From Agromyces sp. LHK192 (lineage in GTDB: Bacteria; Actinomycetota; Actinomycetes; Actinomycetales; Microbacteriaceae), in the NCBI RefSeq assembly GCF_004006235.1, contig NZ_CP034753.1:1-64000 (forward strand): a DNA stretch of 64,000 nucleotides, given 5' to 3'. The position numbers and the translations under genes were made by a program. Positions 1-64,000 of this stretch are shown one piece after another. The first letter of the stretch is position 1, and every line of letters starts with the position of its first letter. Below the pieces are notes generated by a model that saw only the letters and a program-made list of their open reading frames with translations, was not told the DNA's origin and made no database searches.

Positions 1-1512
1 ATGCGGGGAACGATGACGGAACAGCCCATTTCCGAGACGTGGGCGACGGTCCTCTCAGAACTCTCCGCCGACGAGGCCATCACCCCGATGCTCCAGGGCT
101 TCCTGAATCTCGTCGAGCCGAAGGGCATCGCCGCGGGCACCTTCTACCTGGAGGTGCCGAACGACTTCACCGCGAGCATGTTGAACCAGCGCATGCGGGT
201 GCCGCTCCTGAAGGCCATGGGCAGGATCGAGGCACCGACTCCGGTCAGTTCCTTCTACGTGGTCGTGAACCCCGAGCTCGAGGAGCTTCGATCGTTGGAT
301 GCCCCCGGCGCGGCCGCGATGGCCGGCCCGGGCGGGATCGGCGGTCCGGGCCCGGCGCTCGCTGCGCAGGTGGGCACGGGCATGCCGGGATACCCCGACG
401 ACCTGGCCGAGGCATCCGATTTCTCACCGGTTCCGCATGTCGCGTTCGAGCAGACCGGCGGCGACCGCCCCCGCGATTCCCGGTTGAACCCGAAGTACTC
501 GTTCGACAGCTTCGTGATCGGTCAGTCCAACCGGTTCGCGCACGCCGCCGCGGTCGCGGTCGCCGAGGCGCCGGCGAAGGCGTACAACCCGCTGTTCATC
601 TACGGCGACTCCGGCCTGGGCAAGACCCACCTCCTGCACGCGATCGGGCACTACGCGATGAGCCTGTACCCGGGCATCCGGGTGCGGTACGTGTCGAGCG
701 AGGAGTTCACGAACGACTTCATCAACTCGATCGCGAACAACCGCGGCTCGCTGTTCCAGCAGCGCTACCGCAATATCGACATCCTGTTGATCGACGACAT
801 CCAGTTCCTGCAGGGGAAGGCGGAGACGCAGGAGGCGTTCTTCCACACCTTCAACACCCTGCACGATCACAACAAGCAGGTCGTGATCACCAGCGATGTG
901 CCGCCGAAGCACCTCACCGGCTTCGAGGATCGGATGCGCAGTCGCTTCGAGTGGGGACTGATCACCGACGTGCAGGCGCCCGACCTCGAGACGCGTATCG
1001 CCATCCTCCGCAAGAAGGCGCAGTCCGAACGTCTCCAGGTGCCCGACGAGATCCTCGAGTACATGGCTTCGAAGGTGTCGAGCAACATCCGCGAGCTCGA
1101 GGGCACGCTGATCCGCGTCACGGCGTTCGCGAGCCTGAACCGGACGTCGGTCGACATGCCGCTGGTGCAGACGGTCCTGAAGGACCTCATCACGGATGAC
1201 ACCGACAACGTCGTCGCGCCGGTCGACATCATCACGGCGACGGCCGACTACTTCAAGCTGACGGTCGACGACCTGTACGGGTCGAGCCGGTCGCAGGCCG
1301 TCGCGACGGCGCGGCAGATCGCGATGTACCTGTGCCGTGAGCTGACGAGCCTGTCGCTGCCGAAGATCGGCCAGCTGTTCGGCAACCGCGACCACACGAC
1401 CGTGATGTACGCCAACAAGAAGATCTCGGAGCTCATGAAGGAGCGGCGCTCGATCTACAACCAGGTCACCGAGCTGACCGCCCGCATCAAGCAGACGTCC
1501 CGCGTCCGCTGA
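1..1512 (+). CDS. dnaA: Chromosomal replication initiator DnaA
   Basis: Initiates replication by binding DnaA boxes and opening the origin. The 503-residue protein has an N-terminal helicase-interaction domain (about 1-100), a Gly/Pro/Ala-rich linker, the AAA+ core with Walker A GDSGLGKT near residue 202 and Walker B LLIDD near 262, and the domain IV DNA-binding signature GNRDHTTVMYANKK near 461. Length and domains are normal for the family. The first base of the window is the A of the ATG, so no upstream site is visible. A second in-frame ATG at 13 follows a GGGGAA stretch that could be a ribosome-binding site, so the true start may be 13. Confidence 0.97.
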   Translation: MRGTMTEQPISETWATVLSELSADEAITPMLQGFLNLVEPKGIAAGTFYLEVPNDFTASMLNQRMRVPLLKAMGRIEAPTPVSSFYVVVNPELEELRSLDAPGAAAMAGPGGIGGPGPALAAQVGTGMPGYPDDLAEASDFSPVPHVAFEQTGGDRPRDSRLNPKYSFDSFVIGQSNRFAHAAAVAVAEAPAKAYNPLFIYGDSGLGKTHLLHAIGHYAMSLYPGIRVRYVSSEEFTNDFINSIANNRGSLFQQRYRNIDILLIDDIQFLQGKAETQEAFFHTFNTLHDHNKQVVITSDVPPKHLTGFEDRMRSRFEWGLITDVQAPDLETRIAILRKKAQSERLQVPDEILEYMASKVSSNIRELEGTLIRVTAFASLNRTSVDMPLVQTVLKDLITDDTDNVVAPVDIITATADYFKLTVDDLYGSSRSQAVATARQIAMYLCRELTSLSLPKIGQLFGNRDHTTVMYANKKISELMKERRSIYNQVTELTARIKQTSRVR

Positions 1513-1922
1513 TCGGATGCCTCGTGCGGCACGCTGTGCGCCCGCCTGCGGCCCCCGGCGGCACGTTCCCCACAGTTGGGGAAAACCTGTGGATTGTTAA
1601 CGAGCAACCGCGACAGGGCTGGGGAGACGGCGGACGTCGCTGTGGACTGCCCGGTCGCGCCCAGGTCGGCCGAGCCGCCGCCTCGAGGTGGATTCCACAC
1701 GCCGTGCACAGATCCGACGAGCCCCGATCGGCACCAGGTCGCGGATCACCTGACACCATCCACAGTTTGCACAACGGTTAACACCGTTAAGAGAAATGGT
1801 TAAGGAAATGGGCGATCGGCAACCTCGTCGACGCCGGCTCCGATCTGCGCGGATCACCCGGGCTCCGAACCGGGGCAGCCGCTAGCATGGGTTCGATTCA
1901 GCACTTCCACGACGGGAGAACC
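1513..1922. other. dnaA-dnaN intergenic region, probable oriC
   Basis: A gene-free stretch of about 410 bases between dnaA and dnaN, the usual oriC position in actinobacteria. It contains several DnaA-box-like nonamers with one to three mismatches to TTRTCCACA, on both strands: 1566-1574 (TTCCCCACA), 1588-1596 (reverse), 1641-1649 (reverse), 1691-1699 and 1756-1764. A comparatively AT-rich stretch with GTTAAC/GTTAAG motifs lies at about 1775-1805 and could be the unwinding element. A TAGCAT hexamer at 1883-1888 is a plausible -10 box for dnaN. Function is inferred from position and motif content. Confidence 0.75.
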
Positions 1923-3071
1923 GTGAAGTTCCAGGTCAACCGCGACGTCTTCAGTGAGGCCGTCTCCTTCGCCGTCAAGCTGCTGCCCCAGCGCACCACG
2001 CTGCCGATCCTCTCGGGGGTGCTCATCCAGGCGAGCGACGACGGCCTCGTGCTCTCCTCGTTCGACTACGAGGTCTCGAGCCAGACCGAGATCCAGGCCG
2101 ACGTCGAGGAGCCGGGCACCGTGCTGGTCTCCGGTCGTCTCCTCGCGGAGATCGCCGGCCGGCTGCCGAACGCCCCGGTGCGGGTCGCGACCGAGGAATC
2201 GCGGATCTCGGTCACCTGCGGCTCGGCGAGCTTCACGCTGCTGTCCATGCCGGTCGAGGAATATCCGTCGATCCCAGAGATCGGCGAGCAGACCGGCGTG
2301 GTCCCGGCCGACGAATTCTCGGCCGCCGTCGCCCAGGTCGCGGTCGCCGCGTCCCGCGACGACGTGACCCCGGTCATCACCGGCGTGCAGCTCGAGGTCC
2401 GGGAGAACAGCCTGAGCCTGGTCGCGACCGACCGCTACCGCGTCGCGATCCGCGAGATCGACTGGGATGGCGGAACCGTGGCATCCGACGACGTGCACAC
2501 GGCACTGGTTCCGGCACGCACCCTCCAGGAGGTCGGCAAGACGCTCGGCCACTCCGGCACGATCGCCGTTGCGATCACGAGCCGCGACGACCGCGAGCTC
2601 ATCGCGTTCAGCGCCGACAAGAAGACGGTCACGAGCCTCCTGATCAAGGGCAACTTCCCGCCGGTGCGGCGGTTGTTCCCCGAGACGGTCGACAACTACG
2701 CCGTCATGAACACCGCCGAGCTCATCGAGGCCACGCGCCGTGTCGCACTCGTGCTCGAGCGCGAGGCCGCACTGCGGTACAGCTTCACGGCCGACGGCCT
2801 CACACTCGAGGCCATCGGCAGCGAACAGGCCCAGGCCTCCGAGTCGATCGACGCGATCCTGACGGGCGACGACACGGTCGTGTCGCTCAAGCCGCAGTTC
2901 CTGCTCGACGGGCTCTCCGCCGTGCCGAGCGAGTTCGTGCGCATCTCGTTCACGAAGACCGAGAACCCGAACAAGCCCGGTCCGGTGCTGATCACGAGCC
3001 AGACCTCGCGCGAGCAGGCCGGCAACGACAGCTACCGGTACCTGCTCCAGCCGAACCTCCTGCTCCGGTAG
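1923..3071 (+). CDS. dnaN: DNA polymerase III beta sliding clamp
   Basis: Ring-forming processivity factor of the replicative polymerase. It starts MKFQVNRDVFSEAV, the usual beginning of actinobacterial clamps, reading the GTG at 1923 as Met. GGGAG lies just upstream. An in-frame ATG at 1887 would add 12 residues with no resemblance to the family, so I prefer 1923. The 382-residue length and the three successive clamp folds are normal. It sits between dnaA and recF in the standard order. Confidence 0.96.
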   Translation: MKFQVNRDVFSEAVSFAVKLLPQRTTLPILSGVLIQASDDGLVLSSFDYEVSSQTEIQADVEEPGTVLVSGRLLAEIAGRLPNAPVRVATEESRISVTCGSASFTLLSMPVEEYPSIPEIGEQTGVVPADEFSAAVAQVAVAASRDDVTPVITGVQLEVRENSLSLVATDRYRVAIREIDWDGGTVASDDVHTALVPARTLQEVGKTLGHSGTIAVAITSRDDRELIAFSADKKTVTSLLIKGNFPPVRRLFPETVDNYAVMNTAELIEATRRVALVLEREAALRYSFTADGLTLEAIGSEQAQASESIDAILTGDDTVVSLKPQFLLDGLSAVPSEFVRISFTKTENPNKPGPVLITSQTSREQAGNDSYRYLLQPNLLLR

Positions 3072-3134
3072 CCGGGCCGCCCGTCGGCGGCCGCGAGTAG
3101 CGTTGATCGGGTCGTCGAACGGAAGGGAGCCAGC

Positions 3135-4340
3135 GTGCACGTCGAGCGGCTCTCGCTCACCGACTACCGCAACTACGCGCGGGCCGAGATCGAGCTCGAG
3201 CCGGGCGCGACGGTCTTCGTCGGCCGCAACGGCCAGGGCAAGACGAACCTCGTGGAGTCGATCGGCTACCTCGCGACCCTCGGCTCGCACCGGGTGTCGG
3301 GCGATCAGGCGCTGGTCCGGGCGGGCGCCGATGCGGCGATCGTCCGGGCGATGCTCGCCCACGGCGACCGCAGGGTGCTCGCAGAGCTGCAGATCAATCG
3401 CCAGGGCTCGAACAAGGCCCAGCTCAACCGATCGCCGGCGAAGCCGCGCGACCTGCCCAGGTACGTCCACTCGGTGCTGTTCGCGCCCGAGGATCTGGCG
3501 ATCGTGCGAGGCGAACCGTCGGTGCGCCGACGGCTGCTCGACGAGCTCCTCGTGCAGCGCACCCCGCGCCTCGCGGGCGTGATGGCCGACTACGACCGGG
3601 TGCTCCGGCAGCGCAACACCCTCCTGAAGAGCGCCAGGGCGAGGGGCCTGCGCGCCGACGCGCTGCCGACGCTCGACATCTGGGACGAGCGCCTGGTCGA
3701 ACTCGGCTCGGAGCTCATCGACCAGCGCCTCGCACTCGTGGCCGAGCTCGCCGACCCGCTCCGCGCCGCCTACCGCTCGATCGTCGATGCCGACCACGGC
3801 CCGGGCATCCGCCCGGTCCTTTCGATCGACGGTGCGGACCCGGACGGCGAGCGGGACGGCACGGATGCCGCCGCAGACGCCGATCGCGACGGCGAGGCAT
3901 CCGCCGGCCAGGAGGCCCCCGTGTCGGATGCCTCCACGGCCGACCGATTCCGCGTCGCGCTCCGCGCGCAGCGCGGGAAGGAGCTCGAGCGCGGGCTGAC
4001 GCTCTCGGGACCGCACCGTGACGACGTGCTGCTCCTGCTCAACGGGTTGCCCGCGAAGGGGTATGCGAGTCACGGGGAGTCGTGGTCGTTCGCGCTCGCG
4101 CTGCGTCTGGCATCCGCCGAACTGCTGCGTCGCGATTCCGCGACAGGCGACCCCGTGCTCATCCTCGACGACGTGTTCGCCGAACTCGACCGGCTGCGCC
4201 GGGAGCGGCTCGCCGCGGCGATCGGCGGATTCGAGCAGGTGCTCGTGACCGCCGCGGTGCTCGAGGACGTGCCCGAGCCGTTGACGGCGCGCATCGTGCA
4301 GATCGCCGCCGGAAGCATCCTGGAGGCGGCGGATGCCTGA
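3135..4340 (+). CDS. recF: DNA replication and repair protein RecF
   Basis: SMC-like ATPase that loads RecA at gapped DNA. Walker A GRNGQGKTN lies near residue 30, the signature LSGPHRDD in the C-terminal half, and Walker B LILDDVFAELD near the end. GTG start at 3135 behind GGAAGGGAG. Between the helical arm and the signature there is an acidic Asp/Ala-rich insert (about residues 215-270) that looks like lineage-specific low complexity. It overlaps the following DUF721 gene by 8 bases, suggesting translational coupling. Confidence 0.95.
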   Translation: MHVERLSLTDYRNYARAEIELEPGATVFVGRNGQGKTNLVESIGYLATLGSHRVSGDQALVRAGADAAIVRAMLAHGDRRVLAELQINRQGSNKAQLNRSPAKPRDLPRYVHSVLFAPEDLAIVRGEPSVRRRLLDELLVQRTPRLAGVMADYDRVLRQRNTLLKSARARGLRADALPTLDIWDERLVELGSELIDQRLALVAELADPLRAAYRSIVDADHGPGIRPVLSIDGADPDGERDGTDAAADADRDGEASAGQEAPVSDASTADRFRVALRAQRGKELERGLTLSGPHRDDVLLLLNGLPAKGYASHGESWSFALALRLASAELLRRDSATGDPVLILDDVFAELDRLRRERLAAAIGGFEQVLVTAAVLEDVPEPLTARIVQIAAGSILEAADA

Positions 4341-4821
4341 GCAGCCGGTATCGGAGGCGGCCCGCGTCTACCGCCACTTCCGCGAGATCTTCGGCGACGA
4401 CCGGCCGCGGCCCCGCTCGTCGCGCCGTCAGGCGCCGCGCGCCGGGAGCGAGCCGTTCACGCCCGGCCGCGATCCGAAGCCGCTCGGCGATGCCATCGAC
4501 CTCATGTCGGGCGAGCTCGGCTGGTCGGGTCCGCTCTCGCAGCACGACCTGCTCGCGTCGTGGGCGGAAGTGGTCGGCGAGGACACCGCCCGACACTCCG
4601 AGCCGATCGCGATCGAGGGCGGCGTGCTCCAGGTCAGGTGCGAGTCGACGGCGTGGGCGACCCAGCTGCGGATGATGCGCGCCGACCTCGTGAGCCGGAT
4701 CCTCGAACGGTACCCCGGCGCCGGTGTCGACACGATCCGCTTCCAAGGCCCGGACGCCCCCACCTGGAAATGGGGCCCCAGATCGGTTCCAGGCCGCGGT
4801 CCGCGCGATACCTACGGCTGA
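4333..4821 (+). CDS. DUF721 family protein, DciA-like helicase loader candidate
   Basis: A 162-residue protein with a basic, Arg/Pro-rich N-terminus (about 20-50) followed by the DUF721 domain (about 55-145, including SWAEVVGE and ESTAWATQLRMM). DUF721 proteins related to DciA are thought to help load the replicative helicase, and most actinobacteria carry one between recF and gyrB, as here. Start overlaps the recF stop. Family placement is secure. The loader role is inferred from homologues. Confidence 0.85.
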   Translation: MPEQPVSEAARVYRHFREIFGDDRPRPRSSRRQAPRAGSEPFTPGRDPKPLGDAIDLMSGELGWSGPLSQHDLLASWAEVVGEDTARHSEPIAIEGGVLQVRCESTAWATQLRMMRADLVSRILERYPGAGVDTIRFQGPDAPTWKWGPRSVPGRGPRDTYG

Positions 4822-4898
4822 GAAGGCGAAAACGGTCGATACGGCCGTGAAATCGCCCCAGACGGCCCGTCGAGGGCTGCTGCGGAGCCGCGGTTTGA

Positions 4899-4904
4899 TA
4901 GGAT
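4899..4904 (+). promoter_or_regulatory. Possible -10 element for gyrB
   Basis: TAGGAT lies in the gap between the DUF721 gene and gyrB, about 40 bases before the gyrB ATG. It matches the TANNNT form of actinobacterial housekeeping -10 boxes. No convincing -35 is seen. Confidence 0.35.
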
Positions 4905-4944
4905 CGAACGTCGCCAGAACGACGGTTTGGAGCCCGATTCACCC

Positions 4945-6955
<2,011 letters not shown>

Positions 6956-6966
<11 letters not shown>

Positions 6967-9571
6967 CGTGATCGAGCCCGGCGCCGCCGGCGAGACCGAC
7001 GGCCCCGGCATCCACGGGAAGATCGACCAGGTCGACCTGCAGCTCGAGATGCAGCGGTCGTACCTCGACTACGCGATGAGCGTCATCATCGGGCGCGCGC
7101 TGCCCGACGTGCGCGACGGCCTGAAGCCCGTGCACCGCCGCGTGATCTACACGATGTACGACGGCGGGTATCGACCCGACCGTGCGTTCTCGAAGTGCAC
7201 GCGCATCATCGGCGACGTCATGGGCCAGTTCCACCCGCACGGCGACTCGTCCGTCTACGACGCGCTCGTGCGACTCGTGCAGCCGTGGTCCATGCGGTAC
7301 CCGCTCGCACTCGGGCAGGGCAACTTCGGCTCGCCCGGCAACGACGGTGCGGCCGCGCACCGGTACACCGAGACCAAGATGGCGCCCCTCGCGATCGAGA
7401 TGGTGCGCGACATCGAGGAAGACACCGTCGACTTCCAGGACAACTACGACGGCCGCACGCAGGAGCCGGTGGTGCTCCCGGCGCGGTTCCCGAACCTGCT
7501 CGTCAACGGTTCGGTCGGCATCGCCGTCGGCATGGCGACGAACATCCCCCCGCACAACCTCCGCGAGGTCGCCGCGGGTGCGCTCTGGGCGCTCGAGCAC
7601 CCGGAGGCGTCGCGCGAGGAACTCCAGGAGGCGCTGATCCAGCGCATCAAGGGGCCCGACTTCCCGACGGGTGCCCAGATCCTGGGCCAGAAGGGCATCA
7701 TCGACGCGTACCGCACGGGTCGCGGCTCGATCACGATGCGCGCGATCGTCAACGTCGAGGAGATCCAGGGCCGTACGTCCCTCGTGGTCACGGAACTGCC
7801 GTACCAGGTGAATCCCGACAACCTCGCGATCAAGATCGCCGACCTCGCGAAGGACGGCAAGATCTCGGGCATCGCCGACATCCGCGACGAGTCGTCGGGC
7901 CGCACCGGACAGCGCCTGGTCATCGTGCTCAAGCGCGACGCCGTCGCCAAGGTCGTGCTCAACAACCTCTACAAGCACACCTCGCTGCAGGAGAACTTCG
8001 GCGCGAACATGCTCGCGATCGTCGACGGCGTGCCCCGCACCCTGTCTATCGACGGGTTCATCTCGCACTGGGTCGACCACCAGGTCGAGGTCATCGTGCG
8101 CCGCACGGAGTACCGCCTCCGCGAGGCCGAGGCCCGCGCGCACATCCTGCGCGGCTACCTGAAGGCGCTCGACGCGCTCGACGAGGTCATCGCGCTCATC
8201 CGCCGATCGCCGACCGTCGAGGAGGCGCGCAACGGCCTGATCGACCTGCTCGACATCGACGAGATCCAGGCCAGGGCGATCCTCGAGCTCCAGCTGCGCC
8301 GGCTCGCGGCCCTCGAACGCCAGAAGATCATGGACGAGGCTGCGGAGATCGAGCGGCAGATCGCCGACTTCCGCGAGATCCTCGCGACCCCGTCGCGTCA
8401 GCGCTCCATCATCTCGGACGAGCTCCGCGAGATCGCCGACAAGTACGGCGACGAGCGTCGCACGCACATCATCCCCGGGTTCGACGGCGACATGTCGATC
8501 GAAGACCTCATCCCCGAGGAGGAGATGGTCGTCACGGTGACCCGCGGCGGCTACGTGAAGCGCACCCGCAGCGACAACTACCGTTCGCAGCATCGCGGCG
8601 GTCGCGGCGTGAAGGGCGCTGCGCTGCGCGCCGACGACGTCGTCGAGCACTTCTTCGTGACGACCACGCATCACTGGCTCCTGTTCTTCACCAACCAGGG
8701 CCGGGTGTACCGCGCGAAGACCTACGAACTGCAGGAGGGCGGCCGCGACGCGAAGGGCCAGCACGTCGCCAACCTGCTCGAACTGCAGCCCGACGAGCAG
8801 ATCGCCGAGATCCTCGACATCCGCGACTACGAGGTGGCGAAGTACCTCGTGCTCGCAACCCGCGAGGGCCTGGTCAAGAAGACCGACCTGACCGCGTACG
8901 ACACGAACCGGTCCCGCGGCGTCATCGCGATCAACCTCCGCGAGGGCGACGAGCTCGTCTCCGCGATGCTCGCCGACGACTCCGACGAGATCCTGCTCGT
9001 CTCCCGCAAGGGCATGTCGCTGCGCTTCGAGGCGACCGACGATGCACTGCGCCCGATGGGCCGCGCGACGTCGGGCGTGAAGGGCATGAGCTTCCGCGGC
9101 GACGACTCGTTGCTCGAGGCATCCGTCGTCGCCTCGTCGGACGACGACGACGTCACCGAGGTCGAAGAGGTCACGGGGCAGAAGCCGAGCGCGACCGACA
9201 CGTACGTGTTCGTCGTCACCGAGGGCGGATACGCGAAGCGCACCAGGATCGAGGAGTACCGCAAGCAGCAGCGCGGTGGACTGGGCATCAAGGTCGCCAA
9301 ACTGAACGAGGAACGCGGCGACCTCGCCGGCGCGCTGATCACCTCCCGGACCGACGAGGTCCTTGTGGTTCTTGCCAGTGGCAAGGTGGTACGCTCTGAC
9401 GTCGCCGAGGTGCCCGCCAAGGGTCGTGACACGATGGGCGTGGTCTTCGCGAAGTTCGCGCAAGACGACCGCATCATCGCCATCGCGAAGAACAGCGAAC
9501 GCAACCTCGACGATGACGAGACCGGCGATGGCACTGAGCCCGAAACGGCTGCCGTCGCGGAAGAGGAGTGA
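6956..9571 (+). CDS. gyrA: DNA gyrase subunit A
   Basis: DNA cleavage and religation subunit of gyrase. The catalytic Tyr lies in AAHRYTET (Y137 from this start). The quinolone-resistance region contains [14 protein letters not shown]. The C-terminal half carries the beta-pinwheel wrapping domain with repeated [12 protein letters not shown] blades and an acidic tail. No ATG is available near the family start. The TTG at 6956 (overlapping gyrB) and the GTG at 6968 are both in frame, and neither has a strong ribosome-binding site. The stop overlaps or abuts the next gene. Confidence 0.96.
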
Positions 9572-9579
9572 TCGAATCC

Positions 9580-9984
9580 ATGAGTAGCGTCGCCGACAAG
9601 TTGGCCCGCAAGTCCAACCGTCGTCCGCCGGCGAAGCAGGTACGTCTGCGCTTGGTCTACATCGACTTCTGGTCGAGCGTGAAGCTGTCGTTCCTCGTCG
9701 CCATCTGCCTCGCGATCGTGAACATCGTGGTGTCGTTCCTCGTGTGGACGGTGCTGAACTCGACGGGCATCTTCTCGCTGGTGAACAACCTGGTGCAGGA
9801 TGTCGCGGGCTCGGGCACCGACCTGACGACGGTCCTGTCGCTCGGCAACGTCATGGGCTTCGCGGTGGTCGGTTCGCTGATCAACCTCGTGGTCACGACC
9901 GTGCTCGGGGCGGTGCTCGCGGTGCTGTACAACCTCAGCGTGCGCATCACCGGCGGCCTGCTCGTCGGCTTCACGAACAACTGA
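9580..9984 (+). CDS. DUF3566 membrane protein
   Basis: A 134-residue protein with a basic N-terminus and two hydrophobic membrane segments: one around residues 30-57, and one in the C-terminal third (VMGFAVVGSLINLVVTTVLG). DUF3566 proteins are found directly downstream of gyrA across actinobacteria and their function is unknown. I prefer the ATG at 9580 after GAGGAG. A GTG at 9568 overlapping the gyrA stop is also in frame. Confidence 0.85.
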   Translation: MSSVADKLARKSNRRPPAKQVRLRLVYIDFWSSVKLSFLVAICLAIVNIVVSFLVWTVLNSTGIFSLVNNLVQDVAGSGTDLTTVLSLGNVMGFAVVGSLINLVVTTVLGAVLAVLYNLSVRITGGLLVGFTNN

Positions 9985-10065
9985 TCCGGCCCGGCCGTGA
10001 GGGTCGCCCACCTCGATTCGGACTTTCGTCCAGCGTCAGGTAGGCTGTCCTCCGGCCGAAAATCC

Positions 10066-10142
10066 GGGGATATAGCTCAGGCGGTTAGAGCGCTTCGCTG
10101 ATAACGAAGAGGTCCGAGGTTCAAGTCCTCGTATCCCCACCA
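10066..10142 (+). tRNA. tRNA-Ile (GAT anticodon)
   Basis: Cloverleaf of 77 bases including an encoded CCA end. The acceptor GGGGATA pairs with TATCCCC. The anticodon stem CTTCG/CGAAG flanks loop CTGATAA with anticodon GAT at 10100-10102. The T arm contains GTTCAAGTC. An Ile-Ala tRNA pair just after gyrA is conserved in actinobacteria. Confidence 0.97.
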
Positions 10143-10196
10143 GTGCCCGAGAGGGACGCACAACTCCACAACTCCGGATGCCTCGGCATCCGACCC

Positions 10197-10269
10197 GGGG
10201 CCTTAGCTCAGTTGGTAGAGCGCCTGCTTTGCAAGCAGGATGTCAGGAGTTCGAATCTCCTAGGCTCCA
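10197..10269 (+). tRNA. tRNA-Ala (TGC anticodon)
   Basis: Cloverleaf of 73 bases. The acceptor GGGGCCT pairs with AGGCTCC (one G-U pair). Anticodon stem CCTGC/GCAGG, loop TTTGCAA, anticodon TGC at 10230-10232. T arm AGGAG/CTCCT. The CCA end is not encoded, unlike the neighbouring tRNA-Ile. Confidence 0.97.
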
Positions 10270-10333
10270 CTCCTTCGGACCTCGTGACATCCGCGCCTCC
10301 GCTCACTAGCGTTGGAGCGTCGGAGGGAGCGTC

Positions 10334-10924
10334 ATGTCGTTCATCACTCGGGGGTTCTCCGGTCGCGGACGCGACCACGATCCGAATCTTCCGCCCGGGC
10401 AGACCCTCGTCGAGGATTGGCCGGTGCTGTCGGCAGGACCGACACCGGACGTCGCCACCGAGGACTGGTCGTTCGAGGTACGGACCGAACAGGGTACGAC
10501 CCGCTGGAACTGGGACGAGATGCATGCCCTGGGCGTCGAGGACATCACGGTCGACATCCACTGCGTGACGCACTGGTCGAGGCTCGGCATGGACTGGCGC
10601 GGCGTCTCGCTCGACACGATCTTCGAGCACGTCGAGACCTCGCACGACTTCGTCATGGCGCACAGCTACGGCGGGTACACGACGAACGTCCCGCTCGACG
10701 ACCTGCTCGACGGCAAGGCGTGGGTCGCGTTCGAGGCCGACGGCGAACCGCTCGACCCCGAGCACGGGGGACCGGCCCGGTTGCTCGTGCCGCACCTCTA
10801 CTTCTGGAAGAGCGCGAAGTGGGTGCGCGGACTCGTGACCATGCCCGACGACGACCCCGGGTTCTGGGAGCAGAACGGCTATCACCTGCACGGCGATCCG
10901 TGGCTCGAGGAGCGCTATTGGTGA
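10334..10924 (+). CDS. Sulfite oxidase-like molybdopterin oxidoreductase
   Basis: A 196-residue single-domain protein of the oxidoreductase molybdopterin-binding family (YedY/YuiH-like). The segment DIHCVTHWSRLG supplies the molybdenum-ligating Cys, and the HSYGGYTTNVPL and HLYFWKSAKWV blocks are typical of the group. No signal peptide is seen, so it should be cytoplasmic. The physiological substrate is not known for this subgroup. It starts behind GGAGGGAG and overlaps the downstream flavin reductase by 4 bases, so the reductase is its likely electron partner. Confidence 0.88.
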   Translation: MSFITRGFSGRGRDHDPNLPPGQTLVEDWPVLSAGPTPDVATEDWSFEVRTEQGTTRWNWDEMHALGVEDITVDIHCVTHWSRLGMDWRGVSLDTIFEHVETSHDFVMAHSYGGYTTNVPLDDLLDGKAWVAFEADGEPLDPEHGGPARLLVPHLYFWKSAKWVRGLVTMPDDDPGFWEQNGYHLHGDPWLEERYW

Positions 10925-11676
10925 CCCGGACGCCCGCACCCCGGGCATCCTGGCACGTCGCGACGGTGATCGACACCCGCGAGGAGACGCCGAGTTCGCG
11001 CCGAATCACCTTCGACGTGCCGACCTGGCCGGGCAACGACGCGGGGTCGCACGTCGACATCAGGCTCACCGCACCCGACGGATACCAGGCGACCCGCTCG
11101 TACTCCCTGGCCTCGTCGGGCGAGGGCACCCGGGTCGTGCTCGCGGTCGCCGAGGTGCCGGGCGGCGAGGTGTCGCCGTTCCTCGTCCAGGATCTCCGTG
11201 TCGGCGATCAGGCGGAACTGCACGGCCCGCTCGGTGCGTTCTTCGTCTGGCGGCCGTCCGTCGAGCCGGGCCGCCCGGTGCAGCTCATCGGCGGCGGATC
11301 GGGAGTGGTGCCGCTGATCGCGATGGCGCAGGCCCACGCGACCGCAGCGGATGCCACGCCCTTCCGCCTCCTCTATTCGGTGCGCACCCCCGACGACGTC
11401 TTCTTCGCCGGAGAGCTCCGCGACCTTGCCGCGGCCGATGCGGCGACCCCGATGGAGGTCGACTACGTGTTCACCCGGCGCGCACCCGACCACGCGCAGC
11501 GCCCCGTCGGACGGGTCACTCCCGAGCTGCTCGCCGAACTCGTCTGGCCGCCCGACGTCGAGCCTCGCATATTCGTCTGCGGGCCCACCGCCTACGTCGA
11601 GGCGGTCGCGCACGCGCTGGTCGCCGCCGGTCACCGACCCGCTTCGATCCGTACCGAACGATTCGGAGGCACGTGA
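10921..11676 (+). CDS. FAD/NAD(P)-binding ferredoxin reductase-like protein
   Basis: A 251-residue reductase of the ferredoxin-NADP reductase superfamily. It has the FAD-binding motif RSYSLASS, the pyridine nucleotide site GGGSGVVPL and the C-terminal CGPTAYVE motif. There is no 2Fe-2S ferredoxin domain, so it is a stand-alone reductase module. The GTG start at 10921 overlaps the TGA of the molybdoprotein gene. The overlap implies co-translation and an electron-transfer pairing of NAD(P)H to FAD to the molybdenum centre. Confidence 0.88.
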   Translation: MTRTPAPRASWHVATVIDTREETPSSRRITFDVPTWPGNDAGSHVDIRLTAPDGYQATRSYSLASSGEGTRVVLAVAEVPGGEVSPFLVQDLRVGDQAELHGPLGAFFVWRPSVEPGRPVQLIGGGSGVVPLIAMAQAHATAADATPFRLLYSVRTPDDVFFAGELRDLAAADAATPMEVDYVFTRRAPDHAQRPVGRVTPELLAELVWPPDVEPRIFVCGPTAYVEAVAHALVAAGHRPASIRTERFGGT

Positions 11677-11945
11677 TGCAGCACCTCGACGGCAACGCGC
11701 TCGCCGGCGACCTCGCCGAGGTGTTCGACGGCGACCTCACCGCACTGGCCGGTTCGTGCGCGCACTGCGGCACCCGCTCGTGCCTCGCCACGCTGATCGT
11801 CTACCGCACCGCGATGGGGTCGGTCGGTCGGTGCCCGGCCTGCGGCGACGTGCTCCTCGTGCTCGCGGCACACGCCGGGGCGACCCGTGTCGATCTCAGC
11901 GGGATCCACGGGCTCGAGACATCCGACCGGGGAACCGACGGGTGA
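11676..11945 (+). CDS. Small zinc-ribbon-like protein (DUF6510-like)
   Basis: An 89-residue protein with two Cys pairs, CAHC around residue 30 and CPAC around residue 55, which together look like a zinc ribbon. It begins LDGNALAGDL, as in proteins catalogued as DUF6510. GGAGG lies 6 bases before the ATG at 11676. A GTG at 11673 overlaps the previous stop and is an alternative. It is the third member of the tight molybdoprotein, reductase and zinc-ribbon unit. Its function is unknown, and a role in assembly or regulation of the pair is only a guess. Confidence 0.75.
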   Translation: MQHLDGNALAGDLAEVFDGDLTALAGSCAHCGTRSCLATLIVYRTAMGSVGRCPACGDVLLVLAAHAGATRVDLSGIHGLETSDRGTDG

Positions 11946-11989
11946 CGGAGGCCGACTGAGGCCCGAGCGAAGCACGGACTCGCGTTAAG

Positions 11990-11995
11990 TACAGT
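11990..11995 (+). promoter_or_regulatory. -10 box, probable leaderless promoter of Nudix gene
   Basis: TACAGT ends 6 bases before the ATG at 12002. With normal -10 to start-site spacing, transcription would begin at or next to the start codon, giving a leaderless mRNA. Confidence 0.5.
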
Positions 11996-12001
11996 GGCGT
12001 G

Positions 12002-12448
12002 ATGGACATCCGCATCGCCGCGTACGGCGTCATCATCGACGGCGACGACCGAATCCTGCTCTCGCATTGGAACGAGCACGGCCGATCGGGCTGGTCTCTT
12101 CCCGGCGGGGGCATCGAGGGCGGCGAGCACCCGGTGGAGGGGGCGAAGCGCGAGATCCGCGAGGAGACGGGGTACGAGGCATCCATCGACCGGCTGCTCG
12201 GAATCGACACGATGGTCGTGCCGGCGGCCCGGCGGCATCGCGGAGCGGCTCCGCTCTACGCGATGCGGGTGGTCTATCGGGCGACCGTCACGGGCGGCGA
12301 GTTGCGCAACGAGGTCGGCGGTTCGAGCGACGAGGCGAGGTGGTTCGCACTGGACGAGGTGGCGAACCTGAAGCGGGTCGGCTTGGTCGACATTGCTTTG
12401 CGCCTGAACTCGGCGGAGCCCGCCGACGGCGTGCCTCCCGCTCGCTGA
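12002..12448 (+). CDS. Nudix hydrolase
   Basis: A 148-residue Nudix-fold pyrophosphohydrolase. The Nudix box runs from GGGIEGGEHPVEGAKREI into REETGYE and carries all the conserved Glu residues that bind Mg2+. The substrate cannot be told from sequence. A GTG at 11999 directly precedes the ATG. There is no ribosome-binding site, but a TACAGT -10 box fits a leaderless start. A strong hairpin terminator follows. Confidence 0.9.
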   Translation: MDIRIAAYGVIIDGDDRILLSHWNEHGRSGWSLPGGGIEGGEHPVEGAKREIREETGYEASIDRLLGIDTMVVPAARRHRGAAPLYAMRVVYRATVTGGELRNEVGGSSDEARWFALDEVANLKRVGLVDIALRLNSAEPADGVPPAR

Positions 12449-12459
12449 CGCCGAACGCG

Positions 12460-12492
12460 GAACAGCCCCGTCCGGACCGGACGGGGCTGTTC
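12460..12492. terminator. Bidirectional hairpin terminator
   Basis: Perfect 16-base arms (GAACAGCCCCGTCCGG and its complement) around a single central base, placed between the 3' ends of the plus-strand Nudix gene and a minus-strand small gene. It can serve both. Confidence 0.85.
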
Positions 12493-12521
12493 GTGCGGAT
12501 TCCCTTCGGCGAACATGATCG

Positions 12522-12767
12522 TCAGAAGGATTGGCGGGTCGCCGTGGCGATGCCGTTGTAGGTGGCATCGCGCAGTGCGGATCCGGCGATCGCGTTGCGG
12601 CGCGCGTGCTGGACGGCTTCGTGCGTCAGGTGCGCGTCGTTGCGACGGCCCCAGGCGACGAGGGCGACGCCGGCGCGGATCGCGATGCGCTCGTGGACGA
12701 GGCGTGCTCGTCGGCGGACGCCGATGGTGCTCCCGGGGGAGCGGACTGCGGTGAGCGTGGTGTTCAC
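12522..12767 (-). CDS. Small basic hypothetical protein
   Basis: An 81-residue Arg-rich protein starting VNTTLTAVRSPGS from a GTG preceded by GAAGGAACC. It has a basic N-terminal half and a hydrophilic tail ending TRQSF. I do not recognise a domain. Small basic proteins of this style occur in Microbacteriaceae. A longer upstream extension of the frame to 12929 exists but lacks a good start. The downstream hairpin at 12460-12492 supports it as a transcription unit. Confidence 0.55.
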   Translation of the reverse strand: MNTTLTAVRSPGSTIGVRRRARLVHERIAIRAGVALVAWGRRNDAHLTHEAVQHARRNAIAGSALRDATYNGIATATRQSF

Positions 12768-13103
12768 GGTGGTTCCTTCATCTTCGATGGAGCGGTCCGG
12801 CAACGCGGATGCGGGGCCGGGTGAGGTGGGGTTCAGGAGTACGACGAACCGTTCGGGGCGCGATCGACGGGCGTCGTGGGCGACGGTCGAGCATCCCGCT
12901 CGGGTCGTCGCTCGGACTCGTCGCCGCATCGGCGGGGATGGCGCATCCGGCCGACGAATGGTCGTGCGAACGGTGCGGTCGACCGATCAGCGATCAGTCG
13001 GCGTCGTGGAACGACGCTCTGGCGTGTGCAGCACGAACGGGCTGCGATCACGTGGGCGTGAGACCTCGGTTCGGCGCGAGCGATGCTCGCTGGCCGTGTC
13101 GGC
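12768..13103. other. Region without a confident gene
   Basis: About 340 bases between a small basic gene and a predicted leader peptide, both on the minus strand. Overlapping open frames exist on both strands, but none has a ribosome-binding site, a recognisable protein or the strong third-position GC of neighbours. It may be a long untranslated leader of the gene ending at 12522. Confidence 0.4.
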
Positions 13104-13160
13104 TCAGCAGGCGGCGCTGCGGAGGAGGAGGCCGGTGCGGGGTTCGATGAAACGCATCAT
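13104..13160 (-). CDS. Predicted 18-residue leader peptide
   Basis: A very short frame reading MMRFIEPRTGLLLRSAAC and then TGA. It is preceded by a strong GAGAGGAG ribosome-binding site about 8 bases upstream and by a TACTGT hexamer further up that could be a -10 box. Short Cys-ending peptides with good ribosome-binding sites often act as attenuators in actinobacteria. Here the next gene on the strand encodes only the unknown 81-residue protein. The start could be either of the two consecutive ATGs. Confidence 0.45.
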   Translation of the reverse strand: MMRFIEPRTGLLLRSAAC

Positions 13161-13334
13161 TGGTCTTCAACTCCTCTCAGATCAGCGCGATCGCCGATTG
13201 GCGAACGAGTAGAGACAGTAGCGAATGAACGGATGCCTCCGCAAGCATCCATGCGAAGGAATTCGGAATCGGAGCGGAATTCAGGGACAGCACTGAGACG
13301 AGCGCCCGAGGTGGACGGCCTCCGCCCGGCACGC

Positions 13335-13366
13335 CGAAGGGCCCCGCCGTTCGGCGAGGCCCTTCG
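13335..13366 (-). terminator. Hairpin terminator of the 13.4-13.9 kb gene
   Basis: Arms CGAAGGGCC and GGCCCTTCG plus an inner CGCCG/CGGCG stem with a TT loop, just downstream of the stop codon at 13378 on the minus strand. Confidence 0.75.
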
Positions 13367-13377
13367 AGCGAGTTGCG

Positions 13378-13899
13378 TCAGAGCGCGGGGGAGTCCGATG
13401 CCGGCAGCGGCTCGTCGTCCGCGACCCACAGTTCGTCGTCGGCGCGGAACGTCTGCCAGACGGCGTATGCGACACCGGCCGCAGCGACGACCGCGGCGCC
13501 GATCGCGAGGCACGTCCCGACGCCGGGACCGCTCTTCTTCTCGATCTGCGCGACCGCGCGCGGCGAGATCCGCCCGACGGCCCGCCGGACGCGAACGTCG
13601 TTGGCGATGTCGCCGATCGAGAGGATCGAGCCCAGCACGTTGCCGAGCCCCTGCTCGGCGGCGTCGCCGGCGTTCCGCGCATAGCCCTTGGCCTGCTCGA
13701 ATCCCGGGCGCACGTACGTCTCGTACCCGGTACGCACGCGGGGAACGACCTCTTCACGCGTGAGGTGGCCGAGTTGTCGGCTCGCCTCCCGCGCGACGCT
13801 GTTGGCGTGGTCGAGCACCACCTGCTGGTTCCCCCACAGATCCTCCGCACTCGCGCGCAACCGCTTGAGTTCCTTCTTGCGCTTGCGTGACAGGCTCAT
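13378..13899 (-). CDS. Hypothetical membrane-anchored basic protein
   Basis: A 173-residue protein starting MSLSRKRKKELKRLRASAE, with a long amphipathic, coiled-coil-prone middle and one hydrophobic segment near residues 130-150 (CLAIGAAVVAAAGVAYAVW), followed by an acidic tail. GGAGG lies before the ATG at 13899. A further in-frame ATG at 13911 overlaps that ribosome-binding site. Homologues in Microbacteriaceae are usually called hypothetical. The single helix with a cytoplasmic basic domain suggests membrane association. Function unknown. Confidence 0.75.
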   Translation of the reverse strand: MSLSRKRKKELKRLRASAEDLWGNQQVVLDHANSVAREASRQLGHLTREEVVPRVRTGYETYVRPGFEQAKGYARNAGDAAEQGLGNVLGSILSIGDIANDVRVRRAVGRISPRAVAQIEKKSGPGVGTCLAIGAAVVAAAGVAYAVWQTFRADDELWVADDEPLPASDSPAL

Positions 13900-14018
13900 A
13901 CCGACCTCCATCGTTGTGCAGCGAGTCCTCCCATCTTGCCACCGAACCTGCTGGAAACGGGATGGGAGTCCGGATGCGGCGTGGTGGTTGACGAACAGGC
14001 CCGTGAGAGAATAAGGGA

Positions 14019-14564
14019 ATGCCGATTCCCACCGCAGTCGCGACGCTCCACACCAACCACGGCCCCATCGAGGTCGAGCTCTACGGCAACCACGCCCCGA
14101 AGACCGTCAGGAACTTCGTCGGCCTCGCCACGGGCGAGATCGAGTGGACCCACCCCGCCACCGGCGCGAAGACGACCGACCCGCTCTACGACGGGGTCAT
14201 CTTCCACCGCATCATCCCGGGCTTCATGATCCAGGGCGGCGACCCGCTCGGACAGGGCGTCGGGGGCCCCGGCTACCAGTTCGACGACGAGATCAACCCC
14301 GAGCTCGACTTCACCGAGCCCTATGTGCTCGCGATGGCGAACGCCGGCCCCGACCGCGTCACCGGCGGCGGCACCAACGGCTCGCAGTTCTTCATCACGG
14401 TCGGCCCGACGACGTGGCTGCAGGGCAAGCACACCATCTTCGGCAAGGTCACGGATGCCTCGAGCCAGGCGGTCGTCGACCGCCTCGCGGCCGTTCCGAC
14501 CGACGGCCGTGACAAGCCGCTCGACGACATCGTCATCGAGCGCGTCACCGTCGAGTCCCGCTGA
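14019..14564 (+). CDS. Peptidyl-prolyl cis-trans isomerase (cyclophilin)
   Basis: A 181-residue cyclophilin that catalyses proline isomerisation during folding. The active-site stretch FHRIIPGFMIQGGD holds the catalytic Arg, and GTNGSQFFITV and HTIFGKV are the other family motifs. No signal peptide, so cytoplasmic. A cyclophilin in the origin region is common in actinobacteria (ppiA position). AAGGGA immediately precedes the ATG. Confidence 0.95.
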   Translation: MPIPTAVATLHTNHGPIEVELYGNHAPKTVRNFVGLATGEIEWTHPATGAKTTDPLYDGVIFHRIIPGFMIQGGDPLGQGVGGPGYQFDDEINPELDFTEPYVLAMANAGPDRVTGGGTNGSQFFITVGPTTWLQGKHTIFGKVTDASSQAVVDRLAAVPTDGRDKPLDDIVIERVTVESR

Positions 14565-14569
14565 CCGGC

Positions 14570-15427
14570 GTGGGTGACGCCGCCGGCGACCGAAACGGGG
14601 TCTGCTACCGCCACCCGGATCGTCCGAGCTACGTGCTGTGCCAACGATGCGGCCGGACGATCTGCGGTGAGTGCCAGACCCAGGCGCCGGTCGGCGTCAT
14701 CTGCCCGGAGTGCATGAGGGAGCAGCGGGCGAACGCTCCCAAGACCAAGCCGGCGGTGCTCACCCGCATGCGGTCGGCGACCGGGCGCGGCGCGCCCGTC
14801 GTCACGTACTCGCTCATCGGGGTCACGATCGCGGTGTTCCTGCTGCAACTGATCCCTGGCCTGGCCGTGACGGAGCGCCTGCTCTACGCGGGCGTCTACT
14901 CGCTGCCGTTCAACTTCGAGCCGTGGCGCATGATCACGTCGATGTTCGTGCACTCGACGGGCCTGATCTTCCATGTCCTGCTCAACATGTACACGCTGTG
15001 GATCTTCGGGCAACTGCTCGAGGGCCTGCTCGGACGCTGGCGGTTCCTCGCGCTGTACCTGATCGCCGGTCTCGGCGGTTCGGTCGCGGTGCTCTGGCTC
15101 AGCGATCCGCGCACGGGCGTGGTCGGGGCATCCGGTGCCATTTTCGGCCTGATGGGCGCGTTCCTCGTGATCCAGCGGCGGCTCGGGGGCGACACCACGC
15201 AGCTTCTCGTGCTCCTCGGCATCAACCTCGTGATCGGCTTCGTGCCCGGATGGAACATCGCCTGGCAGGCGCACCTCGGCGGCCTCGTCGTCGGTGCGCT
15301 CATCGGGCTCATCTTCGTCGAGACCCGGAAGCGCAACCAGCAGGGATTGCAGGTCGGCCTGCTCATCGGCCTGACGGTCGTACTGCTCATCCTGAGCCTG
15401 CGGTTCTTCGTGTTCCCGCTGGTGTGA
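14570..15427 (+). CDS. Rhomboid family intramembrane serine protease
   Basis: A 285-residue integral membrane protease. Residues about 12-50 form a Cys/His-rich B-box-like zinc finger (CYRH, CQRC, CGEC, CPEC). The rhomboid core follows with about six or seven membrane helices, the oxyanion region HVLLNMYTLW, the catalytic Ser in GASGAIFG, and the catalytic His in AHLGG. It starts at a GTG 5 bases after the cyclophilin stop, so the two are probably co-transcribed. Substrates are unknown. Confidence 0.92.
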   Translation: MGDAAGDRNGVCYRHPDRPSYVLCQRCGRTICGECQTQAPVGVICPECMREQRANAPKTKPAVLTRMRSATGRGAPVVTYSLIGVTIAVFLLQLIPGLAVTERLLYAGVYSLPFNFEPWRMITSMFVHSTGLIFHVLLNMYTLWIFGQLLEGLLGRWRFLALYLIAGLGGSVAVLWLSDPRTGVVGASGAIFGLMGAFLVIQRRLGGDTTQLLVLLGINLVIGFVPGWNIAWQAHLGGLVVGALIGLIFVETRKRNQQGLQVGLLIGLTVVLLILSLRFFVFPLV

Positions 15428-15463
15428 GCGGAGCCCGCCTGCATCGGCTGCTCGGACCGCGAG

Positions 15464-15483
15464 TTATCCACAAGCTATCCACA
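15464..15483 (+). other. Two near-consensus DnaA boxes
   Basis: TTATCCACA at 15464-15472 and CTATCCACA at 15475-15483, in the same orientation and separated by two bases. These match the DnaA box consensus better than any nonamer I can see in the dnaA-dnaN region. They lie between the 3' ends of two convergent genes, so they are not in an obvious promoter. Confidence 0.7.
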
Positions 15484-15492
15484 GTCTGGGGA

Positions 15493-15512
15493 GAATCACA
15501 CGAGTGTGATTC
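15493..15512. promoter_or_regulatory. Perfect 9-base-arm palindrome, operator-like
   Basis: GAATCACACGAGTGTGATTC: 9-base arms around a two-base centre, 9 bases after the DnaA boxes. The form is that of a dimeric repressor site. The binding protein is unknown. Confidence 0.5.
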
Positions 15513-15515
15513 CGA

Positions 15516-15539
15516 ACTTCCCCGGAATTCCGCGGAAGT
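15516..15539. promoter_or_regulatory. 24-base near-perfect palindrome
   Basis: Arms ACTTCC/GGAAGT surround CGGAATTCCG, with one mismatched pair across 24 bases. It lies 3 bases after the GAATCACAC palindrome and may be a second protein-binding site. Confidence 0.45.
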
Positions 15540-15583
15540 CGGCCTCCACAGCCTGTGCATGGCTGGGGATAGAACTGTGAAAA

Positions 15584-15609
15584 AGGGCGGATGCCGAAGC
15601 ATCCGCCCT
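15584..15609 (-). terminator. Intrinsic terminator of crgA
   Basis: Perfect arms AGGGCGGATGC and GCATCCGCCCT around a CGAA loop. Read on the minus strand it is followed by a run of five T, so it is a classical rho-independent terminator. The stem contains the abundant GGATGC motif. Confidence 0.85.
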
Positions 15610-15644
15610 GCAGGCGATCGACGCGTTCGCGTCGGTTCGTGAGA

Positions 15645-15887
15645 TCAGGAACGCCAGCGCGTCGTCATCAGGAACCCGATGAACGCGATGCCGAAGCCGA
15701 TGAGGATGTTCCACGATCCGAGGTCGGGGATCGGGAACGCACCACCCGAGACGTAGAAGACGATGATCCAGGCGAGTCCGATCAGCATGAATCCGAACAT
15801 GACCGGCTTGAACCAGACGGGGTTCGGGGCTTCTTCGCCGGGAGCGACCTCCGCGCGCGCGGGCTTCGGGGACTTGGTTCGTGCCAT
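15645..15887 (-). CDS. crgA: Cell division protein CrgA
   Basis: An 80-residue membrane protein of the CrgA family, which helps recruit divisome and wall-synthesis proteins in actinobacteria. Basic N-terminus (ARTKSPKPARAE), then two membrane helices (VMFGFMLIGLAWIIVFYV and ILIGFGIAFIGFLM). The position beside the pknB-to-fhaA cluster is conserved. The ATG at 15887 has no ribosome-binding site but a TAGAAT box 7 bases upstream. Confidence 0.92.
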   Translation of the reverse strand: MARTKSPKPARAEVAPGEEAPNPVWFKPVMFGFMLIGLAWIIVFYVSGGAFPIPDLGSWNILIGFGIAFIGFLMTTRWRS

Positions 15888-15959
15888 GAGGGGCATTCTA
15901 GCCGAGCGTGCGCCGGACTCCCAGCCGAGGGAGGTCGCCGCGCAGATAGAATCGCCCGT
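15888..15959. promoter_or_regulatory. Divergent leaderless promoter pair (crgA and sortase)
   Basis: 72 bases between two divergent ATGs. Each gene has TAGAAT ending exactly 7 bases before its ATG: at 15895-15900 on the minus strand for crgA and 15947-15952 on the plus strand for the sortase. Neither has a ribosome-binding site, so both transcripts are probably leaderless. Confidence 0.65.
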
Positions 15960-16799
15960 ATGTCCGAGCCGCACCCCGAGTCCCGCCGTGCGCGCCGCAC
16001 CGCGGGGTCGGCCGCGGATCCCGTCGCCGACCGGGCCCCGGCCCGCAGCCCGGGCCTGACCGTCGTCGGGGTGTTCGGCGAACTGCTCCTCACCGCCGGC
16101 GTGCTGATCCTGCTCTTCCTCGGCTGGCAGCTCTGGTGGAACGACGCGATCATGGCCGGCCAGCAGTCGGAGGCCGCGACCGAGTCCTTCCAGACGTTCG
16201 CCGACCAGGACCGGGCCGCACGCGATCCGGGAGCGGAGACCCCCCCGCCGGTCGACCCGGGCGAACCCGTCGTCGACACGACGGCGTACGCCGACGGCGA
16301 GACCTTCGCCGTGATGTACGTCCCGCGGTTCGACACCCCGGAGACGTTCGACTCGGTGCGCAACATCGCGGTGGGAACCGGCCTGAACGTGCTCAACAGC
16401 TACTCGCAGGGCGTCGGCCACTACCCGGGAACGGCGATGCCCGGCGCCGTCGGGAACTTCGCGATCGCGGCGCACCGCAGCGCCTACGGCGGCGGGATGC
16501 ACGAGATCGAGCAGTTGCAGCTCGGCGATGCGATCTACATCCAGACGAAGGACGGCTGGTACACCTACCGGTTCCGCGACTTCGAGTACGTCACCCCCGA
16601 CACCGTCGACGTGCTCGCGCCGGTACCGCACCACCCCGAACTGACGCCGACGGACCGCATCATCACGCTGACCAGCTGCAACCCGCTGTACTCGACGGCG
16701 GAGCGCATCATCGCGTACGGCGTGCTCGAGTCGTGGCAGCCTGGCGCCGCCACTCCGCCGGCCGAGATCGCCGCCGCCGTCGCGAGCTGGGAGAGCTGA
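15960..16799 (+). CDS. Class E sortase
   Basis: A 279-residue transpeptidase predicted to attach proteins to the cell wall. Basic N-terminus, one membrane helix around residues 32-55 (LLLTAGVLILLFLGW), an extracellular Pro-rich linker, then the sortase fold with catalytic His in AIAAHRSAYGG, catalytic Cys in TLTSCNP and the conserved Arg in AERIIAYG. Class E is the usual actinobacterial housekeeping type. Its stop is one base from the next small gene. Confidence 0.92.
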   Translation: MSEPHPESRRARRTAGSAADPVADRAPARSPGLTVVGVFGELLLTAGVLILLFLGWQLWWNDAIMAGQQSEAATESFQTFADQDRAARDPGAETPPPVDPGEPVVDTTAYADGETFAVMYVPRFDTPETFDSVRNIAVGTGLNVLNSYSQGVGHYPGTAMPGAVGNFAIAAHRSAYGGGMHEIEQLQLGDAIYIQTKDGWYTYRFRDFEYVTPDTVDVLAPVPHHPELTPTDRIITLTSCNPLYSTAERIIAYGVLESWQPGAATPPAEIAAAVASWES

Positions 16800-16800
16800 C

Positions 16801-16959
16801 ATGTACGGTGCCCTCTGGCGGATCCTGCCCGGCCCCTGGTGGGTGCGGCTCCTGCTCCTGCTCGTCCTGATCGCCGCGGTGGTCTACGCCTTGTTCACCT
16901 GGGTCTTCCCCTGGGTCGACCTCATCCTCAATCCGATCGACGTCACGGTGGAGCAATGA
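16801..16959 (+). CDS. Small single-helix membrane protein
   Basis: A 52-residue frame starting MYGALWRILPGPWWVR, with one hydrophobic helix (LLLLLVLIAAVVYALFTWVF). It begins one base after the sortase stop and its TGA overlaps the ATG of the amidotransferase gene, so it is embedded in the same operon. Similar short proteins occur at this spot in related actinobacteria. A role as a sortase or divisome accessory is only a guess. Confidence 0.75.
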   Translation: MYGALWRILPGPWWVRLLLLLVLIAAVVYALFTWVFPWVDLILNPIDVTVEQ

Positions 16960-17597
16960 CCAGGATCCTCGTCATCGACAACTACGACAGCTTCGTCTAC
17001 ACGCTGAACGGCTACCTCCAGGAGCTCGGGGCGGACACCGACGTGGTCCGCAACGACGCGTTCGACGCCTCCGAGGTGGCGGCCCGCGCGGCGGCGTACG
17101 ACGGGGTGCTCGTCTCACCCGGGCCGGGGAAGCCGTCCGACGCCGGGGTCTCGATCCCGGCCGTGGAGGCGGCACTCGCGAGCGGGCAGCCGCTGCTCGG
17201 GGTGTGCCTCGGCCACCAGGCGATCGCCGAGGCGTTCGGCGCGGTGGTGACGAACGCCGAGGAGCTGATGCACGGCAAGACCTCGCAGATCGAGCATGAC
17301 GCCAGCTCCTTCTACGAGGGCGTCCCGCAGCCGTTCACGGCGACCCGGTACCACTCGCTCGCCGTCGTCGACGGGACGGTTCCCGACGAACTCGTCGTCA
17401 CCAGCCGCACCGCAGGCGGCGTGATCATGGGCCTGCGGCACGTGGACGCCCCGATCTTCGGCGTGCAGTTCCACCCCGAGTCCGTGCTCACGCAGGGCGG
17501 CTACCGGATGCTCGGGAACTGGCTCGCCGAAGTCGGACTGCCGGGCGTGCGCGAGCGCGCGGCGACCCTCAGCCCGTTGGTGCGCGCAACGGCCTGA
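16956..17597 (+). CDS. Glutamine amidotransferase, TrpG/PabA type
   Basis: A 213-residue class I glutamine amidotransferase: the component II subunit that supplies ammonia to anthranilate or aminodeoxychorismate synthase. The catalytic Cys is in GVCLGHQ, and the His-Glu pair is in FHPESV. The oxyanion motif SPGPGKPSDAG is intact. The start overlaps the previous stop (ATGA). The same gene lies beside the pknB cluster in mycobacteria. Whether it serves tryptophan or folate synthesis cannot be decided here because no component I gene is present. Confidence 0.92.
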   Translation: MTRILVIDNYDSFVYTLNGYLQELGADTDVVRNDAFDASEVAARAAAYDGVLVSPGPGKPSDAGVSIPAVEAALASGQPLLGVCLGHQAIAEAFGAVVTNAEELMHGKTSQIEHDASSFYEGVPQPFTATRYHSLAVVDGTVPDELVVTSRTAGGVIMGLRHVDAPIFGVQFHPESVLTQGGYRMLGNWLAEVGLPGVRERAATLSPLVRATA

Positions 17598-17637
17598 GCC
17601 GTTCGAGCGGCGTACGTCGCCACGACTTGCGCCGGGG

Positions 17638-19395
17638 TCAGCCGTTCGCGTTCGGGGCGCCGGTCGGCGCCGGCGCACCCGATGCCGCTCCCGCGCAGTA
17701 CGTGAGCTCGACGGTCGACCGCTGGGGCACCTCGCCCGGAGCCGGCGACTGTCGAGTGACGGGTGAGCCGTCCGCGGCCGGGCAGGAGGGATCGGGCTTC
17801 GGTGCCGGTGTGAGTTGGAGCTCATCGGTGCCGAGGTAGTCCGAAGCCGCGGCCAAGGTCTGCCCGGTGAGATCGGGCAGTGTGACGTTGCCGCTCGAGA
17901 CCGTCAGGTTCACCGTCGAACCCGTCTCGACCGTCGAGCCCTCGGCCGGGTCGGTGCGGATGACCGTGTTCCCCGGGATCGTGGCAGAGGACTCCCGGGT
18001 CTCGGCACCCGGCGTGAGCCCGGCATCCGTCAGCGCCTGCTTCGCCTGGTCGAGACTCATGTTCACGACCGAGGGGATCGCCACCGGCACCTTCCCGGTC
18101 GACACGAACACGGTGATCGGCGTCGCCGTGGGCACCTTCTCGCCGGCCGGCGGGTCGGTGCCGATCACCTGCCCGGCCGGGATCGTGTCGTCCGAGCGGT
18201 CGACACGCGTGGCCGGGAGGGTCAATTGCTGCAGTTGGTCGACGGCTTCCTCATACGAGGCGCCGGTGAGCGTCGGGACCTCTCGGACGTTCGACGGCAG
18301 TTCGTCGCTCGGCTGGAGGTTGAACGCCCAGTACATGACGGCGATGACGATGACGAGCACCGCGACGATGCCGGACCAGATCCAGATCGCCGGTGGCCGC
18401 CGCTGCGTGCGCGACATCGAGTCGTCCTCGCTGAGTTGGCGAAGGGCGAGCTCCGTCGTGGACAACGGCACCGCGCCGGTCTGGTTGGAGCCGAACAGCG
18501 CCTCCGCGCCTCGGGCCTGCTGATGGACCGGGACGCGGCCGGCCGCCGCCGTCTCGACGTCCGCGCGGAACTCCGCGGCGGTCTGGTACCGCTGCGTGCG
18601 GTCCTTCGCGAGGGCGCGCAGCACTACGACGTCGAGCGCCGGCGAGACCCGCGGGTTGATCGAACTGGGCTTGGCGGGTCGCTCGCTGACGTGCTGGTAG
18701 GCGACCGCGACCGGGGTGTCACCGCGGAACGGCGGGCGGCCCGTCAGCATCTCGAAGAGCACGACGCCGGTCGAGTACAGGTCGGTGCGGGCATCGACCG
18801 TCTCGCCCTTCGCCTGCTCGGGCGAGAAGTACGCGGCCGTGCCGAGGATCGCCGTGGTCTGCGCGACGGTGGTCGCCGAGTCCGACACCGCACGCGCGAT
18901 GCCGAAGTCCATGACCTTGACCTGCCCGGTGGTCGTGATCATGATGTTGCCCGGTTTGATATCGCGGTGCACGACGCCGGCGCGGTGCGAGTACTCGAGT
19001 GCGGTGAGCACGCCGTCGATGACGCGGACGGCCGCCTGCGCTTCGAGCGGACCATCGCTGATGACATCCTTGAGCAGCCGGCCCTCGACGAACTCCATGA
19101 TGATGAACGGCAGCTGGACCTCGTGGCCGGATGCGTCGACCACGGTCTCCTCGCCCGCGTCGAACACGCGGACGATCGTCGGGTGCGCCATCCTCGCCGC
19201 CGACTGCGCCTCCTGCCGGAAGCGCATCCGGAATGCCGGGTCGGTCGCGAGTTGCGGCTTCAGGAGCTTGATCGCGACCTGGCGACCGAGGCGGGTGTCC
19301 GTCCCGACGTGCACGTCGGACATGCCGCCGCGCCCGATGAGGGCGCCGACGCGGTACCGACCCGCGAGCACACGTCCATCATCAGTCACGGTCAT
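17638..19395 (-). CDS. pknB: PASTA-domain Ser/Thr kinase PknB
   Basis: Membrane receptor kinase that couples peptidoglycan status to growth. Kinase domain residues about 12-275 with GRGGMSDV, the Lys in VAIKLLKP, HRDIKPGN, DFGIA and the activation-loop GTAAYFSPEQA. A juxtamembrane linker follows, then one membrane helix near 340-360, then three or four extracellular PASTA repeats (PTLTGASYEEA, PSVVNMSLDQA and PDLTGQTLAAA mark their starts). AGGAG precedes the ATG. It is the last gene of a minus-strand operon of seven genes, 71 bases after pknA. Confidence 0.95.
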   Translation of the reverse strand: MTVTDDGRVLAGRYRVGALIGRGGMSDVHVGTDTRLGRQVAIKLLKPQLATDPAFRMRFRQEAQSAARMAHPTIVRVFDAGEETVVDASGHEVQLPFIIMEFVEGRLLKDVISDGPLEAQAAVRVIDGVLTALEYSHRAGVVHRDIKPGNIMITTTGQVKVMDFGIARAVSDSATTVAQTTAILGTAAYFSPEQAKGETVDARTDLYSTGVVLFEMLTGRPPFRGDTPVAVAYQHVSERPAKPSSINPRVSPALDVVVLRALAKDRTQRYQTAAEFRADVETAAAGRVPVHQQARGAEALFGSNQTGAVPLSTTELALRQLSEDDSMSRTQRRPPAIWIWSGIVAVLVIVIAVMYWAFNLQPSDELPSNVREVPTLTGASYEEAVDQLQQLTLPATRVDRSDDTIPAGQVIGTDPPAGEKVPTATPITVFVSTGKVPVAIPSVVNMSLDQAKQALTDAGLTPGAETRESSATIPGNTVIRTDPAEGSTVETGSTVNLTVSSGNVTLPDLTGQTLAAASDYLGTDELQLTPAPKPDPSCPAADGSPVTRQSPAPGEVPQRSTVELTYCAGAASGAPAPTGAPNANG

Positions 19396-19466
19396 CTGCT
19401 CCTGTCGTGGGGTCCTTCGGGTGGGTCGGTCGGGTGGGTCTGTCGGCTGGTCGGTCGCGGGTCAGT

Positions 19467-21173
19467 TCACGGCGCGACGATCGGGAAGTTCGACGTCGGC
19501 GACGTCGCCGAGCTCACCTGACCGCAGTAGTAGACGAAATTGACGCTCAACTGCGAGCCGGCGGCGCCGGTCACCGTGATCGGGGTGCTCGTCTGACCGG
19601 CAGAGACGTTCGCCTGCGTGCCGTTGCCGAAGCTGTCGAACGTGCCGCCGCTCGTGATCGTGATGGTGTAGCCGCTGAGCGTCTGCCCGGATGGGCACGA
19701 CTGCTGCGGCCACGAGAGCGTGAGCTTCTGGCTGGGCTCGACATCCGTGTCCGTGGCGCCGTTGATGGTCGGCCCGCCGGTCGGGGCCGCCGGGTCCTCG
19801 GGCGCCGCGAGGTAGGTGAGCGTGATCGTCGTGCCCGGTTGCACCGGCCCGGACGGGTTCACGTCGGTGACGGTGTTCGTCTGTCCGGGGTCGGTCGCAC
19901 GCCCACCCTCGACGCGGCTCGTCGGGAGGCCGAGCGCCTCGATCGCCGCGGCGGCCTCGTCGACGTTCATGCCGAGGTAGGCGTCGCGGTCGACCTGCAC
20001 CGCCTGGGGTGCCTCGGTGGTCGGCGGCGGCGTCGAGGTACTGGGCGCAGCCGCCGACGTGCTCGGCGGCCCGCTCGTCGTCGACGGCGGAGTGTCACGC
20101 CCCTGATTGGCGAACACCGCGATGAGCGTGCCGATGAGCACGATCGCGAGGATCGCGATGAGGATGATGAGCGGCCACGTCCAGGGGCTCCGCTTCTTCT
20201 CCTCGGTCTCCTCGGTCTCGTCCTCGGGAGTCGGAGCGGTCGCCGGGAGCACCGTCGTGGCCGCGGTCGCGCCCTGCTGCGGCATGAGCATCGTCGCGGC
20301 GGTCGCACCCGCGGCGCCAAGCACTGCGGGCACCGCGGCGGCGGCACCGTGCACATCGCCACGGCGGAGGGCCTGCGCTGCGCGCGCGAGGTGCGCCGCG
20401 GACTGCGGACGGTCGGCCGGGTTCTTGGCGATGCACGCGTAGACGAGGTTGCGGACCGGCTCCGAGACCGTCACCGGCAGGTCGGGCGGGGTCTCGTTGA
20501 TCTGCGCCATCGCGATCGCGACCTGCGACTCGCCCGTGAACGGGCGACGACCGGCCAGGCACTCGTACGCGACGATGCCGAGGGAGTAGATGTCGGTCGT
20601 CGGCGATGCCGGGTGGCCGGAGGCCTGCTCGGGCGAAAGGTACTGGACGGTGCCCATGACCTGGCCGGTCGCGGTGAGCGGCACCTGGTCGGCGATGCGG
20701 GCGATGCCGAAGTCGGTGATCTTCACCCGGCCGTCGGGCGTGATGAGCAGGTTGCCGGGCTTGATGTCGCGGTGCACCAGGCCGGCCGCGTGCGCGGCCT
20801 GGAGGGCGGCGGCGGTCTGCGCCACGATGTCGAGCACCTTGTCGGTCGACAGCACGTGCTCGCGCTCGAGGATGGTCGAGAGGGCCTCGCCCGGGACGAG
20901 CTCCATGACGAGGTACGCGCTGCCGTCCTCCTCGCCGTAGTCGAAGACGTTGGCGATGCCCTCGTGGTTGACGAGTGCGGCGTGACGGGCCTCGGCGCGG
21001 AACCGCTCGAGGAAGCCGGGATCGCCGAGGTACTCGTCCTTGAGGATCTTGATGGCGACCTGTCGCCCGATGACGAGGTCGGTGGCCTGCCACACCTCGC
21101 CCATACCGCCGATGGCGATCCGGGATTGCAGCTCGTACCGTCCACCGAAGGTGAGCCCAGCACTCGGTCTCAT
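19467..21173 (-). CDS. pknA: Ser/Thr kinase PknA-like, with extracellular domain
   Basis: A 568-residue receptor kinase. The kinase domain (about 10-270) has IGGMGEV, VAIKILK, HRDIKPGN, DFGIA and GTVQYLSPEQA. An Ala-rich linker and an acidic EETEEK patch precede one membrane helix near 345-370. Outside is a Thr/Pro/Ser-rich stalk, one PASTA-like repeat (NVDEAAAAIEALGL) and a further Ser/Thr/Gly-rich domain with two Cys. Mycobacterial PknA lacks a PASTA region, so the extracellular part is larger than in the classical protein. The start overlaps pbpA by ATGA. Confidence 0.93.
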   Translation of the reverse strand: MRPSAGLTFGGRYELQSRIAIGGMGEVWQATDLVIGRQVAIKILKDEYLGDPGFLERFRAEARHAALVNHEGIANVFDYGEEDGSAYLVMELVPGEALSTILEREHVLSTDKVLDIVAQTAAALQAAHAAGLVHRDIKPGNLLITPDGRVKITDFGIARIADQVPLTATGQVMGTVQYLSPEQASGHPASPTTDIYSLGIVAYECLAGRRPFTGESQVAIAMAQINETPPDLPVTVSEPVRNLVYACIAKNPADRPQSAAHLARAAQALRRGDVHGAAAAVPAVLGAAGATAATMLMPQQGATAATTVLPATAPTPEDETEETEEKKRSPWTWPLIILIAILAIVLIGTLIAVFANQGRDTPPSTTSGPPSTSAAAPSTSTPPPTTEAPQAVQVDRDAYLGMNVDEAAAAIEALGLPTSRVEGGRATDPGQTNTVTDVNPSGPVQPGTTITLTYLAAPEDPAAPTGGPTINGATDTDVEPSQKLTLSWPQQSCPSGQTLSGYTITITSGGTFDSFGNGTQANVSAGQTSTPITVTGAAGSQLSVNFVYYCGQVSSATSPTSNFPIVAP

Positions 21174-22624
21174 TTGTTCAGCACCGCCTCTAGTACCTGT
21201 TGTGCGATGGGTGCGGCGATCAAGTTGCCGTACCCCTCCTGACCAAGTCCCCCGCCATCTTCCACCAGCACCGTGATCGCGTACTGGGGGTCGTCGGCGG
21301 GGGCAAAACCTGTGAACCAGAGAGTGTACGGGTCGTCCTCGCCGTTCTCCGCGGTACCTGTCTTACCGGCCACGCTGACGCCGTCTATTCTTGCATTACT
21401 GGCGGCACCGTTCTCGACGCCGTTCACCATCATCTCGGTCATCGTGGAGGCCGTCTGCTCGCTGATCGCGCGACGGAACTCCGAGGCCTCGAACTCCTCG
21501 ATCGGACGGAAGTCGGGGGCCGTGATCGCGTCGACCAGGTTCGGGTTCATCACGATGCCCCCGTTCGCGATCGCGGCCGAGACCATCGCCATCTGGAGCG
21601 GGGTCGCGCGCACCTCGCCCTGGCCGAACGCGGACAGCGCGGTCTGCGCGTCGTCGAGCCCGCGGGGGTAGACGCTGACCGCCGTCTCGGTAGGAATGAG
21701 GAACTCGGAGTTGAAGCCGAACTTCTCGGCCTGCTCGCGGATCGCGGTGTCGCCGAGTTCGACGCCGAGCTCGGCGAACGGGATGTTGCACGAGAGTCGC
21801 AGCGCCGTCGCGAGCGTCACCTCGGCGCCGCCGCCGCACGTCCCGCCGCCCGAGTTCCGCACGACCGACGAGCTGCCGGGCAGCGTGTAGGTGCCCGGGT
21901 TCGGGAACGTGCTGTCGGGCGTGTACCGGCCGGACTCGAGCGCGGCCGCCGTGACGACGAGCTTGAACACCGAGCCGGGCGGGTTCATGTCGCCGCCCGT
22001 GGCCCGGTTGAAGAGGGGATCCATCGGGTCGTCGACGAGCGTCTGGTACGTCGCCTCGACCGCGTCGCCGTCGTGCACCGCGAGGGCGTTCGGGTCGTAG
22101 GTCGGCTTGGTCACCATCGCGAGCACGCGGCCGGTCGCCGGCTCGGTGACGATGACCGCGCCGGTGTAGTCGCCGAGCGCGTCCCACGCGGCCTGCTGCG
22201 CGACCGGGTCGATCGCGACCTCGACGGATGCGCCCATCGGGTCCTGCCCGGAGATCAGGCGGTTGAGCTGGTCGAAGAACTGCGTCGACGACTGCCCCGA
22301 GAGGTAGGAGTTCAGCGAGCGCTCCAGGCCCGTCGGCTCGCCGTTGATCGGGATGAATCCGGTGACCGGGGCGTACAGCGGACCGTTCGCGTACACCCGC
22401 TGGAACTTGTAGTCGTCATCGGACGGCTGCGAGAACGCGACGGGCGACCCGGCGACGAGGATCGGCCCGCGCTCGACGGAGTAGCTCTCGTACAGGGTCC
22501 TCGAGTTCCGGGGATCCGCCGCCAGGTTGGACGCCTGTGCGACCTGGATGACGGATGACGCGCCGAAGAGCGTCAGGAACATCACGAGCACGACGATCGT
22601 GACCCGCTTGAGCTCGCGATTCAT
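21170..22624 (-). CDS. pbpA: Class B penicillin-binding protein PbpA
   Basis: A 484-residue transpeptidase. N-terminal membrane anchor (VTIVVLVMFLTLFGASSVI), dimerisation domain, then the penicillin-binding fold with the active-site Ser in PPGSVFKL, the SCN motif in RLSCNIPF, and KTGTAE. It partners with the SEDS glycosyltransferase encoded just upstream: the start overlaps that gene's stop by ATGA. Length and motifs are normal for PbpA. Confidence 0.95.
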   Translation of the reverse strand: MNRELKRVTIVVLVMFLTLFGASSVIQVAQASNLAADPRNSRTLYESYSVERGPILVAGSPVAFSQPSDDDYKFQRVYANGPLYAPVTGFIPINGEPTGLERSLNSYLSGQSSTQFFDQLNRLISGQDPMGASVEVAIDPVAQQAAWDALGDYTGAVIVTEPATGRVLAMVTKPTYDPNALAVHDGDAVEATYQTLVDDPMDPLFNRATGGDMNPPGSVFKLVVTAAALESGRYTPDSTFPNPGTYTLPGSSSVVRNSGGGTCGGGAEVTLATALRLSCNIPFAELGVELGDTAIREQAEKFGFNSEFLIPTETAVSVYPRGLDDAQTALSAFGQGEVRATPLQMAMVSAAIANGGIVMNPNLVDAITAPDFRPIEEFEASEFRRAISEQTASTMTEMMVNGVENGAASNARIDGVSVAGKTGTAENGEDDPYTLWFTGFAPADDPQYAITVLVEDGGGLGQEGYGNLIAAPIAQQVLEAVLNK

Positions 22625-24030
22625 CCGTCGATCACCAGCCTCGGGTGGTTCCGGATCGTGTCGGAGAGCCGCAGCAGCAGCGCGACGATGATCCAGTTGG
22701 CGACCAGTGACGAGCCGCCGGCCGCGAGGAACGGCGTCGTGAGGCCGGTGAGCGGGATGACGCGCATCACGCCGCCGACCACGATGAAGACCTGCAGCGC
22801 GACGGTGAAGGACAGGCCGACGCCGAGGAGCTTGCCGAAGTCGTCCTGGCCGGCGAAGCCGATGCGGAATCCGCGGGAGACGAAGAGCAGGTAGAGCGCG
22901 AGGATCGCGAACACGCCCGCGAGGCCCAGCTCCTCGCCGAGGCTCGCGATGATGTAGTCGCTCTGCGGGACGGGCGTGAGGTCGGGACGGCCCTGCCCCC
23001 AGCCGGTGCCGATGAGGCCGCCGTTGCCGAGCCCGAACAGGCCCTGCACGAGCTGGTAGCTGCCGCCGGGGTCGGCGCCGAACCGCTCGTCGCTGAACGG
23101 GTCGAGCCAGTTCGCGAAGCGGTTGCGCACGTAGTCGAGGGTCTGCGACGCGATGAGCGCACCGCCGACGAACAGCGTGAGGCCGAGCAGCACCCACGAG
23201 ATCCGGCTCGTCGCGACGTAGAGCATGACGAGGAAGAGCCCGAAGTAGAGGAGGGCGGTGCCGAGGTCGCGCTGGAAGACGATGACCGCCATCGAGAGCG
23301 CCCAGACCACCAGCAGCGGGCCGAGGTCGCGTGCGCGCGGGAACCGCATGCCGAGGAAGGTGGTGCCGACCATCGACAGCGAGTCGCGGTTGCGCACGAG
23401 GTACCCGGCGAAGAACACGGCCAGCGCGATCTTCGCGATCTCGCCGGGCTGGAACGAGGCGAAGTCGCCGAAGGAGATCCAGACGCGGGCGCCGGACACC
23501 TCGCGGCCGATGCCGGGGACGAGCGGCAGGATCAGGAGCACGATGGCCAGGAGGCCCGCGAGGTACGTGTACCGGAACAGCACCCGGTGGTTGCGGATGA
23601 GGATGATCGTCACGATCGCGCAGATGATCGCGATCGCGCTCCACGCGATCTGGCGAACGGCCGCGGACTCCCACCCGGCGTCGCCCTCGGCGATGTCGAT
23701 CCGGTAGATCATCGCGATGCCGATGCCGTTGAGCACCGAGGCGATCGGCAGAAGGAACGGGTCGGCGTCACGCGCCACGTACCGCATCGCGATGTGCAGG
23801 CCGAACACCAGCAGCGACAGGCCGGCGCCGAGCAGGATCAGCTGCGTGTCGATGGTGCCGAGCGCTCCGAGCTGCACCAGGAAGATGGCGGATGCGTTGA
23901 TCAGGCAGGCGAACGCGAGCAACCAGAACTCGAGGTTCCGCAGCTTCTGCGGGATGCGGATGCGTCGCACACCGCTCGGCGGTGTCGCGGTGGTGCCCTG
24001 CGGCGGGGTCTGCGTGCGGCGCTCACTCAA
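22621..24030 (-). CDS. rodA: SEDS peptidoglycan polymerase, FtsW/RodA/SpoVE family
   Basis: A 469-residue protein with at least ten membrane helices that polymerises lipid II. The family motif FQPGEIAKIA and the conserved polar stretch QGRPDLTPVPQSDYI are present. It starts MSERRTQT at a TTG at 24030 with GGAGG upstream, and overlaps the phosphatase gene by 8 bases. A longer upstream frame to 24348 is only antisense to other genes. By position it corresponds to mycobacterial RodA. Confidence 0.94.
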   Translation of the reverse strand: MSERRTQTPPQGTTATPPSGVRRIRIPQKLRNLEFWLLAFACLINASAIFLVQLGALGTIDTQLILLGAGLSLLVFGLHIAMRYVARDADPFLLPIASVLNGIGIAMIYRIDIAEGDAGWESAAVRQIAWSAIAIICAIVTIILIRNHRVLFRYTYLAGLLAIVLLILPLVPGIGREVSGARVWISFGDFASFQPGEIAKIALAVFFAGYLVRNRDSLSMVGTTFLGMRFPRARDLGPLLVVWALSMAVIVFQRDLGTALLYFGLFLVMLYVATSRISWVLLGLTLFVGGALIASQTLDYVRNRFANWLDPFSDERFGADPGGSYQLVQGLFGLGNGGLIGTGWGQGRPDLTPVPQSDYIIASLGEELGLAGVFAILALYLLFVSRGFRIGFAGQDDFGKLLGVGLSFTVALQVFIVVGGVMRVIPLTGLTTPFLAAGGSSLVANWIIVALLLRLSDTIRNHPRLVIDG

Positions 24031-25255
24031 GGGAGGCCTCCAGCCGCTGCACGATGAGGAGCGCCTCGGCGAGGTCGCCCGCGGTGATGGTCTGCTCGAC
24101 GCGCTGCTGGTCGTAGGCCCGGAGCTCGGAGACGTCGAGCTGCGTCTCGGTGTGGAGCTCGTGCAGCGAGATCGGTCCGAGGTCCTGCTGGATGCCCTGG
24201 AAGACGGCGACCCGGCCGTTCGACTCGCCGACGTAGTAGCGGGTCTGCGTCCATTGGTAGCCGAGCACGAACGCCGCGACGATCGCGGCGATGAGCAGCA
24301 CGATCCAGAACCCCCAGACCATCCGGCGGCGGCGCCGGCGGCGGGCATCCTCTTCGATCAGTTCGTCGAAGAACTCCTCGGAGTCGGGCTCGAAGTGGGT
24401 CTCCTGCACCGGGTGCGGCCGGAACGGGGTCAGGAAGATGCCGCGGCTTCGCGGTGCTTCGGCCGGTTGGCCGAACGCCAGCGGCGCTGCCGCCGAGCCG
24501 ACGATCAGCGGAGGCGTATCGGGCGCGGGCGGTTCGCCGATGTCGACGACGACGACGGTCACGTTGTCGGGCGCGCCACCGTCGAGCGAGGCCTTCACGA
24601 GGCGGTCGGCGACCTGCTTCGCACCGGCGTCGGAGGTCAGCACCTGCTGGATCTCGTCGAACGACACGACGCCCGACAGGCCGTCGGAGCAGAGCAGCCA
24701 GCGGTCGCCCGGGCGGGTGTCGAGCACGAGCGTGTCGACCTCGGGGGAGGACTCGACGTCGCCGAGCACCCGCATGAGGACCGACCGGCGAGGGTGCACC
24801 ATCGCCTCCTCGGCGGTGATGCGGCCCGCGTCGACGAGGCGCTGCACGAACGTGTGGTCGGTCGAGATCTGGCTGAGCTCGCCCGAGCGCGCGAGGTAGA
24901 TGCGCGAGTCGCCGATGTGCGCGATCGCGGCCCGGCTGTCCTCGATGATGAGGGCGCTGCACGTGGTGCCCATGCCGGTGAGCTCGGAGTGGTCGGCGAC
25001 CGTCTCGGTGATGCGGCGGTTCGCCGCGAGGAGCGCGGACTCGAGGGCCGCGGCGGCCTCGGTGGGGCTCGGGTGGTCGATGTCGGCCTCGGCGATGCGG
25101 TGGGTCGCGATCGCACTGGCGACGTCGCCCCCGGCGTGACCGCCCATGCCGTCGGCCACGAAGAACAACTGGTGACCGGCGTAGCCGGAGTCCTGGTTGT
25201 TCGCGCGGATCCGACCGACGTGCGAGACCGCAGCGCTCGCCTTGACTGAGGCCAC
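24023..25255 (-). CDS. pstP: PP2C-family Ser/Thr phosphatase PstP
   Basis: Membrane phosphatase that reverses PknA and PknB phosphorylation. PP2C catalytic domain in residues about 6-235 with metal-ligand motifs RANNQDSG, FVADGMGGH, LLCSDGLSG and GGAPDNVTVVVV. A linker and an RRRRRR cluster precede one membrane helix near 305-325, followed by an extracellular domain of about 85 residues. GTG start at 25255, 3 bases after the preceding FHA gene's stop. Confidence 0.94.
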   Translation of the reverse strand: MASVKASAAVSHVGRIRANNQDSGYAGHQLFFVADGMGGHAGGDVASAIATHRIAEADIDHPSPTEAAAALESALLAANRRITETVADHSELTGMGTTCSALIIEDSRAAIAHIGDSRIYLARSGELSQISTDHTFVQRLVDAGRITAEEAMVHPRRSVLMRVLGDVESSPEVDTLVLDTRPGDRWLLCSDGLSGVVSFDEIQQVLTSDAGAKQVADRLVKASLDGGAPDNVTVVVVDIGEPPAPDTPPLIVGSAAAPLAFGQPAEAPRSRGIFLTPFRPHPVQETHFEPDSEEFFDELIEEDARRRRRRRMVWGFWIVLLIAAIVAAFVLGYQWTQTRYYVGESNGRVAVFQGIQQDLGPISLHELHTETQLDVSELRAYDQQRVEQTITAGDLAEALLIVQRLEASLE

Positions 25256-25258
25256 GGG

Positions 25259-25804
25259 CTACCGCCGCAGCTCGAACGTCGTCGCCCCGACCTTCACGGT
25301 GGCTCCGAGCGGCACCGGGGTCGGCACGGTCACGCGGGAGCCGTCGAGGAACGTGCCGTTCGTGGAATCGAGGTCCTGCAGCATCCAGCGGCCGTTCCAC
25401 AGCATGAGCCGGGCGTGGTGCGTCGACGTGTAGTCGTCACGGATGATGATCGCCGAGTCGCTCGATCGCCCGATCGTGATCTCGTCACGTCCGAGCGGGA
25501 ACTCCGCCCCCGCCTTCTGCCCGGAGGTGATGACGAGTCGACCCGCGTTCTCGGCGGTCGCCTGGCCGGTCTCGGCGGCCGGCGGCCGGTTGACCGCCTC
25601 GGTCGGCGCCTGCGAGAGCGACGACGACGGGAACGCGGAGGCGACCGGGGACGCCGGCGCCGCAGCGGCCGCCGCGGCATCGGGGAGCTTGCGGACCCGC
25701 TGGCCGAACAGGTCGCTGCGCAGCGCGTAGACGATGGCGAAGACGAACAGCCACATCAGCAGCAGGAAGCCGAATTGGAGGACGAGGAGGGTCAGTTCGC
25801 TCAC
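25259..25804 (-). CDS. fhaB: FHA-domain protein, FhaB/FipA-like
   Basis: A 181-residue phosphothreonine-binding protein. An N-terminal membrane helix (LTLLVLQFGFLLLMWLFVFA), an Ala/Pro-rich linker, then a C-terminal FHA domain (about 90-180) with IGRSSDSAI, STHHARL and DLDSTNGTFLDG. It binds kinase-phosphorylated partners and links them to division. The GTG start at 25804 overlaps the fhaA stop, with GGGGG upstream. Confidence 0.92.
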   Translation of the reverse strand: MSELTLLVLQFGFLLLMWLFVFAIVYALRSDLFGQRVRKLPDAAAAAAAPASPVASAFPSSSLSQAPTEAVNRPPAAETGQATAENAGRLVITSGQKAGAEFPLGRDEITIGRSSDSAIIIRDDYTSTHHARLMLWNGRWMLQDLDSTNGTFLDGSRVTVPTPVPLGATVKVGATTFELRR

Positions 25805-26565
25805 GCCGGCCCCCAGAATCCGCCGAGGTCGGAGCGCTGCGAGGCGCCGGGCGCGCCGCCCGGGCGGGCGCCACCGGGCTGGGCACCGGGCTGGGCGCCG
25901 CCCGACTGCGCGAGCACGCGGAAGGTGATCCGCGACCGGCCGATCGTGATCACCGAGTCCGGCTCGAGCACGGCCTCCTTCACCGCGGCGCCGTTGAGCT
26001 GGGTGCCGTTCGTCGAGCCGAGGTCGCGCACGCGGGCGCGCGAGCCGTCCCACTGCACCTCGGCGTGCCTGCGGCTCGCACCGGTGTCGTCGAGCGTGAC
26101 GTCGGCCTCGCTGCCGCGGCCGATGACCGTGCGACCCTTGATGATCGGGTACCGCTTGCCGTTCACGTCGAGTACCGGGGTCCACGCGACGCGGCCCTTC
26201 ACGTTCGACGAGTCGACCTGCACCATGCCGACCGAGAGGCTCTCGTCGGGCAGGAGTTCGAGCGTGACGCCTCCGGCGAACTGGAAGCGCTGGCTCGCCG
26301 CGTGCTTCTGCACCAGGTCGACGAGTTCGTCGGTGAGCGCGGGGCCGAGGCGGGTCATCCGATCGTGGTCCTCCGGGGACATGCGCACCGTGAAGCTGTT
26401 CGGAACGAGCACGCGGTCGCGCGATACGACGGCGGCCTTCGTGTCGATCTCGCGCTTGAGCGCCGCGGTGATCTCCACCGGCTGCAGCCCCGAGCGGAAG
26501 GTCTTCGCGAAGGCGCCGTTCACCGCGCGCTCGAGACCTTTCTCGAAGTTGTCCAGTAGGCCCAC
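25801..26565 (-). CDS. fhaA: FHA-domain protein FhaA
   Basis: A 254-residue cytoplasmic protein. Residues 1-125 are the DUF3662-type N-terminal domain (MGLLDNFEKGLERAVNGAF). A Gly/Pro-poor stretch leads to the FHA domain (about 140-225) with IGRGSEADV, SRRHAEVQW and DLGSTNGTQLNG. The end is a Gly/Ala/Pro-rich tail with repeated PGGA and PGAQ units. It starts at a GTG at 26565 and is the first gene of the seven-gene kinase and wall-synthesis operon. Confidence 0.93.
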   Translation of the reverse strand: MGLLDNFEKGLERAVNGAFAKTFRSGLQPVEITAALKREIDTKAAVVSRDRVLVPNSFTVRMSPEDHDRMTRLGPALTDELVDLVQKHAASQRFQFAGGVTLELLPDESLSVGMVQVDSSNVKGRVAWTPVLDVNGKRYPIIKGRTVIGRGSEADVTLDDTGASRRHAEVQWDGSRARVRDLGSTNGTQLNGAAVKEAVLEPDSVITIGRSRITFRVLAQSGGAQPGAQPGGARPGGAPGASQRSDLGGFWGPA

Positions 26566-26628
26566 AGGTCTCCCGATCCGTTCCGTGACTCGCGACAGAA
26601 TAGCGTGAAGCGCTGGGAACGCCGCGCC

Positions 26629-29139
26629 TCAGTCCACCGGAATCGGCGAATCGTCTGCGTCGACGTCCAGCGACAGGGTCGGTATCGACGCCGTGAGCAG
26701 GGTGCCGTCGGCCCTGCGGCTGCCGGCCATATCCCGCATCGTGGGCGAACCGATGATCCGCGGCCCCTGCCCGTCGAGCGCGACGCGCACGGGTTCGCCG
26801 GGCTCCACGTGCAGGGCGGTGCCGCGCACCGAGACATCCGCTCCGTCGCCGTCCTCGATCTCGAAGGTGATCGCCGCGTGCTCGACCGTGACCCTGAGGC
26901 GCGTGCCGCGGAGCGTGATGCGGAAGACCAGCGAGCCCCAGCCGTCGGGCAGGCGCGGGTCGAAGGTGAACTTCCCGCCCTGGTCGCGGAAGCCCCCGAA
27001 GCCGAACGCCAGCGCGCCCCAGACGCCGCCCGTCGACGCGACGTGCACGCCGTCGGCCGCGTTGTGGTGCAGGTCGGCGAGGTCCACGAACAGGGCCGCC
27101 CGGAAGTACCGCAGCGCGAGCTCGTGGTAGCCGACCTCGGCCGCGATGATCGACTGCACGACCGCCGACAGCGTCGAGTCGCCCGTGGTCAGCGGGTCGT
27201 AGTACTCGAAGTCGGCGAGCTTCTGCTCGGTCGTGAACCGGTCGCCCTGGAGGAACAGCGCCAGCACGACATCGGCCTGCTTCAGCACCTGGAAGCGGTA
27301 GATGACCAGCGGGTGGTAGTGCAGCAGCAGCGGGCGCCGGTCGTCGGGGGTGTGCTCGAGGTCCCAGAGCTCCTTCTCGAGGAACGCGGAGTCCTGCGGG
27401 TGCACGCCGAGCTTCTCGTCGAACGGGATGTGCATGTGCGCGCCGGCACGGCGCCACGCGGCCACCTCGGAGGGCGTCACCGAGAGCCGATCGACGAGCT
27501 TGCGGTACTCGACGGGCTGGTGCACCTGCAGCGAGTCGACGGCCTTCGCGGCCGACTCGAGGTTCGCGCGCGCCATCACGTTCGTGTAGAGGTTGTCGTT
27601 CACGACGGTCGTGTACTCGTCGGGCCCGGTGACGCCGTGGATGTGGAACACGTCGTCGGCGTTGGTGCGCCAGAAGCCGAGGTCCTCCCACATGCGGGCC
27701 GTCTCGACGAGGATGTCGATCGCGCCGCGGGCGAGGAAGTCCTCGTCGCCCGTCGCGGTGACGTACTGCATGAGCGCATACGAGATGTCCGCGTCGATGT
27801 GGTACTGCGCGGTGCCGGCCGCATAGTACGCGCTCGACTCCTGCCCGTTGATCGTGCGCCACGGGAAGAGCGCGCCGAGCTGGTTGAGTTCGATCGCGCG
27901 CGCCCTGGCGGCATCGAGCATCTTCTGCCGGAACCGCAGCACGTTCCTCGCGACGTTCGGCGTCGTATAGGAGAGGAACGGCATCACGTAGACCTCGGAG
28001 TCCCAGAAGTAGTGACCGCCGTAGCCCGACCCCGAGACGCCCTTCGCCGCGACGCCGCCGCCGTCCGTGCGCGCGGAGGCCTGCGCGAGCTGGAACAGGT
28101 TCCAGCGGATCGCCTGCTGCAGCACCGGCTGGTCGGCGACCTCGACGTCGGAGCGGGTCCAGAACTCGTCGAGCCACGCGCGCTGGTGCTCGAAGATCCG
28201 CGCGACCCCGAGTTCCTCGGCGCGGTCCAGGGTGCGGTCGCACCGATCGACCAGTTCACGGGCCGGTACCTTGCGGGCCGTGTGATAGCTCACGGCCTTG
28301 GTGACGCGCACCGGCTCGCCGCGCTTGCCGGCGATCTTGTAGATGTGCTTCGCGAGGTCGTCGCCGATCGACCCGGACTCGGTGTACGCGCTCTGCGTGT
28401 CGATGTGGTGCTGGGCGCCGATCGCGATGGCCATGCCCGAGTTGGTGGTCTGGTAGCCGAGCACGTATCGCCCGTCGCCGTGGCGCTTCACCCGCGGCTG
28501 CAGCACGCGGTCGAGGAACACGTCGGCCTTGCGGGGGTCGAACCCCTCCGACGTCTCGGTGACGCCCGAGCGGTATTCGTCGCGGCCGTCCTGGCGGTTG
28601 AGGATCTGGCTGGAGATCGTGATCGCGGCATCCGCGTCGAGCAGTTCGACCTCGTAGTCGATGAGCGCGAGGTGGCGGTCGGTGAAGCTCACGAGTCGGC
28701 GGCTCGTGATGAGCACGCGCTTGCCCGAGGGGGTGCGCCACTCGACCGAGCGGATCAGCGCGCCGGTGCGGAAGTCGAGCCGACGCTCGTACGCCAGGAT
28801 CTCCGCCTCGGTCATGACGAGCGGCTCGTCGTCGACATACAGGCGGATCACCTTCGCGTCGGGCGCGTTCACGATCGTCTGGCCGACGCGCGCGAAGCCG
28901 AACGCCTCCTCGGCGTGCCGGATCGGCCACGTCTCGTGGAACCCGTTCACGAACGTGCCGTGCATGTGGCCGTCGCGGCCCTCCTCGACGTTGCCGCGGA
29001 GTCCGAGGTAGCCGTTGCCGACCGCGAACAGGGTCTCGGTGCGACCCTGGTCGTCCTGCCCGAAGTCCGTCTCGACGAGCGCCCACTCGTCGACGGGGAA
29101 CCTGGTGCGGTTCAGCGGGTCGGTGTCGGCGAACCTCAT
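26629..29139 (-). CDS. Glycoside hydrolase family 65 phosphorylase
   Basis: An 836-residue disaccharide phosphorylase or hydrolase. N-terminal beta-sandwich, helical linker, (alpha/alpha)6 barrel and C-terminal beta-sheet are all represented. The barrel carries FWDSEVYVMPF, the general-acid Glu in TGPDEYTTVVNDN (E508), and LKQADVVLALF near the phosphate site. Family members cleave maltose, trehalose or kojibiose to give beta-glucose 1-phosphate. The exact sugar cannot be read here. The ATG overlaps the stop of the preceding beta-phosphoglucomutase-like gene, which fits release of beta-glucose 1-phosphate. Confidence 0.93.
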   Translation of the reverse strand: MRFADTDPLNRTRFPVDEWALVETDFGQDDQGRTETLFAVGNGYLGLRGNVEEGRDGHMHGTFVNGFHETWPIRHAEEAFGFARVGQTIVNAPDAKVIRLYVDDEPLVMTEAEILAYERRLDFRTGALIRSVEWRTPSGKRVLITSRRLVSFTDRHLALIDYEVELLDADAAITISSQILNRQDGRDEYRSGVTETSEGFDPRKADVFLDRVLQPRVKRHGDGRYVLGYQTTNSGMAIAIGAQHHIDTQSAYTESGSIGDDLAKHIYKIAGKRGEPVRVTKAVSYHTARKVPARELVDRCDRTLDRAEELGVARIFEHQRAWLDEFWTRSDVEVADQPVLQQAIRWNLFQLAQASARTDGGGVAAKGVSGSGYGGHYFWDSEVYVMPFLSYTTPNVARNVLRFRQKMLDAARARAIELNQLGALFPWRTINGQESSAYYAAGTAQYHIDADISYALMQYVTATGDEDFLARGAIDILVETARMWEDLGFWRTNADDVFHIHGVTGPDEYTTVVNDNLYTNVMARANLESAAKAVDSLQVHQPVEYRKLVDRLSVTPSEVAAWRRAGAHMHIPFDEKLGVHPQDSAFLEKELWDLEHTPDDRRPLLLHYHPLVIYRFQVLKQADVVLALFLQGDRFTTEQKLADFEYYDPLTTGDSTLSAVVQSIIAAEVGYHELALRYFRAALFVDLADLHHNAADGVHVASTGGVWGALAFGFGGFRDQGGKFTFDPRLPDGWGSLVFRITLRGTRLRVTVEHAAITFEIEDGDGADVSVRGTALHVEPGEPVRVALDGQGPRIIGSPTMRDMAGSRRADGTLLTASIPTLSLDVDADDSPIPVD

Positions 29140-30032
29140 TCGGCGTCCTCTCGGGTGGTGCTGGTGGTGCTGTCGGATGCCTCGCCCACGTCCTCCGGCG
29201 GTCGAGTAGCGCCGTCTTCCGGCGGTCGAGTAGCGGAGCGTATCGAGGCCCCGGCCCGCTCGACGGCCGGGATCAGCTCGTCGAGCTCGTCGACGACCAC
29301 GTCGGCGCCGAGGCGCGCGAGCACGTCGCGTCCGACGCCGCGATCGACGCCCACGACGATGCCGAAGTCACCGGATGCCCCGGCCCGCACGCCCGACTCG
29401 GCGTCTTCGACGACCGCGCAGGCCGCGGTCGGCAGGCCGAGCAACGCGGCGCCGCGCTCGTACGTGTCGGGGAACGGCTTGCCGGGGATTCCCTCGCGCG
29501 CCGCGACCTGGCCGTCGACGACGACCTCGAACCGGTCGGCGATGCCCGCAGCCGCGAGCACGGCGGGCGCGTTCTTCGAACTCGAGACGACGGCGACGAG
29601 GCATCCGGCCGCCTGCACCGCGTCGAGGAACGCGACCGACGCCGGATAGGCGGCGACGCCCTCCTCGGCGAGCGTCGCGTTGAACGCCCGGTTCTTGCGG
29701 TTGCCGAGGCCGTGCACCGTGTTCTCGTCGGGGGAGTCGGTCACTTCGCCCTCGGGGAGCTCGATGCCACGGCTCTCGAGCAGCGAACGCACGCCGTCGT
29801 AGCGGGGCTTGCCGTCGATGTACGCGAAGTAGTCGGCGTCGGAGTAGGGGGCGACGCCGTGCTCCTCGAGGACGGGCGTGAACAGCCGCGACCAGGCGTG
29901 CATGTGCACGATCGCCGTCGGCGTGAGCACGCCGTCGAGGTCGAACAGCCACCCGCGGATGCCGCTCAGGTCGGCGTCGGCCGGGGGAGTGGTGGTGACG
30001 GTGGTGTCGTCGCTCGTATCGGGTCGGGTCAC
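29136..30032 (-). CDS. Beta-phosphoglucomutase-like HAD hydrolase
   Basis: A 298-residue HAD-superfamily protein. The nucleophile motif is FDLDGVLTP (Asp plus general acid Asp), a helical cap follows, VVSSSKNA gives the second motif, and GKPFPDTYERGAALL and EDAESGVRAG complete the set. Family and operon position with GH65 point to beta-phosphoglucomutase, turning beta-glucose 1-phosphate into glucose 6-phosphate. Start GTG at 30032. The last 35 or so residues are odd: they encode ATRPPEDGATRPPEDVGE from an in-frame copy of the palindromic repeat family found elsewhere in the window, so the C-terminal tail is probably an acquired extension. Confidence 0.88.
   Translation of the reverse strand: MTRPDTSDDTTVTTTPPADADLSGIRGWLFDLDGVLTPTAIVHMHAWSRLFTPVLEEHGVAPYSDADYFAYIDGKPRYDGVRSLLESRGIELPEGEVTDSPDENTVHGLGNRKNRAFNATLAEEGVAAYPASVAFLDAVQAAGCLVAVVSSSKNAPAVLAAAGIADRFEVVVDGQVAAREGIPGKPFPDTYERGAALLGLPTAACAVVEDAESGVRAGASGDFGIVVGVDRGVGRDVLARLGADVVVDELDELIPAVERAGASIRSATRPPEDGATRPPEDVGEASDSTTSTTREDAE
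29194..29250 (-). repeat. Palindromic-repeat element inside a coding sequence
   Basis: Two copies of GGTCGAGTAG, at 29200-29209 and 29224-29233, exactly 24 bases apart, followed by CGTATCGAGGCC at 29239-29250. These are the same building blocks as the intergenic repeats at 59.1 and 60.2 kb. Here they are read in frame on the minus strand as part of the HAD protein tail. Confidence 0.8.
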
Positions 30033-30212
30033 GGGGGCGGTCCTCTCGTCGCGTCGGCCGGGCGCCTGTACCCAGATATCGATGCTATTCCGGATGCCTC
30101 GCAGGGCGCGAGGGGCGCAGGTGAAGTGGGGCGACGCTGCCCGAATGGCTATTGGCGCGACGAAATGTTAGTCTCTGTTGGCTGATGCGCACCTGATGGT
30201 GCGAATCGGTAT

Positions 30213-30299
30213 GCGCAAGTGGCGGAATAGGCAGACGCGCACGGTTCAGGTCCGTGTGCCCGTGAGGGCGTGGGGGTTCAACTCCCCCCTTGCGCACCA
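30213..30299 (+). tRNA. tRNA-Leu (CAG anticodon)
   Basis: An 87-base class II tRNA with a long variable arm and encoded CCA. The acceptor GCGCAAG pairs with CTTGCGC. The anticodon stem CACGG/CCGTG flanks loop TTCAGGT with CAG at 30247-30249. T arm GGGGGTTCAACTCCCCC. Confidence 0.97.
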
Positions 30300-30305
30300 A
30301 GATGG

Positions 30306-30339
30306 AACGGCCCGGATCCTCGTGAGGATCCGGGCCGTT
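30306..30339 (+). terminator. Terminator of tRNA-Leu
   Basis: Perfect 16-base arms (AACGGCCCGGATCCTC and complement) with a GT centre, 6 bases after the tRNA CCA end, followed by TTTCGCG. Confidence 0.85.
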
Positions 30340-30506
30340 TCGCGTCTCGGCCTGTGGCGAGCAACGCCACGGGCCGGCCATCCGACCGGTGCATGAGGAT
30401 CGGGACTGCAGCCCGCCTGAACGGCGCGTGCACCGGATTCTCATGCGCTGCGTGTGGGCCGCGCGCGGTTCGCGTGCCGTCGCGCGAGTGGCCCTGCCCA
30501 TCACAC

Positions 30507-31010
30507 TCAGTCGCCGGCGCGCACCATCCGCAGCTCACGCACCCCGTCGTCGACCTGCACGGTGCCGTCGGTGACGAACCCGTGCTTGCGGTAGAAGGCC
30601 AGGGCACGCGGGTTCTCGGACGCGACCCAGAGGGCGGCCGATGACCCGGGAGGCACCACCGCATCGAGCAGGTCGGCGCCGATCCCGGTGCCGTGGTGCG
30701 CGGCGAGCACGTACAGCACGTACAGGTGCGATCGCCACGGGAGCGCGGGCGGCTCCGGCGGTCCGGCCATGGCCACGCCGACGACCGCGTCGCCGACCTC
30801 CGCGATCGCGATCCGCTTGTCGCGGTGGCGATCGTCGGTCAGCGCGGTGGTCCAGAACCGCTCGCGGACGTCGACGAACCCGGGGTCGTCGAGTACCCGA
30901 TCGGGCATCAGCCCGCGGTACGTCTCGCGCCAGGACCGCACGATGACCTCGGCCATCGCGCGGGCGTCCTCGGGCCTCGCGGGGCGGACGAGCGGAGCGG
31001 AGGCATCCAT
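30507..31010 (-). CDS. GNAT family N-acetyltransferase
   Basis: A 167-residue acetyl-CoA-dependent acyltransferase. It starts with the typical VRPARPEDARAMAEV and has the acetyl-CoA loop as HHGTGIGADLLDAV and the C-terminal NPRALAFYRKHGFV. Substrate unknown. No ribosome-binding site is seen, but TACGCT lies 6 bases before the ATG on the minus strand (31017-31022), which fits a leaderless transcript. Confidence 0.9.
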   Translation of the reverse strand: MDASAPLVRPARPEDARAMAEVIVRSWRETYRGLMPDRVLDDPGFVDVRERFWTTALTDDRHRDKRIAIAEVGDAVVGVAMAGPPEPPALPWRSHLYVLYVLAAHHGTGIGADLLDAVVPPGSSAALWVASENPRALAFYRKHGFVTDGTVQVDDGVRELRMVRAGD

Positions 31011-31016
31011 TCCGGC

Positions 31017-31022
31017 AGCGTA
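31017..31022 (-). promoter_or_regulatory. -10 box, probable leaderless promoter of GNAT gene
   Basis: TACGCT on the minus strand, ending 6 bases before the ATG at 31010. Same arrangement as several other genes in the window. Confidence 0.45.
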
Positions 31023-31239
31023 GGTCGTATGTCGCGGAGCCGCACCGGGCCGCGCGCGCCGGGCAGCACGCCCGCCCGGGCCGAACCGTCGAACCGCACC
31101 GCGCGTAGCGCGTTCGCGCCCTGCAGCGCAAGGGGCATCCGGAATCCGCGGCCGAGTGGTTCGGTTGACGCATCCTGATCGGCCGGAGCGCCGCCCCCAC
31201 GGCGCAGCAACCGGCCGTCACCGAACGAAGGAGCACACC

Positions 31240-31509
31240 ATGGGTTTCCTCGCATTCCTCATCCTCGGCCTCATCGCCGGCGCCATCGCGAAGCTGATCC
31301 TGCCCGGCAAGCAGGGCGGCGGCTGGCTCATCACCCTGCTGCTCGGCGTCGTCGGCGCGATCCTCGGCGGATGGCTGGGCAGCGTGCTTTTCGGCGTGGG
31401 CCTCGAGGAGTTCTGGGACCTCAGCACCTGGCTGCTCGCGATCGGCGGCGCCATCATCGTGCTGCTGATCTACGGCCTCATCACGCGCGGCAGCCGCAAG
31501 GCGGCCTGA
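31240..31509 (+). CDS. GlsB/YeaQ/YmgE family membrane protein
   Basis: An 89-residue protein with three hydrophobic helices and repeated GxxxG-like glycine motifs (LILGLIAGAIAKLILPGKQGG, then LLLGVVGAILGGWLG), the hallmark of the transglycosylase-associated or GlsB stress family. GAAGGAG lies 7 bases before the ATG. Often stress-induced, with no known enzymatic activity despite the family name. A long palindromic terminator follows. Confidence 0.9.
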   Translation: MGFLAFLILGLIAGAIAKLILPGKQGGGWLITLLLGVVGAILGGWLGSVLFGVGLEEFWDLSTWLLAIGGAIIVLLIYGLITRGSRKAA

Positions 31510-31530
31510 CCGCGAGGCGCACGCGAACCG

Positions 31531-31564
31531 CGAGGCGGGGCATCCGATCGGATGCCCCGCCTCG
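31531..31564. terminator. 34-base perfect palindrome, bidirectional terminator
   Basis: CGAGGCGGGGCATCCGA followed by its exact complement, between the 3' end of the YeaQ-like gene and the 3' end of the minus-strand secreted protein gene. The stem is built around GGCATCC/GGATGCC. Confidence 0.8.
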
Positions 31565-31606
31565 GTCGTCTGCGCTCAGATCCGTCGGGAGGTCCACCGC
31601 CCGAAC

Positions 31607-32266
31607 TCAGGGCTGCGTCACGCTCGTCACGACGGCCGGGGTCGCGAAGATGCTCCCGCCGTGCACGACGAAGTCGACGGAGTCACTGCCGCACACCACA
31701 GCGACCTCGGTGGTACCGGCGGCGATGGCGGTGAACGAGATGGGCAATCGCGCGCCTGGGTCCGCAGCGAACACGGCCTCATCGAGAGTCGTGCCATCCT
31801 CGCCCAGCAGCAGGCAGTACCCCTCGAGCGGGTCGTTTCGCTCGGCGACCGCGTTGACGTTCACCGTGACCTGATACGCGCTGCCGCCTCCCAACGGGAG
31901 CTCCAGCAGTGTTCGGTCGTCGTTCGGAAACACCGGCACGGCGTGCTCGAAGCGGGTGGTCACGACCTCGGTGGCCCCGGCCGGCCCGGTCGGACCCGGG
32001 ATGCCCGCCGGGCCCTGCTGATTCCAGGTGATCGGCGTCTCGGCGAGCACCGCCGGCTCGGTGATGCACGATCCGAGCTTTCCGGGCTTACCCGGCTGCA
32101 ACACGCGCAGTACTCCGGTCTTCTGATTCACGCATCCTCGGTAGGTCGGCGATTGCGAGGCCGCGGTCGCGACCACCGAACCGCCGACCACGAGGATGCC
32201 CGCCGTGGCGACGGCCGCGAGACCGAGCCATCCACGTCGACGGGTGCTGCCCCTGCTCCAGATCAT
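31607..32266 (-). CDS. Secreted protein with short collagen-like repeat
   Basis: A 219-residue protein with a Sec-type signal peptide (RRRGWLGLAAVATAGILVVGG, cleavage probably near ATA-AS). The mature N-terminus has CVNQKTGVLRVL, then WNQQGPAGIPGPTGPAGATE, which is five Gly-X-Y triplets. After that comes a beta-rich C-terminal domain with four Cys overall. This layout is common in actinobacterial surface or secreted proteins of unknown role. The frame extends far upstream but the ATG at 32266 directly precedes the signal peptide. Confidence 0.8.
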   Translation of the reverse strand: MIWSRGSTRRRGWLGLAAVATAGILVVGGSVVATAASQSPTYRGCVNQKTGVLRVLQPGKPGKLGSCITEPAVLAETPITWNQQGPAGIPGPTGPAGATEVVTTRFEHAVPVFPNDDRTLLELPLGGGSAYQVTVNVNAVAERNDPLEGYCLLLGEDGTTLDEAVFAADPGARLPISFTAIAAGTTEVAVVCGSDSVDFVVHGGSIFATPAVVTSVTQP

Positions 32267-32397
32267 CTCGGTCTCCGCTCGCTCGTCGGTGCCGTGTTGC
32301 GGCACAGCGTAGCGACGCGACCGCCGACCCGGAAGGGGGACTCCGTTTCGACCGGTGCGTGTCCGGCGCCCGTCGAGCCCTCGACTCAGCCCTCGAC

Positions 32398-33366
32398 TCA
32401 GCCCTCGGCGGCTCCGGCGGCTCCCGCGGCGCGGCGCAGGCGCGCGGCGAGGCGGGCGAATGCGGCGATGAGCTCGTCGCCTTCGAGCACCTCGATCTCG
32501 GCGTCGAGCTGGGTGATCCACAGTGCGAGCCGGTCGGGGTCGTCCGATCCGACCTCGACCTCGCACGCGCGCTCGCCGACCGGGGTCACCACAGCGGGTG
32601 GGCCGATCTTGGCCTCGACCTCGGCGGCCGGTGCCTGCACGAGGATCCGTGCGCGATACGCCCACAGCGCCCGCCCGACGCCGCGCATGACGTGGGCGAC
32701 GACCAGTTCCTCGTCGATCTCGCGAGGGCGGAAGCGCACCCCGGTCGGCGGCTGCGGCACGATGCGATCGGCGCGGAACGTGCGCCAGTCGCCGCGCTCG
32801 ACGTCCCACGCGAGCAGGTACCAGCGCGATCCCCAGTTGATCAGCCGATGCGGTTCGGTGAGACGACGCGACGGCGTGCCGCGGTGGGTGGCGTAGTCGA
32901 ACCTGAGGCGCTCGTTCCAGCGGATGGCCGACGCGATCGCGCTGAACACGGACACGTCGAGGGAGGCATCCGGGTCGTCCGCGACGCTCGTCGCAGCGCG
33001 GGCGGCGTCCACGCGTTGCCGCAGGTGCGGCGGCATCACCTGTTCGACCTTGCCGAGCGCCGTCACCGACGATTCACCCAGGCGGATGCCGCGGGTCATG
33101 GCCGTCGTGAGTCCGATCGCGATGGCGACCGCCTCGTCGTCGTCGAGCACGAGCGGGGGCATCGCCGTGCCCGCGACCAGGCGGTAGCCGCCGGCGACGC
33201 CCGGCCGGGCATCCACGGCGTAGCCGAGTTCGCGCAGCTTGCCGATGTCGGTGCGCACGGTGCGCGCGCTCACCTCGAGGCGCTCGGCGAGCTCGACGCC
33301 CGTCCACTCGCGCGGGATCTGCAGCAGCGAGAGCAGCTTCAGGAGGCGTGCGGACGTGTCGAGCAT
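32398..33366 (-). CDS. WYL-domain transcriptional regulator
   Basis: A 322-residue regulator. An N-terminal HTH (residues about 1-60, GVELAERLEVSARTVRTDIGKL) is followed by the WYL sensing domain (about 140-220, with RLINWGSRWYLLAWD) and a C-terminal WCX domain. Ligands of such regulators are largely unknown. It is divergent from the epoxide hydrolase gene with 62 bases between starts, so it probably controls that gene and itself. Confidence 0.9.
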   Translation of the reverse strand: MLDTSARLLKLLSLLQIPREWTGVELAERLEVSARTVRTDIGKLRELGYAVDARPGVAGGYRLVAGTAMPPLVLDDDEAVAIAIGLTTAMTRGIRLGESSVTALGKVEQVMPPHLRQRVDAARAATSVADDPDASLDVSVFSAIASAIRWNERLRFDYATHRGTPSRRLTEPHRLINWGSRWYLLAWDVERGDWRTFRADRIVPQPPTGVRFRPREIDEELVVAHVMRGVGRALWAYRARILVQAPAAEVEAKIGPPAVVTPVGERACEVEVGSDDPDRLALWITQLDAEIEVLEGDELIAAFARLAARLRRAAGAAGAAEG

Positions 33367-33428
33367 GGCTCGAGCATTTCACGTATCGCGGAAGATATCC
33401 TGCCGCAATTGCTGGAACCGTGGTGGTC

Positions 33429-34577
33429 ATGAACGCACACACCGACACCGACCTCGTCCCCTTCCGCGTCGACATCCCCGAGGCGGACCTCGCCGACCTG
33501 CACGAGCGGCTCGACCGCACGCGGTGGCCCGATCCGATCCCCGGCCGCGACGATCGCACGGACTTCAGCCGCGGCATCCCGAACGCGTACCTCCGCGAGC
33601 TCGCCGACGCATGGCGCACGTTCGATTGGCGTGAGCAGGAAGCCGCGCTCAACGAGCACGAGCAGTACACGACCGTCGTCGACGGCCAGACCTTCCACGT
33701 CGTGCGGGTGCGCTCGGCGAACCCCGACGCGACACCGCTGATGCTCGTGCACGGCTGGCCCGGTTCGTTCGTCGAGTACCAGCGGCTCATCCCGCTCCTG
33801 ACCGACGAATTCGACCTGGTGATGCCATCGCTGCCCGGCTTCGGGTTCTCGAATCCCCTGTCGAGCACGGGATGGGAGCTCGCGCGGACGACCGAGGCGT
33901 TCGCCGAGATCATGACCCGGCTCGGCTACGACCGATTCGGCGTCCACGGCACCGACATCGGGGCGGGCATCGCCGGCCGGCTCGCGGCCCTGTACCCGGA
34001 CCGCGTGACCGGCGTGCACGTCGGCAGCGACGGCAACTCGCTCGCGATGGTCGGCGACCAGTTCCCGTACCCCGACGGCCTGACCGACGAGGAGAAGGAC
34101 GAGATCGCGGCGATCCGAGAGCGCGAGGCCGCCGACCGCGGCTACTTCGACCTGCAGAACCACAAGCCCGACACGATCGGGCCTGCGCTCGTCGACTCGC
34201 CCGTCGGGCAGCTGGCTTGGATCGCCGAGAAGTTCCAGGGCTGGACCGACCCGACCCGCCCGACCCCCGACGAGGCCGTCGACCGCGACCAACTGCTGAC
34301 CGACATCAGCCTCTACTGGTTCACGAAGTCGGGCGCGTCGAGCGCGCAGTTCTACTGGGAGTCGACGCATTCCGGACTCGACTGGCTCGCCGGGGGCGAC
34401 GTGCCGACCGCGTGGTCGGTCTTCGACACGCATCCGCTCATGGCGAAGGCGTTCAACGCGTGGGGCGGCATCGCGCAGTGGCGCGAGCACGAGTCGGGCG
34501 GGCACTTCCCGGCGATGGAGCAGCCGGAGCTGCTGGCCGACGACCTGCGGGAGTTCTTCGCCGGCCTTCGGGCCTGA
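33429..34577 (+). CDS. Epoxide hydrolase, N-terminal EHN type
   Basis: A 382-residue alpha/beta hydrolase with the epoxide hydrolase N-terminal domain (about 1-110, FRVDIPEADLADLHERLDRT). The oxyanion motif is HGWPGSFVEY. The nucleophile elbow reads HGTDIGAG, giving an Asp nucleophile. The catalytic His is in GGHFPAMEQPE. It opens epoxides to diols. The natural substrate is unknown. ATG at 33429 is preceded by GTG codons, and the ribosome-binding site is weak. Confidence 0.9.
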   Translation: MNAHTDTDLVPFRVDIPEADLADLHERLDRTRWPDPIPGRDDRTDFSRGIPNAYLRELADAWRTFDWREQEAALNEHEQYTTVVDGQTFHVVRVRSANPDATPLMLVHGWPGSFVEYQRLIPLLTDEFDLVMPSLPGFGFSNPLSSTGWELARTTEAFAEIMTRLGYDRFGVHGTDIGAGIAGRLAALYPDRVTGVHVGSDGNSLAMVGDQFPYPDGLTDEEKDEIAAIREREAADRGYFDLQNHKPDTIGPALVDSPVGQLAWIAEKFQGWTDPTRPTPDEAVDRDQLLTDISLYWFTKSGASSAQFYWESTHSGLDWLAGGDVPTAWSVFDTHPLMAKAFNAWGGIAQWREHESGGHFPAMEQPELLADDLREFFAGLRA

Positions 34578-34598
34578 GTGAGCACCGCCCGGCATACG

Positions 34599-34659
34599 TT
34601 TTCAGGACCACGGCGGCCATGGCCCGATAGAGAGTCTCTGACCGCTGTGGTCCTGAAAA
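34599..34659. repeat. 61-base inverted repeat between convergent genes
   Basis: Arms TTTTCAGGACCACGGCGG (34599-34616) and CCGCTGTGGTCCTGAAAA (34642-34659), 18 bases with one G-T pair, around a 25-base centre that contains the smaller palindrome AGAGTCTCT. The T and A runs at its two ends give a U tract in both directions, so it could act as a bidirectional terminator. It is also the shape of a short mobile palindromic element. Confidence 0.75.
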
Positions 34660-34702
34660 GGTCGTCGGGATCGGGAGCAACGGGCGATGCAGGCGCAGGA
34701 GG

Positions 34703-35071
34703 TCAGGCCTTCGGGATGCCGTTCCGCGCCATGACCGCGTCGATCATCTCGTAGACGACGGGCTTGGCCGCGGCATCCATGTACTTCACCTTCACGCAGC
34801 CCTTCGCCGGTTGCGAGCCGCCGACGGCGGCCTTGGCCGCGTCGACGAGGTCGAAGTCGATCGCGTGCGCCGACATCGTCTTCGATGCGGCCGTGAACAT
34901 CACGTAGCCCTTCAGGTACGAGTCCGCGAACCGGAACATCGGCACCCCGCGGAACATGATGAGCGGCACGCTCGGATACGTGGCCTCCACGTAGTCGTGG
35001 AACTCGCGCAACCACTCCTGCGCCTCGGGCGATTGGGCGGCGAGGTACTCCTCGGGGGTCTCGGCACTCAT
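34703..35071 (-). CDS. DUF1801-like protein
   Basis: A 122-residue protein with EWLREFHDYVEATYPSVP near the N-terminus and a central MFRFADSYLKGYVMF, resembling the DUF1801/YdhG group whose members have been linked to iron delivery. Function is uncertain. Its ATG overlaps the stop of the upstream transporter gene (ATGA), so the two are co-translated. Confidence 0.7.
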   Translation of the reverse strand: MSAETPEEYLAAQSPEAQEWLREFHDYVEATYPSVPLIMFRGVPMFRFADSYLKGYVMFTAASKTMSAHAIDFDLVDAAKAAVGGSQPAKGCVKVKYMDAAAKPVVYEMIDAVMARNGIPKA

Positions 35072-37029
35072 CCGTCGTCTCCCTTCGCCCGCCTGCCCGT
35101 GGCCGGCGGTTCGTCGTGCACGCGATGCGACGCCGTGTCCGCGCCCGGCTGCACGAGGGCGCCGACCTCCTCGGCCGCGAGGGTCGCGATCACGCCGGTG
35201 TCGGTGGGCTCGCCGTCGGATGCCCCTCCGCGCGAACTCGCCGCGGCCGCCGCGCGCTCGTCGGCGGCCTCCTGCATCGCCGACTTCGCCCGCAGCGGCG
35301 GGGTGCGGAAGAACAGCGAGAGCAGGAACGCGATCAGCACGACGATCAGGGCGACGCGGTAGACCGCGACCGCCGACTCGGTGAAGCCGACGAGGAACGG
35401 CTTCGTGAGCCTCGGATCGGCGCCGGTCAGGAACGACGTGTCGTCGAGCGCGTCACCGCCGACGGATGCCTCGGCCGAGCCCTCGCCGCCGAATGCCTCC
35501 TCGATCTGCGGGAGCGCCTGCTCGACGACCTGCGCGCGCTGCGCCTCGTCCGACAGATCGACCTGCGGAGGCAGGTTCGCGGTGATCGGCTCGACGATTG
35601 GGGAGTAGATCGTCTCCATGATCTGCGCGTTCTCGGGCGCCGTCGCGACGGCCGGGTCGAGCGCGGCATCCAGTGCGTCGCTGAGCGTCGCCTCGTCGGA
35701 CAGCGACCCGGTGATGTTCTGCGGCATCACGGTGAACAGCAACGACAGCAGCACGGCGGTGCCGAGCGTGCCGCCGATCTGGCGGAAGAACGTCGAGGCG
35801 CTCGTCGCGACGCCCATGTCGCGCAGCCCCACCGAGTTCTGGCTGGCGATCGTCAGCGTCTGCATGAGCTGGCCGAGGCCCAGGCCGATCAGCAGCATCG
35901 CGCCCGCCATGTACCAGTACGTCGAGTCGTACCGGATGAAGGTGAGCACGAGGAACCCGCCGGCCAGGAACAGCGTGCCGAGGATCGGGAACATCCGGTA
36001 CCGCCCGGTGCGCGCGATGATCTGGCCGCTCCCGATCGAAGCCGCCATCATGCCGAGGATCATCGGCAGCATCTGCAGGCCGCTCTCGGTCGGCGTCGCA
36101 CCGAACACGAGCTGCAGGAACAGCGGGATCGTCATCATCGCGCCGAACATGCCGAAGCCGACGAACACGCCGATCACCGTCGCCATCGAGAACGTCGACG
36201 AGCGGAACAGCTTCAGCGGGATCAGCGCGTCGTCGCCCATCCGCGACTCGACGATCACGAACGCGAGCACGCCGAGGCCACCGACCACGTAGCAGGCGAT
36301 CGCGATGGGGCTCGACCAGCCCCAGTCGCGGCCCTCCTCGGCCACGAGCAGCAGCGGGACCAGGCCGACGACCACGAACGTCGCGCCCCACCAGTCGATG
36401 CGCACGCGGTCGTGCTCCTGCTTCGGCAGGTGCAGGAACCGCATGACGATCGCGAGCGCCGCGATGCCGATCGGCACGTTGATGAGGAACACCCAGCGCC
36501 AGCCCGCGATGAACAGGATCTCGTCGGCGCCGGCGAACAGGCCGCCCACGAGCGGCCCGATGAGGCTCGAGATGCCGAACACCGCGAGGAAGTAGCCCTG
36601 GTACTTCGCGCGCTCGCGCGGCGCGAGCATGTCGCCCATGATCGCGAGCGGCATCGACATCAGGCCGCCCGCGCCGAGGCCCTGGATGGCGCGGAACGCC
36701 GCGAGCTCGAGCATCGACGTCGAGAACGAGGCCAGCAGCGAGCCGACGATGAAGATCACGATCGCCGCGATGAACAACGGGCGGCGACCCCAGATGTCGG
36801 AGAGCTTGCCGTAGATCGGCGTCGAGATCGTCGAGACGATCAGGTACGCCGTCGTCACCCACGCCTGCTGGCTGAGGCCGTGGAGGTCATCGCCGATGGT
36901 GCGGATCGCGGTGCCGACGACCGTCTGGTCGAGGGCCGAGAGGAACATGCCTGCCATCAGGCCGAAGATCACGAAGAGGATCTGCCTGTGCGACATCAAC
37001 GGCGTCGAAGCCGGTTGCTGGTTCGCCAT
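35068..37029 (-). CDS. MFS multidrug transporter, DHA2 family
   Basis: A 653-residue drug-proton antiporter with 14 predicted helices. Motif C-like residues (GISSLIGPLVGGLFA), motif A (GKLSDIWGRRP) and LDQTVVGTAIRTI in helix 1 are typical of DHA2 exporters. A long extracellular loop (about residues 445-560) comes before the last helix, and an Ala/Ser-rich cytoplasmic tail follows. The start is the ATG at 37029 or the TTG just before it. TAGCAT lies 6 bases before that TTG. Confidence 0.92.
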   Translation of the reverse strand: MANQQPASTPLMSHRQILFVIFGLMAGMFLSALDQTVVGTAIRTIGDDLHGLSQQAWVTTAYLIVSTISTPIYGKLSDIWGRRPLFIAAIVIFIVGSLLASFSTSMLELAAFRAIQGLGAGGLMSMPLAIMGDMLAPRERAKYQGYFLAVFGISSLIGPLVGGLFAGADEILFIAGWRWVFLINVPIGIAALAIVMRFLHLPKQEHDRVRIDWWGATFVVVGLVPLLLVAEEGRDWGWSSPIAIACYVVGGLGVLAFVIVESRMGDDALIPLKLFRSSTFSMATVIGVFVGFGMFGAMMTIPLFLQLVFGATPTESGLQMLPMILGMMAASIGSGQIIARTGRYRMFPILGTLFLAGGFLVLTFIRYDSTYWYMAGAMLLIGLGLGQLMQTLTIASQNSVGLRDMGVATSASTFFRQIGGTLGTAVLLSLLFTVMPQNITGSLSDEATLSDALDAALDPAVATAPENAQIMETIYSPIVEPITANLPPQVDLSDEAQRAQVVEQALPQIEEAFGGEGSAEASVGGDALDDTSFLTGADPRLTKPFLVGFTESAVAVYRVALIVVLIAFLLSLFFRTPPLRAKSAMQEAADERAAAAASSRGGASDGEPTDTGVIATLAAEEVGALVQPGADTASHRVHDEPPATGRRAKGDDG

Positions 37030-37110
37030 CAAGTCCCGATGCTAGACCCGCGACCGCGGATCGGTCGATGGGTCGTGCGCCGGCACGGCAGGTGGCGCGA
37101 GGATGGAGCC

Positions 37111-37641
37111 GTGACCTCGCCTGCACTGCCCGACCCGCCCCTCGTCGTCGTCATGGGCGTCTCCGCCGTCGGCAAGTCGACCGTCGCGGCCGCGCTCGCC
37201 GACGCCCTCGACGTCGCGTGGCGGGATGCCGACGACCTGCATCCGGCCGCGAACGTCGCCAAGATGTCGGCGGGGATGCCGCTCGACGACGCCGACCGCG
37301 GGCCGTGGCTGGATCTGGTCGGGGAGGAGCTGGCGGATGCGTCGGACCGCGCCGGTCTCGTCGTCGCCTGCTCGGCGCTCCGCCGGACGTACCGCGACCG
37401 GCTCCGCATGCATGCGCCGGCGACGGTGTTCGTGCACCTCACGGGGAGCCGTGAGCTCCTGCACGGCCGAGCCTCGGCGCGCGCCGGGCATTTCATGCCG
37501 GCCTCGCTCCTGGACTCGCAGCTCGACACGCTCGAGCCGCTCGGGTCCGACGAACCGGGTCTCGTGGTCGACGTGGCATCCGACATCGACACGATCATCG
37601 CGACCGCGATCGGATGGCTCGCCGAACGGAGGGCGACGTGA
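37111..37641 (+). CDS. Gluconokinase
   Basis: A 176-residue P-loop kinase of the GntK family that phosphorylates gluconate to 6-phosphogluconate. Walker A GVSAVGKST, then DADDLHPAANVAKMSAGMPL, the gluconate-site signature, and CSALRRTYRDRL. GTG start at 37111 with GGATGGAG. It overlaps the SulP gene by 4 bases. Confidence 0.92.
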   Translation: MTSPALPDPPLVVVMGVSAVGKSTVAAALADALDVAWRDADDLHPAANVAKMSAGMPLDDADRGPWLDLVGEELADASDRAGLVVACSALRRTYRDRLRMHAPATVFVHLTGSRELLHGRASARAGHFMPASLLDSQLDTLEPLGSDEPGLVVDVASDIDTIIATAIGWLAERRAT

Positions 37642-39353
37642 CCGACGGGCGATGGACGCTCCGCACGGCGACCTCCCGTGCGTGGGGACGCATCCGCCCC
37701 GTGTTCAGCCGGAAGACCCTCGGCCGCGACGCGGTCGCGGGAACCGTGCTCGGCATCGAATCCGTTCCCGACGGACTCGCGAGCGGCGTGCTCGCCGGCG
37801 TCAACCCGATCGCCGGCCTCTACGCCTACCTGTTCGGCATGCTCGGCGCCGCGTGCTTCACGAGCAGCACCTTCATGGCCGTGCAGGCGACCGGCGCGAT
37901 GTCGCTCGTCGTCGCCGACACCGACCTCGCCTCGCGACCCGACCCCGACCGGGCGCTGTTCACGCTCGCCATGCTCACCGGGATCATCATGATCGTCGCC
38001 GGCGTGCTGAAGGGCGGACGCCTGCTGCGGTTCGTGCCGACCGCCGTCATGACCGGGTTCGTCACCGCGGTCGGCATCAACATGATCCTCGGTCAGCTCT
38101 CCAACTTCACGGGTGCAGAGGGTGAGGGGCCGAACCGGGTCGTGCGCGCGTTCGACCTCGTCTGGCACTTCTGGGAGTTCGACTGGCCCACCACGATCAT
38201 CGGCGCGGTCTCGCTCGGGCTCATCGTCTGGCTCACGCGCACGAGGCTCGGGTCGCTGGGCCTCGTGGTCGCCGTCGCCATCGGCTCGGTGCTGACGCTC
38301 GCCCTCGACGCGTGGCTCGGGTGGCAGGTCGCGACCGTCGACGACATCGCCGACGTGCCGAGCGGACTGCCGGCGCCCGTGCTGCCGAGCATCGACGACG
38401 TGGTGGCGCTCACGATCCCGGCGCTCTCGCTCGCCTTCGTCGGACTGGTACAGGGCGCAGCCGTGTCGGCGGGAGTCCCCAACGCCAACGGCAGACGAGC
38501 GGATGCCTCGCGCGACTTCATCGGACAGGGCGCGGGCAACGTCGTCGCGGGCGTGTTCCAGGGGATGCCGGTCGGCGGCTCGATGTCGGCCTCGGCCCTG
38601 ATCACCGCGGCCGGCGCGAAGACCAGGCTCGCGCTGTTCATCGCCTCGGCGGTGATGGCGTTCGTGGTGCTCGTGGCATCCGGCATCGTCGCCTACGTGG
38701 CCATGCCGTCGTTGGCCGCCCTGCTCATCGTCGTCGGGTTCGGCACGATCAAGCCGCAGAAGGTGAAGTCGGTGCTCAAGACCGGCGTGCTCCAGTCGAC
38801 GATCATGGGCGTGACCTTCGTGCTCACGCTGATCATCCCGCTGCAGTTCGCGGTGCTCGTCGGCGTCGGGCTCGGCATCATCCTCTTCGTCGCCCGCCAG
38901 TCGAACCGCCTGTCGGTGCGGCAGATCGTCATCGAGCCCGACGGCCGCCGGCGCGAACAGGACCCGGTGCCCGTCGTCGGGTCGGGCGAGGTGATCGTGC
39001 TGCAGCCCTACGGCAGCCTGTTCTTCGCGAGCGCGCCGGTGTTCGAGTCGCAGTTGCCGAAGGTGGATGCCTCGACGCGCGACTCCGTCGTGATCCTGCG
39101 GCTGCGCGGCATCGACCAGCTCGGCCTCGCCCTCATCGCGGTGCTCGGGCGCTACGCGCACGAGCTCATCGAGCGCGACTCGGCGCTGCGCATCATCGCG
39201 CCCAACGACGAGGTGATCGCCGAACTCGGCGCGGGCGGCGTGATCGCGCTCATCGGAGAGGCATCCGTGTACCGGAGCAGCGAGTGGATCGGCGACGCGC
39301 TGCGCACCGCCCACGCCGACGCCCACGAGTGGGTCGCCGAGCGTGGGCGGTGA
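37638..39353 (+). CDS. SulP family inorganic anion transporter
   Basis: A 571-residue permease. The membrane part (residues about 25-405) has the SulP features PDGLASGVLAGVNPIAGLYA and NANGRRADASRDFIGQGAGN. The C-terminal STAS domain (about 450-565) follows. Substrates of the family include sulfate, bicarbonate and other anions. The two sulfatase genes next door make sulfate the most natural guess. The start is a GTG overlapping the gluconokinase stop, with GGAGGG upstream. No -10 box is visible, so it depends on the upstream promoter. Confidence 0.92.
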   Translation: MTDGRWTLRTATSRAWGRIRPVFSRKTLGRDAVAGTVLGIESVPDGLASGVLAGVNPIAGLYAYLFGMLGAACFTSSTFMAVQATGAMSLVVADTDLASRPDPDRALFTLAMLTGIIMIVAGVLKGGRLLRFVPTAVMTGFVTAVGINMILGQLSNFTGAEGEGPNRVVRAFDLVWHFWEFDWPTTIIGAVSLGLIVWLTRTRLGSLGLVVAVAIGSVLTLALDAWLGWQVATVDDIADVPSGLPAPVLPSIDDVVALTIPALSLAFVGLVQGAAVSAGVPNANGRRADASRDFIGQGAGNVVAGVFQGMPVGGSMSASALITAAGAKTRLALFIASAVMAFVVLVASGIVAYVAMPSLAALLIVVGFGTIKPQKVKSVLKTGVLQSTIMGVTFVLTLIIPLQFAVLVGVGLGIILFVARQSNRLSVRQIVIEPDGRRREQDPVPVVGSGEVIVLQPYGSLFFASAPVFESQLPKVDASTRDSVVILRLRGIDQLGLALIAVLGRYAHELIERDSALRIIAPNDEVIAELGAGGVIALIGEASVYRSSEWIGDALRTAHADAHEWVAERGR

Positions 39354-39383
39354 TCGCAGCCGCGCCGACCCGCGCTCCTCGCG

Positions 39384-41717
39384 TTATTCGCGGGAGAGGA
39401 TGGCCTGGGCCTCACGCTCGAGGTCGAGGTACTGCTCCTCGCTCACGTCGACCGCGACGCCCAGCAGCTTCCCGCCCGTGAACGGGAACGGGTTGGCGTA
39501 CCGGCTGCTCACGGCATCGGCGCTGTCGTAGCCGACGCACAGGCCGTCGCCGCAGAGGGTGAACTTGCCGACCTGCGCGCGCATCGGTCCCTCGGCGACG
39601 ACCTGGTCGTCGACGTAGAGCTTCGCCGTCCCGACCGACTCGCCATGCTCGCCCGCGGACTCGCGGATGAACTCGACGCCCAGGGCGTGCGCGCCCGGCG
39701 CGAGTGGCTCCGATTCGAAGTGCTGCTCGGGCGGGATCCCCAGGAAGTTGTACACGTAGTGCAGCTTCCCGTCCTTCAGGAACAACGAGTGGCCGCCGAA
39801 ACGCGAGCCGTGCGCGAAGATCACGCCTTCAGCGCCCTCGTCGAGGATCACGTCGGCGATGATCTTGTAGGAGCGCCCGCGCACGCTCACGGCGACCGAT
39901 TCCGGCACCGCGGTCGTGTCGGGGTAGTAGGTGTAGCGGGTACGCGGTGGCTCCGACTGCGGCCGCTCGATCGTCACCAGTTCGAGTGCGGTGCGATCGT
40001 CGAGCGGGAGCACGAAGTTTTCCTTCGCCTGCTCGTACCAGGCGTCGATCAGCTCCTGCAGCTTCTCCGGTTGCTCGGCTGCCAGGTTCCTGGACTCCGA
40101 GCGGTCCTCGTCGACGTGGTAGAGCTCCCAGACGTCCCGGTCGAAGTTCGACTTGCCGCTGATCGGGGCGTGCACGGCCGACGCCTTCCAGCCGTCCTTC
40201 CAGATGCCACGGGTACCGAGCATCGTGTAGTACTGCACGTGCTTCTCGGTCGGGCCGTCGGGTGCCGCGTCGAAGCTGTACCGCATGGACACGCCGTTGA
40301 GCGGATGCTGCTTCACGCCCCGGTACACGTCGGGCATCTCGAGGCCGACGGCGTCGAGGATCGTCGCCACGATGTCGGTCGAGTGGTGGTACTGGTGCCG
40401 CACCTCGCCCTTCGACTCGAACCCCTTCGGCCAGTGGATCACCATCGGGTCGCACGTGCCGCCCGAGAACTGCGAGTACCGCTTGAACATCTGGAACGGC
40501 GATGAGAACGCTGCCGCCCACCCCGTCGGATAGTGGTTGTACGTGTCCGGCGAACCGATGCGGTCGATCAGCTTGAGGTTCTCCTCCAGGCTGTCGGGGT
40601 ACCCGTTGAAGAACTTGTTCTCGTTCACCGAGCCGTGCGGGCTGCCCTCCGCGGACGCGCCGTTGTCGGCGCAGTAGAAGACCAGGGTGTTCTCCAACTG
40701 CCCGGTCTCTTCGAGGTAGTCGACGATGCGGCCGACCTGCGCGTCGGTGTACTCGGAGAATCCGGCGTACACCTCGGCCATGCGGCAGAACAGTGCCTTC
40801 TCCTCGTCTCCGAGGTCGTCCCACGCGAGCACGAGGTCCGCCGGGTTCGCGACATCCTCGGGGAACGGGTTGAGGGGTGTCAACGCCGTGCCCTCCGGCA
40901 CGATGCCCTTCTCGATCATGCGACCGAGCACCCACTCGCGGTACGCCTCGTAGCCGCCGTCGAACGCACCCTTGTACTTCGCGATGTACTCGTCGGGCGC
41001 GTGGTGCGGTGCGTGGTTCGCGCCGGGGCAGAACCATAGGTACCAGGGCTTCGACGGATTCGACGACTGCTGGTCCCGGAGCATCCGGAGCGCCTGGTCG
41101 GCCAGGTCCTTCGAGAGGTGGTACCCCTCCTCGGGCGAGTACGGCTGCTCGATGAAGTGGTTGTCCTCGACGAGGTCGGGGTACCAGTTGTTGGTCTCGC
41201 CGCCGAGGAACCCGTAGAACCGGTCGAACCCCTTGTTCAGCGGCCACTCCGACTTGCTGCCGCCCGGCGCGAGGTCCTCCTCCGGCACGTTGTGGTTCTT
41301 GCCGACCCAGAAGGTCGAGAAGCCGTTGTCCTGCAGCACCTGGCCGATCGTCGCGCACTCGGCCGGCAGGCGGCCGGCCGAACCGGGGAAGCCGTCGGTG
41401 GCTTCCATGATCGTCGCCACCCGGTTGACGTGGTGGTTGCGGCCGGTGAGGAAGGTCGATCGGGTCGGCGAGCACAGCGCGGTCGTGTGCCACTGCGTGT
41501 ACGTGAGCCCGCCCTGCGCGAGCCGGTCCATCGTGGGCATGTTGATCCCGCCGCCGTACGGCGACCACGCGGCGAGGCCCGTGTCGTCGTACAGCACGAC
41601 GAGCACGTTCGGCGCCCCCTCGGGAGCCTGCTTCAGCGTGTAGGGCGTCCAGTCGGCGACGGAGTCGCGGACGTCGAGCTCGATCTTCCCGTGGAAATCC
41701 GAGTTGAATTCGGACAT
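39384..41717 (-). CDS. Arylsulfatase with CSPTR formylglycine motif
   Basis: A 777-residue sulfatase. The N-terminal metal motif is LYDDTG. The Cys converted to formylglycine is C82 in CSPTRSTFLTGR, the canonical CxPxR form. GKNHNVPEEDL follows. The alkaline-phosphatase-like core runs to about residue 560 and is followed by a C-terminal beta-rich domain. No signal peptide is present, so it is predicted cytoplasmic. The ATG at 41717 follows GGAAGGGG. A 32-residue longer frame is less likely. It converges on SulP and diverges from the second sulfatase. Confidence 0.92.
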   Translation of the reverse strand: MSEFNSDFHGKIELDVRDSVADWTPYTLKQAPEGAPNVLVVLYDDTGLAAWSPYGGGINMPTMDRLAQGGLTYTQWHTTALCSPTRSTFLTGRNHHVNRVATIMEATDGFPGSAGRLPAECATIGQVLQDNGFSTFWVGKNHNVPEEDLAPGGSKSEWPLNKGFDRFYGFLGGETNNWYPDLVEDNHFIEQPYSPEEGYHLSKDLADQALRMLRDQQSSNPSKPWYLWFCPGANHAPHHAPDEYIAKYKGAFDGGYEAYREWVLGRMIEKGIVPEGTALTPLNPFPEDVANPADLVLAWDDLGDEEKALFCRMAEVYAGFSEYTDAQVGRIVDYLEETGQLENTLVFYCADNGASAEGSPHGSVNENKFFNGYPDSLEENLKLIDRIGSPDTYNHYPTGWAAAFSSPFQMFKRYSQFSGGTCDPMVIHWPKGFESKGEVRHQYHHSTDIVATILDAVGLEMPDVYRGVKQHPLNGVSMRYSFDAAPDGPTEKHVQYYTMLGTRGIWKDGWKASAVHAPISGKSNFDRDVWELYHVDEDRSESRNLAAEQPEKLQELIDAWYEQAKENFVLPLDDRTALELVTIERPQSEPPRTRYTYYPDTTAVPESVAVSVRGRSYKIIADVILDEGAEGVIFAHGSRFGGHSLFLKDGKLHYVYNFLGIPPEQHFESEPLAPGAHALGVEFIRESAGEHGESVGTAKLYVDDQVVAEGPMRAQVGKFTLCGDGLCVGYDSADAVSSRYANPFPFTGGKLLGVAVDVSEEQYLDLEREAQAILSRE

Positions 41718-41828
41718 GTGCGGTTCCCCTTCCGGGGGCCGTGATTCCACCCGCCCCCGGACTCGAACGTACCGACGTGGTCCGACGAACGGAAGAGCGC
41801 GGGCACGCCCCACGGCACCGTCGCGGCC

Positions 41829-41834
41829 TAGGAT
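41829..41834 (+). promoter_or_regulatory. Possible -10 box of second sulfatase
   Basis: TAGGAT about 55 bases before the ATG at 41888, in the 170-base gap between divergent sulfatases. A transcript from here would begin with the GC-rich hairpin at 41843-41866. Confidence 0.4.
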
Positions 41835-41842
41835 CAGCGGAG

Positions 41843-41866
41843 GGGGTGCGCGCAGCGCGCGACCCC
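41843..41866 (+). other. GC-rich hairpin in predicted 5' leader
   Basis: GGGGTGCGCGC faces GCGCGCGACCCC with a single central A and one bulged base. It lies between the likely promoter and the ribosome-binding site of the second sulfatase and may affect mRNA stability or translation. Confidence 0.4.
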
Positions 41867-41887
41867 GTCGACCCTGGGGGAGGGAAC

Positions 41888-43387
41888 ATGTCCGACAAGC
41901 CGAACATCCTCATCATCTGGGGCGACGACATCGGCATCAGCAATCTCAGCGCCTACTCCGACGGGCTCATGGGGTATCGCACGCCGAACATCGACCGCAT
42001 CGCGAACGAGGGCGTGAAGTTCACCGACTACTACGGCGAGCAGAGCTGCACCGCGGGGCGCGCGGCGTTCATCACCGGCCAGAACCCGTATCGCACCGGC
42101 CTGACCAAGGTCGGGATGCCCGGCGCTCCGCTCGGACTCCAGGCGGAGGACCCGACGATCGCCACGGCCTTGAAGGCGCAGGGGTACGCGACCGGACAGT
42201 TCGGCAAGAACCACCTCGGCGACCGCGACGAGCACCTGCCGACCGCGCACGGGTTCGACGAGTTCTTCGGCAACCTGTACCACCTGAACGCCGAGGAGGA
42301 GCCCGAGCACCCCGATTATCCGAAGGCCGAGGACTTCCCCGACTTCCGCAAGAACTTCGGCCCGCGCGGGGTCATCCACTCGTGGGCGAACGGCGATGGC
42401 ACGCAGCGCATCGAGGACACCGGGCCGCTCACGAAGAAGCGCATGGAGACGTGCGACGAGGAGTTCCGCGACGCGGCGTCCGAGTTCATCCGGAAGCAGG
42501 CCGACGACGACACGCCGTTCTTCGTGTGGTTCAACTCGACGCACATGCACTTCCGCACCCACCCGAAGCCCGAGAGCATCGGCCGCGCGGGGCGGTGGCA
42601 GTCGGAGTACCACGACACGATGCTCGACCACGACGACCTCGTCGGCGACCTGCTCGACCTGCTCGACGAGCTCGGCATCGCCGACAACACGATCGTCATG
42701 TACTCGACCGACAACGGTCCGCACATGAACTCGTGGCCCGATGCCGGCATGACGCCGTTCCGCAACGAGAAGAACTCGAACTGGGAGGGCGCGTACCGGG
42801 TGCCGGCGATGGTGCGGTGGCCCGGGCACATCCCTGCGGGCACCACGCTGAACGGGATCGTCAGTCACAACGACTGGTTCGTCACGCTGCTCGCTGCCGC
42901 CGGCGACTCGGACATCGCGGAGCGGCTCCTCGAGGGCGCCGACCTCGGCGGCACCGAGTACCGCGTGCACCTGGACGGGCACAACCAGCTCGACTACCTC
43001 ACGGGCGAGGCCGACGAGAGCCCGCGCAAGCACTTCTTCTACGTGTCGGACGACGGCGACCTGACTGCGCTGCGGTTCGACAACTGGAAGATCGTGTTCA
43101 TGGAGCAGCGCGCCGCGGGAACGCTCGACATCTGGCTCGAGCCGTACGTCGAACTCCGCGCCCCGAAGCTGTTCAACCTCCGCACCGACCCGTACGAGCG
43201 CGCCGACATCACCTCGAACACCTACTTCGACTGGATGCTCGACCGCGTCTACCTCTTCATCCCCGCGCAGTCGTACGTGGCGCGGATGCTGCAGACCCTC
43301 GTCGACTTCCCGCAGCGTCAGCGGTCGGCGAGCTTCAGCATCGACCAGGTGCTCGAGAAGCTGAAGACGGTCGGCGGCAGCGCCTGA
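41888..43387 (+). CDS. Arylsulfatase with CTAGR motif
   Basis: A 499-residue sulfatase-family enzyme. The metal motif is IWGDDIGISN. The modifiable Cys is C54 in CTAGRAAFITGQ, with Ala instead of Pro at the second position after Cys. GKNHLGDRDEHLPTAHGFDEF and the C-terminal metal ligands in YSTDNGPHMN are intact. No signal peptide. GGGGGAGGGA precedes the ATG. The sequence is clearly distinct from the divergent neighbour, so the pair is not a recent duplication. Confidence 0.92.
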   Translation: MSDKPNILIIWGDDIGISNLSAYSDGLMGYRTPNIDRIANEGVKFTDYYGEQSCTAGRAAFITGQNPYRTGLTKVGMPGAPLGLQAEDPTIATALKAQGYATGQFGKNHLGDRDEHLPTAHGFDEFFGNLYHLNAEEEPEHPDYPKAEDFPDFRKNFGPRGVIHSWANGDGTQRIEDTGPLTKKRMETCDEEFRDAASEFIRKQADDDTPFFVWFNSTHMHFRTHPKPESIGRAGRWQSEYHDTMLDHDDLVGDLLDLLDELGIADNTIVMYSTDNGPHMNSWPDAGMTPFRNEKNSNWEGAYRVPAMVRWPGHIPAGTTLNGIVSHNDWFVTLLAAAGDSDIAERLLEGADLGGTEYRVHLDGHNQLDYLTGEADESPRKHFFYVSDDGDLTALRFDNWKIVFMEQRAAGTLDIWLEPYVELRAPKLFNLRTDPYERADITSNTYFDWMLDRVYLFIPAQSYVARMLQTLVDFPQRQRSASFSIDQVLEKLKTVGGSA

Positions 43388-43410
43388 GCTGATCGCGACC
43401 GGTACGAGGT

Positions 43411-43447
43411 CGGATGCCCCGCCTGCGAGTCGCAGGCGGGGCATCCG
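43411..43447. terminator. Bidirectional hairpin terminator
   Basis: Perfect 18-base arms (CGGATGCCCCGCCTGCGA and complement) around one base, between the convergent sulfatase and MMPL genes. The stem again contains GGATGCC. Confidence 0.85.
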
Positions 43448-43473
43448 TTCGTTCGGAGCGTGGAGCGCCCCGA

Positions 43474-46014
43474 TCAGGCGTGGTGCCGGCGCTCGAGCGC
43501 CGCGCCCTCCACGTCGACGTCGGGCAGGATGCGGTCGAGCCACTTCGGGATCCACCAGGCCGACTTGCCGAGGAGGTGCATCAGCGCGGGCATGAGGAGC
43601 ATCCGGACGACGAAGGCGTCGATCAGCACGCCGAACGCGAGGCCGAAGCCGATCGAGCGGATCATCGTCGACTCGGCGAACACGAAGCCGCCGAACACCG
43701 AGATCATGATGAGCCCGGCGGCGATGACCACCGAGCGACCGGCTCGGAACCCGCGGGCGACGGCGAGGCGCGCGGGTGCACCGTGCACGTACGCCTCCCG
43801 CATGCCGGTCGACAGGAACAGCTGGTAGTCCATCGCCAGGCCGAACAGGATGCCGACGAGGATCACCGGCAGGAAGCTCAGGATCGGCCCGGTCTGGATG
43901 CCGAGCAGGTCGGCGCCCCAGCCCCACTGGAACAGCGCGGTCGTCGCACCGAACGTCGCGAACAGCGACAGGATGAACCCGCCGGTGGCGATGAGCGGCA
44001 CCAGGATCGACCGGAACACCAGGATCATGATCAGCAGCGAGAGGCCGACGACCACGGTCAGGTAGAGCGGCAGCACTCCGGCGAGGTTCGCGGAGATGTC
44101 GATGTTGATCGCGGCCTGGCCGGCGACGCCGAGCGTGTACTCGTCGTCGCCCGTCGACGACTCGATCGGCGGCAGCTCGCGCAGGTCGCGGACGAGCTGC
44201 TCGGTCGATTCGCTGTTCGGGCCCTCAGCGGGCACGACCTGGAACGCGGTGAGCGTGCCGTCGTCGGAGACGTCGATCGGTGCGACCGCGACGACGTCCT
44301 CCTGGTCGGCGAGGACGGCGGCGATGTCGGCCTGGGCCTGGAGCTGCTCGTCCTCGGTGAGGCCTTCGGGCAGCGTGGCGGTGACGAGCAGCGGGCCATT
44401 GACGCCGGCGCCGAACGCGTTCTCGGTCGCGACGTAGGCGCGGTGCGCGGCGGACTCCTCGGGCTCGGTCGAGCCGTCGGGCAGGCCCACGCGCATGGAC
44501 AGCGACGGGATCGCGATCGCAAGCAGGGCTGCGGCGGTCACGATGACCGTGACGATCGCGCGCCAGGTCGGCATCGGCTTCGCGGCGAGGTCTTCGTGGT
44601 GCACCTCGCCGATCTTCGCGCGAGCCCGCTTGCCGAGTGCACGGTGGCCGAGGAAGCCCAGCAGGGCGGGCGTGAGGCTGATCGCGATGAGCACCGCGAT
44701 GACGACGGCGACCGCGCCGGCGGTACCCATCAGGCCGAGGAACGGCACGCCGGTCACGTTGAGCGCGAACAGGGCGACGACCACCGTGGTACCGGCGAAG
44801 ACGACGGCGTTGCCGGCGGTGCCGTTCGCGAGGCCGATCGACTCGTCGACCTCGGCGCCCTCCAGCAATTGCTTCCGATGTCGGTTGATGATGAACAGCG
44901 AGTAGTCGATGCCGACCGCGAGGCCCAGCATGAGCCCGAGCATGGGCGTGACCGAGGCCATCTGCACGACCCCCGAGAACGCGAGGGTGCCGAGCGCCGC
45001 GATCGCGACGCCGAAGATCGCGGTGAGGATCGGAAACGACGCGGTGATGAGCGAGCCGAGCATCACGATCAGCACGATGCCGGCGAACACGACGCCGACG
45101 ATCTCGCCGACGCCGATGAGCTGCGGCACGCCCTGCGAGATCTCGGTCGAGAACGACACCTCGACGCCGTCGATCGGCTCGGACTCGAAGTGGTCGATGA
45201 CGGCCTGCTTCGACGCTTCGGGCAGCTCCATGCGGGTCTCGCTGAACGCGACGTTGACGAGGGCGGTCGAGCCGTCCTCGGAGACCATGCGGATGCCGTC
45301 GGCGTGCGAGATCAGTTCGGCGCCGAGTTCGACCTTCGCCTCGTTGGCCTCGAGCTCGTCGCGGCCCTCGTCGAGGGTCGCCTGCTGGTCTTCGAGCTGC
45401 TGTCGGCCCGCGTCGAGCTGTGCCTGCTGCGCGTCGAGCTGCGCCTGCTGCTCGTCGAGCGCGGCGAGCTGCTGCTCGGGGGCGCCCGCGGCCTCGGCCT
45501 GCTGGCGGGCCGCGTCGAGTTGCGCCTGTCCGGCGTCGAGCTGCTGCTGACCGGCGTCGAGCTGGGCGGAGGCGGCATCGAGCTGCGCCTGGCCCGCGTC
45601 GAGTTCGGCACGGCCGTCGTCGATCTGCTGCTGCCCGTCGGCCAGCTCCTGCTGACGGTCGGCGAGCTCCTGCTGCGTCTCGAACGGGTCGCGGACCTCG
45701 GCGACGTCCGGCAGGTCGGTCGCGCTGTCGACGAGCGCGGTGATCTCGGCCTGCTGCTCGGCGGTGAGCGGCTCGCCGTCGACGGTCTGGAACACGACGG
45801 TGCCGGATGCCCCGGCGTAGTCGGGCAGAGCCTCCTCGAGCTCGGCGACGACGTCGCCGGATGCGGTGCCGGGCACGTCGAAGCTGGTCGCGAGGCCCTT
45901 GAACCCGACCAGGAATCCGCCGACCGCGATCGCGAGGACCGCGAGCCAGGCGGTGACGACCACCCAGCCTCGTCGTGCGGCGAACTTGCCGAGTCGATAG
46001 AGCAGTTCCGCCAT
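43474..46014 (-). CDS. MMPL family transporter
   Basis: An 846-residue RND-superfamily exporter with two halves, each an extracytoplasmic loop plus about six helices. The motif GLAVGIDYSLFIINR in the first half and GLAMDYQLFLSTGMR in the second mark the proton-relay helices. The first loop (about residues 108-230) contains a long Gln/Asp/Leu-rich heptad array (LDAGQAQ-type units), predicted coiled coil. Such transporters export lipids or related compounds. The ATG at 46014 is divergent from the TetR-hydrolase fusion, which probably regulates it. Confidence 0.93.
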   Translation of the reverse strand: MAELLYRLGKFAARRGWVVVTAWLAVLAIAVGGFLVGFKGLATSFDVPGTASGDVVAELEEALPDYAGASGTVVFQTVDGEPLTAEQQAEITALVDSATDLPDVAEVRDPFETQQELADRQQELADGQQQIDDGRAELDAGQAQLDAASAQLDAGQQQLDAGQAQLDAARQQAEAAGAPEQQLAALDEQQAQLDAQQAQLDAGRQQLEDQQATLDEGRDELEANEAKVELGAELISHADGIRMVSEDGSTALVNVAFSETRMELPEASKQAVIDHFESEPIDGVEVSFSTEISQGVPQLIGVGEIVGVVFAGIVLIVMLGSLITASFPILTAIFGVAIAALGTLAFSGVVQMASVTPMLGLMLGLAVGIDYSLFIINRHRKQLLEGAEVDESIGLANGTAGNAVVFAGTTVVVALFALNVTGVPFLGLMGTAGAVAVVIAVLIAISLTPALLGFLGHRALGKRARAKIGEVHHEDLAAKPMPTWRAIVTVIVTAAALLAIAIPSLSMRVGLPDGSTEPEESAAHRAYVATENAFGAGVNGPLLVTATLPEGLTEDEQLQAQADIAAVLADQEDVVAVAPIDVSDDGTLTAFQVVPAEGPNSESTEQLVRDLRELPPIESSTGDDEYTLGVAGQAAINIDISANLAGVLPLYLTVVVGLSLLIMILVFRSILVPLIATGGFILSLFATFGATTALFQWGWGADLLGIQTGPILSFLPVILVGILFGLAMDYQLFLSTGMREAYVHGAPARLAVARGFRAGRSVVIAAGLIMISVFGGFVFAESTMIRSIGFGLAFGVLIDAFVVRMLLMPALMHLLGKSAWWIPKWLDRILPDVDVEGAALERRHHA

Positions 46015-46077
46015 CGTGCGATGTCCTCTCGGGTGGATGCCGCGCCGCCGCGCGCGCCGAGTCGGCCGCGTTCGGCG

Positions 46078-46088
46078 CACGGACCGTG
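46078..46088. promoter_or_regulatory. Candidate operator 1 (CACGGACCGTG)
   Basis: A perfect 11-base palindrome with 5-base arms, in the gap between the MMPL and TetR-hydrolase genes. Its core ACGGACCGT recurs as ACGGTCCGT at 46113-46121. Confidence 0.5.
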
Positions 46089-46112
46089 GGCGACCGCATC
46101 CAAGAATACGCA

Positions 46113-46121
46113 ACGGTCCGT
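46113..46121. promoter_or_regulatory. Candidate operator 2 (ACGGTCCGT)
   Basis: A second 4-base-arm palindrome with the same core as the site at 46078, centres 34 bases apart. It lies inside the wider inverted repeat CAACG...CGTTG (46111-46128) and overlaps the expected -35 region of the TetR-hydrolase promoter. Confidence 0.5.
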
Positions 46122-46136
46122 CTCGTTGTCTGAATC

Positions 46137-46142
46137 TAAGAT
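46137..46142 (+). promoter_or_regulatory. -10 box of TetR-hydrolase gene
   Basis: TAAGAT ends 6 bases before the ATG at 46149. No clear ribosome-binding site is seen, so a leaderless start is likely. Confidence 0.5.
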
Positions 46143-46148
46143 GTGAGG

Positions 46149-47612
46149 ATGGCGGAGGGACGACGCGGGGCGACGAGGAGCGAGGCGGCGCGGGTGGCGA
46201 TCCTGCAGGCGACCGCGGCGCAGTTCGCCGAGCGGGGGTACGACGGCCTGAGCATGGAGGGCATCGCGGCCGCGGCCGGCGTCGGCAAGCAGACGATCTA
46301 CCGCTGGTGGTCGTCGAAGGCCGCGCTGGTGGCCGACTGCCTGATCGAGGGCCTGCTCCTGCCCGACCACTTCGCACCCGTCGACACGGGCGACCTGCGC
46401 GGTGACTTCGTCGCATGGCTCGACCTCGTACTCGACTTCTTCGCGCAGCCCGCCAACGCCGGACTCGTCCGCTCGCTCGTCGCCGCGGCGACGGCCGACG
46501 ACGCCGTCGCCACCGGCCTCCAGGAACGGATCGGAGGGGCGTCGGCGCTCGGCGCTCGGCTCGCCGCCGGCATCGCGGCCGGCCAGTTGCGAGCGGATGC
46601 CCCGGTCGCCGAGATCATCGAGGCGTTCGTCGGATTCCTGACCCTGCGCGCACTGAGTCCGATGCCCGTGCCGCCCGGCACCGCACACCGGCTCGTGGAT
46701 GCCCTGTTGACGCCGAGCGCGGGCGGCGAGACATCCGGTCGGGAAACCGGCTCGGCTGGTCTCGCGGAGCGCCGCTCGAGCGTTCGCGACGTCGTCTACC
46801 TGGAGCGGCCCGGATTCCGGCCGCTCGCCCTCGACCTGCACCTGCCGCCGCGATCCGAATCGGATGCCGCTGCCCCGCTCGTCGTGTTCGTGCACGGCGG
46901 CGGTTGGCAGCAGGGGAGCCGGCGCGACTTCGGGCCGGAGATCCTCGACGCGTTCGAGCGGATCGCCGCCGCCGGTTTCGCCGTCGCCTCGGTCGACTAC
47001 CGGCTCAGCGCGGAGGCGGTGTTCCCCGCGCAGGTCGACGACGTCGTCGCCGCGATCGGATGGCTCCGCGCGCGGGCGCCGCAGTTCCGCATCGCCGCCG
47101 ACCGCGTGGTGCTGTGGGGCGAGTCGGCGGGCGCGACGATCGCGTCGCTCACCGCGCTCGAACTGCTCGGCACGGATGCCCCGCCGCGCGGCGTCGTGCA
47201 CTGGTACGGACCGACCGACCTGATCGACCACGCCAGGCTCCTCGGCCGGACGACCGACCCCGAGTGCGCCGAAGCCCGCTGGCTCGGCGCCACGGCGGGT
47301 GAGCGGCCCGACCTCGCGGCGGCGGCCAGCCCCGCCCTGCGGGTGCGCGCCGAATTGGTGGGCGTCGACCCGGTTCGCGCCGACTCGCGCGACGCGGCGG
47401 CGGCTCCGCTCCCGCCCTTCCTCATCGTGAACGGCACCGCAGACACCGCCGTGCCCCACTCGCAGGCCGAGTCGTTCGCCAAGGCGATCGACTCGGCGGG
47501 CGGTGAGGTCGAACTCGTGCTCGTCGACGGGGCGGGCCACCGCTTCGAGGGCGACGTCGACCGCGACGCGCTGCTCGAGCAGGCCATCGCGTTCGCAGGT
47601 CGCGTCGTCTGA
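46149..47612 (+). CDS. TetR regulator fused to alpha/beta hydrolase
   Basis: One uninterrupted 487-residue frame with two complete domains. Residues about 9-60 are a TetR-type HTH (GVGKQTIYRWWSSKAALV), and about 65-190 are the helical ligand-binding part. A short Gly/Ser/Glu linker (about 195-210) leads to an esterase of the BD-FAE/carboxylesterase type. That domain has an intact oxyanion motif HGGGW (H249) and catalytic triad S326 in GESAG, D432 in GTADTAVP and H464 in GAGHRFEG. No internal start with a ribosome-binding site is seen at the junction. Divergent from the MMPL transporter. It may repress the transporter and hydrolyse its inducer, but both roles are inferred. A GTG at 46143 is an alternative start. 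Confidence 0.88.
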   Translation: MAEGRRGATRSEAARVAILQATAAQFAERGYDGLSMEGIAAAAGVGKQTIYRWWSSKAALVADCLIEGLLLPDHFAPVDTGDLRGDFVAWLDLVLDFFAQPANAGLVRSLVAAATADDAVATGLQERIGGASALGARLAAGIAAGQLRADAPVAEIIEAFVGFLTLRALSPMPVPPGTAHRLVDALLTPSAGGETSGRETGSAGLAERRSSVRDVVYLERPGFRPLALDLHLPPRSESDAAAPLVVFVHGGGWQQGSRRDFGPEILDAFERIAAAGFAVASVDYRLSAEAVFPAQVDDVVAAIGWLRARAPQFRIAADRVVLWGESAGATIASLTALELLGTDAPPRGVVHWYGPTDLIDHARLLGRTTDPECAEARWLGATAGERPDLAAAASPALRVRAELVGVDPVRADSRDAAAAPLPPFLIVNGTADTAVPHSQAESFAKAIDSAGGEVELVLVDGAGHRFEGDVDRDALLEQAIAFAGRVV

Positions 47613-47670
47613 GGCGGATGCCCCGGAGTGGCGCCTTGCGCGGCGACCGAACCGCCGCGAGACTGCGGGC

Positions 47671-48207
47671 ATGAGCCGCACGCTCGACAGTGTCGTCGTC
47701 GCACGGATCAGCAGCCTCGTGCCGACCTTGCGACGGAGTCTGCTGCGCATCGCGCGAAGCCACGACCAGCTACCCGAGATCCCCGAGACGCACGTCGAAG
47801 TGCTGCGCTTGCTCGTCGGCGGTGAGACGCGATCACCCGGTGAGATCGCCGCGATCCTCCGGCTCAGCCGACCCACCATCAGCAACCTGTTGCGGGCGAT
47901 GGAGGAAGGCGACCTGGTCGAGCGGCGCACGGCCGACCATAATCACCGTCAGGTCGAGGTGCGTGCATCCCGATACGCGATGGAGGTCTACGCGCGCTTC
48001 CAGGTGATCAGCACGGACATCGTTGCGCTCGCCCTCGAGGAGTTGACCGACGAGGACATCGAGGCCATCGAGGATGCGCTGCCTGCGCTCGAGCACCTCC
48101 GCGACCATGTGCGGGCCCGCGCGAGGGCTCTCGACGCCGAGCCTCTCGACGCCGAGCCCCTGGACGCCAGGTCCTCCGACGCCAAGGTGCCGACGGTCGG
48201 GTTCTGA
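47671..48207 (+). CDS. MarR family transcriptional regulator
   Basis: A 178-residue winged-helix regulator. The DNA-binding part is EIAAILRLSRPTISNLLRAMEEGDLVERR followed by a wing (DHNHRQVEVRAS). The C-terminal dimerisation helix precedes a repetitive acidic tail ALDAEPLDAEPLDAR. It is followed 62 bases later by a DUF2306 gene that it may control. The ligand is unknown. Confidence 0.88.
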   Translation: MSRTLDSVVVARISSLVPTLRRSLLRIARSHDQLPEIPETHVEVLRLLVGGETRSPGEIAAILRLSRPTISNLLRAMEEGDLVERRTADHNHRQVEVRASRYAMEVYARFQVISTDIVALALEELTDEDIEAIEDALPALEHLRDHVRARARALDAEPLDAEPLDARSSDAKVPTVGF

Positions 48208-48257
48208 CCCGCGGCATCCGGGGGTTCGCCGGATACTCGCCGTCTCCGGGCCGTCGG

Positions 48258-48263
48258 TACCGT
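48258..48263 (+). promoter_or_regulatory. -10 box, probable leaderless promoter of DUF2306 gene
   Basis: TACCGT ends 6 bases before the ATG at 48270, with no ribosome-binding site. Confidence 0.45.
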
Positions 48264-48269
48264 CGCGGC

Positions 48270-49073
48270 ATGACCGCAGATCTCGACCAGATGCGCGTTG
48301 CCGCCGCCGAGGAACGGCCCATCCGGCGCCGGCGTGGGAGTCGGACCGGCTGGACGATCGTCGTCCTGACCTCGATCGGCATCGTCGCCTTCGCCGTCTC
48401 GCCGTACCTCACGCAGACGCTGCGCGACCTGGCCGACGCCGGCACCGGGCTCGCGGGGAATTACGTCGACCGGCCGCCGGTGGTGCTGGCGGCGTTCTAC
48501 ACGCACGTCGTCGCGGGCGGACTGGCGCTCGTGCTCGGCCCGTTCCAATTCTGGCGGGGCCTGCGCGATCGGCGGCCCGCGGTGCACCGCTGGATCGGGC
48601 GGACCTACCTCGCCTCGGTCGGTGTCGGCGGCGTCGCGGGCATCGTCATCGCGCCGTCGAGCGAGGCGGGGCTCGTCGGCATGTTCGGCTTCGGTGCACT
48701 CGGCGTGCTCTGGCTGTTGAGCGGGTGGCGCGCGTACGCGGCGATCCGCCACCGCGACGTCGCGAACCACCAGGCCTGGATGATCCGGAACTTCGCACTC
48801 ACCTACAGCGCGGTCATGCTGCGGGTGTGGCTGCCGCTGCTGCTGGTCGTGCAGAGCCCGTTCGGCCCGTTCGACTACGACGCGGCATTCGCGAACGCCT
48901 ACGCCGCGGTGCCGTTCCTGTGCTGGGTGCCGAACGTCGTCGTCGCCGAGTGGCTCATCCGACGCCGCGGGCTTCCGTCGTACCGGATCGGGCCGCCGCC
49001 GGCGATCGCTTCCGGCGCACCTTCCGGCACCCCCGCCGTCACGCCGGCCGTCACGCCTCGAGCGGCTCGATGA
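48270..49073 (+). CDS. DUF2306 membrane protein
   Basis: A 267-residue protein with about seven membrane helices. The conserved His-rich elements FYTHVVAGGLALVLGPFQFW and HRWIGRTYL match the DUF2306 family, whose function is unknown. The His pattern could bind a cofactor. The C-terminal tail is repetitive (TPAVTPAVTPRAAR) and its coding end overlaps the convergent SRAP gene by 23 bases. Confidence 0.85.
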   Translation: MTADLDQMRVAAAEERPIRRRRGSRTGWTIVVLTSIGIVAFAVSPYLTQTLRDLADAGTGLAGNYVDRPPVVLAAFYTHVVAGGLALVLGPFQFWRGLRDRRPAVHRWIGRTYLASVGVGGVAGIVIAPSSEAGLVGMFGFGALGVLWLLSGWRAYAAIRHRDVANHQAWMIRNFALTYSAVMLRVWLPLLLVVQSPFGPFDYDAAFANAYAAVPFLCWVPNVVVAEWLIRRRGLPSYRIGPPPAIASGAPSGTPAVTPAVTPRAAR

Positions 49074-49758
49074 GCGAAGGGTCGCTCGGGTCGGCGCGGC
49101 GGGTGTTGTTCACCTTCGGATCGACCTCGTACTCGGTGATGGTGGGCGCCACACGGTCGGATGCCGCGATGAGCCAGCCGACCATCGCCTCGGCGGCGCC
49201 CGCGTCGAGCTTCACCGGATCGAGGTAGTGGTCGATCTCGTCGAGGGGGAGGTAGACGGGCATCCGGTCGTGCACCTCGCCCGAGGCATCCCTCGCCTCA
49301 CGCGTGATGATCGAGGTCGAGACCTCCCAGCTGCCGTCGTCGAGCTTGCGCGCCGTCGAGATGCCTGCGGCCGCCAGCACGTCGCCCGGCCCGTGCAGGT
49401 AGTGGGCGCGTTTGCTGCCCGGCTCGCCCGTCCACTCGTAGTAGCCGTGCATCGGCACGATGCAGCGGCCCGACGCGAACGCGCCCTTCCACAGCCCGTT
49501 GGTCGCGACCGTCTCGATGCGGCTGTTGAACTGCGGGCGCTTCGACTCCTTCATGAACGAGGGATGGAAGTTCCACACGGCCGGCTCGACGCGCCGGGTG
49601 AACGCGCCCGTCTCGCGGTCGGCGCGCTCGCGCACGATCGGCACGACGTTCGTGGGCGCGATGCTGAAGCTCGGCTCCCACTCGGGGAAGTCGTCTTCGG
49701 CGTCGAAGACGTCGGTCAGATCGGTGACCTTCTGCGAGACGACGAACCTGCCGCACAT
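49051..49758 (-). CDS. SRAP/YedK (HMCES-like) abasic-site protein
   Basis: A 235-residue SRAP-domain protein that crosslinks to abasic sites in single-stranded DNA and protects them. It begins MCGRFVVSQ, so removal of Met exposes the catalytic Cys2. NSRIETVA gives the conserved Asn and Glu, MHGYYEW the central motif, and the catalytic His is in VHDRMPVYL. Length is normal. No LexA-type operator is obvious upstream. The 3' end overlaps the convergent DUF2306 gene. Confidence 0.93.
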   Translation of the reverse strand: MCGRFVVSQKVTDLTDVFDAEDDFPEWEPSFSIAPTNVVPIVRERADRETGAFTRRVEPAVWNFHPSFMKESKRPQFNSRIETVATNGLWKGAFASGRCIVPMHGYYEWTGEPGSKRAHYLHGPGDVLAAAGISTARKLDDGSWEVSTSIITREARDASGEVHDRMPVYLPLDEIDHYLDPVKLDAGAAEAMVGWLIAASDRVAPTITEYEVDPKVNNTRRADPSDPSLIEPLEA

Positions 49759-49852
49759 CGGATGCCCCTTCCACGGACGTCCCTCCAGCGTGCCACCCGC
49801 CGCCGACATCGGCGAGGGGTGTTCACCCGGCGGTGCTACCGTGTGCGCGACA

Positions 49853-49966
49853 GCGCCTAGGGTTCCGGGGTCCGCGCGGAGGTGCGGCCCGCCTGGTCCG
49901 AGCGGCGCCACGGTCGTCGCCCAGCCGGCGGCCGTCATCTGACAGGACAAAAGCCCGGAGGACCCG
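49853..49966 (+). promoter_or_regulatory. ykkC-family riboswitch (guanidine-I type)
   Basis: The three hallmark conserved blocks of the ykkC RNA family are present in order: CTAGGGTTCCG at 49857-49867, CTGGTCCGAG at 49893-49902, and GGACAAAAGCCCGG at 49945-49958, with pairing segments between them. Downstream, GGACCC (49960-49965) can pair with GGGTCC (49991-49996), which overlaps the ribosome-binding site GAAGGG, enclosing the stem GTCG/CGAC. That looks like a translational switch. Subtype 1 binds guanidine. Related subtypes bind ppGpp or PRPP, and I cannot separate them by eye. The downstream gene is an EamA/DMT transporter. Confidence 0.85.
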
Positions 49967-49999
49967 TTCGTCGCGCCCGCGACGGCAGAAGGGTCCGAC

Positions 50000-50902
50000 A
50001 TGTCCGCCACCGCCCTCGCCCTCGTCCTCGCCGCCGCCGTCTGCCATGCCGCATGGAACGTGATCGCCCACGGCGTGAGCCGCATCGGCGTGCCGTTCCT
50101 CTGGTGGGGCGCGGTCGCCTCGACGGCGATGTGGCTGCCGGCGGTGCCGCTCACGGGCGGACTCGGTGCCCCACCCGCGGAGTTCTGGACGGGCGCCGTG
50201 GTGTCGGCCGTGCTGCACTGCGCGTACAGCTTCGTGCTCCAGCGGGGATACGCCGCGGGGAACCTGTCGACGGTGTACGCGACCGCGCGCGGCAGCGGGC
50301 CGGCCATCGCGGTGGTCGCCGCGATCGTCTGGTTCGGCGAGCGACCCACGGCCGCCGAGTTCGCGGGCATCGCGGTGGTCATCGCCGGAGTCGTGGCGAT
50401 CGGCCTCGTCGACCGGGATCGACGCGTGGCCGGCGTGGGCACCGGGGCGGCGGACCCGGAGCGGCGACGCATCGGCGCCCGCATCGACCCGGGCATCGCG
50501 TGGGGGCTGCTCACCGGCGTGGCCATCGCGGCCTACACGGTGTGGGACGCGAACGCCGTGCGCGAGTGGGGCGCGGCACCCGTCGCGTACATGGTCGGCA
50601 CGACGTTCGGCGAGATCGTGCTGTTCACGGCACTGCTCGGCCGGCGGGCACGGGAGCTCGGCGGGGTCTGGCGGGCGCAGTGGCGGCGCATCCTCGGCTT
50701 CGGTGCGCTCTCGCCGCTCGCGTACATCCTCGTGCTCGCCGCGATGACGATGGCGCCGCTGTCGCTCGTCGCGCCGTTGCGCGAGGTCAGCGTCGTGCTG
50801 GTGAGCGTCTTCGGCGTGCTCGTGCTGCGCGAGGGTCGGGCCGGATGGCGGGTCGGGGCATCCGTCGCCGTGCTGGCGGGCGTGCTCCTGATGACCGCAT
50901 GA
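50000..50902 (+). CDS. EamA/DMT family transporter
   Basis: A 300-residue membrane protein with ten helices in two repeated halves, as in EamA exporters. The first half starts LALVLAAAVCHAAWNVIAHG and the second GIAWGLLTGVAIAAYTVWDANAV. The DMT superfamily also contains the small guanidine exporters, so with a ykkC-type riboswitch directly upstream a guanidinium or related-compound exporter is a reasonable inference. GAAGGG lies 6 bases before the ATG and can be masked by the riboswitch hairpin. Confidence 0.9.
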   Translation: MSATALALVLAAAVCHAAWNVIAHGVSRIGVPFLWWGAVASTAMWLPAVPLTGGLGAPPAEFWTGAVVSAVLHCAYSFVLQRGYAAGNLSTVYATARGSGPAIAVVAAIVWFGERPTAAEFAGIAVVIAGVVAIGLVDRDRRVAGVGTGAADPERRRIGARIDPGIAWGLLTGVAIAAYTVWDANAVREWGAAPVAYMVGTTFGEIVLFTALLGRRARELGGVWRAQWRRILGFGALSPLAYILVLAAMTMAPLSLVAPLREVSVVLVSVFGVLVLREGRAGWRVGASVAVLAGVLLMTA

Positions 50903-50905
50903 CCT

Positions 50906-50936
50906 GAGTCTCGATTCGCTTCGCGCCTCGACCGCC
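50906..50936. repeat. Degenerate palindromic repeat
   Basis: GAGTCTCGATTCG followed by CTTCGCG and CCTCGACC. It resembles the GGTCTCGATACG...CTACTCGACC units at 59-60 kb with several changes. It lies between the 3' ends of the convergent EamA and GntR genes. Confidence 0.5.
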
Positions 50937-50944
50937 CGGCGGTG

Positions 50945-51697
50945 TCAGCTGCCCGCGAAGGCGCGGAGGTAGTGCTCGCCGCTGCTCGCGCGGCCGGACG
51001 CGGCGACCGTGAACCGCACGATGTCGCTGCGATAGCGGTCGTCGGATGCCTCGAACGCCCGCCCCTCGCCGTCGCGGCTGACCCGCTTGAGGCGGAGGAT
51101 CGGCGCGCCCGGTTCGACCTCGAGCAGGCGCGCATCGTCGTCGTCGGCGGCGACCGCGTCGATCTCGTGGTGCACGTCGATCGAGGCGTGCCCGCGCTCG
51201 CCGAGGTACTCGGTGATCGACACGGTGTCGAGGTCGGCGTCGAAGAGCAGGCGGCCGACCGTCTCGGTGTACGTCAGGCGTTCGAGCATGGTCGGGCGGC
51301 CGTCGAGCAGGCGCAGCCGGAGTACGTGCACGACGTGTTCGGTCGGTTCGATGCCGAGCAGCAGCGCCTCCTCCTCGGTGGGCCGGCGAAGCGACAGCGA
51401 CTGCGTGACCGCGCCCGGCTTCGTGCCGAGGTCGCGGGCCCATCTCGTGAACGGGATCGACACGTCGACGGCCTGGTGCGCCTTGCGCTCGACGACGCGG
51501 GCCGGCCTGCCCCTGGTCGTCTCGATCAGGCCCTCCTCGCGGAGCGAGGCGAGCGCGTTGCGGATCGGGCCGCGCGACGTGTTCCACCGCTCGGCGAGTT
51601 CGGCCTCCGTCGGCACGTCGTCGCCCGCGGCGAGCTGCCCGCTGGTGATGCGCTGCCGGAGTTCGTCGGCGATCTCCTTGTAGATACTCGAAGCCAC
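50945..51697 (-). CDS. GntR/UTRA regulator of phosphonate locus
   Basis: A 250-residue HutC-type GntR regulator. Winged HTH in residues about 10-75 (TEAELAERWNTSRGPIRNALASL) and UTRA ligand domain in 95-240. Divergent from phnD with 173 bases between starts, so it most likely controls the phosphonate genes and responds to a phosphonate or a breakdown product. GTG start at 51697. Palindromes in the shared gap are candidate operators. Confidence 0.9.
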   Translation of the reverse strand: MASSIYKEIADELRQRITSGQLAAGDDVPTEAELAERWNTSRGPIRNALASLREEGLIETTRGRPARVVERKAHQAVDVSIPFTRWARDLGTKPGAVTQSLSLRRPTEEEALLLGIEPTEHVVHVLRLRLLDGRPTMLERLTYTETVGRLLFDADLDTVSITEYLGERGHASIDVHHEIDAVAADDDDARLLEVEPGAPILRLKRVSRDGEGRAFEASDDRYRSDIVRFTVAASGRASSGEHYLRAFAGS

Positions 51698-51710
51698 GTA
51701 GGAATACTAC
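51698..51710. promoter_or_regulatory. Candidate operator GTAGGAATACTAC
   Basis: A 13-base inverted repeat GTAG...CTAC immediately upstream of the GntR start codon, well placed for autoregulation. Arms are short, so the call is tentative. Confidence 0.35.
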
Positions 51711-51748
51711 TTCGCGTAGCCTCGCCGCGCGACGTCGGGCACCGAGTA

Positions 51749-51774
51749 TTCACCCGGGCTGGACATAGGTGAAC
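51749..51774. promoter_or_regulatory. Inverted repeat with PHO-box-like half site
   Basis: TTCACC at 51749-51754 and GGTGAA at 51768-51773 form an inverted repeat. The right arm extended by one base reads GTTCACC on the minus strand, the exact half site of actinobacterial PhoP (PHO) boxes. It lies upstream of phnD, where phosphate-starvation control would make sense. Confidence 0.4.
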
Positions 51775-51870
51775 AACCGATGAATCCATCCGAGTTCGGT
51801 ATACATCTCGGCTCGCGGGATGCGAAGGTTGCCAGCGTTGATTCCCAACCCCCTCGTCCGAAAGGCCGTC

Positions 51871-52800
51871 ATGACCACCCGTCGCTCCACCTCCGCCCTC
51901 GCGCTCCTCGGCGCCGGCGCGCTCGCATTCACGCTCGCCGCATGCTCCGCCCCCGCGGGCGGCAGCGAGGAGGCCGCCGCCGACTCCGGTGCGGGCTTCG
52001 CCGTCGACGAGAACACCCTCGTGTTCGGCGTCGTGCCCGACTCGGTCGACACCGAGACCAACTACCAGCCGCTCATGGACTACATCGCGCAGGAGACCGG
52101 CAAGGAGGTCGAGTACCACGAGTCGACCGACTACGCCGCCCTCATCGAGGCCGCGATCGCCGGCAAGATCGACGTCGCGTCGTTCTCGGGCTTCACCTAC
52201 GTCACCGCCACCAACAACGGTGCCGAGATCACGCCGATCTCCTCGATCGTCACCGCCGAAGGCCAGGAGCCCGGGTACTACTCGCAGGCCATCGTCCCGA
52301 AGGGCAGCTCCATCACGGGCCTCGCCGACTTCGCCGGCAAGAAGGTCTGCTTCGTCGACCCGTCGTCGACCTCGGGCTACCTCTTCCCCTCGTACAACCT
52401 CCTGCAGGAGGGCATCGACGCCGAGACCGACGTGACCCCCGTCTTCGCGGGCAAGCACGACGTCTCGGTGACGAAGGTCGGCGAGGGCGTCGAGTGCGAG
52501 GCCGGCTTCGCCGAGGACAGCGAGGTCGCCAAGAGCGACCAGGTAGAGATCGTCGCCGAGACCATGGTGCCGGGCGCCCCGATCGTCGTCTCCGACGCGC
52601 TCCCCGACGAGCTCAAGTCGCAGCTCACCGACATCCTCGCCGAGGTCACCATCGACCAGATCATCGAGTCGGGCGTCGAGAGCGCCGACAGCGACGGCTT
52701 CCGCTCGGTGTTCTTCGCGACCAAGCCGGTCGACGACGAGTACTACGACCTGATCCGCGACATCTGCGCGGAGATCAACGCGACCCAGTGCCAGGGCTGA
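51871..52800 (+). CDS. phnD: Phosphonate ABC transporter substrate-binding lipoprotein
   Basis: A 309-residue PhnD-family periplasmic-type binding protein. A lipoprotein signal peptide ends in LAFTLAAC, the lipobox, giving an anchored Cys at about residue 25. The mature part has FGVVPDSVDTETNYQPLMDY and KKVCFVDPSSTSGYLFP, which contact the phosphonate group in relatives. The ATG at 51871 follows an AAAGG sequence. It is 73 bases upstream of phnC and leads the operon. Confidence 0.93.
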   Translation: MTTRRSTSALALLGAGALAFTLAACSAPAGGSEEAAADSGAGFAVDENTLVFGVVPDSVDTETNYQPLMDYIAQETGKEVEYHESTDYAALIEAAIAGKIDVASFSGFTYVTATNNGAEITPISSIVTAEGQEPGYYSQAIVPKGSSITGLADFAGKKVCFVDPSSTSGYLFPSYNLLQEGIDAETDVTPVFAGKHDVSVTKVGEGVECEAGFAEDSEVAKSDQVEIVAETMVPGAPIVVSDALPDELKSQLTDILAEVTIDQIIESGVESADSDGFRSVFFATKPVDDEYYDLIRDICAEINATQCQG

Positions 52801-52873
52801 CCCGGCGCTGACCGCACGCCCCACCGAACCCGCGCAGCGCACGATACGCATCGCACGACACGAGAGAACTGAC

Positions 52874-53755
52874 ATGAGCACACCGGTCATCCAGGTTGCA
52901 GGACTGGACAAGGCCTTCGGTCGGACCACCGCCCTCGACGGCGTCGACCTCGAGGTCGAACGCGGCGAGATCGTCGTGCTCCTCGGCCTCTCCGGCTCGG
53001 GCAAGTCGACGCTGCTGCGGCACCTCGACGGGCTCGAGCGGCCCAGCGCGGGTTCGGTGCGGGTGCTCGACGAGGAGGTGCCGTCCCTCACCGGGCGGCG
53101 CCTCCGCCGTCTGCGCTCGCGCGTCGGCTTCGTGTTCCAGCAGTTCGAACTCGTGCCGTCGCTGACCGTGCTCGAGAACGTGCTCACGGGGGCGCTCGCC
53201 GAACTGCGCGGCCCCCGCCTCGGCCTCTTCGGGTACTCGCGGGCGCACAAGCTCGCCGCACTCGGCCACCTCGACCGGGTGGGCCTGCTCGACCGTGCGT
53301 ACCAGCGCGCCGACACCCTCTCCGGCGGGCAGCAGCAGCGGGTCGCCATCGCCCGCGCGCTCATGCAGGAGCCCGAGATCCTGCTCGCCGACGAACCCGT
53401 CGCCTCGCTCGACCCCGAGTCGAGCGAACAGGTCATGGCCCTGATCCGCGAGATCGCCATGGACGCCGGACTCACGGTCGTCTGCAGCCTGCACCAGGTC
53501 GACCTCGCGCTCTCGTGGGGCGACCGCATCGTCGGCCTGCGGCACGGCCAGGTGGTGCTGGACACCCCGACCGCCGGGCTCGGCAAGGCCGAGGTCATGG
53601 AGATCTACGGTCGCGTCGCGACCGCCACGACCGAGCTCGAGGCCATCGAGCGGGAGCTCGGCGAGACCACGGGCCGCGAGGCATCCGGCGTGGCATCCGG
53701 CCGGGCATCCGGCGTGGCATCCGTCGTCTCGCTCGCCGACGAGGGAGCCCGATGA
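52874..53755 (+). CDS. phnC: Phosphonate ABC transporter ATPase
   Basis: A 293-residue ABC ATPase. Walker A GLSGSGKST, Q-loop FVFQQFE, signature LSGGQQQR, Walker B LLADEPVASLD and the H-loop SLHQVDL are intact. The C-terminal extension beyond about residue 250 ends in a repetitive ASGVASGRASGVAS stretch. It is encoded by four GGCATCC heptamers at exact 12-base spacing (53680, 53692, 53704, 53716). The stop overlaps the phnE start. Confidence 0.94.
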   Translation: MSTPVIQVAGLDKAFGRTTALDGVDLEVERGEIVVLLGLSGSGKSTLLRHLDGLERPSAGSVRVLDEEVPSLTGRRLRRLRSRVGFVFQQFELVPSLTVLENVLTGALAELRGPRLGLFGYSRAHKLAALGHLDRVGLLDRAYQRADTLSGGQQQRVAIARALMQEPEILLADEPVASLDPESSEQVMALIREIAMDAGLTVVCSLHQVDLALSWGDRIVGLRHGQVVLDTPTAGLGKAEVMEIYGRVATATTELEAIERELGETTGREASGVASGRASGVASVVSLADEGAR

Positions 53756-55503
53756 CCGCCCTCGTCACCGGCCCGGCGCCGACGCGCGCCGGCGTCGCCC
53801 ACCGTGCACCCCGCCGACCGGTCTCGCCCGAGCGCATCGCCGCCGGGCTCACGCTCGTCGCGCTCGTCGCGGCATCCGTCTGGGCGCTCGTCGACATCGA
53901 CATCTCGATCGCCGGCATGGTCGAGAGCTGGGCGAACGCGCAGCACTTCTTCGAACGGGTCGGCACCGTCACGTTCCCCGAACCCGCCGAACTGCTCTCG
54001 CTCACCGCGCTGACCCTCGGTCTCGTGCTCACGGGCACGCTGCTCGCCGCGGTCCTCTCGGTGCCCGTCGCCTACCTCGCCGCGGGCAACACGACGCCGG
54101 GTCCGGCGTGGCGCGCGATCGGCCGGTTCATCACCGTGTTCACGCGCGCCGTGCCCGACATCGTGCTCGCGATGGTGTTCGTGCTCATGTTCTCGCTCGG
54201 CACGCTGCCCGGCATCCTCGCGATCGGCATCCACTCGGTGGGCATGATCGCCAAGCTCTTCGCCGACGCGATCGAGCAGATCGACGAGGGTCCGCGCCTC
54301 GCGATCCGCGCCGCCGGCGGCACGAAGCTGCAGGAGTTCACGAGCGGCATCCTGCCGCAGGTCATGCCGAGCTGGATCGCGACGATCCTGCACCGCTTCG
54401 ACATCAACCTCCGGCACTCCGTCGTGCTCGGCTACGTGGGCGTCGCCGGGCTCGGCCTCGAGATGTCGTACGCGTTCAAGTCGCTGGACTACTCGCTCGG
54501 CATCGGCATCGCGATCGTCATGTTCGTGCTGTGCGTCGTGATGGAGGTCGTCTCCAGCCTCATCCGCCGGGCGATGCTCGGTGCGCAGCCGACCGGTCGG
54601 GGCATCGGCGACCGGATCGTCCGTCGGGCGACGCGGGCGAAGGCCCCGACGGATGCCTCGGGTACGGATGCCTCCGCGTCGGGCACGAGCGCCGCGACGA
54701 GCCCCGCCGACCTGCGCGCCGCCCTTCGCCGCCCGTGGGACGGCGCGCGCATCGGCAGCACCGCGGCGTTCTGGGTCGCGGTCGCCGTCATCGTCGCCGG
54801 CATCGCCGTCTGCAACATCACCTGGTCCGACTTCGTCACCGTGTGGGCGAAGATTCCCGGCGTCGCCGTGCAGTTCTGGCCGCCGTCGTTCGGATCGTAC
54901 GACTGGGACACGATGTTCGGCGCCCTGGTCGAGACCGTCTCCGTCGCGCTCGCCGCCACGCTGCTGAGCTTCGTGCTCTCCCTCGTGATCGGTTCGTTCG
55001 CGGCCCGCAACGTCGCGCCGAACGGCGGGGTCCGCGGCGGCGCCCGACTACTGCTCGTCGGGATCCGCGGCGTGCCCGAGGTGATCCTCGCGATCGTGCT
55101 CATCGTCATCACCGGCCTCGGCGCCCAGGCCGGCACGATCGCGCTCGCGTTCGGCGGCATCGGGCTGCTCGGCAAGCTCATCGCCGACTCCTTCGAGGAG
55201 GTGCAGCGCGGACCCGAGCGGGCGCTCATCGCCACCGGGGCCACGCGCCTCCAGGTGTACGCGTCGGCGACGCTGCCGCAGGGCGTGCCCGCCCTGATCG
55301 GCCACAGCTTCTACCTGATCGACACGAACCTGCGTGCCGCGACGGTGCTCGGCATCGTCGGCGGCGGCGGCATCGGCTACTACCTGCTGAACGCCGGGCA
55401 GGGCTCGAACTACGACGTCGTCACCTCGATCGTGCTGATGATCCTGGTCGTGCAGCTCGTGTTCGAAGGCCTCGCGGTGTGGATGCGGCGGGTGTTCCGT
55501 TGA
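53752..55503 (+). CDS. phnE: Fused double-domain phosphonate permease
   Basis: A 583-residue permease made of two PhnE domains in one chain: residues about 20-285 and 325-583, joined by an Ala/Ser/Thr-rich linker (about 290-320). Each half has the EAA-type loop that contacts the ATPase (DEGPRLAIRAAGGTKLQEF and QRGPERALIATGATRLQVY). Many phosphonate systems encode two separate PhnE proteins, so one gene supplies the whole channel here. The start overlaps phnC and the stop overlaps the FAD enzyme start. Confidence 0.93.
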   Translation: MTALVTGPAPTRAGVAHRAPRRPVSPERIAAGLTLVALVAASVWALVDIDISIAGMVESWANAQHFFERVGTVTFPEPAELLSLTALTLGLVLTGTLLAAVLSVPVAYLAAGNTTPGPAWRAIGRFITVFTRAVPDIVLAMVFVLMFSLGTLPGILAIGIHSVGMIAKLFADAIEQIDEGPRLAIRAAGGTKLQEFTSGILPQVMPSWIATILHRFDINLRHSVVLGYVGVAGLGLEMSYAFKSLDYSLGIGIAIVMFVLCVVMEVVSSLIRRAMLGAQPTGRGIGDRIVRRATRAKAPTDASGTDASASGTSAATSPADLRAALRRPWDGARIGSTAAFWVAVAVIVAGIAVCNITWSDFVTVWAKIPGVAVQFWPPSFGSYDWDTMFGALVETVSVALAATLLSFVLSLVIGSFAARNVAPNGGVRGGARLLLVGIRGVPEVILAIVLIVITGLGAQAGTIALAFGGIGLLGKLIADSFEEVQRGPERALIATGATRLQVYASATLPQGVPALIGHSFYLIDTNLRAATVLGIVGGGGIGYYLLNAGQGSNYDVVTSIVLMILVVQLVFEGLAVWMRRVFR

Positions 55504-56726
55504 GCGGCGGCACCCGCACGGGCGCTGCCCGGGCCGACGTCGTCGTCGTCGGCGCCGGCATCGTCGGACTCGGCGTCGCGCTCGCCGTGGCCGACCGTGG
55601 GCTCAGCGTCATCGTGGTCGAGCGGGGGAGCGAGGCATCCGGCGCGTCCATCCGCAACTTCGGCCACCTCTGCGTGACCCCCCAGACCGGTGTCGCGCTC
55701 GAGTACGGTCTCGCCGCCCGCGAGATCTGGCTCCGACTGGCGCGCGACGCCGGCGTCTGGCTGCGCGAGTCCGGCACCTTCGTCGCCGCACGCGCCCATG
55801 ACGAGCTCGACGTGCTCTCCGAGTTCGCCGAGGCGCGTGCCGCGCAAGACGCACGGACTCCGGTCGACCTGCTCGACCGGGCCGCGTTGGAGGCGTGCGT
55901 CCCGGTCGCTCCGGGCAGCGTGATCGGCGGCGCCATGCTGCCCGCCGACCTGCAGGCGAACCCCCGCCAGGCGCTGGGCGCGATCACCGCGTTCCTCGCC
56001 GCGCGCGGCGTCGAGTTCCGGTTCCGCACCGCCGTGGGCCGCGTCGCTCCGGGGGTCGTCTCGACCAGTCGGGGCGACATCTCGGCCGGGCAGGTCGTCG
56101 TCGCGGTCAACCACGACATCGACCTGCTCTTCCCGGACGCCGCGGAACGCCACGGCATCGTCCGCTGCGGCCTCGACATGCTCCGCGTCGCGGCCGACCT
56201 GCGGATGCCCCTCGATGCACCGCTGCTCACCGGCTGGTCGCTGCTGCGCTACGGCGCGTTCGCGGCGCTGCCGGCGACGGCCGCGCTTCGCGAGCGGTTG
56301 CACACCGACCGCCCCGACCTCGCGGCCATCGACCTGAACCAGATGTACACGCAGTTGCCCGACGGCTCGCTCATCGTCGGCGACACCCACTACCGCGGTG
56401 CCACCGTCGCCCCGTTCCAGGCGGAGTCGGCCTCGGAGGCGATGCTCGAGGAGACCGTCCGCCTGTTCGGCACCGGTCCGTTCCGGGTGCTCGAACGCTG
56501 GCAGGGCGTCTACGCCAGCGGACCCGACGACTACCTCGACGTCGAGGTCGAACCCGGCGTGCATCTCGCCGCGGCCACCACCGGCATCGGCATGACCACC
56601 GGACTCGGCCTCGCCGAGGCCGTGGTCGCCCGATTCTCGGGTCCGTCGGCCGCCGCGTCGTCGACGACGCCGGCGCACGCCGGACCGATCCCCACCATCA
56701 CCACCCAGGAAGGCAGCGCAGCATGA
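55500..56726 (+). CDS. FAD-dependent aminophosphonate oxidoreductase candidate
   Basis: A 408-residue flavoprotein of the DAO/glycine-oxidase fold. The Rossmann motif is VVVGAGIVGLGVALA, and SIRNFGHLC is the characteristic stretch of the phosphonate-associated subgroup (TIGR03364-like). Members have been shown to oxidise N-methyl-AEP, and some plain AEP, to phosphonoacetaldehyde. With no PhnW gene in the operon, that role fits well but is inferred. TTG start at 55500 overlapping the phnE stop. Confidence 0.85.
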   Translation: MSGGTRTGAARADVVVVGAGIVGLGVALAVADRGLSVIVVERGSEASGASIRNFGHLCVTPQTGVALEYGLAAREIWLRLARDAGVWLRESGTFVAARAHDELDVLSEFAEARAAQDARTPVDLLDRAALEACVPVAPGSVIGGAMLPADLQANPRQALGAITAFLAARGVEFRFRTAVGRVAPGVVSTSRGDISAGQVVVAVNHDIDLLFPDAAERHGIVRCGLDMLRVAADLRMPLDAPLLTGWSLLRYGAFAALPATAALRERLHTDRPDLAAIDLNQMYTQLPDGSLIVGDTHYRGATVAPFQAESASEAMLEETVRLFGTGPFRVLERWQGVYASGPDDYLDVEVEPGVHLAAATTGIGMTTGLGLAEAVVARFSGPSAAASSTTPAHAGPIPTITTQEGSAA

Positions 56727-57490
56727 CCACCCTCGAGACCGCCACCACCCCGCCGCGCATCGGCGACCGCACCGTCGAGCTCGTGGTGCTCGACATGGCC
56801 GGCACGACCGTGTGCGACGACGGTCTCGTCGAACGGGCGTTCGCGCTCGCGGCCGAGCGGGCCGGGTTCGCACCCGAGGGCGAGGCGCGCGAGCGCGCCC
56901 TCCAGTACGTGCGCGACACCATGGGGCAGTCGAAGATCGCCGTCTTCCGGGTGCTCACGGGCGACGAGGATCTCGCGCAGCGCGCGAACGCGGAGTTCGA
57001 GGGCGCCTACGCCGAACTCGTCGCCGAGCTCGGGGTGTCGGCGATCGCCGGTGCCGCCGAGACGGTGCGGCTCCTGCGCGAAGCGGGGGCATCCGTGGTG
57101 CTCACGACCGGTTTCGCCCCCGCGACGCGCGACGCGATCCTCGATGCGCTCGACTGGCACGATCTCGCCGACGCGGCGCTCGCCCCGGCCGACGCCGGCC
57201 GGGGCCGCCCCTACCCCGACCTGCCCCTGACGGCGTTGTTGCGCACCGGTGCCGGATCCGTCGGGTCGATGGTCGTCGTCGGCGACACGCAGAGCGACAT
57301 CGGATCGGGCCTCGCCGCGGGGGCCGGGCTCGTCGTCGGCGTGCTCACCGGCACGCACGGCCGCGCCGAGTTCGAGGCCGCGGGCGCGCACGCGATCATC
57401 GAGAGCATCGCCGACCTCCCCGCGCTGCTCGGCCTGCCCGGCCTGCCCGGCCCCTCCATCCTGCCCGGCCTGCCCGGCCTCGAGGCGTAG
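56723..57490 (+). CDS. Phosphonatase-like HAD hydrolase
   Basis: A 255-residue HAD enzyme resembling PhnX. The nucleophile motif is LDMAGTT (D24, with Ala two positions on, as in phosphonatase rather than the usual Asp). MGQSK places K71 where PhnX has its Schiff-base Lys. TTGFAP, GRPYPDLPL and GDTQSDIGSGLAAG complete the active site. It should cleave phosphonoacetaldehyde to acetaldehyde and phosphate. The last residues are repetitive (LPGLPG units). The start overlaps the flavoenzyme stop by ATGA. Confidence 0.88.
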   Translation: MTTLETATTPPRIGDRTVELVVLDMAGTTVCDDGLVERAFALAAERAGFAPEGEARERALQYVRDTMGQSKIAVFRVLTGDEDLAQRANAEFEGAYAELVAELGVSAIAGAAETVRLLREAGASVVLTTGFAPATRDAILDALDWHDLADAALAPADAGRGRPYPDLPLTALLRTGAGSVGSMVVVGDTQSDIGSGLAAGAGLVVGVLTGTHGRAEFEAAGAHAIIESIADLPALLGLPGLPGPSILPGLPGLEA

Positions 57491-57497
57491 GGCGGTC

Positions 57498-58667
57498 ATG
57501 CCCACCCTCGCCCGCGGGCGCGAGCAGGAACTGCTCGTCACCCCGACGCCCACCGCGATGGTGTGGTTCGAGCCCGGCGCCCGGCACCAGGAGGTCGCGG
57601 TCCCCGGCGTGCGCCTCGACGCGGGCGACGTGCTCGTCGAGGTCGAGCTCGCCACCGTCTGCGGCTCCGACGTGCACACCGTGAGCGGCCACCGCGGTTC
57701 GCCGACGCCGACGGTGCTCGGCCACGAGCAGGTCGGGCGCGTGCTCGCCGTCGGAGGCGAAGAGGTCCTCGCCTCCGACGGCACGCCGCTGCGCCCCGGC
57801 GACCGCGTCGTGTGGACGGTGACGGTCAGCTGCGGCGGATGCGACCGCTGCGGGTCGGGGCATCCGCAGAAGTGCCGGTCGCTCGCGAAGTACGGCCACG
57901 AGCGGATGACCCGCGGCTGGGAGCTCTCGGGCGGCTTCGCGACGCACGTGCAGCTGCGCCGCGGGACCGGCATCGTGCGGGTCCCCGAGCAGCTGCCGGC
58001 CGAACTGGCGGCACCCGCGGCGTGCTCGACCGCGACCGCGGTCGCGGCGCTCGACGCGGCATCCCGCGTGCCGCTCGACGGCGCCACCGTGCTCGTCGGC
58101 GGCGCCGGCATGATCGGCCTCGCCGTCACCGCGATCGCGACCGAGGCCGGTGCCGACGTGGTCGTCGTCGACCCCGACGTCGACCGGAGGGTGATGGCCC
58201 GTCGCTTCGGCGCCGAGGCGACGCTCGACCCGTCGGACGACCTCGCGGCCGAACTCGCCCGCCGTCGGCTGTCCGAACCGCTGGTGGCGATCGAGGCGTC
58301 GGGGGCTCCGTCCTCCGTGCGCGCCCTCCTCGGCGCGATCGGCACCGGCGGCATCCTCGTCCTGGTCGGAAGCGTGTCGCCGGGGCCGACGGTCGACCTC
58401 GACCCCGAAGCGATCGTGCGCGGACTGCTCACGGTGACCGGCGTGCACAACTACCGGGTCGAGCACCTCGAGCGCGCGATCGACTACCTGGCCGGCGTGC
58501 GCGGAGCGCCGCCGTTCGGCGAGCTCGTGTCGGCCGAGTACCCGTTGGCCGAGGTCGATGCGGCGCTCGAGGCCGCGGCCAGCAGTGGGCACGTGCGAGT
58601 CGGCGTGCGACCGGAGCGGCCCGTGCGGCCCGAGCGGCCCGGCTCGGGCGCGGGTTCCGGGCGGTAG
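57498..58667 (+). CDS. Zinc-dependent alcohol dehydrogenase of phosphonate cluster
   Basis: A 389-residue medium-chain dehydrogenase. Catalytic zinc ligands are in TVCGSDVHT and GHE. The structural zinc lobe is CGGCDRCGSGHPQKC. The NAD site is GGAGMIGLAV. It matches the alcohol dehydrogenases repeatedly found in phosphonate operons (TIGR03366-like), whose substrate is not settled. Acetaldehyde from the HAD step or a hydroxyphosphonate are candidates. It starts 7 bases after the HAD gene. The tail is repetitive (RPERPVRPERP). Confidence 0.88.
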   Translation: MPTLARGREQELLVTPTPTAMVWFEPGARHQEVAVPGVRLDAGDVLVEVELATVCGSDVHTVSGHRGSPTPTVLGHEQVGRVLAVGGEEVLASDGTPLRPGDRVVWTVTVSCGGCDRCGSGHPQKCRSLAKYGHERMTRGWELSGGFATHVQLRRGTGIVRVPEQLPAELAAPAACSTATAVAALDAASRVPLDGATVLVGGAGMIGLAVTAIATEAGADVVVVDPDVDRRVMARRFGAEATLDPSDDLAAELARRRLSEPLVAIEASGAPSSVRALLGAIGTGGILVLVGSVSPGPTVDLDPEAIVRGLLTVTGVHNYRVEHLERAIDYLAGVRGAPPFGELVSAEYPLAEVDAALEAAASSGHVRVGVRPERPVRPERPGSGAGSGR

Positions 58668-58683
58668 CGCACGGTGCGCGCGG

Positions 58684-58689
58684 TACCGT
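58684..58689 (+). promoter_or_regulatory. -10 box of ElaA-like GNAT gene
   Basis: TACCGT ends 6 bases before the ATG at 58696. GGAGG directly abuts the ATG, too close to work as a ribosome-binding site, so a leaderless start is likely. Confidence 0.45.
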
Positions 58690-58695
58690 CGGAGG

Positions 58696-59154
58696 ATGCC
58701 CGCCTCCCTGCACCGTTCCCCGCTCGCGGCGATCGACCCGGTCGTGCTCTACCGCATCCTGTGGTTGCGGATCCGCGTGTTCGTCGTCGAGCAGGCGGCG
58801 GCGTACCCCGAGCTCGACGGGCGCGACCTCGAGCCCGAGGCCGAGCTCATGTGGATCGCCGACGGCGACGACGTGCTCGCGACGCTCCGCATCCTCACGG
58901 ATGCCTCGGCCATGCGCATCGGCCGCGTCGCCACGGCGCCCGAGGCGCGCGGCCGAGGGCTCGCAGCCGACCTGATGCGTGCCGCGATCCACCGGTGCGA
59001 CGAGCTCGCGCCCGGCGTGCCGATCGACCTCGACGCGCAGATGCAGCTCGAGGAGTGGTACGGCCGATTCGGGTTCGTCCGCTCGGGTGCGGAGTTCGCG
59101 GAGGACGGGATCCCGCACATCCCGATGCGGCGGACTTCGCCGGTGGTCGAGTAG
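58696..59154 (+). CDS. ElaA-like GNAT acetyltransferase
   Basis: A 152-residue GNAT protein similar to ElaA: LYRILWLRIRVFVVEQAAAYPELDGRDL at the start, the acetyl-CoA loop APEARGRGLAADLM, and WYGRFGFVRSG near the end. Substrate unknown. The last three codons, Val-Glu-stop, come from the palindromic repeat GGTCGAGTAG that begins at 59145. Confidence 0.88.
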   Translation: MPASLHRSPLAAIDPVVLYRILWLRIRVFVVEQAAAYPELDGRDLEPEAELMWIADGDDVLATLRILTDASAMRIGRVATAPEARGRGLAADLMRAAIHRCDELAPGVPIDLDAQMQLEEWYGRFGFVRSGAEFAEDGIPHIPMRRTSPVVE

Positions 59155-59213
59155 GCGCGCAGCGCCGTATCGAGACCGGGAGCGCGGGTCTCGATACGCT
59201 GCGCTACTCGACC
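59145..59213. repeat. Paired inverted palindromic repeats (BIME-like)
   Basis: Unit A, 59145-59177: GGTCGAGTAG ... CGTATCGAGACC. Unit B, 59187-59213, in reverse: GGTCTCGATACG ... CTACTCGACC. Back-to-back inverted copies at the 3' end of a gene are the pattern of REP/BIME elements. Unit A supplies the stop codon of the GNAT gene. Confidence 0.85.
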
Positions 59214-59298
59214 GCCGGGGTCGGGCCGCGCTGCTCGACCGCCGGGGCCGGGCTGCGCTCCTCGACCGCCGGGGCCGGGCTGCGCTACTCGACCGCCG
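59203..59298. repeat. 27-base tandem repeat, about 3.5 copies
   Basis: Units start at 59203, 59230, 59257 and 59284 (partial), each of the form GCTNCTCGACCGCCGGGG followed by a 9-base GC-rich end. They extend unit B of the adjacent palindromic repeat. The last partial copy contains the stop codon of the minus-strand esterase. Confidence 0.85.
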
Positions 59299-60217
59299 CT
59301 GCCAGCGCGCGGCGCAGCGCGTCGGCCTGCATCCGCCAGAACGACTTCGAGACGCCCGCTTTCCGCAGGATCGCGTCGAAGCCGTGGAACGCGCCCTCGA
59401 TCTCGACGTACTCGCACGGCACACCGGCCTCGCGGAGCCGCTCGGCGTAGACCCGGTCCTCGTCGCGGAACAGGTCGAGCGAGCCGACGCCGATCCACGC
59501 GGGTGGGAGTCCCGTGAGGTCGACCCGACGTGCCGGGGCGGCGTACGCCGAGACATCCGATGCGCCCGGCTCGCCGCCCAGGTAGCTCGTCCATCCGAAC
59601 CGGTTGGACTTCGGCGTCCAGCCGCGCACCCAGCGCGTGTCGAGGTCGTCGCGCAGCACCGTGCGGTCGTCGAGCATCGGGTAGACGAGGAGCTGGAACG
59701 CCGGCCGCACCACGCCGCGGTCATGCGCGTAGAGCGCGAGCGAGGCGGCGAGTCCGCCGCCGGCGGATGCCCCGCCGATCGCGATGCGGGCCGGGTCCAC
59801 GCCGCGTTCGGCCGCCTGGTCGAACAGCCAGGTCAGGGCCGCGTAGGCGTCCGCGGTCGCCGCGGGCGACGGATGCTCGGGCGCGAGCCGGTAGTCGACG
59901 CTGACGACGAGTGCGCCGAGGTCGCGGGCGAATCCGATGCTCGACGCCTCGTCCTGCTCGGGATCGCCGATGAGGAACCCGCCACCGTGCAGCCAGAGCA
60001 GGGCGGGGGAGTCGGCGGCGCGATCGACCGGGTCGTAGACCCGGACGCGCACGGGCGGCGCCCCGTCTCCGCCGGGGATGGACACGTTCTCGATGCGCAT
60101 GCCGGGCACGTCGGGCATGGTCGGGAGCTTCCGGCGCAGGAACCGCAGGGAGCCGCGCGAGAACGAGATCTTGGGGATGAACCGGGCGACCGCGAGGTCG
60201 GGGTGGTACGGGGGCAA
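59285..60217 (-). CDS. HSL-family alpha/beta hydrolase (esterase)
   Basis: A 310-residue hormone-sensitive-lipase-type esterase. Oxyanion motif LWLHGGGFLIGD, nucleophile in IGGASAGGGLAAS, Asp in GSLDLFRDED and His in EGAFHGFD. It should hydrolyse short-chain or lipid esters. Start is a TTG at 60217 with GGAG upstream. Later ATGs would remove part of the N-terminal cap. Its final Val-Glu-stop codons lie in the tandem repeat. Confidence 0.88.
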   Translation of the reverse strand: MPPYHPDLAVARFIPKISFSRGSLRFLRRKLPTMPDVPGMRIENVSIPGGDGAPPVRVRVYDPVDRAADSPALLWLHGGGFLIGDPEQDEASSIGFARDLGALVVSVDYRLAPEHPSPAATADAYAALTWLFDQAAERGVDPARIAIGGASAGGGLAASLALYAHDRGVVRPAFQLLVYPMLDDRTVLRDDLDTRWVRGWTPKSNRFGWTSYLGGEPGASDVSAYAAPARRVDLTGLPPAWIGVGSLDLFRDEDRVYAERLREAGVPCEYVEIEGAFHGFDAILRKAGVSKSFWRMQADALRRALAAAVE

Positions 60218-60249
60218 CGTCGACTCCGTTCGGGGTGAGTGGGGTCGGT

Positions 60250-60349
60250 GGTCGAGTAGGCGCCTCGGCGCCGTATCGAGACCGGGTGAGGGGTCTCGAT
60301 ACGCTCCTTCGTCGCTACTCGACCACCGGAGGGGTGTCGCTACTCGACC
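60250..60349. repeat. Second palindromic repeat cluster
   Basis: GGTCGAGTAG at 60250-60259 and CGTATCGAGACC at 60272-60283, then the reverse GGTCTCGATACG at 60292-60303 and two CTACTCGACC at 60315-60324 and 60340-60349. Same organisation as at 59.1 kb. It lies between the SDR 3' end and the esterase start. Confidence 0.85.
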
Positions 60350-60359
60350 ACCGGATGGG

Positions 60360-61427
60360 TCAGGTGGCCGACCAGCCGCCGTCCGAGGCGAGCACCACGC
60401 CGTTGACGTTCACGCCGTCGTCGGACAGCAGGAACGTGATCGACGCGGCGAGGGCGTCGGCCTCGACGGCGTCCGGCAGGATCGCCATCGCCTGGCGCAC
60501 GCGCTGCGCGCCGAGCGGCGACGCGAAGGTGGCCTCGATGTTGGTGATCGTCGGGCCGGGGGCGACCGCGTTGGTGCGGATGCCGTGCGGACCGTACATG
60601 AACGCCGTCGACTTCGTCAGTCCGACGACCGCGTGCTTCGACGCGGTGTAGGCGACACCCGCCGCCGAGCCGCGCAGCGCGGCCTCGGAGGCCGTGTTGA
60701 CGATCGAACCGATGCCCTGGGCGAGCATCGTCGGGATCACGGCGCGCATGAGCTTCATCGTGCCGTCGACGTTCACCCGGAACACGCGCTGCCACACCGC
60801 GTCGGTGAGGTCGCCGATCGGCGTCATGTCGTCCATGATCCCGGCGATGTTCGCGAGGCCGTCGATGCGGCCGCCGGCCGCGGCGACGATCTCGGCGACC
60901 TTCGCGTCGTCGGTGATGTCGGCGACGAGCGTCACGATGTCGGCGCCCGCATGCTCCGACGCGAACTCGTCGAGGCGCTCCTGCGACACGTCGACCGCGA
61001 CGACCCGGCCGCCCTCGCGCGCGATGCGCGACGCGGTGGCGCGGCCGATGCCCGATCCCGCGCCGGTCACGATGACGGTCTTGCCGGAAAAGCGGCCGTC
61101 GTCGATGCGCTCGACCCACTCCGGGGTCTCGACCTGCGGCACGCCGGCGTCCTCGTCCGCCTCGCTCGTCGGCTCGGGGGCCTCGGGCGCGCCGGCCGGC
61201 ACGTCGCCGGCCGCGGCGCGCGCGATGAGCGCGTCGAGCGTCTCCTGCGAGAACTGGCCCTTGCTGAGCTTGATCAGCCGCTTGATCGCCAGGCGGCTGA
61301 CGGGCTTGAAGACGTCGGCGGACTGGCCGGACTGGGCGAGCATGTCGCGCAGGATCGGGCCGCCCACCGGGTGCTCGAGCCAGGTCTTGATCGAGTCGTC
61401 GCCCGTCAGGGTCTTGGGGGTGCTCAT
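60360..61427 (-). CDS. SDR oxidoreductase with N-terminal helical module
   Basis: A 355-residue protein. Residues about 112-355 are a classical short-chain dehydrogenase: TGAGSGIG cofactor site, NIAG, and the catalytic Ser and YTASK. The first 70 residues form an extra helical module (IKTWLEHPVGGPILRDML ... LSKGQFSQETLDALIAR), followed by an acidic Ala/Pro/Glu linker. That module reminds me of tails found on some actinobacterial GH3 enzymes. It overlaps the upstream 3-ketosteroid dehydrogenase-like gene (ATGA), so a ketone or steroid substrate is plausible. Confidence 0.85.
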   Translation of the reverse strand: MSTPKTLTGDDSIKTWLEHPVGGPILRDMLAQSGQSADVFKPVSRLAIKRLIKLSKGQFSQETLDALIARAAAGDVPAGAPEAPEPTSEADEDAGVPQVETPEWVERIDDGRFSGKTVIVTGAGSGIGRATASRIAREGGRVVAVDVSQERLDEFASEHAGADIVTLVADITDDAKVAEIVAAAGGRIDGLANIAGIMDDMTPIGDLTDAVWQRVFRVNVDGTMKLMRAVIPTMLAQGIGSIVNTASEAALRGSAAGVAYTASKHAVVGLTKSTAFMYGPHGIRTNAVAPGPTITNIEATFASPLGAQRVRQAMAILPDAVEADALAASITFLLSDDGVNVNGVVLASDGGWSAT

Positions 61428-63133
61428 ACGAGGGTTTCCTTCTCTTCGTGCTGCGGCGCCGCGGTGGCGACGCCGGTGTGGTCGGATGCCTCCGCCGCAT
61501 GGACGGCGGCGAGGTATCCGAAGACGGCGGCCGGACCGATGGTCGATCCCGGGCCGGGGTAGGTGCGGCCCATCACGCTGGCCGTGGTGTTGCCGGCGGC
61601 GTACAGGCCCGGGATCGGCTCGCCCTGCTCGTCGAGCACGCGGGCGTGCTCGTCGGTGAGGAGGCCTCCCTTCGTGCCGAGGTCGCCCGGAACGAGCTGG
61701 GTGGCGCGGAACGGACCGCGTTCGATCGGCCCGAGGTTCGGGTTGGGCTTGACGCGCGGGTCGCCGTAGTAGTTGTCGTAGACGGTGCGTCCGCGGCCGT
61801 AGTCGGTGTCGACGCCGGTCTTCGCGAATCCGTTGAAGCGGCTGATCGTCGCTCGGAACGTGTCGCGGTCGAGCCCGATCTTCTCGGCGAGTTCGTCGAG
61901 GGTCGGCGCCTCGACGATGATGCCCTCGGTGCGCATCGCCTTGCCGCCGATGAGCCCGGCGGGCGCGAGGTACCGCTGGGCGTGGCGCCGTTCGGTGATG
62001 AGCCAGGAGGGGTTCGCGGGCACGGTGCGGTCGCGTTCGAGCAGGTGGTGGCCGAAGTCGATGTAGCTCTCGGACTCGTTCAGGTACCGCTGCCCGGACT
62101 GGTCGACGACGAGCGAGAACGGGTCGCTGCGTTCGTTGAGGATGAACGACGGCTGCTTGCCTGGGATGGGCACCGAGGCCCCCCACCACGCGTCGTCCAT
62201 GAGGGCGAGCGCACCGCCTGCGGCGGCGCCCGCCTCGATCGCCGTGCCGAGGTCGCCCTCGGCCGCCGACGTGTACCCGGGGATGCCGTGGTAGCGCTCG
62301 CGCCATTCGGTGCGCTGCGCGAATCCGCCGGCGCCGAGGATCACCCCGCGCCGTGCGCGGATCGAGATCGGACCGGACGGCGTCGCGACGACGGCGCCGA
62401 CGACCCGGCCGGATTCGTCCTTCACGAGTTCGGTGAGTGGCGCGTCGAGGAGCAGTTCCGTGCCCTGGTTCTTCACGATCAGCCCGAGGCTGAGCATGAG
62501 TCCGCCCCCCATGCCCATGAGCCTACGTCCGGTGAGGAGTCCGCCGAGGGTACGGAAGACGAACCTCGCGCCGCGGATGAATCCGGACACCGTCGACCAG
62601 GCGCGCGTGAGGAGCCACACGTCGTCGGTCTTGAGCGGCACGGGAATGGCGTCGCTCATGCGCGAGGTGCGCTGCCAGTCGCCGAGCTTCTTCGCGTTGA
62701 TCGGCTTCACCTCGATGGAGCGGCCGACCTTGCCGCCGCGCCGATCGGGGTAGTAGTCGGGGTAGTCGGTGCCGACGGTCCAGACGACTCCCAGGCGTTC
62801 GAGCAGGTCGAACGTGGGCGCGACGCCGTCGACGAACGCCTCCCTGCGCTCCTGCGACGAGGCCGGCCCGATGTCGGCGACCGGGCCGATGGATGCCTCG
62901 AGGTAGTCGAGTGCCTCCTCGCGGGAGTCGGGGATGCCCTTGCGTCGCATCGCCGGATTGTTCGGCATCCACAGGCCGCCGCCGCTGCGCATCGTGGTGC
63001 CGCCCCAACGGTCGGTGCTCTCGACGACCAGTGCCGTCAATCCCGCGTCGACGGCGGTGATCGCCGCCGTCAGGCCCGCGGCGCCGCTGCCGGCGACCAG
63101 TACGTCGACTTCTCGATCCCAGGATCGGGTCAT
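61424..63133 (-). CDS. 3-ketosteroid dehydrogenase-like FAD protein
   Basis: A 569-residue flavoprotein of the fumarate reductase/KstD group. FAD motif VAGSGAAGLTAAITA at the N-terminus, GGTTMRSGGGLWMP, and near the C-terminus AGNTTASVMGRTYPGPGSTIGP, where the Tyr and Gly match catalytic residues of 3-ketosteroid delta-1-dehydrogenases. GAGGAGG precedes the ATG. It is divergent from a TetR gene with a clear operator in between. Substrate assignment to steroids is by family only. Confidence 0.88.
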   Translation of the reverse strand: MTRSWDREVDVLVAGSGAAGLTAAITAVDAGLTALVVESTDRWGGTTMRSGGGLWMPNNPAMRRKGIPDSREEALDYLEASIGPVADIGPASSQERREAFVDGVAPTFDLLERLGVVWTVGTDYPDYYPDRRGGKVGRSIEVKPINAKKLGDWQRTSRMSDAIPVPLKTDDVWLLTRAWSTVSGFIRGARFVFRTLGGLLTGRRLMGMGGGLMLSLGLIVKNQGTELLLDAPLTELVKDESGRVVGAVVATPSGPISIRARRGVILGAGGFAQRTEWRERYHGIPGYTSAAEGDLGTAIEAGAAAGGALALMDDAWWGASVPIPGKQPSFILNERSDPFSLVVDQSGQRYLNESESYIDFGHHLLERDRTVPANPSWLITERRHAQRYLAPAGLIGGKAMRTEGIIVEAPTLDELAEKIGLDRDTFRATISRFNGFAKTGVDTDYGRGRTVYDNYYGDPRVKPNPNLGPIERGPFRATQLVPGDLGTKGGLLTDEHARVLDEQGEPIPGLYAAGNTTASVMGRTYPGPGSTIGPAAVFGYLAAVHAAEASDHTGVATAAPQHEEKETLV

Positions 63134-63147
63134 GCTTTCCTCCTCTG

Positions 63148-63167
63148 ACCGGACATCGTTGTCCGGT
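63148..63167. promoter_or_regulatory. TetR operator candidate
   Basis: ACCGGACATCGTTGTCCGGT: perfect 8-base arms around TCGT, in the 49-base gap between the divergent KstD-like and TetR genes. It overlaps the promoter elements of the TetR gene. Confidence 0.75.
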
Positions 63168-63169
63168 AC

Positions 63170-63175
63170 TACGCT
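63170..63175 (+). promoter_or_regulatory. -10 box, probable leaderless promoter of TetR gene
   Basis: TACGCT ends 7 bases before the ATG at 63183, 3 bases after the operator palindrome. Confidence 0.5.
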
Positions 63176-63182
63176 AACACTC

Positions 63183-63764
63183 ATGGCTGCGCATGGAGCT
63201 GGGAATTCGACGGCGGACCGGAAGCCGAATCGGGGACCGATCGCGGGGCCGGCGAACCGGCGGGCGCTCATCGCCGCAGCGCGGCAGATCTTCGCCGAAG
63301 ACGGCCTGCAGGCCCCCTACAGCTCGATCGCGAAGCGCGCGGGCGTCGGCCAGGGCAGCCTGTACCGGCACTTCCCCGACCGCCTCTCGATCGCCATCGC
63401 CGTGTTCGACGAGAACATCGACGAGCTCGAAGCCGGGTCGGCTCGGCCCGGGGCCACGCTCGACACGCTGTTCGACGCGATCATCGACCAGGCCACGATC
63501 TCGGCGGCGATCATCCAGCTCATCTGGGATCACCGCGACGACGAGCGCGTCGCCCGGTTCGGGGAGCGCATCCGCGCCCTGGCGGACACGGCCCTCGCGC
63601 ACGAGCAGTCAGCCGGCCGGGTCGGCGCGCACGTCCGCACCGAGGACGTGCTGCTCGCGATCACCATGCTCGCGACCGTCAGCGAACGCAGCGACGGCGC
63701 CGATCCCCGCACCGACGCGCATCGCGCCAGGGAGCTCATCGACCTTGCGTTCGAACCGCGCTGA
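63183..63764 (+). CDS. TetR family transcriptional regulator
   Basis: A 193-residue repressor. The HTH lies in residues about 24-72 (ALIAAARQIFAEDGLQAP, then AKRAGVGQGSLYRHFPDRL). The C-terminal ligand domain is helical. It is divergent from the KstD-like/SDR pair with a perfect palindrome between, so it is very likely their repressor and its own. Ligand unknown. Confidence 0.9.
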   Translation: MAAHGAGNSTADRKPNRGPIAGPANRRALIAAARQIFAEDGLQAPYSSIAKRAGVGQGSLYRHFPDRLSIAIAVFDENIDELEAGSARPGATLDTLFDAIIDQATISAAIIQLIWDHRDDERVARFGERIRALADTALAHEQSAGRVGAHVRTEDVLLAITMLATVSERSDGADPRTDAHRARELIDLAFEPR

Positions 63765-63804
63765 CGGCGCGCGTTCGCCGATCGACCCGTCGGCGCGAGT
63801 CGGC

Positions 63805-64000
63805 TCAACCCAGTTCGGCCCGCCGGAAGCCCAGCTCGCGTACCGCACCGCGTACGGGCGAGCCGGTCATGCCCACCGCGTCGAGGTCGACCGAGGCTGC
63901 CGCGCGGAGCGCGAGCGCGTTCGCCGATGTCGCGGCGCGATCCGGAATGCCGAGCCGGCGGGCGAAGGCGTCCCAGTGGCGGCGCTTCAGCGAGGTCGTG
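63805..64000 (-). CDS. C-terminal fragment of a gene cut by the window edge
   Basis: Only the last 65 residues are visible, beginning TTSLKRRHWDAFARRLGIP and ending GFRRAELG. The RRHW...ARRLGI and GSPVRGAVRELGFRRAEL segments remind me of the C-terminus of HipA-family kinase toxins, but the match is from memory and weak. The 5' part lies beyond the window. Confidence 0.4.
   Translation of the reverse strand, partial: TTSLKRRHWDAFARRLGIPDRAATSANALALRAAASVDLDAVGMTGSPVRGAVRELGFRRAELG

What the first reader, a model, noticed from the sequence alone, without database searches (positions are those of the whole stretch)
46149..47612. TetR regulator fused in frame to a complete alpha/beta hydrolase
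A single open frame joins a TetR DNA-binding and ligand domain to an esterase with an intact HGGGW motif and Ser-Asp-His triad. Regulators fused to an active-looking hydrolase are rare. The obvious hypothesis is a repressor that destroys its own inducer, giving a self-timed response that controls the divergent MMPL exporter. It could also be a moonlighting esterase whose location on DNA is regulated.
Basis: partly seen in the sequence, partly recalled or inferred. Interest (0 to 1): 0.75.

Follow-up and report, generated by a model that had tools for sequence, protein, structure and literature searches.

The report
Exporter repressor fused to an esterase
In a few Agromyces soil bacteria the gene switch that sits beside an export pump has become one protein with an intact-looking ester-cutting enzyme, a rare pairing that could let one molecule sense, pump out and break down the same kind of compound.

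Summary
Window 46149-47612 encodes one 487-aa protein: a complete TetR repressor (TetR_N + TetR_C_11), a disordered linker (192-207) and a complete BD-FAE/Abhydrolase_3 esterase with Ser326-Asp432-His464. It is not a frameshift: two other Agromyces genomes carry it full length at 70% and 67% identity, with linkers that differ by whole codons (3 of 60 genus genomes). Samples of 398 family and 396 order genomes gave full-length matches only in this genome and one of those two. The TetR half looks functional: divergent MMPL exporter (13 of 13 loci tested) and an operator palindrome (46108-46126) in 18 of 19 Agromyces TetR loci, once in this genome. The esterase comes from another gene family: 16 of the 21 stand-alone relatives I held follow a QueD-like quercetinase gene, so a phenolic-ester substrate is plausible. 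Best reading: a bifunctional, autorepressed repressor-esterase that couples export with hydrolysis of phenolic esters. "Destroys its own inducer" is possible, untested and not required. New variant of a known kind.

The parts
46149..47612 (+). TetR-esterase fusion gene, 487 aa, ATG start, TGA stop
46149..46346 (+). DNA-binding domain (residues 1-66; TetR_N 18-63), with GKQTIYRWW
   Evidence: Pfam; 86% and 77% identical in the two other fusions; matches Ms6564, 4jl3
46380..46703 (+). TetR_C_11 ligand/dimer domain (residues 78-185)
   Evidence: Pfam; model
46716..46781 (+). linker (residues about 190-211), pLDDT under 50 at 192-207; none of the four in-frame start-like codons found nearby in this species has a Shine-Dalgarno-like stretch
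46782..47609 (+). esterase domain (residues 212-487), BD-FAE / Abhydrolase_3
46893..46907 (+). HGGGW oxyanion-hole motif (residues 249-253)
47124..47126 (+). catalytic Ser326 in GESAG
47442..47444 (+). catalytic Asp432
47538..47540 (+). catalytic His464; at 466 the 3 fusions have Phe where 20 of 21 stand-alone relatives have Trp
46108..46126 (.). operator-like palindrome ACGCAACGGTCCGTCTCGT
   Evidence: same kind of site in 18 of 19 Agromyces TetR loci; only site in this genome with up to 1 mismatch
46137..46142 (+). possible -10 (TAAGAT), six bases between it and the ATG, suggesting a leaderless mRNA and an operator over the -35 region (inference; the consensus scan found no sigma-70 promoter)
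   Evidence: sequence; a TAnnnT at this place in 19 of 19 Agromyces loci, read by eye from the output; scan negative
43474..46014 (-). divergent MMPL exporter gene (846 aa)
   Evidence: Pfam MMPL 7.5e-78; divergent pair in 13 of 13 loci

Best explanation
A single bifunctional protein. Its TetR half is the local repressor of the divergent MMPL exporter and of its own gene, binding the palindrome at 46108-46126 as a dimer or pair of dimers. Its C-terminal half is a working serine esterase tethered by a flexible linker, so each repressor dimer carries two esterases. When an inducer loosens the repressor, exporter and repressor-esterase are made together, so export and ester hydrolysis are switched on as one detoxification response. 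The esterase was taken from a gene family that often stands beside quercetinase-like cupins, so its substrate is probably a small phenolic (aryl) ester. Shown here: one open frame in three species, both domains intact, an operator-like palindrome that is conserved and unique in this genome, the divergent exporter, the family context. Inferred: repression, autoregulation, catalysis, the phenolic substrate, and any link between substrate and inducer.
For: Full-length fusion in 3 of 60 Agromyces genomes with whole-codon indels in the linker. Esterase start codon lost: the stand-alone genes of G052 and G021 begin MRDVVYAE, the fusions read S-V-R-D, V-L-R-D and V-L-R-D there. The DNA-binding part is the most conserved segment in all three pairs. 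Operator pattern in 18 of 19 Agromyces loci (3 fused, 16 unfused) against 81 of 3800 random 150-bp stretches of the same loci (which can include the operator itself) and 15 of 3450 of other loci; unique in the genome; a pattern of this kind also upstream in 28 of 80 TetR loci from other genomes. MMPL gene divergent and adjacent in 13 of 13 close TetR loci tested, 3 fused and 10 unfused (the other 6 unfused loci were not tested for it). Catalytic columns identical in 24 of 24. QueD-like neighbour in 16 of 21 stand-alone loci held, one of them compared with the PDB: QueD quercetinase, 5.9e-37. Parallel: MAB_4384 represses a divergent MmpS5/MmpL5 pump, regulates itself, has one operator, and pump substrates are its effectors (PMC5895659, passages).
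Against: No expression, binding or activity data. The fusing species lack the QueD-like cupin: 0 of 6 genomes, G000, G001 and G053 among them (in the control search the query rings in 3 of 4, G000 being the miss), so the usual family context is gone. The Trp-to-Phe difference beside the catalytic His may mean a changed substrate. G001 has an internal GTG (residue 220) with GGAGG upstream, so a separate esterase product is conceivable there. 52 of 80 TetR loci from other genomes show no operator of the pattern used, and G006 has only its core. The fusion is confined to three of the genomes sampled, and the gyrB tree does not make these a group of their own.
Confidence: 0.6

Rival explanations
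1. Self-limiting repressor: the esterase hydrolyses the very ligand that induces the TetR half, so the response shuts itself off.
For: Physical tether and intact catalytic residues; a TetR of an MMPL pump can take pump substrates as effectors (PMC5895659, passages); phenolic context of the esterase family; QdoR of B. subtilis, which responds to quercetin, represses a quercetin dioxygenase and itself (PMC8481877, passages).
Against: No ligand known; a separate esterase gene in the same regulon would do the same; nothing in the sequence ties the two pockets to one molecule.
Confidence: 0.27
2. Co-expression only: two genes of the same chromosomal zone became one by loss of a stop and a start codon; both halves work independently and the fusion just keeps them under one operator.
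For: TetR alone and esterase alone each occur in the gyrB-near zone, on gyrB's strand, in some other species; low-confidence linker of varying length; the esterase is not a usual neighbour of the TetR: 1 of 80 TetR loci has any esterase match, weak at 33%.
Against: The fusion is kept in three species that differ by 30% and more in protein sequence, rather than being two genes.
Confidence: 0.4
3. The esterase domain has become a catalytically idle sensor or dimer prop for the repressor.
For: Two positions where the three fusions share a residue that differs from that of 19-20 of 21 stand-alone relatives, one of them near the active site (V427, F466).
Against: Ser, Asp, His and oxyanion glycines kept in all three; dN below dS in the esterase part (dS rough).
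Confidence: 0.08
4. Sequencing or assembly artefact, or a chance frame.
For: One public copy (CFH 90414) is given as a 321-aa hydrolase only, and P0002 starts late.
Against: Same frame open in three separate assemblies with differing linkers.
Confidence: 0.01

Closest known systems
TetR repressors of divergent MMPL pumps, e.g. MAB_4384 of Mycobacterium abscessus (PMC5895659, passages)
   Same: TetR gene divergent from an MMPL transporter, palindrome between them, one operator in the genome; autoregulation (there shown, here inferred)
   Different: No enzyme domain is described for it in the passages seen; operator sequences were not compared
Ms6564 of M. smegmatis (PDB 4jl3; identity of the entry from PMC4150764, passages)
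   Same: Closest solved TetR by sequence, residues 5-128, with the same GKQTIYRWW
   Different: 196-residue chain without hydrolase; called a global regulator in PMC4150764; the best match stops before the end of the ligand domain
BD-FAE / Abhydrolase_3 esterases (6nkf Lip_vut4, 6xyc, 6tkx, 5ao9 Est2)
   Different: Not fused to a regulator; 24-28% identical
QdoR (YxaF) - QdoI system of Bacillus subtilis (PMC8481877, passages)
   Same: A quercetin-responsive regulator that represses a quercetinase and itself; analogy of regulator plus phenolic-degrading enzyme (that QdoR is of the TetR family is recalled)
   Different: Separate genes; the enzyme is a dioxygenase, not an esterase; no sequence comparison made

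Membership tests
TetR family (TetR_N + TetR_C_11) | N-terminal HTH and C-terminal helical domain above Pfam cut-offs | tested here: met
   58.3 and 70.9 bits against 24 and 32
TetR family (TetR_N + TetR_C_11) | binds a palindromic operator near its own gene | tested here: inconclusive
   conserved palindrome found; binding not measured
TetR regulator of a divergent MMPL pump | divergent to the transporter gene with a palindrome between them | tested here: met
TetR regulator of a divergent MMPL pump | represses the pump; relieved by ligand | not testable with these tools
   needs gel shifts and expression assays
BD-FAE / Abhydrolase_3 serine esterases | profile match, HGGGW, GxSxG, Asp, His | tested here: met
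BD-FAE / Abhydrolase_3 serine esterases | esterase activity | not testable with these tools
   no assay
QueD-linked hydrolases (a context group seen here, not a named family) | gene directly downstream of a QueD-like cupin | tested here: not met
   no such cupin found in G000, G001 or G053 (control); the stand-alone relatives have it in 16 of 21 loci

The most novel reading that the evidence does not exclude
A repressor that times its own response: the esterase half hydrolyses a plant-derived phenolic ester that is the ligand of the TetR half of the same polypeptide, so induction of the MMPL exporter ends when the signal has been consumed at the repressor itself.
Probability: 0.22. Interest if true: 0.8.

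Novelty: new variant of a known kind. Interest (0 to 1): 0.52.

Why it matters
TetR repressors are a very common kind of bacterial one-component switch and normally only bind their ligand (recalled). A natural TetR fused to an intact-looking esterase, beside an exporter and with its operator kept, would let one test directly whether ligand sensing and ligand destruction can be coupled in one molecule. It also yields a practical lead: the esterase family's frequent place behind QueD-like quercetinase genes suggests an enzyme for the depside step of flavonol breakdown (PMC5557065, passages, says that this step is done by an esterase).

Tried and rejected
Frameshift or chance frame: rejected. Other TetR-esterase fusions hidden in long open frames round stand-alone esterases: eleven loci fetched, L061 read too. 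Five show an upstream part over 100 residues (L175, L176, L181, L182, L061), with codon-position GC unlike the esterase's; L174, L183 and L184 show short ones and L177-L180 printed nothing. In all twelve a cupin gene in another frame or ending before the esterase precedes it, so no fusion is indicated. TetR matches in long open frames: six fetched, all six stop after 191-199 residues, so the length lies upstream of the start or beyond the stop; the other long TetR frames of that list were not looked at.

One event with plain vertical descent is not settled: the esterase tree joins the three (93/75, 94% of bootstrap trees, not starred), the TetR tree does not resolve it (14% of bootstrap trees), and gyrB puts G053 with G042, G007 and G023 (88/97), so loss or transfer must be allowed. 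The operator against chance in the window with up to two mismatches is uninformative (2 found, 2.45 expected; the 2 are one site on both strands), and the pattern was drawn from these sites; the case rests on conservation between species. Sigma-70 scan: no promoter. The 21 stand-alone esterase loci are those that I held, not a random sample; most of the eleven were picked for long open frames. Literature on a TetR-hydrolase fusion; no listed title or abstract start describes one; only the listings were seen and only open-licence papers are held.

Full report

Is it real. A search of 60 genus genomes gives full-length matches in three: this one, G001 (70%) and G053 (67%), without stops. The three linkers differ in length by whole codons. 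Contig lengths identify G001 with Agromyces sp. CFH 90414 and G053 with Agromyces sp. G08B096. The public copy of the first is only 321 aa, starting at an internal ATG (P0004), although its DNA is open for 505 codons; so annotation hides the fusion there. In this genome none of the four in-frame start-like codons near the junction has a Shine-Dalgarno-like stretch; in G001 one GTG has one, in G053 none. An internal start therefore remains possible in G001.

How rare. In 398 family genomes (E up to 1e-40) 76 match and only G000 and G053 are full length; in 396 order genomes (E up to 1e-45) 25 match and again only these two. The samples overlap, G001 is not among the matches of either, and only the best three or four candidates of each genome were scored. 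A protein search with the TetR half that allows whole lengths of 268-852 aa found nine proteins, of which only P0002 (this protein) and P0003 (G053) carry hydrolase domains. Six TetR matches in long frames and twelve esterase loci were looked at more closely and show no further fusion.

Where the TetR half comes from. Sixteen more of the 60 genus genomes have the TetR as a separate gene (48-62% identity); all sixteen stop after 187-203 residues. In the 13 larger loci tested, 3 fused and 10 unfused, the MMPL gene is divergent beside it in 13 of 13; the more distant TetR of G036 (39%) has none near. Among 80 TetR loci from genome contigs 34 have an MMPL match and one a weak esterase match, so the TetR-MMPL pair is widespread and the esterase is a newcomer. 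The palindrome upstream is found in 18 of 19 Agromyces loci; the nineteenth (G006) has the core only. Random 150-bp stretches of the same loci had it in 81 of 3800 draws (the operator itself included), and of other loci in 15 of 3450, both strands. In this genome it occurs once with up to one mismatch, the backwards control nowhere. Related palindromes, some perfect (ACGAGACG-nnn-CGTCTCGT), lie upstream in 28 of the 80 other loci, among them Mycobacterium, Nocardia, Rhodococcus and Streptomyces. The site here ends 22 bp before the ATG. A TAAGAT with six bases between it and the ATG suggests a leaderless transcript whose -35 region the operator covers; a TAnnnT stands at this place in 19 of 19 Agromyces loci (my reading of the output). 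The consensus scan found no promoter.

Where the esterase comes from. Its nearest relatives with known context are stand-alone genes in G052 and G021, which follow a short cupin gene; that of G052 passes the NCBIfam cut-off for (R)-mandelonitrile lyase (160.7 against 140). In 16 of the 21 stand-alone loci that I held an ORF of 177-235 codons precedes the esterase, ending 107-182 bases before its HGGGW codon, and all 16 are related to that of G149 (43-75% identity, itself apart). Those of G149 and G058 were scanned and are Cupin_2 proteins; that of G149 was compared with the PDB and is closest to QueD quercetinase (5fli, 5.9e-37, residues 2-183). G059, G040 and G041 showed no such gene; in G059 and G040 an arylsulfatase-like gene follows that is 80% and 83% identical to the one at window 39384-41813. 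Quercetinase makes a depside, a diphenolic ester (PMC4416304, passages), and an esterase is said to finish the pathway (PMC5557065, passages). No QueD-like cupin was found in the fused species (control), and all three fusions have Phe where 20 of 21 stand-alone esterases have Trp, two residues after the catalytic His. The substrate may therefore have shifted.

How the two met. From the coordinates, the fused gene lies about 39, 48 and 42 kb from gyrB in G000, G001 and G053. The esterase alone lies about 43 kb from gyrB in G052 and G040 and 76 kb in G059 (on another contig in G021, G041 and G058). TetR alone lies 35-54 kb away in G015, G056, G030, G039 and G005, over 190 kb away in G042, G006, G008 and G054, and on another contig in the other seven. 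All the near ones are on gyrB's strand and downstream of it. So both genes often live in the same zone near gyrB; a rearrangement there could have put them head to tail, after which a stop and a start codon were lost. No genome sampled shows both, unfused, in that zone, so this is inference. The esterase tree joins the three fusions (93/75), the TetR tree is undecided, and gyrB places them in one seven-genome clade but not as a group of their own.

Mechanism. The evidence supports a repressor that still has its operator and exporter, joined to an esterase that still has its catalytic residues. Both would be induced together. Whether the esterase consumes the inducer, a relative of it, or something else cannot be told from sequence. 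MAB_4384 shows that such a TetR can be induced by the pump's own substrates, and QdoR shows a repressor tied to quercetin breakdown; these are analogies, not membership.

Verdict. Real, conserved in three species, rare and testable; a new variant of a known kind (a TetR regulator of an MMPL exporter with an added enzyme). The listings, which cover open-licence papers only, show no paper on a TetR-hydrolase fusion.

Noticed in passing
L049, L058-L061, L174-L184: A conserved gene pair: QueD-like cupin followed directly by this esterase, in 16 of 21 stand-alone loci held; a candidate flavonol dioxygenase plus depside esterase pair.
   Followed up: partly
window 39384-41813 (-) and L044, L045: Arylsulfatase-like gene 80-83% identical to the gene that follows the stand-alone esterase in G059 and G040; a second sulfatase-like gene (41741-43387) lies beside the MMPL gene here and in G001, where what looks by eye like a sulfatase-activating enzyme gene follows.
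   Followed up: partly
P0127: A 269-aa protein named AcrR family regulator/ferredoxin by its source, with TetR_N and two further domain matches: another TetR fusion.
   Followed up: no
P0110: A 305-aa protein with both cupin and hydrolase domain matches, possibly the cupin-esterase pair fused or misread.
   Followed up: no
upstream of TetR genes in L085, L099, L105-L109, L122, L129, L130, L141, L143: Perfect or near-perfect ACGAGACG-nnn-CGTCTCGT palindromes; with others, 28 of 80 loci: perhaps a common operator of this TetR group across actinobacteria.
   Followed up: partly
P0004 (Agromyces sp. CFH 90414), L038: The public protein is only a 321-aa hydrolase although the DNA is open for the whole fusion; such fusions may be under-reported.
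   Followed up: yes
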